Notes under the pieces: generated by a model
Databases searched by the model: none
The model's input: only the letters and a program-made list of their open reading frames with translations
Told to the model about the DNA's origin: nothing
Part shown: positions 1-47,843 of the stretch, piece by piece
How positions within the stretch are numbered: the stretch's first letter is position 1
Layout of the letters: each line of letters opens with the position of its first letter
Assembly: GCA_937138295.1 (NCBI GenBank)
Contig: CAKZOX010000020.1
Location: forward strand, 1-47,843
Length of the DNA stretch: 47,843 nucleotides
Source: an uncultured Campylobacteraceae bacterium
Lineage (GTDB): Bacteria > Campylobacterota > Campylobacteria > Campylobacterales > Arcobacteraceae
Direction of reading: 5' to 3'
Program-made: the position numbers and the translations under genes

Positions 1-570
1 GGACACGCAGCACAAGAAGAACAAAAATTAATGTTAAGATTAGTTAAACCTAAATTCTTCTTACCTGTTCATGGTGAATATAATCACGCATTAAAACATG
101 GAAGAACTGGTGTTGAATGTGGTGTTTTAGAAAGAAACGTACACATCATGAGTGATGGTGAACAAGTTGAAGTTTGTCCTAAATATGTTAAGAAAGTTAA
201 AACAGTTAAAACAGGTAAAGTTTATATTGATAATCAACTTAACCATAAAATTGCTGATGATATTGTTCTTGATAGACAAACAATGGCAAATGAAGGTGTT
301 GTTATGTTAGTGGCACAAATCAATGAGAGTGATAGAACTTTAGCTCAAAAACCTAAAGTTACTTCATTTGGTTTAGTTCCTCAAAGTAAAGATAAATTCT
401 TCTCAAAAGAAATTGAAGATTTATTAGCAATATTCTTATCAAATGCAAAACCAGGTATTTTCAAAAACACTAGAATCTTTGAAGATGAAATTAGAAAAGT
501 TGTTAGAAAACACTGTTTCAGAAAATACAAAAAATATCCAATGATTGTACCTACTGTTTTTGTTCAGTAA
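1..570 (+). CDS. rnj: Ribonuclease J, C-terminal part (5' end outside window)
   Basis: This is the 3' end of an RNase J gene; the frame is open from base 1 (GHAAQEEQKLM), so the first ATG at 31 is internal and not a start. RNase J is a metallo-beta-lactamase/beta-CASP ribonuclease with 5' exo- and endonuclease activity and is the main mRNA-decay enzyme in Campylobacterota, which lack RNase E. Visible here are the GHAxQEE stretch of the beta-CASP region, the PVHGEYNH motif near residues 21-28 of the fragment, and the roughly 140-residue C-terminal domain ending in PTVFVQ. The catalytic HxHxDH motif lies upstream of the window. kdsD follows after 30 bases, and the same neighbour pair is known in Helicobacter pylori, so the two are probably co-transcribed. 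The identification is firm; only the missing N-terminus limits it. Confidence 0.93.
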   Translation, partial: GHAAQEEQKLMLRLVKPKFFLPVHGEYNHALKHGRTGVECGVLERNVHIMSDGEQVEVCPKYVKKVKTVKTGKVYIDNQLNHKIADDIVLDRQTMANEGVVMLVAQINESDRTLAQKPKVTSFGLVPQSKDKFFSKEIEDLLAIFLSNAKPGIFKNTRIFEDEIRKVVRKHCFRKYKKYPMIVPTVFVQ

Positions 571-600
571 TATTTATTAATCTTAACACTAGGAGCCAAT

Positions 601-1563
601 ATGGATTATAAACAAATAGTAAGTGATGTTTTACTTTTAGAAAGTGAAGAATTAAGAAAAGCATCACAGTCAATATCTTTTGATATTGACAAGGCTGTTG
701 AACTTATTTCTAATGCCACAGGTAAACTTATTATCACAGGTGTTGGTAAATCTGGTTTAGTTGGTTCTAAAATTGCTGCAACTTTAGCAAGTACAGGAAC
801 AAGTTCATTTTTTCTTCATCCTACAGAAGCCATGCATGGTGACTTAGGAATGATTAGCAAAGGTGATGTGGTTCTTGGTATTTCTTACAGTGGTGAAAGT
901 GATGAATTAATTCAAATCTTACCTCACTTAAAAAGATTTAATATCCCTTTAATTGCAATGGCAAAAAATTCTAAATCTACTTTAGCATCTTATTCAGATA
1001 TTTTTATTGATATTAGTGTAGAAAAAGAGGCTTGTCCTTTAGATGCAGCGCCAACATCTTCAACTACATTAACTATGGCTATGGGTGATGCTTTAGCAAT
1101 ATGTTTAATGAAAAAAAGAGATTTTAAAAAAGAAGATTTTGCATCTTTTCACCCAGGTGGAAGTTTAGGTAAAAAACTTTTTGTTAAAGTTGATGATTTA
1201 TTAAAAAAAGAAAATCTACCAATTGTTTCACGTGAAACAATTTTAAAAGATGCAATTATTACAATGTCAGAGGGTAGACTTGGAAATGTAATAATTTTAG
1301 ATGATGATAAAAAAATCATTGGTCTTTTAAGTGATGGAGATTTAAGAAGAGCATTAATGGAAGATAACTTTGATATAAACTGTAAAGTAGAAGAAGTTGC
1401 TACATTAAACCCTAAGACAATAAACAATAAAAATCTACTAGCTAGTGATGCATTGAAAGTTATAGAAGACTATAAAATACAATTATTAATAGTAGCAGAT
1501 GATGAAAATAAACTAGTTGGATTATTACATATCCACGATCTAATACAAGCTGGAATAAAATAA
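601..1563 (+). CDS. kdsD: Arabinose-5-phosphate isomerase (KdsD/KpsF)
   Basis: This cytoplasmic enzyme interconverts ribulose-5-phosphate and arabinose-5-phosphate, the first step towards KDO of lipopolysaccharide. The 320-aa length is typical. An N-terminal SIS sugar-isomerase domain (about residues 30-170) carries GVGKSG at 47-52, HPTEAMHGDLG and SYSGESDE. Two CBS repeats follow (about 205-260 and 268-320). AGGAG lies 5 bases before the ATG. The gene sits 30 bases after rnj, and its stop is immediately followed by the next ATG, so rnj-kdsD-pseudouridine synthase-rarA looks like one operon. No feature is missing or unusual. A capsule-specific KpsF paralogue has the same fold, but the housekeeping neighbours favour the LPS enzyme. 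Confidence 0.93.
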   Translation: MDYKQIVSDVLLLESEELRKASQSISFDIDKAVELISNATGKLIITGVGKSGLVGSKIAATLASTGTSSFFLHPTEAMHGDLGMISKGDVVLGISYSGESDELIQILPHLKRFNIPLIAMAKNSKSTLASYSDIFIDISVEKEACPLDAAPTSSTTLTMAMGDALAICLMKKRDFKKEDFASFHPGGSLGKKLFVKVDDLLKKENLPIVSRETILKDAIITMSEGRLGNVIILDDDKKIIGLLSDGDLRRALMEDNFDINCKVEEVATLNPKTINNKNLLASDALKVIEDYKIQLLIVADDENKLVGLLHIHDLIQAGIK

Positions 1564-2370
1564 ATGAAAAAAAGAGATGAAGAAATAGAAGAGTATGAAA
1601 TACAGAGATTAAATAAATTTATATCTCACAATACAAAATACTCAAGAAGAGAAGCTGATAAACTTATTGAAGAAGGAAAAGTAAGAGTTAATAATAAACC
1701 TATTACAAACCTAGCTACAAAAGTTAAAACAACTGATAAAGTAAGTATCAACAACACTATAATTAAATATGAAAAAAATAAAATCATAACTGTAGTTTGC
1801 TACAACAAACCAAAAGGTGAAATTGTATCAAAGGTTGATCCACAAGGTAGAAAGACAATATTTGACTCATTAGGAGCAAAATTTAAGCACTTTATGCCAA
1901 TAGGTAGACTTGACTATGCCTCTGAAGGTTTAATCCTTTTAACAGACTCTGTAGATGTTATGAATAAACTTGCAAACTCTGATTTAGAAAGACTATATAA
2001 AATAAAAGTTGATGGTGAAATATCTCATAAAGTAGAAGAAGCTATGAAAAATGGTTTAGACTTAGAAGATGCAAGAGCCGGTGGACATGAGAAAAGTAAA
2101 ATTGTATCTATGAAATTTGCACCATTTTTAGCCTATGATATTTTAACAAATGGAACAAAATTTTCAAAAATTAAAGTTTCAATTATTGAAGGTAAAAACA
2201 GAGAACTAAGAAGATTCTTTGCTCACTTTGGACTTGAAGTTTTAGATTTAAAGAGACTTGAGTATGGTGGAATTTCATTAAATAATTTACCAACAGGAAA
2301 ATCAAGATATTTAACTAAAGAAGAATATAGAGATTTAAGACACTATATAAATCAAAAAGATAATGACTGA
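1564..2370 (+). CDS. rluB: RluB/RsuA-family pseudouridine synthase
   Basis: This enzyme isomerises a uridine in ribosomal RNA to pseudouridine, probably 23S rRNA in the RluB manner. An S4 RNA-binding domain occupies about residues 14-60 (RLNKFISHN, YSRREADKLI). The catalytic domain carries the family signature GRLDYASEGLILL with the catalytic Asp at residue 117, plus NRELRRFFAHFG near the end. The length of 268 aa fits RluB. The ATG directly abuts the kdsD stop (TAAATG), so translation is probably coupled, and the 3' end overlaps rarA by 8 bases. Whether the target is 23S (RluB) or 16S rRNA (RsuA) cannot be settled from sequence alone; the long S4-containing form makes RluB the better guess. 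Confidence 0.85.
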   Translation: MKKRDEEIEEYEIQRLNKFISHNTKYSRREADKLIEEGKVRVNNKPITNLATKVKTTDKVSINNTIIKYEKNKIITVVCYNKPKGEIVSKVDPQGRKTIFDSLGAKFKHFMPIGRLDYASEGLILLTDSVDVMNKLANSDLERLYKIKVDGEISHKVEEAMKNGLDLEDARAGGHEKSKIVSMKFAPFLAYDILTNGTKFSKIKVSIIEGKNRELRRFFAHFGLEVLDLKRLEYGGISLNNLPTGKSRYLTKEEYRDLRHYINQKDND

Positions 2371-3547
2371 TTTATCAAATAAATATAGACCAAAGAATTT
2401 AGAACAATTCATTGGTCAATCCCACATAATATCAAAAGAAAAATCACTCTACAAACTAATCAAAAAAAAAGAAATACCTCACCTGTTTTTTTATGGTAAA
2501 CCAGGAACTGGAAAAACTACACTAGCTAAAATCATAGCTAAAGAAATTGACTCAGATTATTACTATTTTAATGCAACTTCTATAAAAGTAGAAGAACTAA
2601 GAAAAGTATTTGATAGATATAAAAATGCACTTATTAAACCTACAATATTTATTGATGAAGTACATAGACTATCAAAAAATCAGCAAGAAGTTCTACTGCC
2701 TATAATGGAAAATTATGATGCTATTATAATTGGAGCGAGTACAGAAAATCCATTTTTTACTTTAACTAATGCTATTAGATCAAGAAGTTTTTTATATAAA
2801 TTCGAGTCATTTACAAATAAAGATTTACATCAAATACTTGATGTAGTTTTAAAAGATGAAGATATAAATATAGAAGATAAAGCTTTAGATTACTTAGTAA
2901 ATAGTAGTGCTGGTGATGCAAGGGCGATGTTAACTTTATTAAATTTTGCAATAAAAATAGATAAAGATATTAATATTAAAATATTAAAAGAACTTAGAAA
3001 TGAAGCTATAGTAGATGGAGTTTCATCAAGTGATACACACTATGATATTGCTAGTGCAATGATTAAATCATTAAGGGGTAGTGATATAAATGCAGCTTTA
3101 TATTATCTTGCAAGATTAATTGTAGGTGGAGAAAATGTAGATTTTATTACAAGAAGGTTAGTAATATTTGCAAGTGAAGATATAGGAAATGCAAATCCAA
3201 ATGCACTAACTATTGCAACAAATACAATGATAGCTTGTAAAACTATAGGATATCCAGAAAGTAGAATAATACTATCTCAATGTGTAATTTATCTAGCATC
3301 TTGTCCTAAATCAAACAGTTCATATAAAGCAATTAATAAAGTAATAAATGAAATAAAAGATGGTAATATAATGAATATACCATCTCATATAGATTCACTT
3401 CATAAAGGGTATTTATATCCACATGATTTTGGTGGATATGTCAAACAAGAATATTTAGAAAATAAATTAGACATTTATGAAACAAATAAAATTGCATTTG
3501 AAAAAACTTTAGATGAATGGGTAAAGAAAATAAAGGGAGAAATATAA
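2363..3547 (+). CDS. rarA: Replication-associated recombination protein A (AAA+ ATPase, RarA/MgsA)
   Basis: This is a clamp-loader-like AAA+ ATPase that acts at stalled replication forks and single-stranded DNA ends. Walker A is GKPGTGKT at residues 45-52 and Walker B is FIDEVHR with Asp98-Glu99. A sensor region (GASTENPFF), the arginine-bearing IRSRSF motif, and the C-terminal MgsA tetramerisation half (RRLVIFASEDIGNANP, YPESRIILSQ, YLYPHDFGGYV) complete the family pattern. The length of 394 aa is normal. The start overlaps the preceding gene by 8 bases and has no strong Shine-Dalgarno, which suggests translational coupling. hemJ follows after 2 bases. Confidence 0.93.
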   Translation: MTDLSNKYRPKNLEQFIGQSHIISKEKSLYKLIKKKEIPHLFFYGKPGTGKTTLAKIIAKEIDSDYYYFNATSIKVEELRKVFDRYKNALIKPTIFIDEVHRLSKNQQEVLLPIMENYDAIIIGASTENPFFTLTNAIRSRSFLYKFESFTNKDLHQILDVVLKDEDINIEDKALDYLVNSSAGDARAMLTLLNFAIKIDKDINIKILKELRNEAIVDGVSSSDTHYDIASAMIKSLRGSDINAALYYLARLIVGGENVDFITRRLVIFASEDIGNANPNALTIATNTMIACKTIGYPESRIILSQCVIYLASCPKSNSSYKAINKVINEIKDGNIMNIPSHIDSLHKGYLYPHDFGGYVKQEYLENKLDIYETNKIAFEKTLDEWVKKIKGEI

Positions 3548-3549
3548 TA

Positions 3550-4074
3550 ATGGAATATTACACATGGATACTAACATTTCATGTAGTGTCAGTTTTATCT
3601 TGGATGGCAATGCTTTTTTATCTACCAAGATTATATGTATATCATGTAGAAAACTCTGAAAAAAAAGAGTTTATAGAAGTAGTTAAAATTCAAGAGTATA
3701 AGATATATAAATATATTGGTATGCCAGCTATGTGGGCAACGATAATTAGTGGAGCTATAATGATATCACTAAATTCTGCTTTAATCACAGAACCAAGTGT
3801 AAATTATTGGATGCATGCAAAACTTACAGTTTTAATATTTTTAATAGCGTATTCATTTTCTTTAGAATATTACAGAAAGCAACTATCAAATGATACTTGT
3901 AAAAGAAGTGGAAAATTCTTTAGAATGTATAATGAAGTTCCAACAATATTAGCAATATTAATAGTAACATTTGTTATAGTAAAAGAAGTTTCTATCATAT
4001 TTATATTATTGATGTTAGCTTTATTTGCTTTCATTTCGTATATGATATTTAAACCTAAGAAAAATAAACAATAA
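3550..4074 (+). CDS. hemJ: Protoporphyrinogen IX oxidase HemJ (UPF0093)
   Basis: HemJ is a membrane protein that oxidises protoporphyrinogen IX to protoporphyrin IX in haem synthesis, used where HemY and HemG are absent. The ATG at 3550 is chosen over one 11 codons upstream because AAAGGGAGA ends 9 bases before it and the upstream ATG lies inside rarA. The 174-aa protein shows family hallmarks: His11 in TFHVVSVLSWMA, FYLPRLYVYH, a conserved H-A-K at 89-91 (MHAKLTV) and FFRMYNEVPT. There are four family membrane helices. An additional C-terminal hydrophobic stretch ending in KPKKNKQ makes it longer than the usual 140-150 residues. PhoH follows 9 bases downstream. Confidence 0.88.
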   Translation: MEYYTWILTFHVVSVLSWMAMLFYLPRLYVYHVENSEKKEFIEVVKIQEYKIYKYIGMPAMWATIISGAIMISLNSALITEPSVNYWMHAKLTVLIFLIAYSFSLEYYRKQLSNDTCKRSGKFFRMYNEVPTILAILIVTFVIVKEVSIIFILLMLALFAFISYMIFKPKKNKQ

Positions 4075-4083
4075 AGAGAAGTA

Positions 4084-5484
4084 ATGGATTTTGAAAAATA
4101 CTACGTACTTGATACAAATATTATCTTAGAAGATGCTACTAATATTTTTAAACTTAGTGACAATGGAAAGAATTTAATTGTATTACCAGAAACAGTTTTA
4201 GATGAAATAGATAGTAAAAAAAGTGGATTTGATGAAATAAATTTTCAAGCTAGACAATTTGCAAGAACACTTGAAAACTCTGAAATTTTAGAAACTAAAA
4301 ATATAGATAATCATAGTTTTGTAAGGGTAAAGATAGTATCAGAATCAACAACTTATATTGATATAGTATCAGCTAAAAACTATCATATGAATGAAAAAAA
4401 CATTTCTTTAAATATATTGAATGATAGAAAAATACTTCAAATTACTGAATTTCTAAATGATTACTACAATAAAAATGTAGAGTTTATTTCATTAGATATT
4501 ATGGCAAGAACAAGAGCAATATCTATGAATATTAAAACAAGTTCATTAAGTGGTTCAAAAAATGAAGACTTAAACTTTGAGTTTGTAAAAAATATAGAAA
4601 TAAAATTTGAAGATTTAGAAACAATTGATAACTCACTAATCACAGATTTTGATGAAGAATATAAACCTAATAACTACAGTTATTGTTTTAAAGTTAAATC
4701 TTCAGATCAAGTATTATTAGCAACAATAGAAAATAAAAGAATTCAAGTATTAGATGAAGATGAAATAAGAAATCAAATAATTACACCATTGAATAAAGAG
4801 CAACTATTCTTTTCAAATGCAATTATAAAATATTTTTATAGTGTTTTAATAGTTGAAGCAAAAGCAGGTTCAGGTAAAACTCTATTAGCATTAAGTGGAG
4901 CATTAAAATTAGTTAGACAAAAAAAATTCCAAAGAATCATATATATTAGGAACTCAATTGAATCATTAGATAAAGGTGAAGATGTTGGATATTTACCAGG
5001 ATTTGAAGAGAAATTTAAAATTTACAATCACCCTTTAATGGATAGTTTAGAATATATAGTAAGAAGTGAAGACAAAAAGAAAAGTAAGAAAAATAAAGAA
5101 AACTATACTGAACTTGATGATCAAGAAGTAAAGTCTAGAGTTGAAAACTTGATTGCTAATTACTCTATAGAAACAATGTGGGTTGGAGAAATGAGAGGAA
5201 GAACTTTATCAAATTCCTTTATCATAATTGATGAAGCTCAAAACATGTCAAATAAAACTATGCAGATGGTTTTATCAAGAATTGATAATACATGTAAAGT
5301 TGTAATATTAGGTTCAAATAAACAAATTGATAACTTCTATGTAAACAAATATACAAATGCATTAACAACATTATTAAAATCAACAAATCAAGAAAGTAAT
5401 TTAGTTAATACTTTTGCAATAAAACTTGAAAAAGTTCTAAGAGGTCCTATTACAGAATGGGCTGAATCTATATTTAACAAATAA
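4084..5484 (+). CDS. PIN-domain/PhoH-family ATPase (PhoH2/YlaK type)
   Basis: This is a two-domain protein of 466 aa. An N-terminal PIN nuclease-like domain (about residues 5-150) has the acidic start YVLDTN with Asp10 and further acidic residues (LPETVLDEID). The PhoH ATPase domain (about 230-460) has Walker A AGSGKT ending at residue 266 and Walker B IIIDEAQ with Asp383-Glu384. PhoH2 proteins of this build have been described as RNA helicase/RNases in mycobacteria; the function here is inferred from that. About 20 lysine-rich residues (KKKSKKNKEN region) form a charged insertion in the ATPase domain. Its ATG lies 9 bases after hemJ with a modest AGAG ribosome site. No PhoAT-type partner lies directly upstream; the nearest antitoxin-like gene is at 6457. 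Confidence 0.88.
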   Translation: MDFEKYYVLDTNIILEDATNIFKLSDNGKNLIVLPETVLDEIDSKKSGFDEINFQARQFARTLENSEILETKNIDNHSFVRVKIVSESTTYIDIVSAKNYHMNEKNISLNILNDRKILQITEFLNDYYNKNVEFISLDIMARTRAISMNIKTSSLSGSKNEDLNFEFVKNIEIKFEDLETIDNSLITDFDEEYKPNNYSYCFKVKSSDQVLLATIENKRIQVLDEDEIRNQIITPLNKEQLFFSNAIIKYFYSVLIVEAKAGSGKTLLALSGALKLVRQKKFQRIIYIRNSIESLDKGEDVGYLPGFEEKFKIYNHPLMDSLEYIVRSEDKKKSKKNKENYTELDDQEVKSRVENLIANYSIETMWVGEMRGRTLSNSFIIIDEAQNMSNKTMQMVLSRIDNTCKVVILGSNKQIDNFYVNKYTNALTTLLKSTNQESNLVNTFAIKLEKVLRGPITEWAESIFNK

Positions 5485-5493
5485 AGGCTAAAT

Positions 5494-6423
5494 ATGAAAA
5501 TAGTAGTACTTGATAAATCAACTTTAGGTAAAGATGTTGATTTAAAACCAATTGAAGATATAGCAGAGTTAATATGCTTTGAATTAGTAGAAACAGAAGA
5601 AGAGATTATAAAAGCAATTGATGATGCAGAAATCATAATTACAAATAAAGTTGTAATCACTAAATCAATAATGGAAAAAACTAATTTAAAATTAATCTGT
5701 ATAAGTGCAACTGGTATGAATAATGTAGATTTAAAAGCAGCAGAAGAATTAGGAATAAGTGTAAAAAATGTAGCTGACTATTCAACTAATTCTGTAGCAC
5801 AAGTAACATTTTCTTATGTATTTAAATTTATACAAAATTTAGATTACTACAATAATTATACAAAAGACAAAAAATGGATTGACTCAAAAATATTTACAAA
5901 TTTAGATGCACCTTTTTTTGAATTAAATGGAAAAAAATGGGGAATAATAGGATTAGGTAATATTGGAAGTAAAGTAGCTACTATAGCTGCTAGTTTTGGG
6001 TGTAATGTATCTTATTATTCAACAAGTGGTAAAAACCATAATACAACTTACGAAAGAAAAGAATTAAATAAACTACTACAAGAAAGTGATATAATTTCTA
6101 TTCATTGTGCACTAAATGATTCAACAAAAAATTTGTTAAATAAAACAAACTTGAATATGTTAAAAGATAATGCAATACTAATTAATGTAGGTAGAGGTGG
6201 AATCATAAATGAAACAGATTTAGTTGAATCATTTAACAACTCTAAATACAAATGTGCATTAGATACAATTGAATTTGAACCAATGAGAAAAGACTCTCCT
6301 ATAACTAAATTATTAGGTAATGATAGATTTATATGTACACCTCACATAGCATGGTCTTCTATTGAGTCAAGAAACTTACTTATACAAAAAGTCGCAAATA
6401 ATATAAAAGAATTTATGATATAA
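5494..6423 (+). CDS. D-2-hydroxyacid dehydrogenase (glycerate dehydrogenase-like)
   Basis: This is an NAD(P)-dependent oxidoreductase of the D-isomer 2-hydroxyacid dehydrogenase family, 309 aa. The Rossmann motif GLGNIG sits near residue 150. The catalytic elements are the Arg in NVGRGGIINE, a Glu in DTIEFEP, and the His of CTPHIAWSS. The variant with an A-W-S-S tail is typical of glycerate/hydroxypyruvate reductases (HprA-like), so glycerate or glyoxylate metabolism is the likeliest role; a D-lactate dehydrogenase is less likely. AAGG lies 6 bases before the ATG, and the gene follows PhoH by 9 bases. The 3' end runs into an inverted repeat that overlaps the promoter of the next gene. Confidence 0.85.
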   Translation: MKIVVLDKSTLGKDVDLKPIEDIAELICFELVETEEEIIKAIDDAEIIITNKVVITKSIMEKTNLKLICISATGMNNVDLKAAEELGISVKNVADYSTNSVAQVTFSYVFKFIQNLDYYNNYTKDKKWIDSKIFTNLDAPFFELNGKKWGIIGLGNIGSKVATIAASFGCNVSYYSTSGKNHNTTYERKELNKLLQESDIISIHCALNDSTKNLLNKTNLNMLKDNAILINVGRGGIINETDLVESFNNSKYKCALDTIEFEPMRKDSPITKLLGNDRFICTPHIAWSSIESRNLLIQKVANNIKEFMI

Positions 6424-6457
6424 TTTACAAACTATAATACATATTGGAGTTTGTAAA
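6424..6457 (+). promoter_or_regulatory. Inverted repeat flanking TATAAT, upstream of the Phd-like gene
   Basis: Arms TTTACAAACT (6424-6433) and AGTTTGTAAA (6448-6457) are a perfect 10-bp inverted repeat with 14 bases between them. A consensus -10 hexamer TATAAT (6433-6438) starts at the end of the left arm. The right arm contains part of the Shine-Dalgarno (GGAG at 6446-6449) and the A of the ATG. As DNA this is a plausible operator for autoregulation by an antitoxin-like protein. As RNA, a read-through transcript from the upstream gene would fold and mask the start, whereas RNA from the local promoter would lack the left arm. Confidence 0.6.
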
Positions 6458-6912
6458 TGAATCACTTACAATATACATCAAAAGAAATGTACTCTTCAAC
6501 GGACTTAATAAGAAAAAGTAAGAGTATATTTGACAAATTAAACAACAAAGAAATAGAAAAAGCAGTTATATTAAGAGATGGTAAACCTTCTTTTATGCTG
6601 TTAGATTTTGAAACATATGAAAATATCATGATTGAATATGTAAAATTAAAAGAAGCATCTAATTCTAAATCTACAAAGAAAATACCAATTCAAGAAAATA
6701 CTCATGAACAAAATAGTGACAAAAGTAAAGAAGAAAATAGTATAGAGGCTAAAATTGAGCCAATAGAAGCATCTAATAGCTCAAATGAGGAATTAAATGA
6801 AGCAGAAGTTCAAAAAGCCTTAGAAGAGATAGAAAAGCTTAATTTCAACTCTATAGATAATAATAAAATTGAAACTAAAAAAGAACAGCCTTTAAAAGAT
6901 TTCTGGGAGTAG
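6457..6912 (+). CDS. Phd/YefM-like antitoxin-domain protein with long acidic tail, solitary
   Basis: The first 65 residues match the Phd/YefM antitoxin pattern: YSSTDLIRKSKSIFDKL, then a beta strand EKAVILRDGKPSFMLLDFETYE. Proteins of this fold bind operator DNA with the N-terminal part and neutralise a toxin with the C-terminal part. Here the C-terminal part (about residues 70-151) is a long, low-complexity, Glu/Ser/Asn-rich segment that ends in PLKDFWE. That differs from the short helical tail of a classic antitoxin, and the total of 151 aa is long for the family. No toxin gene follows: the next gene is convergent. Its own promoter and operator-like repeat precede it. It may be a solitary regulator or an adaptor; the toxin-antitoxin role is unproven. 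Confidence 0.72.
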   Translation: MNHLQYTSKEMYSSTDLIRKSKSIFDKLNNKEIEKAVILRDGKPSFMLLDFETYENIMIEYVKLKEASNSKSTKKIPIQENTHEQNSDKSKEENSIEAKIEPIEASNSSNEELNEAEVQKALEEIEKLNFNSIDNNKIETKKEQPLKDFWE

Positions 6913-6925
6913 CATAAGCTACTTC
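6906..6925. terminator. Bidirectional hairpin between convergent genes
   Basis: AGTAGC (6908-6913), loop ATAA, GCTACT (6918-6923) form a 6-bp stem extended by weaker pairs, followed by CTTCTT. It contains the stop codon of the Phd-like gene and abuts the stop of the convergent kinase gene. It is a short but well placed terminator for both. Confidence 0.5.
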
Positions 6926-8158
6926 TTAATCCATATCAATAATAAAACTATTCATACCATCTTTATATTCATATCTAAATACAAATCCATGTATATCAAC
7001 TACTGTCTTAACAATATATAATCCTAGACCAAAACCATCTTTTCTTTTTTCTTCTTGAGTAAAGGCATCTGTGTAATAATCTAAATCTTGACTAAGTTTT
7101 TCACCATAAGAAGAAACAACAATTTGTTTTCTTGAAGCTTTAATATAAGCTTTTTTGTCAGGAGAAAATTTAACTGCATTATCAATAAGGTTTTTTATGA
7201 CAATAGTAAACATTGAAATATCAACATTTAAATTGAAATTAACATTATTTGTCTCGATAGAATTAACGTCAAGCATTGTTAAGTCAACTGTTTTATTATA
7301 TAAATCCATATAAGTGATATTTTCTTTTAGCATATTATAGTTTTTCGAAGTTAACTTTTCTACTGTTGATAGCTCTTTGATAATATCATCCATTCTTCTA
7401 AAAGACTTTTGAAGTGTGTCTCTTTTTTTATCATCATTTATTGTTTCAGCTATAAACATCGCTTTTGTAATAGGAGTTTTAAGTTCATGCATCATATTTC
7501 TCATAAACAAATCTTTTGACTTGGCTTGATTTTCTATGATATTTAAAGCAACTTGAAAACTCTTAGCAATAGTACCTATTTCATCATCACCATAAATTTG
7601 CTCAATTTTTATATTTCTATTACCCTTAGAAAATTCTATAATTTGATTATTTAAACTTTTTAAGGGAATTAATTTTTTCTTAACAGTAATAAATAAAAAA
7701 ACTAAAACAAAAAAAGATAAAGAAAAACCAAAAATTATATAAGTAACATTATGATCAGGTTTAGCAATATCTTTTAACATCAAGTTATAACCAAATTGTT
7801 GAACATAGATATAAAACTCTTCATTAAACTTATAAACCCTATACATTCCTTGAGAATTTCTTGTAATAATCAATTCTTGAGCATTATTGATAATATTTAG
7901 CTTCATATCCCTTTCAATTACTGGTTGAACTTGATACTTTCTAAAAAGCTTTATTAAAACATCAGTATCTGGTAAATTTTGAAATGTACTTAAAAAATTT
8001 TCAGCGATAAGTTCATACTTATCTTGCATATTTAATTCATGTTTTTGTTTGTCGTAGTTTACAAAAAGTGTAAATGTAATTAGAATTGAGATAAATCCCA
8101 ATGCAAAAATTACATTTATAAAAGTAGATATAGAGATATTTTTTAAAATATTTGTCAT
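6926..8158 (-). CDS. cprS: Sensor histidine kinase CprS-like
   Basis: This is a membrane histidine kinase of 410 aa. Transmembrane helix 1 is at about residues 13-33, a periplasmic sensor at 34-137, helix 2 at 139-160, a HAMP-like linker to about 215, and HisKA follows with phospho-acceptor His224 (MMHELKTPI). The HATPase_c domain has NLIDNAVKFSP and GFGLGLYIV. It overlaps the regulator gene by ATGA, so the two are translationally coupled. The order htrA, response regulator, kinase matches cprRS next to htrA in Campylobacter jejuni, where the system controls biofilm and envelope traits. The assignment rests on family resemblance plus this gene order. The signal sensed is unknown. Confidence 0.82.
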   Translation of the reverse strand: MTNILKNISISTFINVIFALGFISILITFTLFVNYDKQKHELNMQDKYELIAENFLSTFQNLPDTDVLIKLFRKYQVQPVIERDMKLNIINNAQELIITRNSQGMYRVYKFNEEFYIYVQQFGYNLMLKDIAKPDHNVTYIIFGFSLSFFVLVFLFITVKKKLIPLKSLNNQIIEFSKGNRNIKIEQIYGDDEIGTIAKSFQVALNIIENQAKSKDLFMRNMMHELKTPITKAMFIAETINDDKKRDTLQKSFRRMDDIIKELSTVEKLTSKNYNMLKENITYMDLYNKTVDLTMLDVNSIETNNVNFNLNVDISMFTIVIKNLIDNAVKFSPDKKAYIKASRKQIVVSSYGEKLSQDLDYYTDAFTQEEKRKDGFGLGLYIVKTVVDIHGFVFRYEYKDGMNSFIIDMD

Positions 8159-8835
8159 ACTAGTTGATAACCAATACCTCTAACTGATTTAATATAAGCC
8201 CTTGTATCATCTAGTTTAGATATTTTTGATCTAATTCTTGAAATGATAACATCAATATTTTTTAAAGATGAATCATCTTCAATATTATCACTTGCATAAA
8301 TAAAATCTTCTCTTGCAACTACTCCACCATTTCTACTGATTAATAGTTTTAAAATATCATATTCAGCAAGTGTTAGAGTTAAAGGGTCACCTTTAAAAAA
8401 GATTTGCATATCATTATCTCTAATTTCAAATGTAGATTCTTTTTTAGTAGCATTAGCATTTGAATTAACTGAATCTACTCTTTTCAAAATAGTTTTAATT
8501 CTAGCTTGTAATTCTCTAGGGTTATATGGCTTAGGTAAATAATCATCCGCACCTCTTTCAAGACCCATCACTTTGTCTAATATATCATCCCTTGCAGAAC
8601 TAATGATAATAGGTATAGATGATTTTTCTCTAATTTTTGGGATTAACTCTAATCCATCAATTTCTGGCAAAGTTAAATCTAAAATTAGTAGATTAAAGTC
8701 CTTATGCACACTTAACAAAGATAGCCCTTTATATGGACTATCTGTATTTACAACTTCAATATCAAATGAAGATAAATATTCTGTGATAATTTGAGCTAAC
8801 TCTAAATCATCTTCAATCATTAAAACCTTAATAAT
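8155..8835 (-). CDS. cprR: OmpR-family response regulator CprR-like, probable ATT start
   Basis: This is a response regulator with an N-terminal receiver (acidic cluster IEDD, phospho-acceptor Asp in LILDLTLP, Lys in LPKPYNP) and a C-terminal winged helix ending in RGIGYQLV. The only ATG (8820) gives MIEDD and removes the first receiver strand. The frame continues upstream as I-I-K-V-L-M-I-E-D-D, the normal family start, before an in-frame stop at 8851-8853. AAGGA ends 6 bases before the ATT at 8835, so I place the start there (226 aa). With the ATG start (also preceded by a weak AAGG) it would be 221 aa. It follows htrA by 10 bases and overlaps cprS by 4. Function is certain at family level; the start is an inference. 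Confidence 0.8.
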   Translation of the reverse strand: MIKVLMIEDDLELAQIITEYLSSFDIEVVNTDSPYKGLSLLSVHKDFNLLILDLTLPEIDGLELIPKIREKSSIPIIISSARDDILDKVMGLERGADDYLPKPYNPRELQARIKTILKRVDSVNSNANATKKESTFEIRDNDMQIFFKGDPLTLTLAEYDILKLLISRNGGVVAREDFIYASDNIEDDSSLKNIDVIISRIRSKISKLDDTRAYIKSVRGIGYQLV

Positions 8836-8845
8836 GGGAAATCCT

Positions 8846-10267
8846 TTATTTTATAACCAACATAATAGTTTGACCATATCTGTCAACATAAACTCTTTTA
8901 TATCTATTATTATAGCTTTTTATTGCTTTTTCAACATCTTGGAATTTCTTAATTTCAATATTTTCAATTTGAATTAAAACATCACCAGCTTGGAAACCAG
9001 CTTTTTCTGCACTTGATTTAGGCTCTACACTTGTAATTAAAACACCTTGAGAATCTGGTCTTAATCTAAATTGCTTTTGTAAATTCATATCAATATCACT
9101 TAGGTTTAATCCACCTAATATCTCACCTGATTCACTTTTTGCCTTTACAAAGCCTTCTCTATTACCTAAAACAATATCTAAATCAACAAATTTACCATTT
9201 CTTTCAAGTTTAATTTCAACTTTATCTTCTGGTTTATATGAAGCAATTACATTTTGAAGATCCGTTCTATCTTTAATTTTTTTACCACCAATTGAGTAAA
9301 TTAAATCTCCTCTTTTGATACCATATTTATCAGCAGGTGTATCCTTTGAAACATCAAGAACTAATGCCCCATAATCTTTTTTATAAACTTTTTGAAGTTC
9401 TTTATCTAAATCACCAATTGCAACACCTAAGTACCCTCTAGTAACCTTACCATCTTCAACAAGTTTCTTTACTACATCTTTTACCATATCAACAGGAATT
9501 GAGAATCCAATTCCGTTGTTTCCACCAGATTTTGAAATAATTGCAGTATTAATTCCAATTAAAGCACCTCTACTATCAACTAAAGCTCCACCTGAATTTC
9601 CAGGATTAATTGAAGCATCTGTTTGAATATAGTTTTCATATCTATTAATTCCAACTTTATTTTTATTAAGTGCTGAAATAATACCTTGAGTAACAGTACT
9701 TCCTATACCAAAAGGATTACCAATAGCAAAAATTAAATCCCCTACTTTTAACTCATTTGAATGACCAAGTTTTATAGGAGAAAAGTTCTTATCACTTTCA
9801 ATTTTTATTACAGCTAAATCACTTCCAGGATCTTTTCCAATTAGTTTTGCATTATATTCGGTTGTATCATCTCCAATTGTAACTGTAATTTCTTCAGCAT
9901 TTTCAATAACATGGTTATTAGTTACTATATATCCATCTTTTGAAACTATTACACCTGAACCAAGTGATCTTTGAATTCTGTTTTGTTTGAATTGTTGTCC
10001 AAACTGATCACCAAAAAATCTTTTAAAAATTGGATCATCAAACATTTGTAATGGCATATTTCCCATGTTAGCTTCAACATTTCTTTTTGCCGATATATTT
10101 ACAACAGAGTGCATTGAATCTTTTACACTATTGTTAAAAGAGTAAATTTGATTTGAACTATTTGGAATAACTCTTTCAGGGTTTTTATTAACCATATCAA
10201 AATCTATAGAGTCAGCTAAAAGTTGAGTTGCTAAAAACGCACTAACTAATAGTAATTTTTTCTTCAC
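8846..10267 (-). CDS. htrA: Periplasmic serine protease/chaperone HtrA (DegP/DegQ family)
   Basis: HtrA degrades or refolds damaged periplasmic proteins. A signal peptide (MKKKLLLVSAFLATQLLA) opens the 473-aa protein. The trypsin-like domain has the triad His119 (TNNHVIEN), Asp150 (GSDLAVIKI) and Ser225 (NPGNSGGAL). Two PDZ domains follow (about residues 270-365 and 380-473). A Gln/Phe-rich LA-loop-like segment (FFGDQFGQQFKQ) precedes the protease core, as in DegP/DegQ. The cprRS pair follows within 10 bases, pointing to an envelope-stress operon. An AAAGGA-type ribosome site lies before the ATG. A plausible -10 on the minus strand is TATACT at 10309-10304. Confidence 0.95.
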   Translation of the reverse strand: MKKKLLLVSAFLATQLLADSIDFDMVNKNPERVIPNSSNQIYSFNNSVKDSMHSVVNISAKRNVEANMGNMPLQMFDDPIFKRFFGDQFGQQFKQNRIQRSLGSGVIVSKDGYIVTNNHVIENAEEITVTIGDDTTEYNAKLIGKDPGSDLAVIKIESDKNFSPIKLGHSNELKVGDLIFAIGNPFGIGSTVTQGIISALNKNKVGINRYENYIQTDASINPGNSGGALVDSRGALIGINTAIISKSGGNNGIGFSIPVDMVKDVVKKLVEDGKVTRGYLGVAIGDLDKELQKVYKKDYGALVLDVSKDTPADKYGIKRGDLIYSIGGKKIKDRTDLQNVIASYKPEDKVEIKLERNGKFVDLDIVLGNREGFVKAKSESGEILGGLNLSDIDMNLQKQFRLRPDSQGVLITSVEPKSSAEKAGFQAGDVLIQIENIEIKKFQDVEKAIKSYNNRYKRVYVDRYGQTIMLVIK

Positions 10268-10370
10268 ATTAAATCCTTTTAAATTGAGAAATCTTATGTT
10301 AAAAGTATAAAGAAATTATGTAAACTATTATTGAATAGAAGGTTAATAAAGAGTTAATTATTTTGTTATT

Positions 10371-10395
10371 AAAGAGGACATTATTTGTCCTCTTT
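10371..10395. terminator. Strong 10-bp hairpin downstream of ilvD
   Basis: AAAGAGGACA (10371-10380), loop TTATT, TGTCCTCTTT (10386-10395) form a perfect 10-bp stem just past the ilvD stop. Reading the minus strand, only a short U run follows, so it may act as a terminator or as a 3' stabiliser of the ilvD mRNA and as an insulator for the htrA promoter. Confidence 0.7.
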
Positions 10396-10411
10396 AAAAA
10401 TTATTTTTATA

Positions 10412-12103
10412 TTATAAGTCAGATTTTAAAATCGCACCATTAGATGCATTTGTAACTAAACTTCTATATTGCCCTAACCATCTTGAAGTAAGTGGTTTTT
10501 TAACAGGTATAAATTCAGCTTTTCTTTTAGCAATTTCTTCTTCAGTTAAATTAGCTTCTAATATATATTTATCAACATCAATATGGATTTCATCACCATC
10601 TTTTAATAAACCAATTAATCCACCTTCAGCAGCTTCAGGAGAAACGTGACCAATTGAAGCACCTCTAGTTGCACCTGAAAATCTACCATCAGTGATTAAT
10701 GCAACTTTATCTCCAAGTCCCATTCCCATGATAAGTGAAGTTGGAGCTAGCATTTCTTGCATACCAGGACCACCTTTTGGACCTTCGTATCTAATAACAA
10801 CAACATCACCTGCTTTAACTTTTCCAGAAACAATACCTTTAATAGCTTCAGGTTGACCATCAAAACAAACAGCTTTTCCTGTAAATACTCTATCACCAGT
10901 AATACCAGCAGTTTTAATTACAGCACCCTCTTTTGCTAAGTTTCCATATAAAATAGCTAATCCACCAACTTCAGAATAAGGATTATCTATAGTATGAATT
11001 ACTTCTGTATTTGTAATTTCAGCATCAGCAATTCTTTCTAAAATACTTTCACCTGTTACAGTTAAGTTATCAAGTAAAATATCTTCACCTCTTTTACTCA
11101 TTTCTTTCATAACAGCACTAACTCCACCTGCATCATTGATATCTTCCATGTGAACAGTACTTAATGATGGAGAAATTTTTGCAATATGAGATACTCTTTT
11201 TGAAATATCATTAATATTTTCAAGATTAAAATTAACACCTGCTTCTTTTGCAATTGCTAACATATGTAATACAGTATTAGATGAACCACCCATTGCCATG
11301 TCAACTGCAAATGCATTTTTTACTGCATTTTCATTTAAAATGTTTTTTAATTTAAATTTTTCAATATTTGCTTCACTTTTAGCAATTTCACAAATTCTTC
11401 TAGCAGCTTTTCTATATAACTCTTCTCTTTCTTTAGTTAAAGCTAAAATTGTTCCATTTCCAGGAAGTGCAATACCCATAGCTTCCATTAAAGTATTCAT
11501 TGAATTAGCTGTAAACATACCAGAACAAGATCCACCTGATGGACATGCATTACATTCAATATCTTTTAACTCTTCTTCTGTAATATCACCAGCTTCAAAT
11601 TTTCCAACAGCTTCAAAAGCAGTAGCTAAGTCAATAGGTTCACCATCTTTAGTATAACCTTTAGCCATAGGACCACCTGAAACAAATACAGTAGGAACAT
11701 CAACTCTTAAAGCACCCATAATCATACCAGGTACAATTTTATCACAATTTGGAACAGCAATCATTGCATCTAATTTATGTGCATTCATAACAGTTTCAAT
11801 AGAATTTGCAATTAATTCCCTTGAAGGTAATGAAAATAACATACCATCATGTCCCATTGCAATACCATCATCTACACCAATTGTATTAAATTCAAAAGGT
11901 ACACAACCATTCTTTTTAATTTCATCTTTAATAATTGCACCAACTTTATTTAAAAAGTAGTGTCCTGGAATTAATTCTATAAATGAATTTGCAATTCCAA
12001 TAAATGGTTTGTCAAAATCATCATCTTGTAAACCTGTAGCTCTTAATAAAGATCTATGAGGGGCTCTAGAGTGCCCTTTTTTTACTTCATCACTTCTCAA
12101 CAT
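10412..12103 (-). CDS. ilvD: Dihydroxy-acid dehydratase
   Basis: IlvD removes water from 2,3-dihydroxy-isovalerate and -3-methylvalerate in valine and isoleucine synthesis. The 563-aa protein has the signatures [11 protein letters not shown] (Cys120) and [14 protein letters not shown] (Cys187, Cys193) expected for the Fe-S cluster, and the C-terminal [11 protein letters not shown]. The N-terminal motif reads SFIELIPGH, as in the E. coli enzyme, and not the PCN variant seen in [2Fe-2S] types, so an oxygen-sensitive [4Fe-4S] form is likely (inference). It is transcribed alone, divergent from the tRNA cluster and ending at a strong hairpin. AAAAGGAT is 5 bases before the ATG. No other ilv gene lies in the window. 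Confidence 0.96.
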
Positions 12104-12213
12104 ATATCCTTTTATAAATTATATTAATTTTCTTTCGATTATACATTTTTTGCTGTTTTATTTCTATTAAAACAATTTATTTTAGAAAATTTTGAAATTT
12201 CCTTCAAAAACCC

Positions 12214-12241
12214 TTGACATTAATTTTAAATTCTATTATAC
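12214..12241 (+). promoter_or_regulatory. Consensus sigma-70 promoter of the tRNA operon
   Basis: TTGACA (12214-12219), a 16-base spacer and TTATAC (12236-12241) lie about 50 bases before tRNA-Leu. A full TTGACA is rare in this AT-rich window, consistent with a strong stable-RNA promoter. Confidence 0.75.
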
Positions 12242-12250
12242 TTCCAGTCC

Positions 12251-12274
12251 AATTTAAGTAATAACACTTAAATT
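12251..12274 (+). repeat. Leader hairpin before tRNA-Leu
   Basis: AATTTAAGT (12251-12259), loop AATAAC, ACTTAAATT (12266-12274) form a perfect 9-bp inverted repeat at the predicted 5' end of the tRNA precursor. It could be a processing or stability element of the 5' leader. Confidence 0.55.
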
Positions 12275-12291
12275 ATCATTTCATTGTTTGT

Positions 12292-12378
12292 GCGAGCGTG
12301 GCGGAATAGGTAGACGCGTTGGACTTAAAATCCAATTCCGGTTTCGGAGTGTGAGTTCGATTCTCACCGTTCGCACCA
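12292..12378 (+). tRNA. tRNA-Leu (anticodon UAA)
   Basis: Acceptor arms GCGAGCG (12292-12298) and CGTTCGC (12368-12374, one G-U pair), discriminator A and an encoded CCA (12376-12378). The anticodon stem TTGGA/TCCAA closes a 7-base loop with TAA at 12326-12328. A long variable arm marks the class II tRNA. It is the first gene of the tRNA operon. Confidence 0.97.
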
Positions 12379-12391
12379 TCTTTTTTTATGT

Positions 12392-12480
12392 AGTGAGTTG
12401 ACTGAGTTGGTCGAAAGTACCGGTTTTGAAAACCGGCGAGGTTCACGCCTCCGAGGGTTCGAATCCCTCACTCACTGCCA
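12392..12480 (+). tRNA. tRNA-Ser (anticodon UGA)
   Basis: Acceptor arms AGTGAGT (12392-12398) and ACTCACT (12470-12476) pair perfectly; discriminator G and an encoded CCA follow. The anticodon stem CCGGT/ACCGG encloses TGA at 12427-12429, with a long variable arm and a GAGGG/CCCTC T-stem. It starts 13 bases after tRNA-Leu. Confidence 0.97.
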
Positions 12481-12493
12481 CTTACTTTATGCA

Positions 12494-12528
12494 AAATCAT
12501 TTTAATCTTGTTACTGCTAAAATGATTT
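12494..12528 (+). repeat. Spacer hairpin between tRNA-Ser and tRNA-Cys
   Basis: AAATCATTTTA (12494-12504) and TAAAATGATTT (12518-12528) are an 11-bp perfect inverted repeat with a 13-base loop, filling most of the 56-base spacer. No U run follows, so processing or stabilising is likelier than termination. Confidence 0.6.
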
Positions 12529-12536
12529 ATCCAGAT

Positions 12537-12612
12537 GGAGGTATAGCAAAGTTGGTAATGCACCTGATTGCAAATCAGATATTCATCGGTTCGAGTCCGG
12601 TTACCTCCTCCA
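12537..12612 (+). tRNA. tRNA-Cys (anticodon GCA)
   Basis: Acceptor arms GGAGGTA (12537-12543) and TACCTCC (12602-12608), discriminator T and an encoded CCA. The anticodon GCA is at 12570-12572 in the loop TTGCAAA. The T-arm ATCGG/CCGGT holds TTCGAGT. The outermost anticodon-stem pair is mismatched (C-A), which does not change the call. Confidence 0.96.
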
Positions 12613-12690
12613 AGTTATAAGTTCAAAAAAAGCCCTTTAAAAATTAGGTATTATGTAGTAATTTTGTCACTTTGACTGATTATTCCATTT

Positions 12691-12740
12691 TTAAAATATG
12701 CGTTTTTATTTAGGTTTTGGAAATTATATAGCATATTTAA
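12691..12740 (+). promoter_or_regulatory. 5' leader hairpin of the cold-shock gene
   Basis: TTAAAATATGC (12691-12701) pairs with GCATATTTAA (12731-12740) apart from one bulged A, enclosing a 29-base loop. The structure ends just before the Shine-Dalgarno (AAAAAGGA) of the cold-shock gene. A structured leader is common in csp mRNAs; a temperature role here is inference. Confidence 0.45.
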
Positions 12741-12756
12741 AAAAAAAGGAAATACG

Positions 12757-12975
12757 ATGGCAGAATTAATTAATGGTACTGTAAAATGGTTCGATAGCGA
12801 AAAAGGTTTTGGGTTTATTGCTCAAGAAGATGGTGGAAAAGATGTATTTGTTCACTTTAGACAAGTAAATTCATCTGGATACGGTAGAGTTTCTTTAGAC
12901 GAAGGTCAAAAAGTTACATTCTCAATCTCTGAGGGACCTAAAGGTTTACAAGCAGAAAACGTAACTGCTTTATAA
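12757..12975 (+). CDS. Cold-shock protein (CspA family)
   Basis: This is a single cold-shock domain of 72 aa that binds single-stranded RNA and DNA. RNP1 is KGFGFIAQ and RNP2 is DVFVHF; the N-terminus [12 protein letters not shown] is the usual family start. The size is slightly above the 65-70 aa norm. A strong AAGGA lies 6 bases before the ATG, the leader is structured, and a good terminator follows. It is monocistronic and lies after the tRNA operon, with about 144 bases in between that could also receive read-through from the tRNA promoter. It is likely an abundant RNA chaperone. Confidence 0.96.
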
Positions 12976-12980
12976 TTTTT

Positions 12981-13008
12981 AAAGGACAGAAAATTTTTCT
13001 GTTCCTTT
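12981..13008 (+). terminator. Terminator of the cold-shock gene
   Basis: AAAGGACAGAA and TTCTGTTCCTTT pair with one bulged base to give an 11-bp stem, beginning 5 bases after the stop. The following bases are ATCTT. It separates the cold-shock gene from the convergent 51-aa gene. Confidence 0.65.
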
Positions 13009-13018
13009 ATCTTACTAA

Positions 13019-13174
13019 TTATCTTTTTCTAGAATTTATTCTATTATTTTTTCTATTCTCTTTAATCTTATCAATCAAAAAATAAAATATTTCAATAACA
13101 ATAATACTAGCTACAAAAACCAACAAACAAATAATTGCAAAATCTATGGTATCTAATGTAATTAGACTAATCAT
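13019..13174 (-). CDS. 51-aa single-pass membrane microprotein (unknown)
   Basis: I found this reading frame on the minus strand (ATG at 13174, TAA at 13021-13019). AAAGG lies 6 bases before the ATG. The product begins MISLITLDTIDFA, has one strongly hydrophobic segment of about 22 residues (about 13-35, rich in I, V, L, F), and ends in a very basic tail (KIKENRKNNR, then SRKR). This layout fits a single-pass inner-membrane microprotein with its tail in the cytoplasm. It converges on the cold-shock terminator and is divergent from the 70-aa gene at 13321. I do not recognise a family. The coding call rests on start, ribosome site, membrane segment and uninterrupted frame in a region that otherwise lacks a gene. 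Confidence 0.62.
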   Translation of the reverse strand: MISLITLDTIDFAIICLLVFVASIIVIEIFYFLIDKIKENRKNNRINSRKR

Positions 13175-13232
13175 GATAAACCTTTCTAAGAATATATTTT
13201 ATTATATTTAAGAAATGTCTCACAAATGTATC

Positions 13233-13263
13233 AATTTGTTAATTTACAAAACAAATTTACAAA
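13233..13263. repeat. Operator-like repeats in a divergent intergenic region
   Basis: AATTTGTT (13233-13240) and AACAAATT (13250-13257) are a perfect 8-bp inverted repeat with 9 bases between. TTTACAAA occurs at 13243-13250 and again at 13256-13263, 13 bases apart. They lie between the microprotein start and the 70-aa gene and may be a binding site; in such AT-rich sequence chance is not excluded. Confidence 0.35.
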
Positions 13264-13320
13264 TTCCATGTTAAGGATAATTAATATTATTATAAAATAA
13301 ATAAAAAATTAGGTTTAAAT

Positions 13321-13533
13321 ATGTCAATTAAAAATTATATAAAAGATTTAGATTTAACATTTTATAAATATAATGAACAAAAAAATGAATTCAATCTTGC
13401 ATGTTCAAATAATGTAAGTTCATACTTAATATCAAAGGAACAAATTATGATATTCAATCATTTTATGGATATAGGTGTAGAATTAAAAATGGATTCATCT
13501 AATATAATCAAATTACATATAGAAAACTCATAA
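13321..13533 (+). CDS. Small hypothetical protein, 70 aa
   Basis: I do not recognise this protein. It is 70 aa, soluble, mildly acidic, with Tyr/Phe/Asn-rich stretches (DLTFYKYNEQKNEFNL) and a likely two-strand, one-helix pattern (SYLISKEQIMIFNHFMDIG). It has no signal peptide and no cysteine pair. TTAGG lies 8 bases upstream of the ATG, and a hairpin follows the stop, so it looks like a real monocistronic gene. It is divergent from the microprotein gene and precedes the RraA-like gene by 60 bases. No function is proposed. Confidence 0.6.
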   Translation: MSIKNYIKDLDLTFYKYNEQKNEFNLACSNNVSSYLISKEQIMIFNHFMDIGVELKMDSSNIIKLHIENS

Positions 13534-13543
13534 ATACATTATT

Positions 13544-13564
13544 CTTACATATATTTAATGTAAG
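13544..13564 (+). terminator. Hairpin after the 70-aa gene
   Basis: CTTACAT (13544-13550), loop ATATTTA, ATGTAAG (13558-13564), followed by CTTTTAATT. It is a weak intrinsic terminator or attenuator. Its right arm shares bases 13561-13564 with the next hairpin, so the two structures exclude each other. Confidence 0.5.
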
Positions 13565-13591
13565 CTTTTAATTAATATATTAAAAGGCTTA
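13561..13591 (+). promoter_or_regulatory. Ribosome-site-masking hairpin before the RraA-like gene
   Basis: TAAGCTTTTAAT (13561-13572) can pair with ATTAAAAGGCTTA (13579-13591) except for one bulged G. The right arm contains the Shine-Dalgarno AAAAGG, and the ATG is at 13594. When folded it would hide the ribosome site; the competing upstream hairpin would free it. Confidence 0.45.
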
Positions 13592-13593
13592 AC

Positions 13594-14076
13594 ATGAAAT
13601 TTCAAACAGCAGATTTATGCGATGATAATCAAAATAAAAAAATACAAGTTCTACCTGCAAAATTTAAAAACTATGGTGGTCTAAAAAAATTCCATGGGCA
13701 AGTAGTGACAATGAAGTTAGAAAAAAGTAACTTTACACTATTAGAAATGCTTAGAGATGAAGATGGCGAAGGTAAAATTGTAGTTGTTGATAATTCAGAA
13801 CACTTTTATGGAGTGGTAGGAGATAGACTTTTAGGTTATGCTAAAAAAAATAATTGGACAGCTATTATATTAAATGGATATGTAAGAGATACAGACGAAA
13901 CAGCAAAAATTGATGTTGGTTTATATGCTGTTGGGACATGTCCACTTAGAAATTTTGAACAAACTGAAGCAAAAAGAGATATCATTTTAGATTTTCAAGG
14001 AATAATTGTAAAACCTGGAGACTACGTATATGCAGACAATGATGGAATTATTATTTCAAAAGAGAAACTTTATTAA
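13594..14076 (+). CDS. rraA: RraA-family protein (RNase E inhibitor/aldolase-like)
   Basis: This 160-aa protein has the RraA fold. The sequence shows TADLCDDN at the start, VVDNSEHFYGVVGDRLLGYAKK around residues 50-75 and GYVRDTDE near 100, the GD-L and R-D residues that bind metal and substrate in the aldolase members. In E. coli RraA inhibits RNase E; in other bacteria the family includes 4-hydroxy-4-methyl-2-oxoglutarate aldolases. Campylobacterota rely on RNase J instead of RNase E, so the regulator name may not describe its job here and an aldolase or helicase-binding role is open. It is probably co-transcribed with the peptidase gene 46 bases downstream. Confidence 0.86.
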   Translation: MKFQTADLCDDNQNKKIQVLPAKFKNYGGLKKFHGQVVTMKLEKSNFTLLEMLRDEDGEGKIVVVDNSEHFYGVVGDRLLGYAKKNNWTAIILNGYVRDTDETAKIDVGLYAVGTCPLRNFEQTEAKRDIILDFQGIIVKPGDYVYADNDGIIISKEKLY

Positions 14077-14122
14077 AAAAATAGTGTAAAATACGAAATT
14101 AATTTTACATCAGGACTTTTTC

Positions 14123-15238
14123 ATGAGAATGAAAAAATTGAAAAAAGAGATATCAAAAGAATTAATTGATAATATTGAAGACTTTGATATCTTTTTGGAC
14201 ACTTTAAAACAACTTATTAGAATACCATCAGTTACAGGTTATGAACACTCATTTTTTTTATCATTAAAAAGAGAATTAGATGAGTTAGGTATTAAAACTG
14301 AATACTACGATGGTTTACTTGTTGCGCAAGGCAAAAATCCAAATGATGGAATGCTTAGTGCTCACATAGATAGACATGGACTTGTTTGTACAGGCCCTAA
14401 TGAATTCCAATTTGCAGCATTTCTTGCTAAAAATAGAAGTGACCTTAAAGGAAATTCAGTATCTGAACATATATATTTACAAATTAACTCTAGATTTTTA
14501 AATCAAGATGTTCAAGCTTATGAACCTTGGTCTGGTAGCTATTTAGGAATTGGTAAGATAACAAAAGTCTATATTCAAGAAAAAATAAACAACTTATTTT
14601 TTGAAGTTGACGGACTAAAACATTTATTACCAGGAACTCCTGTTGCTTTTGTGGATAAACTAAATATAAATGATGATTTAATTTATGCCCAATTAGATAA
14701 CGTAATTTCTGCAGCTATAATTATATATCTATATAAAAAAGGCTATGAAGGTACTGCCTTTTTTACAGCTCAAGAAGAAGCGGGAAAAAGCTGGAGATAT
14801 GTATATGAGTGGTTTACAAAAAACAACATAAATACAAATGAATTATTAGTTCTTGATACAAGTCCTTATGCAAATAGACAAGAGGCTGATTTACAAGATA
14901 TTGTATTAAGAAACAGAGATGCAAATGCAAAATTTAAATCTCCGCTATTAAAAAGCCTTAAAAACTTTTGTCATAAATATAATATTGATTATTCTTGTAA
15001 AGACTTATTTATTCAAGAAAAGAATAAACTATTAAAAGAAGAGAATAAAGATTTATTAACATTAGGTAGTACAGAATTAGGAAGAATTGTAAAAGAATCA
15101 AAGGGTTTAATTCAAGGAACAACCCTACAAATCCCTACAACTGGTTATCATACTGTTGAAGAAACAGCAAATCAAAAATCAGTAAAAAGTATGCTTTTTA
15201 TTTTAAAAAATATGTATATAAAGGATAAAATCCAATAG
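14123..15238 (+). CDS. M42-like metallopeptidase (deblocking aminopeptidase-type)
   Basis: This is a cytoplasmic di-zinc peptidase of 371 aa. The metal-site elements are in family order: SAHIDRHG (His, Asp), LDNVIS (bridging Asp), FTAQEEAG (Glu-Glu), VLDTSP (Asp) and GYHTVEET (final His). The substrate is unknown; family members act on short peptides. AGGAC lies 7 bases before the ATG at 14123; an ATG two codons later would also work. The last codons (ATC-CAA-TAG) form one arm of a terminator shared with the convergent gene. It follows the RraA-like gene and shares its likely promoter. Confidence 0.82.
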   Translation: MRMKKLKKEISKELIDNIEDFDIFLDTLKQLIRIPSVTGYEHSFFLSLKRELDELGIKTEYYDGLLVAQGKNPNDGMLSAHIDRHGLVCTGPNEFQFAAFLAKNRSDLKGNSVSEHIYLQINSRFLNQDVQAYEPWSGSYLGIGKITKVYIQEKINNLFFEVDGLKHLLPGTPVAFVDKLNINDDLIYAQLDNVISAAIIIYLYKKGYEGTAFFTAQEEAGKSWRYVYEWFTKNNINTNELLVLDTSPYANRQEADLQDIVLRNRDANAKFKSPLLKSLKNFCHKYNIDYSCKDLFIQEKNKLLKEENKDLLTLGSTELGRIVKESKGLIQGTTLQIPTTGYHTVEETANQKSVKSMLFILKNMYIKDKIQ

Positions 15239-15256
15239 ATTTATTTCTATTGGATT
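15229..15256. terminator. Bidirectional terminator containing both stop codons
   Basis: AATCCAATAG (15229-15238), loop ATTTATTT, CTATTGGATT (15247-15256) form a perfect 10-bp stem. Both convergent genes end with Ile-Gln-TAG inside it, so the hairpin arms encode the two C-termini. Confidence 0.8.
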
Positions 15257-16287
15257 ATTTCTTCACTATTTAACTCTTTAAATTCACTAGTTTCAATGGC
15301 ATCTTCACTGAAATATTCGATTTTATTTTCTGCTGTTTCTAGGTTTTTGAATTTTGCTATATGAAAAATAGCATCACCTTCTTGAATTAAAGGTATTTGT
15401 GATTTTCCGATTATTACTCCATCAAAAGGTGAAATAATTTCTGTAAATCCATCCCCTAAAGGTTCATCAATAAAGGCAATTATTTCATTTTGAACAACAG
15501 TATCTCCTAAAGCTTTTATAGTTCTTAAAATACCACTATCAGCACTTCTAATCCAAGAACTACTTCTAACAACAATAGGTAGTTTACTATTTTGTTTTGA
15601 ATTTAATGGAAGCATCTGCATTTGTCTTAAAACATTTACAATACCTTTAACTCCAATTCTAATTGAAGTCTCATCAAATCTTAATGCCTCCCCTGCTTCA
15701 TAAAGTAAAATTGGAATACCTTTTTCTTGAGCTTCTGCCCTAAGTGAACCATCACGTAAATCAGAATGAAGCATCAATGGAGCTTGAAATGCTTTAGCTA
15801 AAGAATAAGTAAATTCATCACTTAAATTTGTTCTAATTTGAGGAAGATTTGATTTATGAATTGATGCTGTATGTAAGTCTATTCCTAAATCACATTTTAG
15901 TACAACTTCATCAAAAAAAGCTTTAGCAATTCTACTTGCTAAACTTCCCTTGCTAGACCCAGGAAAAGATCTATTTAAATCCCTTCTATCAGGTGTATAT
16001 CTAGATAAAGTCATAACTCCATAAGTATTAACAATAGGAATTAAAATTAATGTACCTTTTAATCTTTTAAGAATACTAAGGCTACCTACTCTTCTTATGA
16101 TTTCAATACCATTTAATTCATCTCCATGAATAGCAGCACTTATAAAAACAGTAGGACCATCTTTTTTTCCTCTTATTATTCTAATTGGAATACTCGTTGA
16201 AGTATGATAAAGTTTAGGTAACTCAAGATTTATTGTTTTATCTTCACCTTTTTTTATTTTTTCATTAAGTATTGTAAAATCTTCCAA
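15247..16287 (-). CDS. Succinylglutamate desuccinylase/aspartoacylase-family deacylase
   Basis: This is a zinc carboxypeptidase-like amide hydrolase of 346 aa. The zinc motif is HGDELNG with His54 and Glu57, and the third ligand is the His of DLHTAS near residue 138. A C-terminal barrel-like region (about 250-325, with IISPFDGVIIGKS) is typical. The start is TTG at 16287, immediately after the rimK stop (TAATTG), with GGAG 5 bases upstream, so translation is coupled. Family members cleave acyl-amino acids; with a RimK ligase and a retropepsin next door it may remove or process an amino-acid tag, which is inference. It ends in the shared terminator. Confidence 0.83.
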   Translation of the reverse strand: MEDFTILNEKIKKGEDKTINLELPKLYHTSTSIPIRIIRGKKDGPTVFISAAIHGDELNGIEIIRRVGSLSILKRLKGTLILIPIVNTYGVMTLSRYTPDRRDLNRSFPGSSKGSLASRIAKAFFDEVVLKCDLGIDLHTASIHKSNLPQIRTNLSDEFTYSLAKAFQAPLMLHSDLRDGSLRAEAQEKGIPILLYEAGEALRFDETSIRIGVKGIVNVLRQMQMLPLNSKQNSKLPIVVRSSSWIRSADSGILRTIKALGDTVVQNEIIAFIDEPLGDGFTEIISPFDGVIIGKSQIPLIQEGDAIFHIAKFKNLETAENKIEYFSEDAIETSEFKELNSEEIIQ

Positions 16288-17226
16288 TTATGCTCCAATA
16301 TTATCTTTTTTTATTTTTCTTTTTTTAACAATTTTTTCACCATCACTAATAGGTTTTGCATTAGCTTCAATATAATCCATAATTTTACTTGCTATATCAA
16401 TACCTGTAGATTTTTCAATTCCTTCTAAACCTGGACTTGAATTAACTTCCATAACTAATGGTCCTCTTTTTGAAGGAATCATATCAACACCACAAACTCC
16501 AAGACCCATTGCTTTTGCTGCATCTAAAGCTGTTTTCTTTTCTTTTCTATTTAGTTTATAAGCTGTAGCACTTCCACCTTGATGAAGATTACTTCTAAAA
16601 TCACCTTCAGCACCCTGTCTTTTCATAGCTCCAACAACTTCACCACCAACAACTAAAGCTCTAATATCAGCTCCACCTGCTTCTTCAATAAACTCTTGAA
16701 CAAGTAAGTTTACTTCCATTCCATAAAAGGCATCTAATACTGATTTTGCTGCTTTTTCACTATCTACTAAAACTACACCTACACCTTGTGTACCTTCTAA
16801 TATTTTTAAAACTAAAGGAGCTCCACCACTTAATTCAATAACATCTTTTGCACTAGATTTATTAGAAGCAAATACTGTTTTAGGCATATCAACTCCATAT
16901 CTTGATAAAACCTGTAAACTTCTTAATTTATCTCTACTTCTAGTAATTGCTAAATTTCCTGATGTAGAAAACACTTCCATCATCTCAAAGTGTCTAACCA
17001 TAGCAGCACCATAAAACGTTCTACTAGCTCCAATCCTAGGAATAATAGCATCAGGTGTTGGTAATACTTTTCCTAAATAATTAACTATTAATTCACCCTT
17101 CATAATCTCAATAGTACACTTTAAGTAATCAATTACTCTTACTTCCCATCCTCTTTGCTCTGCTGCTTGAACTAATCTATCTGTTGAATATAGATTTTTA
17201 TTTCTTGATAAAATATAAACTCTCAT
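16288..17226 (-). CDS. rimK: RimK-type ATP-grasp alpha-L-glutamate ligase
   Basis: This is an ATP-grasp ligase of 312 aa. The N-terminal domain starts [18 protein letters not shown]; the ATP-grasp core (about residues 100-285) has [33 protein letters not shown] and the metal-binding [14 protein letters not shown]. RimK adds glutamates to the C-terminus of ribosomal protein S6 in E. coli; other members ligate other peptides, so the substrate is uncertain. The C-terminus is strongly basic (KKRKIKKDN). Its ATG overlaps the stop of the upstream retropepsin gene (TAATG), and its stop abuts the TTG start of the deacylase gene, making a three-gene coupled module. Confidence 0.9.
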
Positions 17227-17654
17227 TATTTATTCTTCCTAAACTCTTCACTTAAATACTCTTTTGATACATCCACTAAAAACTTATTTGCCATAAATTT
17301 TCTACCAATTAACATAGGAAATTTCATATCAGATCTATCTGTTAATGAAATTACACTTTCATATTTATTTCCCATAAATTCAACATTTACCTTTATAGAA
17401 GGTCTGTTTTGAACTTGACCATTTGAACTTTTAACTTTTTTTATTTTGTAAATAGGCATTGTGATTTTTTTGCCGTGATAAGAAGAATGAACTTCATCCA
17501 ATAATCTAAAGGTAACTTGATTATCTTTTATTTCAATTTCATCACAGTGAATAGCATTAGAATCTGCACCAGTATCTATTTTCGCATCTAAATCATATAA
17601 ATCTAAATCTATAATAGAAATAATCTCTTTACAACCGATTATTTGTTTTTCCAT
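17226..17654 (-). CDS. Retropepsin-like 'ATP-dependent zinc protease' (RimB-like)
   Basis: This is a small single-domain aspartic-protease-like protein of 142 aa. The catalytic motif is [12 protein letters not shown] with Asp27; a second conserved element is [10 protein letters not shown] near residue 115. Proteins of this kind must pair to form an active site. The name zinc protease is historical. In Pseudomonas a retropepsin-like RimB is encoded with RimK and modulates its activity; the linkage here is the same. It opens the coupled module with the ligase and deacylase. The start lies in an inverted repeat and has a weak ribosome site; a TATAAT is 31 bases upstream. Confidence 0.85.
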
Positions 17655-17690
17655 AAGTACTGCTTTTAATTAATTTGTACTTATATTATA
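17653..17690 (-). promoter_or_regulatory. Promoter and inverted repeat at the retropepsin-rimK module start
   Basis: On the minus strand, TATAAT (17690-17685) is followed by ATAAGTAC (17684-17677), 16 bases, and GTACTTAT (17660-17653), which runs into the ATG at 17654. The perfect 8-bp arms span the likely transcription start and the start codon, fitting an operator or a start-masking hairpin. Confidence 0.5.
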
Positions 17691-17727
17691 TAATATTTTT
17701 GGGAGTTTAGAAGTAGAATCTAATTAT

Positions 17728-18519
17728 TTATTCTTCTTCTTTTGATGATAAAGCTTTTTTTAGTGAGTCTGTTCTTTTTTTATGTTCATCAATTTGATCA
17801 GATATACTAGGTCTTGAAAATATTTTACCAATTAAAAATATTAGTAAAATTAAAAATACAATTCCTATAAGACCATAAACTATATATGTAATATTTATAT
17901 ACTTTGAAATGAAACTTTCATCTTTTGTTATAACTATTGGTTCATTATAAGTTTGTTTTTCTTGAGTTTTTTCTTCTGTAATCTGTTGTGTAACTTCTTT
18001 AATTTCTAAATCTTGAGAGACTATTTTAGGACTATTTTGTTCTATTTTTTCTTCTAAATTTTCAGTTTCTATTACTTCTTTTGTTTCTTCAATAATTTCT
18101 TTAGCTTTTATAGATTCTTCTTCATTAATTTCTGTAGCAACTGAAGGTAATTCTTCATCTATTTGAGCTATTTTAGGTATATCAATAACTTCATTTTTAA
18201 TTGTAGTAGATTGTAATTCTTTTAATTCATCAAAAGAGTTTACTAAAGGAATATTTGTGTTTTCTGTTAAAATAAATCTAGTAACTACAAAACCTTTTTC
18301 AATTTTGTACCATGTGCCTTTATTTTTTGTTTTAATGATAGCTTCAATTTTTACTGCTTCATTTTTTCTAAGAACATATGCAATTTTACTTTCATAGTCA
18401 GGCATTGACCTTACATTTACATCTTGTTTTGCTTTTCCATCATAAAAATCATTTGCAAATAAAGATAAACTAAATAAAATTGTAATAATTACTGTTCTGT
18501 AAAAAAAAATATTATGCAT
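17728..18519 (-). CDS. SH3-domain membrane protein with Glu-rich linker
   Basis: This is an envelope protein of 263 aa with unknown function. A signal peptide (ILFSLSLFANDF near residue 15-26) leads to a bacterial SH3 domain (about 27-84; VNVRSMPDYESKIAYVL, GTWYKIEKGFVV). A long Glu/Thr/Lys-rich linker (about 90-205) follows, then one transmembrane helix (about 210-232, GLIGIVFLILLIFLIGKIF) and a short charged cytoplasmic tail. Bacterial SH3 domains often bind peptidoglycan peptides, so anchoring or sensing the cell wall is likely (inference). The Shine-Dalgarno AAGG lies in the distal arm of a 9-bp hairpin. It precedes the retropepsin module by 73 bases, but a promoter lies between. Confidence 0.75.
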   Translation of the reverse strand: MHNIFFYRTVIITILFSLSLFANDFYDGKAKQDVNVRSMPDYESKIAYVLRKNEAVKIEAIIKTKNKGTWYKIEKGFVVTRFILTENTNIPLVNSFDELKELQSTTIKNEVIDIPKIAQIDEELPSVATEINEEESIKAKEIIEETKEVIETENLEEKIEQNSPKIVSQDLEIKEVTQQITEEKTQEKQTYNEPIVITKDESFISKYINITYIVYGLIGIVFLILLIFLIGKIFSRPSISDQIDEHKKRTDSLKKALSSKEEE

Positions 18520-18527
18520 TATTAAAG

Positions 18528-18550
18528 CCTTAAAAAATAACTTTTTAAGG
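18528..18550 (-). promoter_or_regulatory. Hairpin masking the ribosome site of the SH3 gene
   Basis: On the minus strand CCTTAAAAA (18550-18542), a 5-base loop, and TTTTTAAGG (18536-18528) form a perfect 9-bp stem. The distal arm contains the AAGG that lies 8 bases before the SH3-gene ATG. It could also end transcripts from the upstream 109-aa gene. Confidence 0.5.
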
Positions 18551-18582
18551 ATACATTAATAAAAGTTATAAAAAGTTTAAGC

Positions 18583-18912
18583 CTAAATCTCTTCAGGCTC
18601 ATTATCTTGAGTGTCATTAAAGTCGTGTAAGTCTTTAAATAAGTATGCTTCAATAATTTCGTCTATACTTTTTTGGAAAGGAGCTATTAAAATTCCGATA
18701 CCTTCATCTAAAAATGGCCAAACTAATTCTCTTTCATTTATTACAATTAGTTCATCAATCCACTCTAAAATCTCTTCTCTTCTATCGTAAAATTCAACTT
18801 CACAAATTTTACCTTCATCTAACCTAATCAAAGCCCATGCTTTATTTTCTTCAATTGAAGCAATTACGCATTCATCTCTATTTTTACTATCAACTGGTAT
18901 TAAAATTGTCAT
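18583..18912 (-). CDS. Conserved-looking hypothetical protein, 109 aa (possible NifX-like fold)
   Basis: The product starts TILIPVDSKNRDECVIASIEE, which resembles the first strand-turn of NifX/NifB-C-type cluster-binding proteins, but I see no metal-binding signature, so this is only a hint. The rest is acidic and Glu/Asp/Ile-rich (REEILEWIDELIV, FQKSIDEIIEAYLF) and ends in an Asp/Glu tail. It is soluble with no signal peptide. AAAGG lies 8 bases before the ATG. It follows asnB by 65 bases and precedes the SH3 gene by 63 bases on the same strand. Function unknown. Confidence 0.65.
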   Translation of the reverse strand: MTILIPVDSKNRDECVIASIEENKAWALIRLDEGKICEVEFYDRREEILEWIDELIVINERELVWPFLDEGIGILIAPFQKSIDEIIEAYLFKDLHDFNDTQDNEPEEI

Positions 18913-18977
18913 TTAATTAACCTTTTTTGCCTTTTTAATTTTAATTATCATTTCAAAAAATAATACAATTTTTTTTC

Positions 18978-20759
18978 TTAATTCATATACTCTTTTTCAT
19001 ACCATTTAGCAAATACATACAAAGAATACAAGTGCTGTTTAAACTTTCTTGATTTTGCTAACTCATAAATATGTTTAACATAACTCTCATTAAACAAGTT
19101 TGTTTCATTGTTTACTTTTAAAATTGTATTTAAAATATCATCTTTATACTCTTGCTGTAACCATTCATTAAAAGGTGAATTAAAACCTTTTTTTGTTCTA
19201 TTAATTATTTCATTAGGTATATATTTACTAGCAACTTTTTTCAATAAATACTTGTTTGTATCCCCTACTTTTATACTAGATTGAACACTAAACATATAAT
19301 TAACTAAATTATAGTCTAAAAATGGTGTTCTAACCTCTAGTGAATTTCTCATGGAAATTCTATCGACTTTACTTAAAAGTCCATCACCTAGCCATATTTT
19401 CAAATCAATGTAACTCATCCAATCTACAGGGTCATTTTTAGGTTTTTCACCCTTAAAAGATGGAACTCTTTTAAATAATCTTTTCTTTTGAATATCTGTG
19501 TAAATTTCACCAAAACTATTATATAAAGTCTGTTTTTTTACAATTCTTCTAAGATATTCACTCTCTTTTGTATTATTTTGTAATGCACCTATTATATCAT
19601 CTAGAAAATCATTTTGGTGGGCTGATAATGTCTTTTCAAATTCATAATATTTTAAAAATTTTGCATAATTATCATAACCTAAAAAAATTTCATCACTTCC
19701 TTCACCTGATAATACTGTTTTAATTCCATCATTATGAATTTTTCTAGTTAATATATTCAAAGGAATAGCAGCACTATCTCCATGAGGTTCTTCTAATGCT
19801 TCTAAACTATCTTCAAAATACTCTATAAAATCATTCTTACCAATTACAACAGGATTATGATTTGAATTAATATGTTGTGCTGTTATTTGGGCATAATCTA
19901 ATTCACAATAATTTTTATATTCATCATATCCTATAGAGTAAGTATTGATTTTTTTGTTAGAAATCTTTGTATATAAAGCTGAAATAAGTGAACTATCTAT
20001 TCCACCACTAAGTAAACTTGCTACTTCGACATCCCCTACAAGTCTAGTTTCTACACTTTTAAATAGTAGTTCTTCAATATCAATTAGTGCCCTATTTTCA
20101 TCTTTGATTTTTTTATAGGTATTAATTTTATAAAATCTTTTAGTTGTAAGGTTTTTATTTTCAAAAACCATATAAGTAGCGGCTTCAAGTTTCTTAATGT
20201 CTTGATAAAAAGTATCTTCACCATAAGATGTAAAGTATTGTAAATATTTTGATAAAGCTACTTTATTTAGATTTGGCTTTTTAGGTAAAAGTTTTAAAAT
20301 AGATTTTATTGATGAAGAAAAAATAAATTTATTATCTTTAAAATAATAGAAAAATGGTTTTTTACCATATCTATCCCTAGCGCAAAAATATCTATCTTTT
20401 TTCATATCATAGATGCAAAAACTAAACATTCCATTCAATTTATTTAAAAAGTCATCGCCATATTTTTGATATAGTCTTATTATAACTTCACTATCAGAAG
20501 CAGTTTTAACTTCTATTTTTTCATCTTTGATAATTTCTTTATAGTTGTAAATTTCACCATTAAAAACAAGTAATATATCATCAAAAACCATAGGTTGATT
20601 TGCTTCACTATCTAAATCAATTATAGATAATCTAGTATGACCAAAACTTTTATTTTCTATAACTTTTATATCTTGAAAATCAGGTCCCCTATTTTCAATA
20701 TATTTTAAAGCTTCAGCAAAATTTACTGAATTAAAATTACAACCTAAAATTCCACACAT
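18978..20759 (-). CDS. asnB: Asparagine synthase (glutamine-hydrolysing)
   Basis: This enzyme makes asparagine from aspartate, ATP and glutamine. The 593-aa protein begins MCGILGC, with the nucleophile Cys2 of the glutaminase domain (to about residue 200; NRGPD, FNGEIYNY). The synthetase domain has the PP-loop SGGIDSS at 251-257 and SGEGSDEIFLGY. It is close in size to the usual 550-650 aa. Several such proteins sit in polysaccharide loci and amidate sugars, but nothing around it here indicates that. It starts 12 bases after the AEC carrier gene's region is approached from the other side: the carrier ends at 20772, upstream of the asnB ATG, so the two can share a transcript. Confidence 0.9.
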   Translation of the reverse strand: MCGILGCNFNSVNFAEALKYIENRGPDFQDIKVIENKSFGHTRLSIIDLDSEANQPMVFDDILLVFNGEIYNYKEIIKDEKIEVKTASDSEVIIRLYQKYGDDFLNKLNGMFSFCIYDMKKDRYFCARDRYGKKPFFYYFKDNKFIFSSSIKSILKLLPKKPNLNKVALSKYLQYFTSYGEDTFYQDIKKLEAATYMVFENKNLTTKRFYKINTYKKIKDENRALIDIEELLFKSVETRLVGDVEVASLLSGGIDSSLISALYTKISNKKINTYSIGYDEYKNYCELDYAQITAQHINSNHNPVVIGKNDFIEYFEDSLEALEEPHGDSAAIPLNILTRKIHNDGIKTVLSGEGSDEIFLGYDNYAKFLKYYEFEKTLSAHQNDFLDDIIGALQNNTKESEYLRRIVKKQTLYNSFGEIYTDIQKKRLFKRVPSFKGEKPKNDPVDWMSYIDLKIWLGDGLLSKVDRISMRNSLEVRTPFLDYNLVNYMFSVQSSIKVGDTNKYLLKKVASKYIPNEIINRTKKGFNSPFNEWLQQEYKDDILNTILKVNNETNLFNESYVKHIYELAKSRKFKQHLYSLYVFAKWYEKEYMN

Positions 20760-20771
20760 AAATAGACCTTT

Positions 20772-21686
20772 TTATTTAATGTAATAATCTATAATATAAA
20801 TATATATACTTAATAAACCAACAAACAAGGCACTTGAAATCAAAACACTAGCAGCTACATCAAAGGGTTTACAATGATATAAAGCAGCTAAATTTACATT
20901 ATTTACAGCTAAGGGAACCATAAGTTCTAATATAAGAATCTTTGCAACAAAAGGATTTAAATCTGTAAAGTTTACAACAACTATTATTCCAACTACGGGC
21001 AATAAAATATGCTTAACAAATGATATCTGTAAAGAACTATACCATGGCATAGTTTTTATTTTTACACTTGATAGATATATTCCAAATATTAAAAGCTGAA
21101 TAACCATAGAAGTATAAGCACCCATTTCTAAAGCTGTATAAATATGTTTATTGATTAATATTTCATTGTAGTTAATTAGTAAGGCTAATAAGGCAAACCA
21201 AATACCCGGAATTTTTAAAATTGAAAGAATTGCATCTTTTAATGCAAATTGTTCTCTAGCAAAAAAATAAACTGAAAAAATATAAATAAAGACAATATTA
21301 GCAATATTGATGATACTTGTATAAGGAACTGACTCTATACCAAAAAGTGCTATTCCTAAAGGAATACCAAGATTACCTGTATTTCCTACTAAAGCCACAG
21401 CTAAATAAATTGATTGATCAGTTCTTTCTTTAAAAATTAAAGTAGCAGCGGGAATTAAAAATACTAATAAGCCTAAAACTATAGCTAAATAAATAATAGG
21501 TGAGGCTATAAACTCATAATTTATTGGTGATTTTGTTAAACCCCAAAATATTAAAATTGGTTGAAAAAAATATAATGATAATAGTACTAATGTTCTTTCA
21601 TTTATTTCATCTCTAAAAACTTTTTTTGAGATAAAACCAAGTAATATAAAAAAATAAACGGGAAGAACTGATATAACAGCTTCTAT
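20772..21686 (-). CDS. AEC-family (auxin efflux carrier) transporter, probable ATA start
   Basis: This is a ten-helix-type permease of the AEC family, exporting or importing organic anions or amino acids. The frame is open from just after TAG at 21710, and the normal N-terminus reads EAVISVLPVYFFILLGFIS. No ATG, GTG, TTG or CTG occurs in it before a GTG at 21398, which lies in the third or fourth helix. AAGGA (21698-21694) is 7 bases before ATA at 21686, which gives 304 aa, the usual family length. ATC at 21689 would be too close to the ribosome site. Later motifs include VGNTGNLGIPLG and LELMVPLAVNNVNLAALYHC. It is either a non-canonical start or a start-lost pseudogene. Confidence 0.7.
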   Translation of the reverse strand: MEAVISVLPVYFFILLGFISKKVFRDEINERTLVLLSLYFFQPILIFWGLTKSPINYEFIASPIIYLAIVLGLLVFLIPAATLIFKERTDQSIYLAVALVGNTGNLGIPLGIALFGIESVPYTSIINIANIVFIYIFSVYFFAREQFALKDAILSILKIPGIWFALLALLINYNEILINKHIYTALEMGAYTSMVIQLLIFGIYLSSVKIKTMPWYSSLQISFVKHILLPVVGIIVVVNFTDLNPFVAKILILELMVPLAVNNVNLAALYHCKPFDVAASVLISSALFVGLLSIYIYIIDYYIK

Positions 21687-21705
21687 GATAAAGTCCTTAT
21701 GATAA

Positions 21706-21736
21706 GAATCCTAAAAATCCTAATTTTTAGGAATTC
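21706..21736 (-). terminator. Terminator after the phosphate transporter gene
   Basis: GAATCCTAAAAAT (21706-21718) and ATTTTTAGGAATTC (21723-21736) pair with one bulged A around a 4-base loop. It lies 35 bases past the stop of the PiT gene and just before the carrier's ribosome site; it contains the in-frame TAG that bounds the carrier frame. Confidence 0.65.
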
Positions 21737-21770
21737 TATCATAATGTATATAAGTTTTAAAAAATATGTC

Positions 21771-23351
21771 CTAAGACATAATTCCTTTAATTGTAAAGAA
21801 TACAATAGCAGATAAACAAGCAGCAGCTGGAACTGTAATAATCCAAGCAGCAATAATTTTCTTAACTGCATCTCTTTTTACATAAGTAGTTCTTTTTTCT
21901 TCTTTAATATCTTTCTTTTCTTGTTTTACTTGAGCCTCTTTAAATTCAATACCTTTGTATAATTCAACAATTCTAATATAATCTGATTTTGATTTTGTTT
22001 CTTTTGTTTCAAATTCAGCTAATTCAGTTGTCATAGAGTCTAACTCTTTTTTATGTTTTTTAAATTTCTTTCTTAATTTATCAGTTACTCTTTTATCACT
22101 TGAGTCTAAGTATTCTCTTAAGAATCCAACACCAAATACACCACCAACAGCAATATGTGTAGAAGAAACAGGAAGACCTAACTGAGAAGCTATAATAACA
22201 GTAATAGCTGCAGCCATAGCAATAGAATAAGCTCTAATTTGATCTAATTCAGTAATTTCACTACCAACTGTTTTAATTAGTCTAGGTCCATATAATGCAA
22301 GTCCTACAGCAATACCAATTGCTCCAACTAACATAACCCAAAATGGAATATCAACTTTTGAAGAAACAGAAGAGTTCACAATAGCATCGTTAATAGCTGC
22401 CAATGGTCCAATTGCATTTGCAACATCATTTGCACCATGAGCAAATGAAAGTAATGCTGCTGAGAAGATTAAAGGAATAGTAAATAAAGTATTTATACCT
22501 TCTCTTGTATTTTCGATTTTATCAGCTGCTTTTGCAATCATAGGTTTTACTAAAAAATATACTACAACAGCAATAGCTAAACCAATTAATGCAGAAGTTA
22601 GGAAATCAAATTTAATTAGTTTTTTTACACCTTTAACTATTAAGTATGTAGAAAAAGCCCAAGTCATAAGTGCTATTAAATAAGGTACAAACTTTTTAGC
22701 AGCTTCGACCATATCATCTTTAAAGACAATCTTTGTCTTTATAAAATACAAAAAGGAAGCTGCAATTATTCCACCTAATACTGGAGAAATTACCCATGAA
22801 GCGGCAATTTTCCCCATAGTTCCCCAAGAAACAATAGCAAATCCAGCAGCTGCAATTCCAGCCCCCATAACTCCTCCAACAATAGAGTGAGTAGTTGAAA
22901 CAGGTGCTCCAACTGAAGTTGCAAAATTTAACCATAAAGCAGCTGATAATAAAGCAGCTGTCATAGCCCAAATAAATATTTCTGGATTATCAATTAAACC
23001 AGGGTCAATAATTCCTTTTTTAATTGTTTTAACAACATCACCACCTGCAATTAAAGCTCCAGCTGCTTCAAATATAGCTGCAACGATAATAGCTGTTCCT
23101 AGTGTTAAAGCTTTTGAACCAACCGCAGGACCAACATTATTAGCAACATCATTTGCTCCAATATTCATAGCCATATAAGCACCAAAAACTGCACCTATAA
23201 TTAAGAATGTATTATTAGGAACATCACCATGACTTGTGTATGACCATATAAATACTATTGCTATAAATACCATTGCTAAAGAAAATTTAGCAAAACTTGG
23301 TAGAGTCTTATTAGTTGCTCTATCAAATGTGTCTATTGTTTTAATATCCAA
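21771..23351 (-). CDS. PiT-family inorganic phosphate transporter
   Basis: This is a low-affinity phosphate symporter of the inner membrane, 526 aa. The two inverted repeats carry the family signatures GANDVANNVGPAVGSKA (near residue 65) and GANDVANAIGPLAAI (near 310), with STTHS and SSTHIAVGG motifs. It has about 11 hydrophobic helices. A long charged, coiled-coil-like insertion (about residues 418-495, Lys/Glu-rich) sits before the last helix, longer than in E. coli PitA. No PhoU-like partner is adjacent. An 11-bp tandem repeat resembling a Pho box lies 67-87 bases upstream of the ATG, suggesting control by phosphate. Confidence 0.93.
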   Translation of the reverse strand: MDIKTIDTFDRATNKTLPSFAKFSLAMVFIAIVFIWSYTSHGDVPNNTFLIIGAVFGAYMAMNIGANDVANNVGPAVGSKALTLGTAIIVAAIFEAAGALIAGGDVVKTIKKGIIDPGLIDNPEIFIWAMTAALLSAALWLNFATSVGAPVSTTHSIVGGVMGAGIAAAGFAIVSWGTMGKIAASWVISPVLGGIIAASFLYFIKTKIVFKDDMVEAAKKFVPYLIALMTWAFSTYLIVKGVKKLIKFDFLTSALIGLAIAVVVYFLVKPMIAKAADKIENTREGINTLFTIPLIFSAALLSFAHGANDVANAIGPLAAINDAIVNSSVSSKVDIPFWVMLVGAIGIAVGLALYGPRLIKTVGSEITELDQIRAYSIAMAAAITVIIASQLGLPVSSTHIAVGGVFGVGFLREYLDSSDKRVTDKLRKKFKKHKKELDSMTTELAEFETKETKSKSDYIRIVELYKGIEFKEAQVKQEKKDIKEEKRTTYVKRDAVKKIIAAWIITVPAAACLSAIVFFTIKGIMS

Positions 23352-23679
23352 TATTTTTCCTTGTAACTGTTGAGTAATTTTAAAATTATAGAATAGTAGT
23401 CATTAATTAATTACAATAAACTTAAATAAAACTTAAATTTTTATAGCTTTTAGTCCTATTATATTTAAAAAGACTATATTTTGTTCTATATAAATTTCAA
23501 TATTTCTATGAAATATTTTTAGCTTTTTTAGTAAAATTGTGTTCTTATTAGTATGTTAAAAATTAAAATAATTTATATTTTTATAAGAATAATATAAAAG
23601 AATAATTTGATTATTGAAGATTTCTGTAGGTTTTTTAAAAAAAGTATTTAAAAGAAGTAATTAAATAAAGAAGAGAGGT
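23352..23679. other. Intergenic region between the helicase and PiT genes (328 bases)
   Basis: This is the only gene-free stretch above 300 bases. It is very AT-rich and has no convincing reading frame or stable RNA. It holds the PiT 5' region with the tandem repeat at 23418-23438, a small hairpin AATATTTC/GAAATATT at 23499-23517, and the 3' end of the helicase transcript. Confidence 0.7.
23418..23438 (-). promoter_or_regulatory. Tandem 11-bp repeat, candidate PhoB/PhoP-type box
   Basis: AAACTTAAAT occurs at 23418-23427 and 23429-23438, a period of exactly 11 bases. On the coding strand this is TTTAAG-N5-TTTAAG, the spacing used by OmpR-family phosphate regulators (Pho boxes). A third, degenerate unit may follow. 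It stands 67-87 bases before the start of the phosphate transporter. Confidence 0.55.
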
Positions 23680-23690
23680 TTAACCTCTTC
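23664..23690 (-). terminator. Weak terminator overlapping the helicase stop
   Basis: On the minus strand AGAGG, loop TTAAA (holding the stop TAA), CCTCT, then CTTCTTTATTT. The stem is only 5 to 7 bp, so the call is tentative. Confidence 0.4.
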
Positions 23691-25194
23691 TTCTTGATGA
23701 TGAAGATGAAGAAGAAGAGCTTCCACCGCTTCTACCACCTCTAGATCTAAATCCACCGTTTCTTCTTTCAGAACCGCCTTCTCTATCTCTTCTATTGTTT
23801 CCACCACCTCTTCTACTAGAGTTACCTCTTCTATTTCTTGGGCTATTTCTATCATCGCCTCTTTGAGTTTTAGCTTTTTCAATTAATCTTAGGATATCAT
23901 TTTCAGATTTACCGATATTATTGCTACCTTTTACATAAGTATCATTAGCAAGAATTGAAGCTAGTTTAAATGCAATAGTTGAAATATCAAATTCTTCTTT
24001 TAATTCTTCAACAATATTCATTGCATAATCTTTTACTTCTTGAGCTTTAATTTTATCTTTTAAAGACGTAATTTTTTTCTCTTTAACTGAAGATACATTT
24101 GGAATAATTTTAGCTTCTAATTTAGCACCAATATTTTTCTCAATTTTTTGCATCATTCTAAACTCATGTGGAGTAATAATAGATACAGCCATACCTTCTT
24201 TACCAGCTCTTCCTGTTCTACCAATTCTGTGAACATAAGACTCAGAATCAAACGGTAAATGGTAGTTAAATACGTGAGTTACATCATTTACATCTAATCC
24301 TCTAGCAGCAACATCAGTTGCAATTAATACTTCTAATTTACTCTTTTTAAATGCATTAATAGCTTCTTCTCTTTGTCTTTGCTCCATATCTCCATGAAGA
24401 CCTTTTGCAGAGAATCCCTGAGATACTAAGAATGTAGAAAGTCTATCTACTTCTTTTTTTGTTCTACAGAAAATAATTGATTTTTCTGGGTTTTTGTAAT
24501 CATATAATCTAATTAAAGCATCATCTCTTTCTTTTTCATCAACAACATAATATGTTTGAGTGATTTTAGAGTTAGTGATATCTTTTTTAGTTAGCGTAAT
24601 GAACTCAGGCTCATTTAAAATTTGTTTAGCAAGATTTTTAATAGCTTGTGGCATTGTTGCTGAGAATAATAAAGTTTGTCTCTTAGCAGGCATAAATGTA
24701 AATATTTCTTTGATATCATCTAAAAATCCCATATCAAGCATTTCATCTGCTTCATCTAAAATAACATAATCAGGTTTAATGTCGATTTTTTTACCTCTTA
24801 ATAAGTCTAAAAATCTACCTGGAGTTGCAATAATAACACCTGCATTTTCAATATGTTTTAATTGTCTAGAGTATGATTGTCCACCATATACAGTTGCAGT
24901 GTTTACATTTAAATTTTTACCAAATCTAAATATTTCATCACTAACTTGCATTGCTAATTCTCTTGTAGGAACAATTACAACTGCTTCAACTGAACCATCA
25001 CATTTTAATTTATTTAAAACTGGTAAACCAAATGCTGCAGTTTTACCTGTACCTGTATGCGCTTGACCTACAATATCTTTTCCCTCTAGGATAACTGGTA
25101 TTGCTTGTTCTTGAATTGGACTTGGTTCTTTGAAACCTGCCTCATCAATCGCCGATTGTAAGTTTGTTTTGAAGTTGAATTCGTTAAAAGTCAT
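23680..25194 (-). CDS. DEAD-box RNA helicase (CsdA/RhlE-like)
   Basis: This is an ATP-dependent RNA helicase of 504 aa, likely in ribosome assembly or mRNA decay at low temperature. Motifs in order: Q motif PSPIQEQA, Walker A HTGTGKT (ending at residue 52), PTRELA, TPGRFLD, DEAD (in VLDEADEMLDMGF), SAT, and HRIGRTGRAG. The C-terminal 70 residues are Arg/Gly/Asn/Ser-rich and end in nine serines and RRRG, a disordered RNA-binding tail. Its leader of about 230 bases is long, as in cold-induced helicases. It is monocistronic. In bacteria that use RNase J such helicases often join the degradosome; here that is inference. Confidence 0.93.
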   Translation of the reverse strand: MTFNEFNFKTNLQSAIDEAGFKEPSPIQEQAIPVILEGKDIVGQAHTGTGKTAAFGLPVLNKLKCDGSVEAVVIVPTRELAMQVSDEIFRFGKNLNVNTATVYGGQSYSRQLKHIENAGVIIATPGRFLDLLRGKKIDIKPDYVILDEADEMLDMGFLDDIKEIFTFMPAKRQTLLFSATMPQAIKNLAKQILNEPEFITLTKKDITNSKITQTYYVVDEKERDDALIRLYDYKNPEKSIIFCRTKKEVDRLSTFLVSQGFSAKGLHGDMEQRQREEAINAFKKSKLEVLIATDVAARGLDVNDVTHVFNYHLPFDSESYVHRIGRTGRAGKEGMAVSIITPHEFRMMQKIEKNIGAKLEAKIIPNVSSVKEKKITSLKDKIKAQEVKDYAMNIVEELKEEFDISTIAFKLASILANDTYVKGSNNIGKSENDILRLIEKAKTQRGDDRNSPRNRRGNSSRRGGGNNRRDREGGSERRNGGFRSRGGRSGGSSSSSSSSSRRRG

Positions 25195-25372
25195 TTTTTA
25201 CCTTAAGTATATATTTTTTTAAAATACACACCCGCATAAAAGACTATCTTTCATTCATACTTTTACAACTCAATTTTAAAGTAGGTTATTATCTAGAGAT
25301 ATTTTCATTTAGTTTTTGATTTTTATCAATCGTTTAAAAATAGTATATGTCTGTGTGTAATTTGGTGGATTA

Positions 25373-25406
25373 TATCTAAAAGTATATTAATATATACTTT
25401 TAGATA
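25373..25406 (-). terminator. Long hairpin downstream of accC
   Basis: TATCTAAAAGTATAT (25373-25387), loop TAAT, ATATACTTTTAGATA (25392-25406): a perfect 15-bp stem, 19 bases past the accC stop. There is no clear U tract, so it may act as a 3' stabiliser or Rho-independent stop, and it lies at the start of the helicase leader region. Confidence 0.6.
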
Positions 25407-25424
25407 GTAGAAAAAGGTTTTTTT

Positions 25425-26777
25425 CTATAAGTCGTCTAGACTTTTGTAACCTTCTAAGTATTTTGTATCGTAATTATTAGCAATAAAATCATCATTTTCC
25501 ATCATTTTTTGGTGGAATGGAATTGTAGTTCTAATTCCTTCTACTTCAAATTCATTTAATGCTCTCTTCATAATATTGATAGCTTTATTTCTATCTCTTC
25601 CCCATACGATTAGTTTTCCAATCATTGAGTCATAATATGGTGGTACTACGTATCCTGAATAAACGTGAGAATCAACTCTTACATTTCTTCCACCAGGTAC
25701 GAACCATTGAGTTACTTTACCAGGACTTGGTAAAAATGAATTTGGATCTTCAGCTGTAATTCTAACTTCAATAGCATGACCTCTGAATTTAATAGTTTCT
25801 TGAGCAGGTAAATGTTCACCTTCAGCAACTTTAATCATCCATTCAATAATATCCATACCAGAAACCATTTCAGATACAGGGTGTTCAACTTGAAGTCTAG
25901 TATTCATTTCCATGAAATAAATATTTTGTTGATCATCAGCTAAAAATTCAAAAGTTCCAGCACCCTCATAGTTTAAGTATTTAGTTGCTTTTACAGCTAC
26001 ATCATGTAAATGAGCTCTAGTTTCATCATTTAATAAAATAGCAGGTGATTCTTCAATAACTTTTTGGTGTCTTCTTTGTAAAGAACAATCTCTTTCACCT
26101 ATATGAATAGCATTTCCATGACTATCACCAAGAACTTGAACTTCAATATGTCTTGGTTTATTAATAAATCTTTCAAGGTACATTGTACCATCACCAAATG
26201 CTGCTAATGCTTCAGAAGATGCAGCTGTGAAAAGTTGTTCAAACTTCTCTTCAGACTCAATAAGTCTCATACCTCTTCCACCACCACCAGCAGAAGCTTT
26301 AGCCATGATTGGATATCCAATTTCTTTTGCTACTTTTTTACCTTCTTCAACAGAGTGTACAGCACCATCAGAACCAGGAACAACAGGAACACCTGCTCTA
26401 ATCATTTCTTCTTTAGCTTTTGATTTATCAGCCATTTTTTCCATTACTTCAACAGATGGACCGATAAATTTGATTTTGTGTAATTTACAAATTTCTACAA
26501 AATCTTGATTTTCTGATAAAAATCCATAACCAGGGAAAATAGCATCACAACCTGTAATTTCAGCTGCTGTGATAATTGCAGGAATATTTAAATATGAATC
26601 AACAGATTTAACATCTCCAATACAAATAGCTTCATCTGCATGCTTTAAATATGAAGCATTTTTATCACCAGCACTATATACAGCTACTGATTTTTTACCC
26701 ATTTCTCTAATAGTTCTAATAGCTCTTTGAACTATTTCACCCCTATTAGCGATTAATATTTTTTTAATTTCTGCCAT
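25425..26777 (-). CDS. accC: Acetyl-CoA carboxylase biotin carboxylase subunit
   Basis: AccC uses ATP and bicarbonate to carboxylate biotin on AccB, the first step of fatty-acid synthesis. The 450-aa protein has the N-terminal KILIANRGEIVQRAIRT, the glycine-rich ATP-grasp loop KASAGGGGRGMR, HIGERDCSLQRRHQK and FMEMNTRLQVEHPV with catalytic Glu and Arg. It follows accB with a 14-base gap, the usual accBC operon. The carboxyltransferase subunits are not in the window. Confidence 0.96.
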   Translation of the reverse strand: MAEIKKILIANRGEIVQRAIRTIREMGKKSVAVYSAGDKNASYLKHADEAICIGDVKSVDSYLNIPAIITAAEITGCDAIFPGYGFLSENQDFVEICKLHKIKFIGPSVEVMEKMADKSKAKEEMIRAGVPVVPGSDGAVHSVEEGKKVAKEIGYPIMAKASAGGGGRGMRLIESEEKFEQLFTAASSEALAAFGDGTMYLERFINKPRHIEVQVLGDSHGNAIHIGERDCSLQRRHQKVIEESPAILLNDETRAHLHDVAVKATKYLNYEGAGTFEFLADDQQNIYFMEMNTRLQVEHPVSEMVSGMDIIEWMIKVAEGEHLPAQETIKFRGHAIEVRITAEDPNSFLPSPGKVTQWFVPGGRNVRVDSHVYSGYVVPPYYDSMIGKLIVWGRDRNKAINIMKRALNEFEVEGIRTTIPFHQKMMENDDFIANNYDTKYLEGYKSLDDL

Positions 26778-26791
26778 GTCAAATTACTCTA

Positions 26792-27256
26792 TTATAATTT
26801 TTCAACAACAAACATTGCCATGTCAAATTCAACCGGAGAACCATTTTCAACTAAGATATCAACAATTTTACAATCATATTCAGCTTCAACTTCGTTCATA
26901 ATTTTCATTGCTTCTAAAATACATAAAGTTTGACCTTTTTTAACTGTATCACCTTTATTAACAAATGCTGGAGACTCAGGAGACGGAGAAGCATAATATG
27001 TTCCAACCATTGGAGCGTTTATAGTTTCACCTGCAATAGTAGCAGGAGCAGCAGTTTCACTTGCAACAGGAGCTGTAGCAGCAGGAGCAGCAACAGGTGC
27101 AGGGGCAGCAGCAACAGGAGCGGCAGCTGTTGTAACTACAGTTCCTTCAAAACCAGTTTGCATAGAAATCTCAAAATCACCATCTTTGATTTTTAACTTA
27201 TTTAAATCACTTTTATCAAAAACTCTGATTAATTCTTTGATATCTTTAAATTGCAT
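26792..27256 (-). CDS. accB: Biotin carboxyl carrier protein of acetyl-CoA carboxylase
   Basis: AccB carries biotin between the carboxylase and transferase subunits. The 154-aa protein has a short N-terminal helix region, an Ala/Pro-rich flexible linker (about residues 44-75) and a C-terminal biotinyl domain with the signature EAMKIMNE, biotin on Lys118. A thumb-like PSPESPAFV precedes it. The promoter region is shared with the divergent dCMP deaminase gene and includes a 10-bp inverted repeat. Confidence 0.96.
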   Translation of the reverse strand: MQFKDIKELIRVFDKSDLNKLKIKDGDFEISMQTGFEGTVVTTAAAPVAAAPAPVAAPAATAPVASETAAPATIAGETINAPMVGTYYASPSPESPAFVNKGDTVKKGQTLCILEAMKIMNEVEAEYDCKIVDILVENGSPVEFDMAMFVVEKL

Positions 27257-27323
27257 ATTAGACCTTTTTTTACAAATTTTCGCTTATATTATCACAATTA
27301 TTATAATTTTTTAGCATTATAGG

Positions 27324-27345
27324 CTTAAAAAAAGGTTTTTTTAAG
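27324..27345. repeat. Inverted repeat in the accB / dCMP deaminase divergent region
   Basis: CTTAAAAAAA (27324-27333), GG, TTTTTTTAAG (27336-27345) is a perfect 10-bp inverted repeat with only two bases between, better suited to a protein-binding site than to an RNA hairpin. It lies about 68-89 bases upstream of accB. Homopolymer runs make chance possible. Confidence 0.4.
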
Positions 27346-27415
27346 TTTTTAAGCAGTTAAGGCAAAAAAGTTTTTTAATTGATTATAATTATAAAAAATA
27401 ATTAAGGCTAATAAA

Positions 27416-27850
27416 ATGATTAGTGACAAAAATTTCATAAATATTGCAAAAGAAATTGCTAATGCGTCTAAATGTGTATCAAAACAAGTAGGTGCAGTTA
27501 TTGTAAAAGATGGAAGAATTTTATCAACAGGATACAATGGAACTCCAGCTGGATATACAAATTGTAAGGACCACTGGAATGGTGAATACACAAAAGATCA
27601 TCATGATTGGTCAAAAACATATGAAATTCATGCGGAAATGAATGCTTTAATTTGGGCAGCTAGAAAAGGAATAAGTATAGAAGGCGCTACAATATATGTA
27701 ACTTTAGAGCCTTGTAGTGAATGTTCAAAAAACTTAATTGCAGCAGGAATTAAAGAAATAGTCTATGACAAAGCCTATGAACACACAGACTCTAATATTA
27801 TTTCAAAGTTTATAAAAGACAATGGTGTAAAAATTTCTCAAATTAACTAA
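27416..27850 (+). CDS. Deoxycytidylate deaminase (ComEB-type)
   Basis: This zinc enzyme converts dCMP to dUMP, feeding dTMP synthesis. The 144-aa protein has the zinc-site motifs IHAEMNALIWAARKG (His, catalytic Glu) and TLEPCSECSKNLIAAGI (two Cys). An additional Cys/His pair in CKDHWNGEY may bind a second zinc as in ComEB proteins. AAGG lies 8 bases before the ATG. It is divergent from accB and followed by the lut promoter. Confidence 0.9.
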   Translation: MISDKNFINIAKEIANASKCVSKQVGAVIVKDGRILSTGYNGTPAGYTNCKDHWNGEYTKDHHDWSKTYEIHAEMNALIWAARKGISIEGATIYVTLEPCSECSKNLIAAGIKEIVYDKAYEHTDSNIISKFIKDNGVKISQIN

Positions 27851-27878
27851 CAAATATTGATTTATCATAAATATTTCA

Positions 27879-27896
27879 TATAATAGTATTACTATT
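27879..27896 (+). promoter_or_regulatory. Probable lutABC promoter with overlapping inverted repeat
   Basis: TATAAT (27879-27884) lies 39 bases before lutA. AATAGT (27882-27887), ATT, ACTATT (27891-27896) is an inverted repeat covering the end of the -10 and the likely transcription start, as expected for a repressor site. The short arms keep confidence low. Confidence 0.45.
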
Positions 27897-27922
27897 TCAT
27901 TATATCTTATTAAGGAGACCTA

Positions 27923-28696
27923 ATGAAAATAGGACTATTTATTCCCTGTTTTATGAACGAACTCTATCCTGAAATTTGTAAATCAACTTATAAAATTTTA
28001 AAAAATTTAAATCTAGACATCGAATATCCTCTAGAGCAAACATGTTGTGGACAGCCTATGGCTAACTCTGGATGTTCTAAAGATATTGAAGGTCTTGCAA
28101 AAAAATTTGTAAATACATTTAAAAAGTATGATTATATTGTAGCTCCTAGTGGTTCTTGTGTATCAATGGTAAAAGATCACTATGCTACTTTTTTTGAAAA
28201 TGATACAGATTTCAATAAAGTAAAAGCTTCTATATATGAAGTGTGCGAATTTTTACATGATGTTATAGGTGTTGAAAATTTAAATATTAATGTTGATTTC
28301 AATCACAAAGTAGGGCTTCATAACTCTTGTCATGGACACAGAATGTTAAAACTTGGAACACCTACAGAATTAAATATTCCATATAATTCAAAACTAGAAA
28401 ACATTTTGAATATTGTAAAAGATATTGAATTAGTTGAACTAAAAAGAAAAGATGAATGTTGTGGTTTTGGTGGAACATTTAGTGTTAGCGAAGAAGATAT
28501 TTCTATTGCTATGGGAAAAGACAGAATCAAAGATCATTTAGATTCTAATGCTGAAGTTATAGTTGGTGCTGATATGAGTTGTTTAATGCACTTAGATGGA
28601 ATCATTAATAGAAACAATCAAAAAATAAAAGTAATGCACATAACTCAAATTTTAGCAGGTGAAAAACTTTCAACTATGCAAGGAGAGTTAGTATGA
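27923..28696 (+). CDS. lutA: L-lactate oxidation Fe-S protein LutA (LldE)
   Basis: LutA is one of three subunits that oxidise L-lactate to pyruvate. The 257-aa protein holds two CCG domains: TCCGQPMANSGC near residue 35-46 with NSCHGHRM as partner, and ECCGFGGTFS near 187-196. It starts GLFIPCFMNELYPE. AAGGAG lies 7 bases before the ATG. It overlaps lutB by ATGA. Campylobacter jejuni uses the same system for L-lactate. The gene starts the lactate island. Confidence 0.93.
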   Translation: MKIGLFIPCFMNELYPEICKSTYKILKNLNLDIEYPLEQTCCGQPMANSGCSKDIEGLAKKFVNTFKKYDYIVAPSGSCVSMVKDHYATFFENDTDFNKVKASIYEVCEFLHDVIGVENLNINVDFNHKVGLHNSCHGHRMLKLGTPTELNIPYNSKLENILNIVKDIELVELKRKDECCGFGGTFSVSEEDISIAMGKDRIKDHLDSNAEVIVGADMSCLMHLDGIINRNNQKIKVMHITQILAGEKLSTMQGELV

Positions 28697-30063
28697 GTGT
28701 AAAAACACATCCAAATAATGCTAAAGAATTTGTTAAAAATGATGAAAGAATGCATTGGCATGATGAATCATTATGGTGGGTTAGACAAAAAAGAGATATG
28801 GCTACAAAGACTATTCCTGAATGGGAACAGCTTAGAGAACTAGCTAATCAAATTAAAACTCATACTATGGCAAACCTTGACAAATATCTTATAGAATTTG
28901 AAGAAAATGCTAAAGCAAAAGGAATAATTGTTCACTGGGCAAAAGATGCTGCTGAACACAATGAAATTGCTTACAATATTTTAAATTCAAATAATGTAAC
29001 TAAATTAGTTAAATCAAAATCAATGTTAACAGAAGAGTGTCATTTAAATCCTTACTTAGAAGAAAGAGGAATTGAAGTTATTGATACAGATCTTGGTGAA
29101 AGAATTGTTCAATTAAGAAATGAACCACCTTCACATATTGTACTACCTGCTATTCACTTAAAAAAATCAGATGTATCTGATACTTTTGTTGAGCATTTGG
29201 GCACTGAAAAAGGAAACGATGATCCAACATATCTTACAAGAGCTGCTAGAGAAGCCTTAAGAAATGACTTTTTAACAGCACAAGCAGGAATGACTGGAGT
29301 TAATTTTGCAATAGCAAATACAGGTGGAGTTGTAGTTTGTACAAATGAAGGAAATGCTGATATGGGTGCAAGTGTACCTAAACTTCATATCGCTTCTATG
29401 GGTATTGAAAAAATCATTCCAAGATTAGAAGACTTATCTGTATTTACAAGATTATTAGCAAGAAGTGCTACAGGTCAGCCTATTACAACTTATACATCGC
29501 ATTTCCATGGTTCAATCCAAGATGGTGAAATGCATATTATTATTGTAGATAATCAAAGAAGTGAATTCTTATCTTCTGATAAATATACAAAAGCATTAAA
29601 CTGTATAAGATGTGGTGCTTGTATGAATACTTGTCCAATTTATAGAAGAAGTGGTGGACATTCTTATGAATATGTTATTCCAGGACCAATTGGTTCAATT
29701 TTAGGAGCTGTTAAAGAACCTGAAAAACATAGTTCATTACCATTTGCTTGTACTTTATGTGGTTCATGTACAAATGTATGTCCTGTAAAAATTAATCTTG
29801 ACTCACAATTATATGCAAGAAGACAAGATTTAGGAAATCTTAATATGATTGACCCATCTAAAAAAAGAGCTATGAAAATTACAGCTTGGCTTATGGAAAA
29901 ACCAAAATTATTTGATTTTGCTGGAAAAATGGCTAGAAAAATAGTTCCTAAACTTCCTAAGTCTTTAGTTTACAGTAAAGCAAATGTTTGGGGAAAACAA
30001 AGAGACATGCCAAAAATGCCACCAAAAAGCTTCAAAGAGATGTTTAAAGAAGGAGATTTATAA
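28693..30063 (+). CDS. lutB: L-lactate oxidation Fe-S protein LutB (LldF)
   Basis: LutB is the 456-aa subunit with a DUF162/LUD-like N-terminal part (about residues 60-290) and a ferredoxin-like region with two 4Fe-4S motifs: RCGACMNTCPIYRR near 310 and CTLCGSCTNVCPVKI near 357. The C-terminal tail (KMPPKSFKEMF) matches the family. It overlaps lutA by 4 bases and lutC by 1 base (TAATG), so the three subunits are made in step. Confidence 0.94.
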   Translation: MSVKTHPNNAKEFVKNDERMHWHDESLWWVRQKRDMATKTIPEWEQLRELANQIKTHTMANLDKYLIEFEENAKAKGIIVHWAKDAAEHNEIAYNILNSNNVTKLVKSKSMLTEECHLNPYLEERGIEVIDTDLGERIVQLRNEPPSHIVLPAIHLKKSDVSDTFVEHLGTEKGNDDPTYLTRAAREALRNDFLTAQAGMTGVNFAIANTGGVVVCTNEGNADMGASVPKLHIASMGIEKIIPRLEDLSVFTRLLARSATGQPITTYTSHFHGSIQDGEMHIIIVDNQRSEFLSSDKYTKALNCIRCGACMNTCPIYRRSGGHSYEYVIPGPIGSILGAVKEPEKHSSLPFACTLCGSCTNVCPVKINLDSQLYARRQDLGNLNMIDPSKKRAMKITAWLMEKPKLFDFAGKMARKIVPKLPKSLVYSKANVWGKQRDMPKMPPKSFKEMFKEGDL

Positions 30064-30653
30064 TGAGTAGTAAAGATGCTATATTAAATGCTATAAGACA
30101 AAATAATAAAGTTGCAGATGTTGATTTACCAAGCTCATATGAAAATTTTGGAATTACTTTTGAAAATAAATTTGAAAAATTTTCTGAAATGATTGAAGCG
30201 GTTGGTGGAAAAGCATTATTAATTGAAAAAGATCAATTAGATGAAACTATTAAATCAATTTATCCCGATGAAAAACTAATTGCAACAAATGTTGAAGGAT
30301 GTAATCTTGGAAATTTTGATGCTAATGAAGCAAATGATGGACATGAATTAAAAGATATTGATTTAGCAATAGTAAAAGGAAATTTTGCAATTGCTGAAAA
30401 TGGAGCAGTATGGATTAAAGATGAAGACAATAAACATAGATGTGTATACTTCATTGCCCAAAATATTATTACTGTAGTAGATGAAAATGAAATTTTAAAT
30501 AATATGCATGAAGCTTATTTACAAATTGATTTCACAAATAAAGGTTGGGGAGCCTTTGTTTCAGGACCTTCTAAAACAGCAGATATTGAACAATCACTTG
30601 TAATTGGAGCACATGGTCCTAAATCTGGATATGTTATTTTTATAAAATCTTAA
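30063..30653 (+). CDS. lutC: L-lactate oxidation protein LutC (LldG)
   Basis: LutC is the third subunit, a 196-aa LUD-domain protein with the typical AENGAVWIKD and VSGPSKTADIEQSLVIGAHGP. It has no Fe-S motif. It overlaps lutB by one base. Its stop is followed after 6 bases by a hairpin that also spans the start of the sensor kinase gene, so lutABC transcripts may end or be attenuated there. Confidence 0.94.
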   Translation: MSSKDAILNAIRQNNKVADVDLPSSYENFGITFENKFEKFSEMIEAVGGKALLIEKDQLDETIKSIYPDEKLIATNVEGCNLGNFDANEANDGHELKDIDLAIVKGNFAIAENGAVWIKDEDNKHRCVYFIAQNIITVVDENEILNNMHEAYLQIDFTNKGWGAFVSGPSKTADIEQSLVIGAHGPKSGYVIFIKS

Positions 30654-30659
30654 CTATAA

Positions 30660-30707
30660 TAAGCTAAATAGGGAAAAACAATGAACAAAATAATACTATT
30701 TAGCTTA
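30660..30707 (+). terminator. Terminator-like hairpin spanning the sensor-kinase start codon
   Basis: TAAGCTAAATAG (30660-30671) and CTATTTAGCTTA (30696-30707) are a perfect 12-bp inverted repeat. The 24-base loop holds most of the Shine-Dalgarno (AGGGA) and the ATG at 30681. ATATTTTTT follows the right arm, as in an intrinsic terminator. A ribosome starting at the ATG would disrupt the stem, coupling translation to read-through. Confidence 0.65.
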
Positions 30708-32879
30708 ATATTTTTTAATACAATATTATTTGCTGCTAACTCAAAAGAAGTACTTCTTCTTCATTCATATCATAAGGGTTATACTTGGACTGATGATATT
30801 TCTAAAACTATAGAAAATGAGTTTGACAACTATAAAGATATTGAACTAACTACAGTTTATATGGACACTAAAAGAGTTTCAACTCCTGCATACTTAGATC
30901 AACTTGCAATTTTATACAAAGAACAATTTAAAGATAGAAAATTTGATTTAGTAATTGTTAGTGATAATCATGCCTATGATTTTGCAAAAAAACACCACAA
31001 AGATTTATTCAAAGATTTACCAATTTTATTTTGTGGAATTAACAATTTCAATAAAATAGATTTTTTAAACGATAATCTTAATAGTTTTATGAGTGGAGTT
31101 GTAGAACAAGTTGACTTAGAAAAAAATCTTGAGTTAATATCTGATTTACATCCTGATTTAGAAAATCTAATTATCATAAATGATAGGTCAAGCACGGGTC
31201 TAGCTGTAAAAAAAGATTTAGATAAATATACAAGTAAATATGAAAATAAATTCAATATCAAATATATTGATAAAATGGAAATAAAATCTCTTAAAAAAAC
31301 TGTTTCAAATTTAAAAGAAAATGATGTGATTTTATTTGTACTTTTATTTAAAGATACAACAGGGAAATATTTCACATACAAACAAAGTTTCAAACAAATA
31401 AAAGAAGTAAGCCCTGTTCCTATTTATGGACTATGGGATTTTTATCTTAATTATGGAATTGTTGGGGGATTATTAACATCAGCTGTTGGACAAGGTCAAG
31501 CTGTTTCAAAAATGGCTCTAGAAGTACTATTAAGAAATAAAAATATTAGTAGTATTCCTATTTTAGAGAAATCTCCTAATAAATACATGTTTGATTATAG
31601 TGAATTAGAAAAATTTAATATTGATATATCTCCCTTTGTAGAAGATTACAAACTAATAAATCAGCCAAATACTATATACAGACAATACACAAAATTCTTG
31701 ATGATAACGGTTATTTTAATTTTAACACTAATCATTATTATATTAATTTTAAGAGCAAATATTCAAAGAAGAGTAAAACTTGAAAAAGAGTTATCAAATA
31801 GAATTGAATTTGACAAAGTATTATTAGACACTATTCCAAATCCTATATATTACAAAAATACAAATGGTAAATTTTTAGGATGTAATCTTGCCTTTTCAAA
31901 TTTAGTAGCTTGTTCTACTGATGAAGTTGTAGGTAAAACTACATTTGACTTTTTTCCCTTTGAAATTGCTAGTAAAAATAATAAAATTGATAAAGAACTT
32001 CTCGAAAACTTCGGAACTAGTACTTCAGAGTTTACATTTCATACTCCATCAAATAATATGAAACATATTATTCTAAATAAAGCTGTTTATAGAAATATAG
32101 ATGGAACAATAGGTGGTATAGTATGTATTATGGATGATATTACAGATAGAATTCAACAAAAACAGTTTCTGATTCAACAAAATAAATTAGCAGAAATGGG
32201 TGATATGATAGCAGCAATTGCACACCAATGGAATGAGCCTTTAGTTGAATTATCAGCACAAGTTCAAGATATTGAAACATCTTATTTACTTGATGAATTA
32301 AAAGATAGTGATGTAAAAGAATTTGTAAATGATTCAATGGTACAAATAAAATATATGTCAAAAACATTAAATGACTTTAGAAATTTCCTAAAACCATCAA
32401 CTAAAAAACAAGAGTTTGCTGTAAAGAAATGTATAGATGAAATTATAGAAATTATTGGTAAACAAATTTTTTATTCAAATATTATTTTAGAGATTAACTA
32501 CAATCAAAAAGATGAAGAAATATTAATATATGGTTATGAAAATGAATTTAAGCAAGTATTATTAAACATCATTAATAATGCAAAAAATAAATTAATTGAG
32601 AAAAATGAGAACACTAATGATAAAGGAAAAATACAAATTGATATTGATAAAACACAAAAAAATACTAAAATCAAAATCACCGATGATGGTGGTAGAATTG
32701 ATGAAACAATAATTCATTCGATTTTTGAACCTTATTTTACAACTAAAGTTGAAGGTACAGGTCTTGGATTATATATGGCAAAGGTTATAATTGAAGATAA
32801 AATGAATGGAAATATCAGTGTAAACAATGACAATCAAAATGTAATCTTTACAATAAAACTTCCTAATCAAAGGATATAA
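30681..32879 (+). CDS. Sensor histidine kinase with periplasmic ABC-substrate-like domain and PAS (lactate locus)
   Basis: This is a membrane kinase of 732 aa. A signal anchor (IILFSLIFFNTILFAA) precedes a large periplasmic domain (about 22-330; LLLHSYHKGYTWTDDI, FCGINNFN) of the ABC-substrate-binding-like family. One helix follows (about 340-362), then a PAS domain (about 375-490; TIPNPIYYKNTNGKFLGCN) and a kinase with H box AHQWNEPL, His515. The ATPase part shows NIINNAKNK, a slightly altered DDGGRID in place of the usual DNGGGI, FEPYFTTK and GTGLGL. The regulator gene follows directly. Between lutABC and the TRAP genes it most likely senses lactate or a related acid (inference). The start is wrapped in a terminator-like hairpin. 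Confidence 0.87.
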   Translation: MNKIILFSLIFFNTILFAANSKEVLLLHSYHKGYTWTDDISKTIENEFDNYKDIELTTVYMDTKRVSTPAYLDQLAILYKEQFKDRKFDLVIVSDNHAYDFAKKHHKDLFKDLPILFCGINNFNKIDFLNDNLNSFMSGVVEQVDLEKNLELISDLHPDLENLIIINDRSSTGLAVKKDLDKYTSKYENKFNIKYIDKMEIKSLKKTVSNLKENDVILFVLLFKDTTGKYFTYKQSFKQIKEVSPVPIYGLWDFYLNYGIVGGLLTSAVGQGQAVSKMALEVLLRNKNISSIPILEKSPNKYMFDYSELEKFNIDISPFVEDYKLINQPNTIYRQYTKFLMITVILILTLIIIILILRANIQRRVKLEKELSNRIEFDKVLLDTIPNPIYYKNTNGKFLGCNLAFSNLVACSTDEVVGKTTFDFFPFEIASKNNKIDKELLENFGTSTSEFTFHTPSNNMKHIILNKAVYRNIDGTIGGIVCIMDDITDRIQQKQFLIQQNKLAEMGDMIAAIAHQWNEPLVELSAQVQDIETSYLLDELKDSDVKEFVNDSMVQIKYMSKTLNDFRNFLKPSTKKQEFAVKKCIDEIIEIIGKQIFYSNIILEINYNQKDEEILIYGYENEFKQVLLNIINNAKNKLIEKNENTNDKGKIQIDIDKTQKNTKIKITDDGGRIDETIIHSIFEPYFTTKVEGTGLGLYMAKVIIEDKMNGNISVNNDNQNVIFTIKLPNQRI

Positions 32880-33524
32880 ATGAAACTATTATTACTTGAA
32901 GACAACAAAAAACTAAATGAAACTATTACTAAAAGACTTAAACTAAAGGGTTATAAAGTTGAAAGTTTTATAGATGGTGCACAAGCATATGAAGCAATCG
33001 CAGATGGTTTTTCATGTTTTATCTTAGATATAAATGTACCAAATATTGACGGCATAAAGATACTAAAAAAAATTAGAGAATTTTATACAGAAGTTCCTGT
33101 AATTATAATATCTGCATCCGTTGAACTAGACATAATTAAACAATCCTATGATTTTGGTTGTAATGATTATTTAAAAAAACCATTTTTTATAGATGAATTA
33201 GAAATCAAAGTTCAAAAACTTTGTAAGATTCAAGATGATCTAATACAGTTTGATGAAAATTCTTATTTTGATTTTAAATCATCAAATATAAAAATTGGTG
33301 AAGAAGAAATAAGATTAACTAAGAAAGAAAAATTATTAATGAATTTGTTTTTAGACAATAAAAATCAAATTTTATCATATGAATCAATTGAAAATTATGT
33401 TTGGGAAGGTAACTTTGCTTCACTTGATTCTATTAGAAGTCTTGTAAGAAGGCTTAGAAAGCATTTAAACAACGAATATATTCAGACTATTGTTGACACA
33501 GGTTATATTTTTAAAACTTCTTAA
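32880..33524 (+). CDS. OmpR-family response regulator (lactate locus)
   Basis: This is a DNA-binding regulator of 214 aa, partner of the kinase upstream. The receiver has LLLLEDN, phospho-acceptor Asp50 (FILDINVP), Ser of IISAS and Lys of LKKPF. The winged-helix domain includes RLTKKEKLLMNLF and SIRSLVRRLRKHL, ending VDTGYIFKT. Its ATG abuts the kinase stop, with AAAGGA 6 bases before. The promoter of dctP starts within 90 bases downstream and holds a tandem repeat that could be its site. Confidence 0.9.
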   Translation: MKLLLLEDNKKLNETITKRLKLKGYKVESFIDGAQAYEAIADGFSCFILDINVPNIDGIKILKKIREFYTEVPVIIISASVELDIIKQSYDFGCNDYLKKPFFIDELEIKVQKLCKIQDDLIQFDENSYFDFKSSNIKIGEEEIRLTKKEKLLMNLFLDNKNQILSYESIENYVWEGNFASLDSIRSLVRRLRKHLNNEYIQTIVDTGYIFKTS

Positions 33525-33528
33525 ATTT

Positions 33529-33550
33529 AAAAAATATGTCAAAAAATATC
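33529..33550 (+). repeat. Tandem repeat upstream of dctP
   Basis: AAAAAATATG (33529-33538) and AAAAAATATC (33541-33550) are spaced 12 bases apart in the 85-base gap before dctP. They may be an OmpR-type regulator site for the lactate regulon; the A-rich sequence makes chance possible. Confidence 0.35.
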
Positions 33551-33609
33551 ATATTATTTTCATTTGATGTAGTTAGAATTTAAATGAATGAAAAACTAAG
33601 GAGAAAACA

Positions 33610-34680
33610 ATGTTAAAGAAAACAGCTAAATTATTAGTTACTTCGTCGTTAATTTTAGGTATCGCAGCTACTGCATCATCTGCAGCAGATAGAGTTTACA
33701 AGTGGAAACTTGCTACAACTTGGGGACCAACATTATCACCATTTATTGATGCACCTCAAAACATGTCTAAAATGGTAGAGGAAATGTCTGATGGAAGACT
33801 ACAAATTAGAGTAGATGCTTCAAATAAACATAAATCTGCTTTAGGTATTTTTGATATGGTTAAAGGTGGTCAATATGATATGGGTCACTCTGCATCATAT
33901 TACTGGAAAGGTAAAGACATTAATACTTTACCATTTACAACAATGCCATTTGGTATGACTACTAATGAGCAATATGCATGGTTCTACTACGGTGGTGGTA
34001 TGGAATTAATGCAAAAAGCATACAAAAAACACAAAGTATTATCATTCCCTGGTGGAAACACTGGTAACCAAATGGGTGGATGGTTTAGAAAAGAGATTAA
34101 TTCTGTTGCGGACTTAGAAGGTCTAAAAATGAGAATTCCTGGATTTGCTGGTGAAGTTATGGCGAAATTAGGTTTAACTGTTACTAACATTGCTTCAGGT
34201 GAGTTATATACAGCACTTGAAAGAGGTACAATTGACGCATTAGAATGGGTTGGGCCTGGAATGGATATCAACATGGGATTCCATAAAATTGCACCTTTCT
34301 ATTATACAGGTTGGCACGAGCCAGCAACTGAATTACAATTCTTAGTAAATGAAAGAAAATTCAATAAATTACCAAAAGATTTACAACAAATCTTAGTAAC
34401 TGCTATGAGAGTTTCTGCATATGATATGTATATTCAAAACTACCACATGAGTGCAAACGCATGGGATAAAATGGGTGCTGAATATCCAAATATCAAAGTT
34501 AAAACTTTCCCTAAAGAAGTTATGGATGCTATGAAAAAAGCAAATGATGAGTTATTAGTTGAAATGAAAGCTAAAAATCCATTATTAAAAGAAGTTTTAG
34601 ATTCACAAGCTGAGTATCAAAGAAAAGCTAGAAAGTGGACTGAAATGTCTGACTACTTATTCTTAAAAGATAACTTATAA
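33610..34680 (+). CDS. dctP: TRAP transporter substrate-binding protein (DctP family)
   Basis: This is a periplasmic binding protein of 356 aa. A signal peptide (SSLILGIAATASSAADR) is followed by the DctP fold: WKLATTWGPTLSPF, RIPGFAGEVMAKLG with the conserved substrate Arg, and ALEWVGPGMDINMGFHKIA. The latter resembles the lactate/2-oxo-acid (TakP/LctP-like) branch, in accord with the neighbours. AAGGAG lies 7 bases before the ATG. It is cut off from dctQ by 121 bases with two hairpins, a layout that lets the binding protein be made in excess. Confidence 0.93.
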   Translation: MLKKTAKLLVTSSLILGIAATASSAADRVYKWKLATTWGPTLSPFIDAPQNMSKMVEEMSDGRLQIRVDASNKHKSALGIFDMVKGGQYDMGHSASYYWKGKDINTLPFTTMPFGMTTNEQYAWFYYGGGMELMQKAYKKHKVLSFPGGNTGNQMGGWFRKEINSVADLEGLKMRIPGFAGEVMAKLGLTVTNIASGELYTALERGTIDALEWVGPGMDINMGFHKIAPFYYTGWHEPATELQFLVNERKFNKLPKDLQQILVTAMRVSAYDMYIQNYHMSANAWDKMGAEYPNIKVKTFPKEVMDAMKKANDELLVEMKAKNPLLKEVLDSQAEYQRKARKWTEMSDYLFLKDNL

Positions 34681-34694
34681 GATTAAGTATATTT

Positions 34695-34720
34695 TTATTA
34701 TCTCCTTTTGGAGATAATAA
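34695..34720 (+). terminator. Hairpin after dctP
   Basis: TTATTATCTCC (34695-34705), loop TTTT, GGAGATAATAA (34710-34720): perfect 11-bp stem, 14 bases past the dctP stop. There is no U tract after it, so it probably protects the dctP mRNA from 3' decay. Confidence 0.65.
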
Positions 34721-34743
34721 ACAAATATATGGGTTACAAAAGT

Positions 34744-34765
34744 ATACTTTATAAAGTATGTTTTT
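34744..34765 (+). terminator. Second hairpin with U run before dctQ
   Basis: ATACTTT (34744-34750), AT, AAAGTAT (34753-34759), then GTTTTT. The palindrome with a following U run fits a weak intrinsic terminator that reduces transcription into dctQM. Confidence 0.5.
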
Positions 34766-34801
34766 CTGACTTATTGTGTTAAAACCCCCAAAGGAAATTT
34801 T

Positions 34802-35383
34802 ATGTTGTTAAAACTAGAAAAAGCATTCGACAAGTTTGCTGACTATATTGGTATTATTACTGGTATTGCTATGGTGTTAATGATTTTAAATGTTTTTTAT
34901 GACGTTATCATGAGATACTTTTTAAAATCTGGAAGTATTGCTATGCAAGAGATGGAATGGCATCTTTTCTCAGTAATTATTTTACTTGGTGTAGCTTATA
35001 CACTAAAAGAAGATGGTCACGTTAGAGTTGATATCATTTATGATAGATTATCATTTAAAAAGAAGGCTATGATAAATATGGTTGGAGTATTCCTATTTAT
35101 CTTTCCTATAGCATTTTTAGTTGGTATCGCTTCTATAGATAATGCCTATGAGTCATTTTTATCAGGTGAGCAAAGTGGCGATCCAGGTGGTCTTACAAAC
35201 AGATGGGTAGTAAAGGCACTTATTCCTTTATCTTTTCTTTTATTGATAATTACATCAATTGGATTCTTTATTAAGAATTTAAACAACTACCTAGGACTAC
35301 ATCCTGATGATTCATATAATATGAAAAGTGAAATTGAAGATATGAAAAAAGATGCATTAGCTAAAAAAGGAGAACTAGAATGA
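34802..35383 (+). CDS. dctQ: TRAP transporter small permease subunit (DctQ)
   Basis: DctQ is the small four-helix membrane subunit, 193 aa. The helices are at about residues 18-38, 55-75, 90-115 and 140-165; the conserved QEMEWHLFSVIILLGVAYTL and HVRVDI motifs are present. AAGGAAA lies 6 bases before the ATG, and the 3' end overlaps dctM by 4 bases. It acts with DctM to carry the acid bound by DctP. Confidence 0.92.
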   Translation: MLLKLEKAFDKFADYIGIITGIAMVLMILNVFYDVIMRYFLKSGSIAMQEMEWHLFSVIILLGVAYTLKEDGHVRVDIIYDRLSFKKKAMINMVGVFLFIFPIAFLVGIASIDNAYESFLSGEQSGDPGGLTNRWVVKALIPLSFLLLIITSIGFFIKNLNNYLGLHPDDSYNMKSEIEDMKKDALAKKGELE

Positions 35384-36753
35384 TTGGTATTATAATGTTC
35401 TTTACAGCATTATTTATGCTGTTAATTGGTTTTCCTGTAGCCTTTACTTTTGCTGCTGTATCAGTTTTCTTTGGTCTTATAGCTGGTGTATACGAAATAG
35501 CTAGATATGCTGAAGAGAGTGATACATTTATGACTATACTAAATAGTGGTATAGCTGAAGGTGTAGCAATGTTCGACTTTATGCCATTTAGAATTTATTC
35601 AATTCAACAAAATACTATTCTTATGGCAATTCCTATGTTTATTTTCATGGGTATTATTTTACAAAAAACAGGTCTAGCTGAAAGATTATTAGAATCAATG
35701 GGTCTTTTATTTGGTGAAATTAGAGGTGGTGTTGCTATTTCTACAGTTTTAGTTGGAACATTATTAGCAGCTTCAACAGGAGTTGTTGGAGCTTCAGTTG
35801 TAGCAATGGGTGTTATTTCATTACCTGTTATGCTTAAATATAAATATAGTACTCCACTTGCTTGTGGTACTATTTGTGCATCTGGAACATTAGGTCAGAT
35901 TATTCCACCATCAATTGTATTAATTATCTTAGGAGATGTATTCCAAGTACCTGTTGGTGATTTATTTGCAGCTGCTATTGGTCCTGGTTTAGCTTTAGTT
36001 GGAGCTTATATCTTATTTATTTTAGTAGTATCATACTTCTATAAAGAAATGGCACCAGCTATTCCTGCTGATGTAACAAGAGGTAAAAAATCTGCTCAAG
36101 TAAGAAAAGCATTAATTGATATTATTCCATCTTTAACACTAATTGTTTTAGTACTTGGTTCAATATTTGCAGGAATTGCAACTCCAACTGAATCAGCAGC
36201 TGTTGGTTGTATTGGTGCAATTTTATTAGCTGTTATGTATAAATCATTTAGTATTCAAACAGTTAAAGAAGCATCTATGGAATCTGTTAAGATTACATCT
36301 ATGGTATTTGGTATCTTAATTGGTGCAACAGCATTCTCAATGGTGTTCTCTTATACAGGTGGAGAAGAAATTGTTGAACACTTCTTTATGAGTTTACCTG
36401 GAGATGAGAAATGGGGATTCATTATCTTTACAATGATTGCAATTTTAATATTAGGATTCTTTATTGACTTTATTGAAATTTCATATATTATTGTTCCTAT
36501 TTTAATTCCTGTATCACAAGCACTTGGTGTTGATCCAGTATGGTTTGCAATTTTAATTGCAATGAATTTACAAACGTCATTCTTAACCCCACCATTTGGA
36601 TTTAGTTTGTTCTACTTAAAAGGATGTGCTCCAAAAAGTGTAAGAACAACACAAATTTACAAAGGTGTAGTTCCATTTATTATAATTCAAATTATAGTTC
36701 TAGGTATAGTAGCATTCTATCCAGAGTTCTTTGGAATGACGACAGGAGACTAA
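35380..36753 (+). CDS. dctM: TRAP transporter large permease subunit (DctM)
   Basis: DctM forms the ion-coupled transport channel, 457 aa with about 12 helices. Family motifs include IPMFIFMGIIL, GVVGASVVAMGVISLP, GTLGQIIPPSIVLIILG and QTSFLTPPFGFSLFY. It has a longer N-terminal loop (residues about 35-65) than short DctM proteins. The ATG lies in the ATGA overlap with dctQ. The D-lactate dehydrogenase gene follows after 9 bases, so uptake and oxidation are probably co-transcribed. Confidence 0.94.
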   Translation: MIGIIMFFTALFMLLIGFPVAFTFAAVSVFFGLIAGVYEIARYAEESDTFMTILNSGIAEGVAMFDFMPFRIYSIQQNTILMAIPMFIFMGIILQKTGLAERLLESMGLLFGEIRGGVAISTVLVGTLLAASTGVVGASVVAMGVISLPVMLKYKYSTPLACGTICASGTLGQIIPPSIVLIILGDVFQVPVGDLFAAAIGPGLALVGAYILFILVVSYFYKEMAPAIPADVTRGKKSAQVRKALIDIIPSLTLIVLVLGSIFAGIATPTESAAVGCIGAILLAVMYKSFSIQTVKEASMESVKITSMVFGILIGATAFSMVFSYTGGEEIVEHFFMSLPGDEKWGFIIFTMIAILILGFFIDFIEISYIIVPILIPVSQALGVDPVWFAILIAMNLQTSFLTPPFGFSLFYLKGCAPKSVRTTQIYKGVVPFIIIQIIVLGIVAFYPEFFGMTTGD

Positions 36754-36762
36754 GGATAAATT

Positions 36763-39603
36763 ATGTTAGAAAGTAGATATCAAAACTTTTATGATCAAAT
36801 CTCAGTAAAAATTGAAAAAGATAGAATTTTTACTGATGAATTACACACATTAACATATGGAACTGATGCATCTTTTTATAGATTAATTCCAAAGATTGTT
36901 ATTAAAACAGACAATGCTAATGAAGTAGAAGAAATCATAAAATTAGCAAATGAATTAAATTTAACTATTACTTTTAGAGCAGCTGGAACATCTCTTTCAG
37001 GTCAAGCAATTAGTGATAGTATTTTAATAATAACTTCAAGAAAATTTACAAATTTTAAAATTGCAGATGATAAAAGTTATATTGCTCTACAACCAGCTTT
37101 AACAGGTGCTCAAGTAAATAATTTACTAGCACCGTTTGGTAAAAAAATTGGTCCAGATCCTGCAAGTATAAATGCTGCTATGATAGGTGGAATAGCTGCA
37201 AATAATGCATCTGGTATGTGTTGTGGAATTTCTCAAAACTCATACAAAACATTAAAATCCATGAAACTGATTTTTGCAGATGGTTCAAAACTTGATACAA
37301 GTAGTGAAGATAGTAAAAATGAATTTAGAAAAACACATAGTGAATTTTTATCAAACTTAAAAAATCTTGCAAATAAAACTGTTGAAAATGAAGAATTAAG
37401 AGCTTTAATTGAAAAGAAATTTAAAATCAAAAACACATGTGGTTACTCTTTAAATTCATTAATAGATTTTAAAGATGAATTTGAAATTTTACAACATTTA
37501 ATAATAGGAAGTGAAGGAACTTTAGCATTTATTGAAGAAATTACTTACTATACAGTTGAAGATTATAAAGATAAAGCAAGTGCTTTAATTTATTTTAAAG
37601 ATGTTGAAGAAGCATGTAATGCTGTTACAAAATTAAAATTAGCTAGAGATAATAAAACAATTACAGTTGATGCTGTTGAGCTAATGGATAGAGCAGGGCT
37701 TAGAAGTATAGAAAATGACCCTGCAATGCCTGACTTTATTAAAGATTTTGATAATGAAGTAACAGCACTATTAATTGAGACTAGAGCTGTAAATGATGAA
37801 ACTCTTGATATTCAAATAAAAGAAATTTTAGAATTACTTGCTGAATATGAAGTAAAAAGAGAGATATATTTTACTAAAGACATTGAAGAGTATACTTTAT
37901 ATTGGAAAATCAGAAAAGGTTTATTCCCTGCTGTTGGAGCTGTTAGAGAAAATGGAACAACAGTAATTATTGAAGATGTTGCTTATCCTATTGAAGCTTT
38001 AGCTGAAGCTACATTAGAACTGCAAGAATTATTTAAAAAACATGATTACCATGAAGCACTAATATTTGGACATGCTTTAGAAGGTAATTTCCACTTTGTA
38101 TTTACACAAAACTTTGATGATGAAAAAGAGATTCAAAGATATGATGCATTTATGCATGATGTTGTTAATTCCGTTGCAGTTAAACATCAAGGTAGTTTAA
38201 AAGCAGAACATGGAACAGGTAGAAATATGGCTTCATTTATTGAAGTAGAGTGGGGGAAAACTGCACTTGATATAATGAAAGAGATTAAAAATTTATTTGA
38301 CCCTAAAGGATTATTAAATCCAGGTGTTATCATAAATGATGATCCAAAAGCACATATTAAAAACTTAAAAGGTATGCCTGCAACTAATGACCTTGTTGAT
38401 AAATGTATTGAATGTGGATTCTGTGAACCAAGCTGTCCTTCTAATGAGCTTACTTTAAGCCCAAGACAAAGAATTGTAGCTAATAGAGAAATATCTAGAT
38501 TAGAAAGCATAGGTAAAATAGTTGAGGCTAAAAAATTAAGGGATTTATATCAATATGATGGAATAGAAACATGTGCGACATGTAGTTTATGTTCTGGCTC
38601 TTGTCCTGTAAATATTGATACGGGAAGCTTAACAAAATATTTAAGAGCTGAACAAATTACTCCAAGAGAAAAAAGTATAGCAAATAGTGTTGTTAATAAT
38701 TTCTCTAGAACATTAAGTACTGTTAAAATTGGTCTACACACTGCAAACTTTGCACATAAAATTTTAGGTACTGCAAGTATGGAAACAGTTACAAGTGGTC
38801 TTAGAAAAATCACTAAAAACAAACTTCCATTATGGAATGAGAATTTGCCTAGGGCAACTTCAATTAATACTGATTTTGAACAGCCACTTAAAGATAAAAA
38901 AGTTATATATTTTCCTTCATGTATAAATAGAACAATGGGTAATAGCTCTGTTTCAACTGAAGATAAAACTGTATATGAGGTAACCGTTGAATTACTTAAA
39001 AAAGCTGGTTACCAAATCATATTCCCTGATAATTTAGAAAATCTTTGTTGTGGAATGCCTTTAAGTTCAAAAGGTTTCATAGACGCAGGTCTTACAAAAT
39101 CACAAGAACTTCAAGCTTCATTATTAACAGCAAGTGAATATGGAGAATATCCTGTATTATGTGATATGAGTCCATGTACAAAAACTATGCTTGAAAAATT
39201 TGATAGTTCAATAAAAGTTTATGAACCCATTGAGTTTGTATTAGATTATTTAGTTGATGAGTTAGATTTCAAACAAATTGATGAACCAATAACAATTCAT
39301 ACTACATGTAGTTCAAGAAAAATGGGTTTAGAAAATAAATTTAAAACATTAGCTAATCTTTGTGCAAAAGAAGTAATTATTCCAGCTGATATTCAATGTT
39401 GTGGATTTGCAGGAGATAGAGGTTTTACATTCCCTGAATTAAATGAATCTGCACTTAGAACACTAAAAGAAAAAACAAAAGATGCAAAATATGCATTTAG
39501 TACATCTAAAACTTGTGAAATAGGATTAAGTCAACACTCTGATTTAGACTATAACTCAATTTTATATCTTGTAAATAGATGCTCAACTGCTAAAGATAAA
39601 TAA
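36763..39603 (+). CDS. FAD- and Fe-S-containing D-lactate dehydrogenase (Dld-type)
   Basis: This is a 946-aa respiratory dehydrogenase. The N-terminal FAD-binding_4 domain (about 38-215; RAAGTSLSGQAISDSI, GGIAANNASGMCCG) is followed by the FAD-oxidase C domain (about 230-520; GHALEGNFHF, HGTGRN). Two 4Fe-4S motifs (CIECGFCEPSCPS near 547, CATCSLCSGSCPV near 604) and CCG domains (NLCCGMPLSS, QCCGFAGDRGF) follow. The same fused architecture oxidises D-lactate in Campylobacter and Helicobacter. Glycolate cannot be excluded, but the operon with a TRAP lactate-type transporter and lutABC favours D-lactate. AAGGA lies 7 bases before the ATG. Confidence 0.9.
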   Translation: MLESRYQNFYDQISVKIEKDRIFTDELHTLTYGTDASFYRLIPKIVIKTDNANEVEEIIKLANELNLTITFRAAGTSLSGQAISDSILIITSRKFTNFKIADDKSYIALQPALTGAQVNNLLAPFGKKIGPDPASINAAMIGGIAANNASGMCCGISQNSYKTLKSMKLIFADGSKLDTSSEDSKNEFRKTHSEFLSNLKNLANKTVENEELRALIEKKFKIKNTCGYSLNSLIDFKDEFEILQHLIIGSEGTLAFIEEITYYTVEDYKDKASALIYFKDVEEACNAVTKLKLARDNKTITVDAVELMDRAGLRSIENDPAMPDFIKDFDNEVTALLIETRAVNDETLDIQIKEILELLAEYEVKREIYFTKDIEEYTLYWKIRKGLFPAVGAVRENGTTVIIEDVAYPIEALAEATLELQELFKKHDYHEALIFGHALEGNFHFVFTQNFDDEKEIQRYDAFMHDVVNSVAVKHQGSLKAEHGTGRNMASFIEVEWGKTALDIMKEIKNLFDPKGLLNPGVIINDDPKAHIKNLKGMPATNDLVDKCIECGFCEPSCPSNELTLSPRQRIVANREISRLESIGKIVEAKKLRDLYQYDGIETCATCSLCSGSCPVNIDTGSLTKYLRAEQITPREKSIANSVVNNFSRTLSTVKIGLHTANFAHKILGTASMETVTSGLRKITKNKLPLWNENLPRATSINTDFEQPLKDKKVIYFPSCINRTMGNSSVSTEDKTVYEVTVELLKKAGYQIIFPDNLENLCCGMPLSSKGFIDAGLTKSQELQASLLTASEYGEYPVLCDMSPCTKTMLEKFDSSIKVYEPIEFVLDYLVDELDFKQIDEPITIHTTCSSRKMGLENKFKTLANLCAKEVIIPADIQCCGFAGDRGFTFPELNESALRTLKEKTKDAKYAFSTSKTCEIGLSQHSDLDYNSILYLVNRCSTAKDK

Positions 39604-39627
39604 AAAAAGAGTTAACACTCTTTTTTT
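39602..39627. terminator. Bidirectional terminator of the lactate island
   Basis: AAAAAAAGAGT (39602-39612), loop TAAC, ACTCTTTTTTT (39617-39627) form a perfect 11-bp stem with its own U run in both directions. It overlaps the stop codons of the D-lactate dehydrogenase and the convergent LOV kinase. Confidence 0.9.
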
Positions 39628-41143
39628 ATCTTACCATCATAATTTCTTGCATACTTTCTAAAAATCTCTTATAGTTTATTGGCTTACTAAAGTGATGATT
39701 AACATCTAATTTTCTTAATTCTTTAATATTGTCTTCATCAATATATGCACTTGTAATAATAATAGGAAGACTTATATTTAATTTTTTTAACTCTTTTATA
39801 AATGTAATTCCGTCCATTTTTGGCATCTTTAAATCTAATATCAACAAATCATATTCTGTATTAGTTTTAATTTCTTCAAGAGCTTTAAAACCATTGTCAA
39901 ATGAAACTACTGTGTCTATATCTTTTTGAAGTAAATTTTGGAAGATATTTCTTTCTAAATCATCGTCTTCAATATATAAAATTTTTAAATCCTTCATACT
40001 ATTAAATTTAGAAATTTTTAAAGTAAATTGCGCTCCATTTTCGGTATTATGTACTTCAATAAGACCATTTAATTTATATTTTACAACTCTATAAATATAA
40101 TTTAAAGATAAACCTACATCTAAAGCTTTATGTTTTGTAGTAGAGTAAGGTAAGAAAATATCATTTATATCTACTTGATTTTTAATACCGCCAGCGTTAT
40201 CTTCTAGTTTAATAAATATATCATCATCTTTTTCAGATAAAGAAATCTTTATCCAAGGATTGTCAATTTTTCTATCTACAAGTACCTCAATTGCATTACT
40301 TAAAAGTTCAAGTATGATTTCATTTATATAATCACCTTTCATTTTTTTAACAACATTTTTTTCACCAAGCTCTAATTTTACTTCAATATTAGAATTATTT
40401 AACTTACCCTTTAAAATGTCTAAAGCTTTATCAATTTCAGCATTAATAGAAATATCCCTTAATGTATTTAAACTAATATCTGTGTAATCAGAGAATTTAT
40501 TTAATAAATCTGATAAATACCTAGTATTATCTAAAATATTAACAATGTAATTATCTAACATTTCGCCATTTAATACATCAAACTCTTTTTCAGTTTTTAT
40601 AGCACTTGCTGACATTGAAATCATATTTAAAGGTTGTCTCCACTGATGGGAAATATTTTCAATTAATTCTTCAGCAGATTTGAGTTTAATAAACTCATAT
40701 AACTCTAAATCCCTCTGTCTAATAACATCTAATTGTTTAGATATTTTATCTTCAAGTTTGTTTTTATATTCAAAAATTTCAGTCACATCATTTTGAATAC
40801 CAATGAAATTTTTTAAGTTGCCATTTTCATCAAAGGAAGGAGAAATTAATAACTCATTATAAAATAGTGTTCCATCTTTTCTATAGTTTCGTAAAGTAAC
40901 TCTACAAGATTTATGATTTTTTAAAGCATCATTAATAATTTCTTTTTCAACGCTTTGTTCATCATTTCCTTGCAAATATCTACAATTTTTATTTATCGCT
41001 TCTTCTTTACTATATCCAGTTATTTTCTCAAATGCTGGATTTACATAAATCAGTGGGTTATCAGGCTTTGATGGATCAGAAACTGTGATACCAGCAAGTG
41101 ATAAATCACAAATATCTTTAAATAATTTGTTATTAATATCCAT
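39626..41143 (-). CDS. LOV-domain (blue-light) hybrid histidine kinase with C-terminal receiver
   Basis: This is a soluble protein of 505 aa. The LOV domain (about 12-125) carries NKNCRYLQG with the photo-active Cys54 and Arg55, and the flavin contacts Asn53, Gln58, Asn86, Asn96 and Gln117 in the order and near-identical spacing of known photoreceptors such as YtvA. A coiled-coil linker leads to the kinase with H box ISHQWRQPL (His166) and an ATPase domain (LLSNAIEV, DNAGGI, YSTTKHK). A receiver (about 388-505) has YIEDDD, phospho-acceptor Asp in LILDLKMP and Lys of FSKP. It lacks any membrane helix. No output regulator lies nearby. It is convergent with the lactate island. Confidence 0.88.
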   Translation of the reverse strand: MDINNKLFKDICDLSLAGITVSDPSKPDNPLIYVNPAFEKITGYSKEEAINKNCRYLQGNDEQSVEKEIINDALKNHKSCRVTLRNYRKDGTLFYNELLISPSFDENGNLKNFIGIQNDVTEIFEYKNKLEDKISKQLDVIRQRDLELYEFIKLKSAEELIENISHQWRQPLNMISMSASAIKTEKEFDVLNGEMLDNYIVNILDNTRYLSDLLNKFSDYTDISLNTLRDISINAEIDKALDILKGKLNNSNIEVKLELGEKNVVKKMKGDYINEIILELLSNAIEVLVDRKIDNPWIKISLSEKDDDIFIKLEDNAGGIKNQVDINDIFLPYSTTKHKALDVGLSLNYIYRVVKYKLNGLIEVHNTENGAQFTLKISKFNSMKDLKILYIEDDDLERNIFQNLLQKDIDTVVSFDNGFKALEEIKTNTEYDLLILDLKMPKMDGITFIKELKKLNISLPIIITSAYIDEDNIKELRKLDVNHHFSKPINYKRFLESMQEIMMVR

Positions 41144-41298
41144 ATTCTACCTTCTAGATTAAATTATTCTTTTTAATATAATACCAAAAAGTACATTCTT
41201 TTTAGTTATTTCAATTGTAATTTCAATAATAAATATCGTCAAAACAGATATTTACAAAAGTTTTGATAAAATATCATCTTTATGATAAAGGAATATAA

Positions 41299-42123
41299 AT
41301 GAAAAAACTTTTTTTAGGGTTAGCTATAGCTTCAAATCTGCTATTTGCAAATGTAATAAATTCAGTTGCATTAACAGTAAATGATGATCCAATAACTTTT
41401 TACGATATAAAAGTTCTTATGGATAGACAAAATATATCAAAGGATCAAGCTGTTACAAAATTAATTGATCAACTAATATTTGATCAACTAGTTGAAAAAT
41501 ATAATATCACAGCAGATGTTCTAGATATTGAAGATTATATTAATAAATTAGCTGCACAAAATGGAATGGATGTTTATACTTTTAAAACATTAGTTTCTAA
41601 AAAATACCCTAATTATGAAGTTTTTGAAGAAGAAACAAAAGCTGTTATTCAAAAGCAAAAACTTGTGAAAAAAATTGTTGCGGGGCAATTAAAAATTGCT
41701 ACTGATGAAGATTTAGAATTATATTACAACAACAATAAAAATAATTACACAACAGCAAAAGAAATTGATGTTATTCAATATGCATCAGCAAATAGAGCTG
41801 CATTAGCTCAAGCTATAAAAAATCCTATGATGATTGCGCAAGATGTTCAAAAACAAAATGTAAAATTAAAAGCTAAAGATTTAAATGCACAATTACAATT
41901 CATTTTAAATAGCATTAATGAAAATAATTTTACTCCTATTTTGAAAGCAAATAATGGTTTTATATCATTTTTTGTTGTGAAAAAAATTGGAACAGAAGTT
42001 CAAAGTTTTGAAAGTGTAAAAAATAAAATCTTTGCAGATGTTATGAGTCAAAGAGAACAAAAGTTTTTAAATGAATTTTTTGAAAAAGAAAAAATCACAG
42101 CTAATATTAAAATAGTTAAATAA
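41299..42123 (+). CDS. SurA-like periplasmic chaperone/peptidyl-prolyl isomerase
   Basis: This is a periplasmic protein of 274 aa. A signal peptide (LFLGLAIASNLLFA) is followed by a SurA-type N-terminal domain (VINSVALTVNDDPITFYDI, DQLIFDQLVEKYNI) and a C-terminal region where a parvulin domain is expected (about 140-245), but the usual parvulin motif is weak, so isomerase activity is doubtful. Campylobacter has the SurA-like protein Cj1289 of similar build, which folds outer-membrane proteins. AAAGGA lies 7 bases before the ATG. gatB follows after 9 bases. Confidence 0.78.
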   Translation: MKKLFLGLAIASNLLFANVINSVALTVNDDPITFYDIKVLMDRQNISKDQAVTKLIDQLIFDQLVEKYNITADVLDIEDYINKLAAQNGMDVYTFKTLVSKKYPNYEVFEEETKAVIQKQKLVKKIVAGQLKIATDEDLELYYNNNKNNYTTAKEIDVIQYASANRAALAQAIKNPMMIAQDVQKQNVKLKAKDLNAQLQFILNSINENNFTPILKANNGFISFFVVKKIGTEVQSFESVKNKIFADVMSQREQKFLNEFFEKEKITANIKIVK

Positions 42124-42132
42124 AGGAAATAA

Positions 42133-43569
42133 ATGTCAGGTATGTTTGAAGTAATCATTGGTTTAGAAGTTCACGTACAATTAAATACAAAAAGTAAGCT
42201 TTTTTGTTCATGTCCAACAAGTTTTGGTGAAGCACCAAATACAAATGTTTGTCCAACTTGTTTAGGAATGCCTGGAGCTTTACCAGTTTTAAATAAAGAA
42301 GCTGTACATAAGTCAATTATGTTAGGTACTGCTTTAAAAGCTCAAATAAATCAAAAATCTATTTTTAATAGAAAAAACTACTTTTATCCAGATTTACCAA
42401 ATGGTTATCAAATATCTCAATTTGAAGTACCAGTTGTTGGATTAGGTGAATTAGTTATTGATTTTGAAGATGGAACTAGTAAAACTATTGGAGTTACAAG
42501 AGCACACTTAGAGAATGATGCAGGTAAAAGTATCCATGCGGGAGATCACTCACAAGTTGATTTAAATAGAGCAGGAACTCCTTTACTTGAAATAGTTTCA
42601 GAACCTGATATGAGAAGTGCTGAAGAAGCTATTTTATACCTTAAAAAACTACATTCAATTGTAAGATACCTAGAAATTAGTGATGCAAATATGCAAGAGG
42701 GTTCTTTTAGATGTGATGTTAATATTTCAATTAGACCAAAGGGTGATACAAACCTTTATACAAGATGTGAAATCAAAAATATGAACTCATTTAAATTCAT
42801 TGAAAAAGCTATTAAATATGAAGTAAACAGACATATTGAAGCTTGGGAAGATGGAGTTCACTCTGAAGAAATCGTTCAAGAAACAAGACTATTTGATCCT
42901 GAAAAAGGTGAAACTAGATCTATGAGAGGTAAAGAAGATGCAGCTGATTATAGATATTTCCCAGATCCTGATTTACTTCCTTTAGTTATTACAGATGAAA
43001 TGATGGAAAAATATACTCAAATACCTGAATTACCTGATGAGAAAAAAGAGAGATTTGTAAAAGAGTTTGGATTAAAAGAGTATGATGCTTCAGTTATCAC
43101 ATCTTCACTTGAAACTGCAAAATTCTTTGATGAAATGATGAAAGAAGGAATTTCAGGAAAAACAGCTTCAACATGGTTAACAGTTGAATTACCTGCAAGA
43201 TTTACAGAAGGTATTTCTATTGAAAACTCTCCTATTGATGCTAAAACATTAGCAACAATAGTAAAAAGAATTGAAGATGGAACAATTTCAGGAAAAGCAG
43301 CTAAAGAAGTTTTAGATTATTTATTTGAAAATGATGAAAATGATGTAGATGCAGTTATTGAAAAGCTTGGATTAAAACAAGTATCTGATGATGGTGCTAT
43401 TTTAGAAATCATTGATGGAATTTTAGCTGCAAATGAAGATAAAGTTGCAGAATATAAAAGTGGAAAAGAAAAAATGTTTGGTTTCTTTGTAGGTCAAACA
43501 ATGAAAGCTTCAAAAGGAAGTGCAAATCCACAAAAAGTAAATGAACTTTTAAAACAAAGATTAGGATAA
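42133..43569 (+). CDS. gatB: Asp-tRNA(Asn)/Glu-tRNA(Gln) amidotransferase subunit B
   Basis: GatB transfers ammonia from GatA to misacylated Glu-tRNA(Gln) or Asp-tRNA(Asn). The 478-aa protein has [11 protein letters not shown], the zinc cysteines CSCPTSFG and [31 protein letters not shown] and [12 protein letters not shown], with the C-terminal YqeY-like tail domain. It is needed because Campylobacterota lack a direct glutaminyl-tRNA synthetase pathway. AAAGGAA lies 6 bases before the ATG; gpsA follows after 7 bases. Confidence 0.97.
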
Positions 43570-43576
43570 TAATTAT

Positions 43577-44473
43577 ATGAAAAAAAACTCTATTGCAGTA
43601 ATAGGTGCAGGTAAATGGGGACAAGCTTTACATTTTGCACTATCAAAAAATCAAGAATGTTTAATAACTTCAAGAACAAAAAGAGATATTGAAAACTTTG
43701 TTGATTTAAAAACTGCCTTAGAGTGTGAATACTTAGTTATAGCCATCCCAGCCCAAGAAATTAGAAAATGGCTTAGGGAAAACTTTGTATTTAATAATCA
43801 AAAAATCTTAGTAGCATCTAAAGGAATTGAAGCAACAACTGGTCAGTTTTTAAATGATATTTATGCAGATTTTGTACCTGATGAAAATATTGGATTTATA
43901 TCAGGTCCATCATTTGCAGCTGAAGTAATCAAAGGATTACCTTGTGCTTTAGTTTTAAATTCACATTCAATTAAACTTTATAATGAATTTTCATTATTCT
44001 TCCCAAACTTTATAAAAACCTATTACTCAAATGATGTAATTGGAGCAGAAATTGCAGGTGCATATAAAAATGTATTAGCAATAGCTAGTGGAATATGTGA
44101 AGGATTAAATCTAGGTAAAAATGCTCAAGCTTCACTTATTTCAAGAGGTTTAGTTGAAATGCAAAGATTTGGAAAATATTTTGGTGCAAAAAAATCATCT
44201 TTTTTAGGTCTAAGTGGAGCAGGGGATTTATTTCTAACGGCAAATTCAACAATGAGTAGAAACTTTAGAGTTGGTCTTGGATTAGCTTCAAATAAAAATT
44301 TAGAAACAATTCTAACTGAATTAGGAGAAGTTGCTGAAGGGGTTAAAACAGCTCAAGCAATAATAAAATTATCAAAAAAACATGGAATATATACACCAAT
44401 AGCAAATGAAGTATTTGAAATACTAAATGGAAAAACACCTCAAGAATCATTAAGAGATTTACTCAAAAACTAG
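43577..44473 (+). CDS. gpsA: Glycerol-3-phosphate dehydrogenase [NAD(P)+]
   Basis: GpsA makes sn-glycerol-3-phosphate from dihydroxyacetone phosphate for phospholipid synthesis. The 298-aa protein has the Rossmann GAGKWG at 9-14, GFISGPSFAAEV, the catalytic Lys in AGAYKNVLAIASG, and the C-terminal SGAGDLFLTANSTMSRNFR. It is slightly shorter than E. coli GpsA (339 aa) but complete. It starts 7 bases after gatB with a weak ribosome site. Confidence 0.96.
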   Translation: MKKNSIAVIGAGKWGQALHFALSKNQECLITSRTKRDIENFVDLKTALECEYLVIAIPAQEIRKWLRENFVFNNQKILVASKGIEATTGQFLNDIYADFVPDENIGFISGPSFAAEVIKGLPCALVLNSHSIKLYNEFSLFFPNFIKTYYSNDVIGAEIAGAYKNVLAIASGICEGLNLGKNAQASLISRGLVEMQRFGKYFGAKKSSFLGLSGAGDLFLTANSTMSRNFRVGLGLASNKNLETILTELGEVAEGVKTAQAIIKLSKKHGIYTPIANEVFEILNGKTPQESLRDLLKN

Positions 44474-44478
44474 TAATT

Positions 44479-45165
44479 ATGAAAACAATAGAGTTACATA
44501 ATTTACTTTATATGTTAATACCAATATTAATTACTTGGTATTATTATAGAAAGTGGCTTGGAAATAGTATTGAAATTATAAAAGCAACTCTAAGAATGAC
44601 AATTCAACTTTTATTAATTGGATATGTTTTAATTTATATATTTGAAAATGACAATTCATTAATAGGACTAACTATATTACTATTTATGGTTTGTATCTCA
44701 AGTTACATAAGTCTTAGAAATTTATCAAATAAAACATTTCATGAATATAGACTAATATTTTTATCAATACTGTTATCAGGGTCTTTTAATCTAATACTTG
44801 TTTTTGTATTTGTACTAGAATTAAAAAAATTATACATACCACAGTATGTAATACCAATAGCAGGAATGGTTTTTGCTACCTCAATGAACTCTGTCTCACT
44901 TGTTGCAGAAAGATTTGAAAAAGAAATGAAAAGTAATACATATTTTGAAGCGAGAAACAGAGCTTTTAAAGCTGCGCTTATTCCTCAAATAAACTCTTTT
45001 CTAGCTGTAGGACTTGTATCTTTACCTGGAATGATGACGGGCCAAATATTATCAGGAGTTGACCCTTTAATTGCTGTAAGATATCAAATAATGGTTATGG
45101 CTATGATTTTAGGTGCTGCATCATTATCTAATATAATTTATTTAAACTTGAAAAGAACTAAATAA
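44479..45165 (+). CDS. fetB: FetB-like ABC permease (UPF0014)
   Basis: This is an integral membrane protein of 228 aa with about seven helices. The family signature VSLPGMMTGQILSGVDP is intact, as is FATSMNSVSLVAERFEKE. In E. coli FetB pairs with the ATPase FetA to export iron. No ATPase gene is adjacent here: upstream is gpsA (5 bases away), downstream a convergent regulator. The partner may be encoded elsewhere. It likely shares the gatB-gpsA transcript. Confidence 0.87.
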   Translation: MKTIELHNLLYMLIPILITWYYYRKWLGNSIEIIKATLRMTIQLLLIGYVLIYIFENDNSLIGLTILLFMVCISSYISLRNLSNKTFHEYRLIFLSILLSGSFNLILVFVFVLELKKLYIPQYVIPIAGMVFATSMNSVSLVAERFEKEMKSNTYFEARNRAFKAALIPQINSFLAVGLVSLPGMMTGQILSGVDPLIAVRYQIMVMAMILGAASLSNIIYLNLKRTK

Positions 45166-45169
45166 AAGT

Positions 45170-45517
45170 TTAACTATTTTTTCTTTCTTTATGTTTTTCA
45201 CCCCATAGATATAGTTGTTTTAGTATAGGTTTTAAAGTTTGTCCATACTCAGTTAAAGAATATTCAACCTTAGGAGGAACAACAGGATAAACCTCTCTAC
45301 AAACTATACCATCTTCTTCTAATTCCCTTAATTTTTGAATTAACATTTTTTGTGTAGTGTTTGGTAAAAGTTTTTGAAGTTCATTAAATCTTTTCTTTTC
45401 ACTTCTTAAATACCATAATATTAAAATCTTCCATTTACCAGCTAATGCATCTATAGAAGTTTCTACAGGACACTTTTCATATGTAAACTTTTGTTTTGAT
45501 TCTATTTTTTTTGTCAT
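45170..45517 (-). CDS. HxlR-family transcriptional regulator
   Basis: This is a winged-helix regulator of 115 aa. The HxlR pattern is clear: KCPVETSIDALAGKWKILIL with the conserved Cys, RFNELQKLLPNTTQKML and a tail YGQTLKPILKQLYLWGEKH. I place the start at the ATG (45517) because GGAG (45527-45524) is 6 bases before it; a TTG four codons upstream overlaps that ribosome site. HxlR proteins often respond to reactive aldehydes or quinones and control an adjacent oxidoreductase; the divergent gene at 45629 fits that. Confidence 0.9.
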   Translation of the reverse strand: MTKKIESKQKFTYEKCPVETSIDALAGKWKILILWYLRSEKKRFNELQKLLPNTTQKMLIQKLRELEEDGIVCREVYPVVPPKVEYSLTEYGQTLKPILKQLYLWGEKHKERKNS

Positions 45518-45628
45518 CTTTTTCTCCAATAGTATCTTTTTGGTAAGTACCTATTAATTTAGTAAGTTCTTGTTCTTTTTTTATATTTTAGCTAAAGTTT
45601 TACAAAATATTTAATTAAAAGGATTAAA

Positions 45629-46618
45629 ATGAAAGCATTTGTAGTAGAAAAAGTAGCTGATAAAGAATTTAATGCAGACGTAAAAGATATTTCAAAACCA
45701 AAATGTGGAGAAGATGAAGTAATAATTGAAGTTAATTATTCATCATTAAATTTCAAAGATGCATTAAGCTCTGTTGGAAATCCAGGAGTAACAAGAAACT
45801 TTCCTCATGTTACAGGTATAGATTTAGCTGGTATTATTCATGAATCAAACTCTCCTATTTTTAAAGAGGGTGAAAGAGTTTTAGTTACAGGATATGATTT
45901 AGGAATGAACACAGATGGTGGTCACTCTGAATTTGTTAAAGTTCCTGCTTCTTGGGTTGTAAGAACACCTGATGCAATTAGTGATAAAGAAATCATGACT
46001 TATGGAACAGCTGGATTAACAGCAGCACTAAGTATATTTGAACTAGAAAAGAATGGTATTACTCCTGAAAGTGGTCCTGTATTAGTTACAGGTGCAACAG
46101 GTGGAGTTGGTTCAATTGCTGTTTCAATTCTTAGTAAAATAGGTTTTAACGTAGTAGCAGTTTCAGGTAAAGCTGAAAAAATTGATTTCTTAAAAAGAGC
46201 AGGTGCTACTGATGTTGTATTAAGAGATGAATTTAATGAATCTTCAGCTAAAAGACCAATGCAAAGTGAAACTTATGCAGGTGTTGTTGATACAGTTGGT
46301 GGAGAAGTATTAGCAAATGCTTTAAAATATATCAAATATGATGGTGTTGCTACTTGTTGTGGATTAACTTCATCACATGAATTAAATACAAATGTATTCC
46401 CATTTATTTTAAGAGGAGTTAGATTAATAGGTATTGATTCAGTTGAATGTAAATTAGAGAAAAAACAAAAAGTATGGAAAAAACTTGCAAGTGCATGGAA
46501 AATTGATACTTTAGATAATTTAACAAATGAAATTGATTTAGATGGAATCAAAGAAGCATATGAAAAATTACTAGCTGGAAAAGCAGTTGGTAGATATGTA
46601 GTTAAAATCAAAGATTAA
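45629..46618 (+). CDS. Zinc-free MDR oxidoreductase, acrylyl-CoA reductase-like (YhdH/AcuI)
   Basis: This NADPH-dependent oxidoreductase has 329 aa. The N-terminal half has NYSSLNFKDALSSVGNPGVTR and FPHVTGIDLAG, typical of the YhdH/YhfP group; the Rossmann motif is TGATGGVGSIAVSIL near residue 155. AcuI reduces acrylyl-CoA in DMSP degradation, and YhdH shares that activity, but the true substrate here is unknown. It is divergent from the HxlR gene (99-base spacing after the ATG correction is 111), which probably controls it. AAAAGG lies 8 bases before the ATG. Confidence 0.88.
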   Translation: MKAFVVEKVADKEFNADVKDISKPKCGEDEVIIEVNYSSLNFKDALSSVGNPGVTRNFPHVTGIDLAGIIHESNSPIFKEGERVLVTGYDLGMNTDGGHSEFVKVPASWVVRTPDAISDKEIMTYGTAGLTAALSIFELEKNGITPESGPVLVTGATGGVGSIAVSILSKIGFNVVAVSGKAEKIDFLKRAGATDVVLRDEFNESSAKRPMQSETYAGVVDTVGGEVLANALKYIKYDGVATCCGLTSSHELNTNVFPFILRGVRLIGIDSVECKLEKKQKVWKKLASAWKIDTLDNLTNEIDLDGIKEAYEKLLAGKAVGRYVVKIKD

Positions 46619-46674
46619 AAAAGCTTCACAGCTAATTTAGATATAATCTCTAAAATTAAATTTTAGGGAATCAA

Positions 46675-47843
46675 ATGCAAACATTTTTACAAGAAGCTAA
46701 AAAAACTAGTAGAACTATTGCAACTTTAAGTACTAAGAAAAAAAATGAAGTATTAAATGATATGGCGCAGGCTCTTATGGATCACTGCGACTATATCATA
46801 GCTGCAAACAACAAAGACATGCAAAATGCTGAAGAAAGCAATCTATCAAGCGCACTAAAAGACAGACTATTATTAACAGGTGACAGAGTAAAAGATATGA
46901 GTGATGCAATTAGACAAATTGCAGACCAACAAGAACCAGTGGGAAAAACATTAGATGGTTGGATTACTAAAGATGGTTTAAATATCCAAAAAGTAACAAT
47001 TCCTATTGGAGTTATTGGTATTATTTATGAAAGTAGACCAAATGTTACAAGTGATACAGCAGCACTTTGTTTTAAAAGTGGAAATGTATGTGTACTAAAA
47101 GGTGGGAAAGAAGCTGAACATTCAAATAAAGCTATTTCTGTTGTATTAAGAGATGTTCTAACAAAACATAAATTACCAGAACAAGCAATTTCACTTTTAC
47201 CTGACTCAACAAGAGAAGGTGTAGCAAAACTAATCAAACAAGATAAATATGTGGATTTAATTGTTCCAAGGGGTGGTGAAGCACTTATAAGATTTGTAAG
47301 TGAAAATGCTACAGTTCCTGTTGTAAAACATGATAAAGGACTTTGTCATATCTACGTTGATAAAGCAGCAGCCCACAATAAAGTAATTGATATAGCCATT
47401 AATGCTAAATGTCAAAGACCTGGTGTTTGTAATTCTATGGAAACACTATTAGTTCATGAAGAAATAGCAACTTATATTTTACCTGGACTATATGATGCGT
47501 TTATGGAACAAGGAACAAAGTTAAAAGGTTGTGATGAAACTATTAAGCATATAGATGTGGAAAAAGCTACAGATGAAGATTATGATACAGAGTATTTAGC
47601 AAATATTTTAAATATTAAAGTTGTTAAAAATGTAGATGAAGCTATTGCCCATATTGCAAGACATGGTTCAGGTCACTCTGAGTCAATTCTAAGTGAAAAC
47701 TATACAACTGTTAATAAATTTTTAGATCAAGTTGATGCGGCTTGTGTATATGCAAATGCAAGTACTAGATTTACAGATGGTGGAGCATTTGGTTTAGGTG
47801 CTGAAGTTGGAATTTCAACAAATAAACTTCACTCAAGAGGACC
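46675..47843 (+). CDS. proA: Glutamate-5-semialdehyde dehydrogenase (3' end outside window)
   Basis: ProA reduces gamma-glutamyl phosphate to the semialdehyde in proline synthesis. The frame runs from ATG 46675 (TAGGGA 7 bases upstream) to the window end without a stop: 389 codons of a usual 410-420. Motifs: IPIGVIGIIYESRPNVT, CVLKGGKEA, VPRGGEALI, and catalytic Cys252 in QRPGVCNSME. The last bases encode KLHSRGP, close to the C-terminus. No proB is adjacent on the left. Confidence 0.95.
   Translation, partial: MQTFLQEAKKTSRTIATLSTKKKNEVLNDMAQALMDHCDYIIAANNKDMQNAEESNLSSALKDRLLLTGDRVKDMSDAIRQIADQQEPVGKTLDGWITKDGLNIQKVTIPIGVIGIIYESRPNVTSDTAALCFKSGNVCVLKGGKEAEHSNKAISVVLRDVLTKHKLPEQAISLLPDSTREGVAKLIKQDKYVDLIVPRGGEALIRFVSENATVPVVKHDKGLCHIYVDKAAAHNKVIDIAINAKCQRPGVCNSMETLLVHEEIATYILPGLYDAFMEQGTKLKGCDETIKHIDVEKATDEDYDTEYLANILNIKVVKNVDEAIAHIARHGSGHSESILSENYTTVNKFLDQVDAACVYANASTRFTDGGAFGLGAEVGISTNKLHSRG

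Follow-up and report, generated by a model that had tools for sequence, protein, structure and literature searches.

A conserved AUH codon coupled to a strong Shine-Dalgarno motif as the probable start of an AEC-family carrier gene in Arcobacteraceae

The carrier gene and its leader

The minus strand of our window, the whole 47,843-nucleotide stretch of an uncultured Campylobacteraceae genome that was analysed (contig CAKZOX010000020.1), carries at 20772..21686 a gene for an AEC-family (Mem_trans, PF03547) carrier of 304 amino acids counted from an ATA codon. Full-length orthologues are 50-79% identical to the protein, and its residues 4-143 match Pfam PF03547 (E=1.5e-15) with a score of 57.1 bits, above the curated cut-off of 25.7, which places it among the AEC transporters. 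The reading frame is open from 21710, next to an upstream TAG stop codon (21713-21711). Its putative start is the ATA at 21684..21686, where protein conservation begins and where orthologues have a homologous ATH codon (ATA, ATC or ATT; AUH denotes AUA, AUC or AUU in the mRNA). The Shine-Dalgarno motif AAGGA (21694..21698) lies 7 nt 5' of the ATA, a spacing inside the 5-8 nt mode of a relative's canonical genes. The first canonical in-frame start codon is a GTG at 21396..21398, internal codon 97, from which the protein would be 208 amino acids long.

A preliminary description of this DNA had stated that no ATG, GTG, TTG or CTG occurs in frame between 21710 and the GTG at 21398, that AAGGA stands 7 nt before the ATA at 21686, and that initiation at the ATA yields a 304-residue AEC protein; all of this is confirmed, with AAGGA at 21698-21694. 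A run of 96 codons free of these NTG triplets is unremarkable alone in so AT-rich a genome, and 8.8% of the 96-codon stretches in the window's other genes also lack all four. The telling point is that the carrier gene is without any canonical start at its beginning. No alternative canonical codon that would give the conserved N-terminus lies upstream in frame in the window; in a few orthologues weak, unconserved canonical starts do occur upstream. Orthologues beginning at the GTG, which the description had named as evidence against the ATA, were absent from those examined.

An extended -10-like element, TATGATAGAAT, occupies 21733..21743 on the minus strand; in the window it is a consensus match only, and it is probably the gene's own promoter. 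In most AEC orthologues the start is preceded, at about 28-35 nt, by a TATGATAAAAT-like -10 element, which suggests that the gene has its own promoter and a short leader. The ribosome-binding and start unit of the window appears to be tandemly duplicated, AGGATTCTTATCATA being followed by AGGACTTTATCATAG (21683..21712, minus strand); the sister genome G017 has a single unit. The upstream ATA of the duplicated unit opens a frame of 5 codons, whose TAG overlaps the ATA at 21686.

An inverted repeat is found in 18 of 43 AEC leaders, where the extended -10 (TGATAAAATTCC) pairs with the Shine-Dalgarno motif, spacer and start (GGAATTTTATCA), from about -40 to +6; L003, L012, L026, L033, L038, L053, L055-L057 and others are of this type. 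The folding z-score falls below -2 in 18/43 leaders (42%), against 9% of 77 control leaders. The repeat may serve as an operator, or it may keep read-through transcripts from being translated.

Most Arcobacteraceae have asnB, for a glutamine-hydrolysing asparagine synthase, 3' of the AEC gene at a distance of -1 to 12 nt; the asnB-AEC stretch of the window is 18978-21686 on the minus strand. In the A. cryaerophilus/vitoriensis group asnB is not next to the carrier gene. An operon with asnB was rejected as the reason for AUH because this arrangement, although common, is missing in the A. cryaerophilus group, where the ATA is kept.

Conservation of the ATH codon and its Shine-Dalgarno motif

The ATH codon is conserved in Arcobacteraceae, fixed in position, stable on the phylogeny and coupled to a Shine-Dalgarno motif. 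It sits just before a conserved Glu-Ala in 47 of 56 Arcobacteraceae-type AEC orthologues (ATC in 26, ATA in 20, ATT in 1), and the remaining 9 have a canonical start; membership of the family was taken from public-record names. In other Campylobacterales the AEC start is ATG, TTG or GTG. The preliminary description had proposed that an ATG at the same position in orthologues would indicate start loss, and had left the choice between initiation at ATA/ATC and a lost start; the orthologues, mostly ATH, uphold the former and speak against the latter. ATH codons are present at this position in the complete genomes G002, G005, G010 and G017 and in the named isolates Arcobacter caeni, Poseidonibacter, Malaciobacter halophilus and Aliarcobacter vitoriensis, so that the codon of the window cannot be put down to start loss or sequence error.

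Among the ATH orthologues, amino-acid identity ranges over 0.09-0.35 before the ATH codon, with 0.11 at codon -1, and climbs to 1.0, 0.92 and 0.88 at codons 1-3. Across codons 2-85, differences between the window and its relatives are mostly at the third position (relative to G017, 18 at position 1, 8 at position 2 and 37 at position 3). Therefore, these codons are translated. ATT makes up 57% of isoleucine codons inside AEC genes, yet it accounts for only 1 of the 47 ATH starts; the choice of start codon does not follow isoleucine codon usage.

On a tree of 93 AEC genes, 5 changes between ATH and canonical codons suffice, compared with 31 when the labels are shuffled, and one clade of 44 genes comprises 43 with ATH and a single reversion to ATG. 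This reversion belongs to a pair of sister species, L019 and L021 (G021, G003), which share a nearly identical weak leader, one having ATG and the other ATA; the Shine-Dalgarno motif was lost alongside. Outside Arcobacteraceae, a metagenome genome labelled Sulfurovum (L080) is an exception in that its AEC gene starts with ATA.

A Shine-Dalgarno motif accompanies 47 of 48 ATH starts and 6 of 46 canonical starts of AEC orthologues (Fisher p=7e-19, a value that ignores shared ancestry). The single ATA without a strong motif is that of L021, an Arcobacteraceae member, and 40 of the 46 canonical starts are without a strong motif. In canonical genes of the G017/G005 pair the Shine-Dalgarno spacing is centred on 6 nt, so that the AUH codons stand at a normal distance from the motif.

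AUH codons in cprR and other genes

The preliminary description had pointed to cprR as a second such case in the window. This was borne out, and at least six additional genes show the pattern. The cprR-like gene for an OmpR-family response regulator (8155..8835, minus strand) has a putative ATT start at 8835-8833 with AAGGA (8846-8842) 6 nt before it, and its first ATG is codon 6. ATH (ATA, ATC or ATT) occurs in 15/15 close Arcobacteraceae orthologues of cprR; in other families the codon is mostly ATG. An ATT start of cprR is also seen in L127 (G046), which belongs to another family. Together with the ATA of the AEC gene in L080, it indicates that AUH starts may have a wider reach in the order.

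We surveyed 1.2 Mb of each of the complete relatives G017 and G005, comprising 792 orthologous ORF pairs, for an aligned ATH codon with a Shine-Dalgarno motif in both genomes and no canonical alternative. This yielded 10 matches, of which 8 are real genes; the other two, an antisense match to 16S rRNA and a probable non-gene, were dropped. Because the motif was a condition of the survey, its coupling to ATH in these 8 genes is partly a product of selection. Besides the AEC carrier and the cprR product, the eight encode an HI0933-like FAD oxidoreductase, a 53-aa zinc-ribbon-like protein, a histidine kinase and one lipoprotein-like, one small membrane and one secreted protein. As background, other codon classes gave 0-2 matches, except AAH with 5; two of these represent the codon beside AUH genes already counted and the rest resemble artefacts, so AAH added no gene. 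ATH with AAGGA at 6 nt was found for the FAD oxidoreductase and the zinc-ribbon protein in about 10 genomes each and for the histidine kinase in about 14. In other relatives, the FAD oxidoreductase has instead an ATG without a Shine-Dalgarno motif.

Mechanism, alternatives and meaning

We consider it highly likely that the AEC gene is intact and that its ATA at 21686 acts as an AUG-less throttle start, ancestral to Arcobacteraceae and shared with at least seven more genes, cprR among them. AUH would then be the ancestral and maintained start codon of the carrier in this family. The ordinary fMet-tRNA with its CAU anticodon would initiate at AUH despite a third-position mismatch, enabled by a strong Shine-Dalgarno motif at optimal spacing, and proofreading by IF3 would hold the yield low. 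From these sequence patterns we infer actual initiation at AUH, its low yield and the part of IF3. The arrangement would throttle translation of a membrane carrier whose low expression is presumably beneficial, a device that cprR and six or more further genes of the family would share.

The initiator tRNA anticodon-arm pattern with CAU was present in 35 of 37 genomes, the exceptions being the incomplete G000 draft and G038. A search of the 37 genomes for arms with a different first anticodon base yielded no convincing initiator; the matches were palindromic or scattered, and in several genomes they were about as numerous as those of a reversed-pattern control. A special initiator tRNA was accordingly dismissed as the cause. 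Likewise, 21 aligned IF3 proteins, compared by eye, displayed nothing peculiar to the family and no obvious special residues, and a relaxed IF3 was set aside because the factor looks ordinary in this alignment. With an ordinary initiator tRNA and an ordinary IF3, mismatched pairing of fMet-tRNA at AUH is the simplest mechanism. The infC gene starts with TTG, not AUH, in nearly all Campylobacterales genomes examined (L142-L162). It is conceivable, if rather unlikely, that the level of IF3 jointly sets the output of the Arcobacteraceae AUH set, about 1% of genes, so that cprR, the sensor kinase, the carrier and others co-vary whenever the stringency of initiation shifts.

Several other readings of the locus have to be weighed. 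A recent start-loss mutation or a sequencing error that breaks the AEC gene would be easy to imagine in a draft genome (86.75% complete, 222 contigs), but the ATH codons of complete genomes and named isolates refute this reading, whose probability we regard as negligible. We give equally little credence to translation of a 208-aa protein from the GTG at 21398: although this is the first canonical start codon, the 96 codons before it are conserved as protein, their changes are biased to third positions, and no orthologue examined begins there. An out-of-frame start followed by a frameshift is scarcely more probable. The ATG at 21741 opens a 19-codon frame whose TAG overlaps the ATA at 21686, but this ATG overlaps the -10-like element, so that the transcript is expected to start downstream of it, and orthologues keep just the unit of Shine-Dalgarno motif and AUH. 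It also seems improbable that AUH is fixed by the inverted repeat, in which the -10 pairs with the Shine-Dalgarno motif and start as an operator or hairpin, rather than by initiation. The excess of folded AEC leaders over controls favours such a role; however, the window itself, Poseidonibacter and the A. cryaerophilus group lack the repeat and still have ATH, and ATH also occurs in the different leaders of cprR, the histidine kinase and the oxidoreductase.

More weight is due to compensated drift, in which AUH is a real start without a regulatory role and a strong Shine-Dalgarno motif allows a weak codon to be tolerated at roughly constant yield. We think this possible but on the whole doubtful. 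The AEC orthologues have made a near-perfect swap of a strong codon without a Shine-Dalgarno motif for a weak codon with one, as has the FAD oxidoreductase, and compensation between start codon and Shine-Dalgarno motif has been described for GUG and UUG (PMC5622118). Two observations speak against drift. ATG was regained only once, although the tree is about 10 substitutions per column long and AUG is generally favoured, and ATC and ATA are preferred to ATT, a sign that the codon itself is under constraint. The reversion test is nevertheless a weak one, since G makes up only 4.4% of four-fold sites in these AT-rich AEC genes and ATG would in any case be reached slowly by drift. The AUH data are compatible with a regulatory throttle as well as with compensated drift.

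The throttle that we favour has counterparts elsewhere. In Staphylococcus aureus, ccpN (AUA), cvfC1 (AUU), infC (AUA) and citZ (AUA) have AUH starts; with ccpN, cvfC1 and citZ the yield is about 10% of that from AUG, rising in rich medium to as much as 30% for ccpN, and the weak codons are accompanied by extended Shine-Dalgarno motifs (PMC13009471). Both systems combine conserved AUH codons with a strong, well-spaced Shine-Dalgarno motif and a proposed throttle, and both sets include a regulator and a small zinc-binding-like protein (a zinc-finger-like one of about 60 aa in S. aureus). They differ in that the S. aureus case concerns few genes of a Firmicutes species and rests on ribosome profiling and reporters, whereas that of Arcobacteraceae, in Campylobacterota, is known from sequence; moreover, in Arcobacteraceae AUC is common, the set reaches about 1% of the surveyed ORF pairs and infC starts with TTG. 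Escherichia coli infC and pcnB have AUU starts, the former mediating IF3 autocontrol, according to the passages of PMC1780047 and PMC5601948 that cite these cases. There, as would be so for the AEC gene, a weak AUH start limits translation; the E. coli genes are unrelated to ours and, in those passages, use AUU only. A published AUU case from an isolated species resembles the AEC gene in that the full-length frame is available only with an AUU start, deduced from sequence, but differs in that family-wide conservation was not reported there. In a survey of start-codon evolution, the switch from AUG to AUU occurred 1 time in 61,358, and weak GUG and UUG starts were compensated by stronger Shine-Dalgarno motifs (PMC5622118). 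The trade-off is the same here, but what is a rare change in that survey is a stable state of the Arcobacteraceae.

The AEC start would thus be a weak start of the infC, pcnB and ccpN kind, with unusually many such genes in one family. Natural AUH starts usually come in ones and twos per bacterium, as with infC and pcnB of E. coli, and the S. aureus study has four sites; Arcobacteraceae keep putative AUH starts in at least 8 genes, among orthologues whose protein identity falls to about 50%. Because standard gene callers ignore AUH, database entries for these proteins are probably truncated or mislabelled: truncation at the GTG, which the preliminary description had plausibly expected of gene callers, would cost the AEC carrier its first 96 residues and presumably its function, and cprR would lose its first five. 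Furthermore, the AUH set of Arcobacteraceae offers a natural system in which weak starts selected for regulation may be told from those merely tolerated in the company of a strong Shine-Dalgarno motif.
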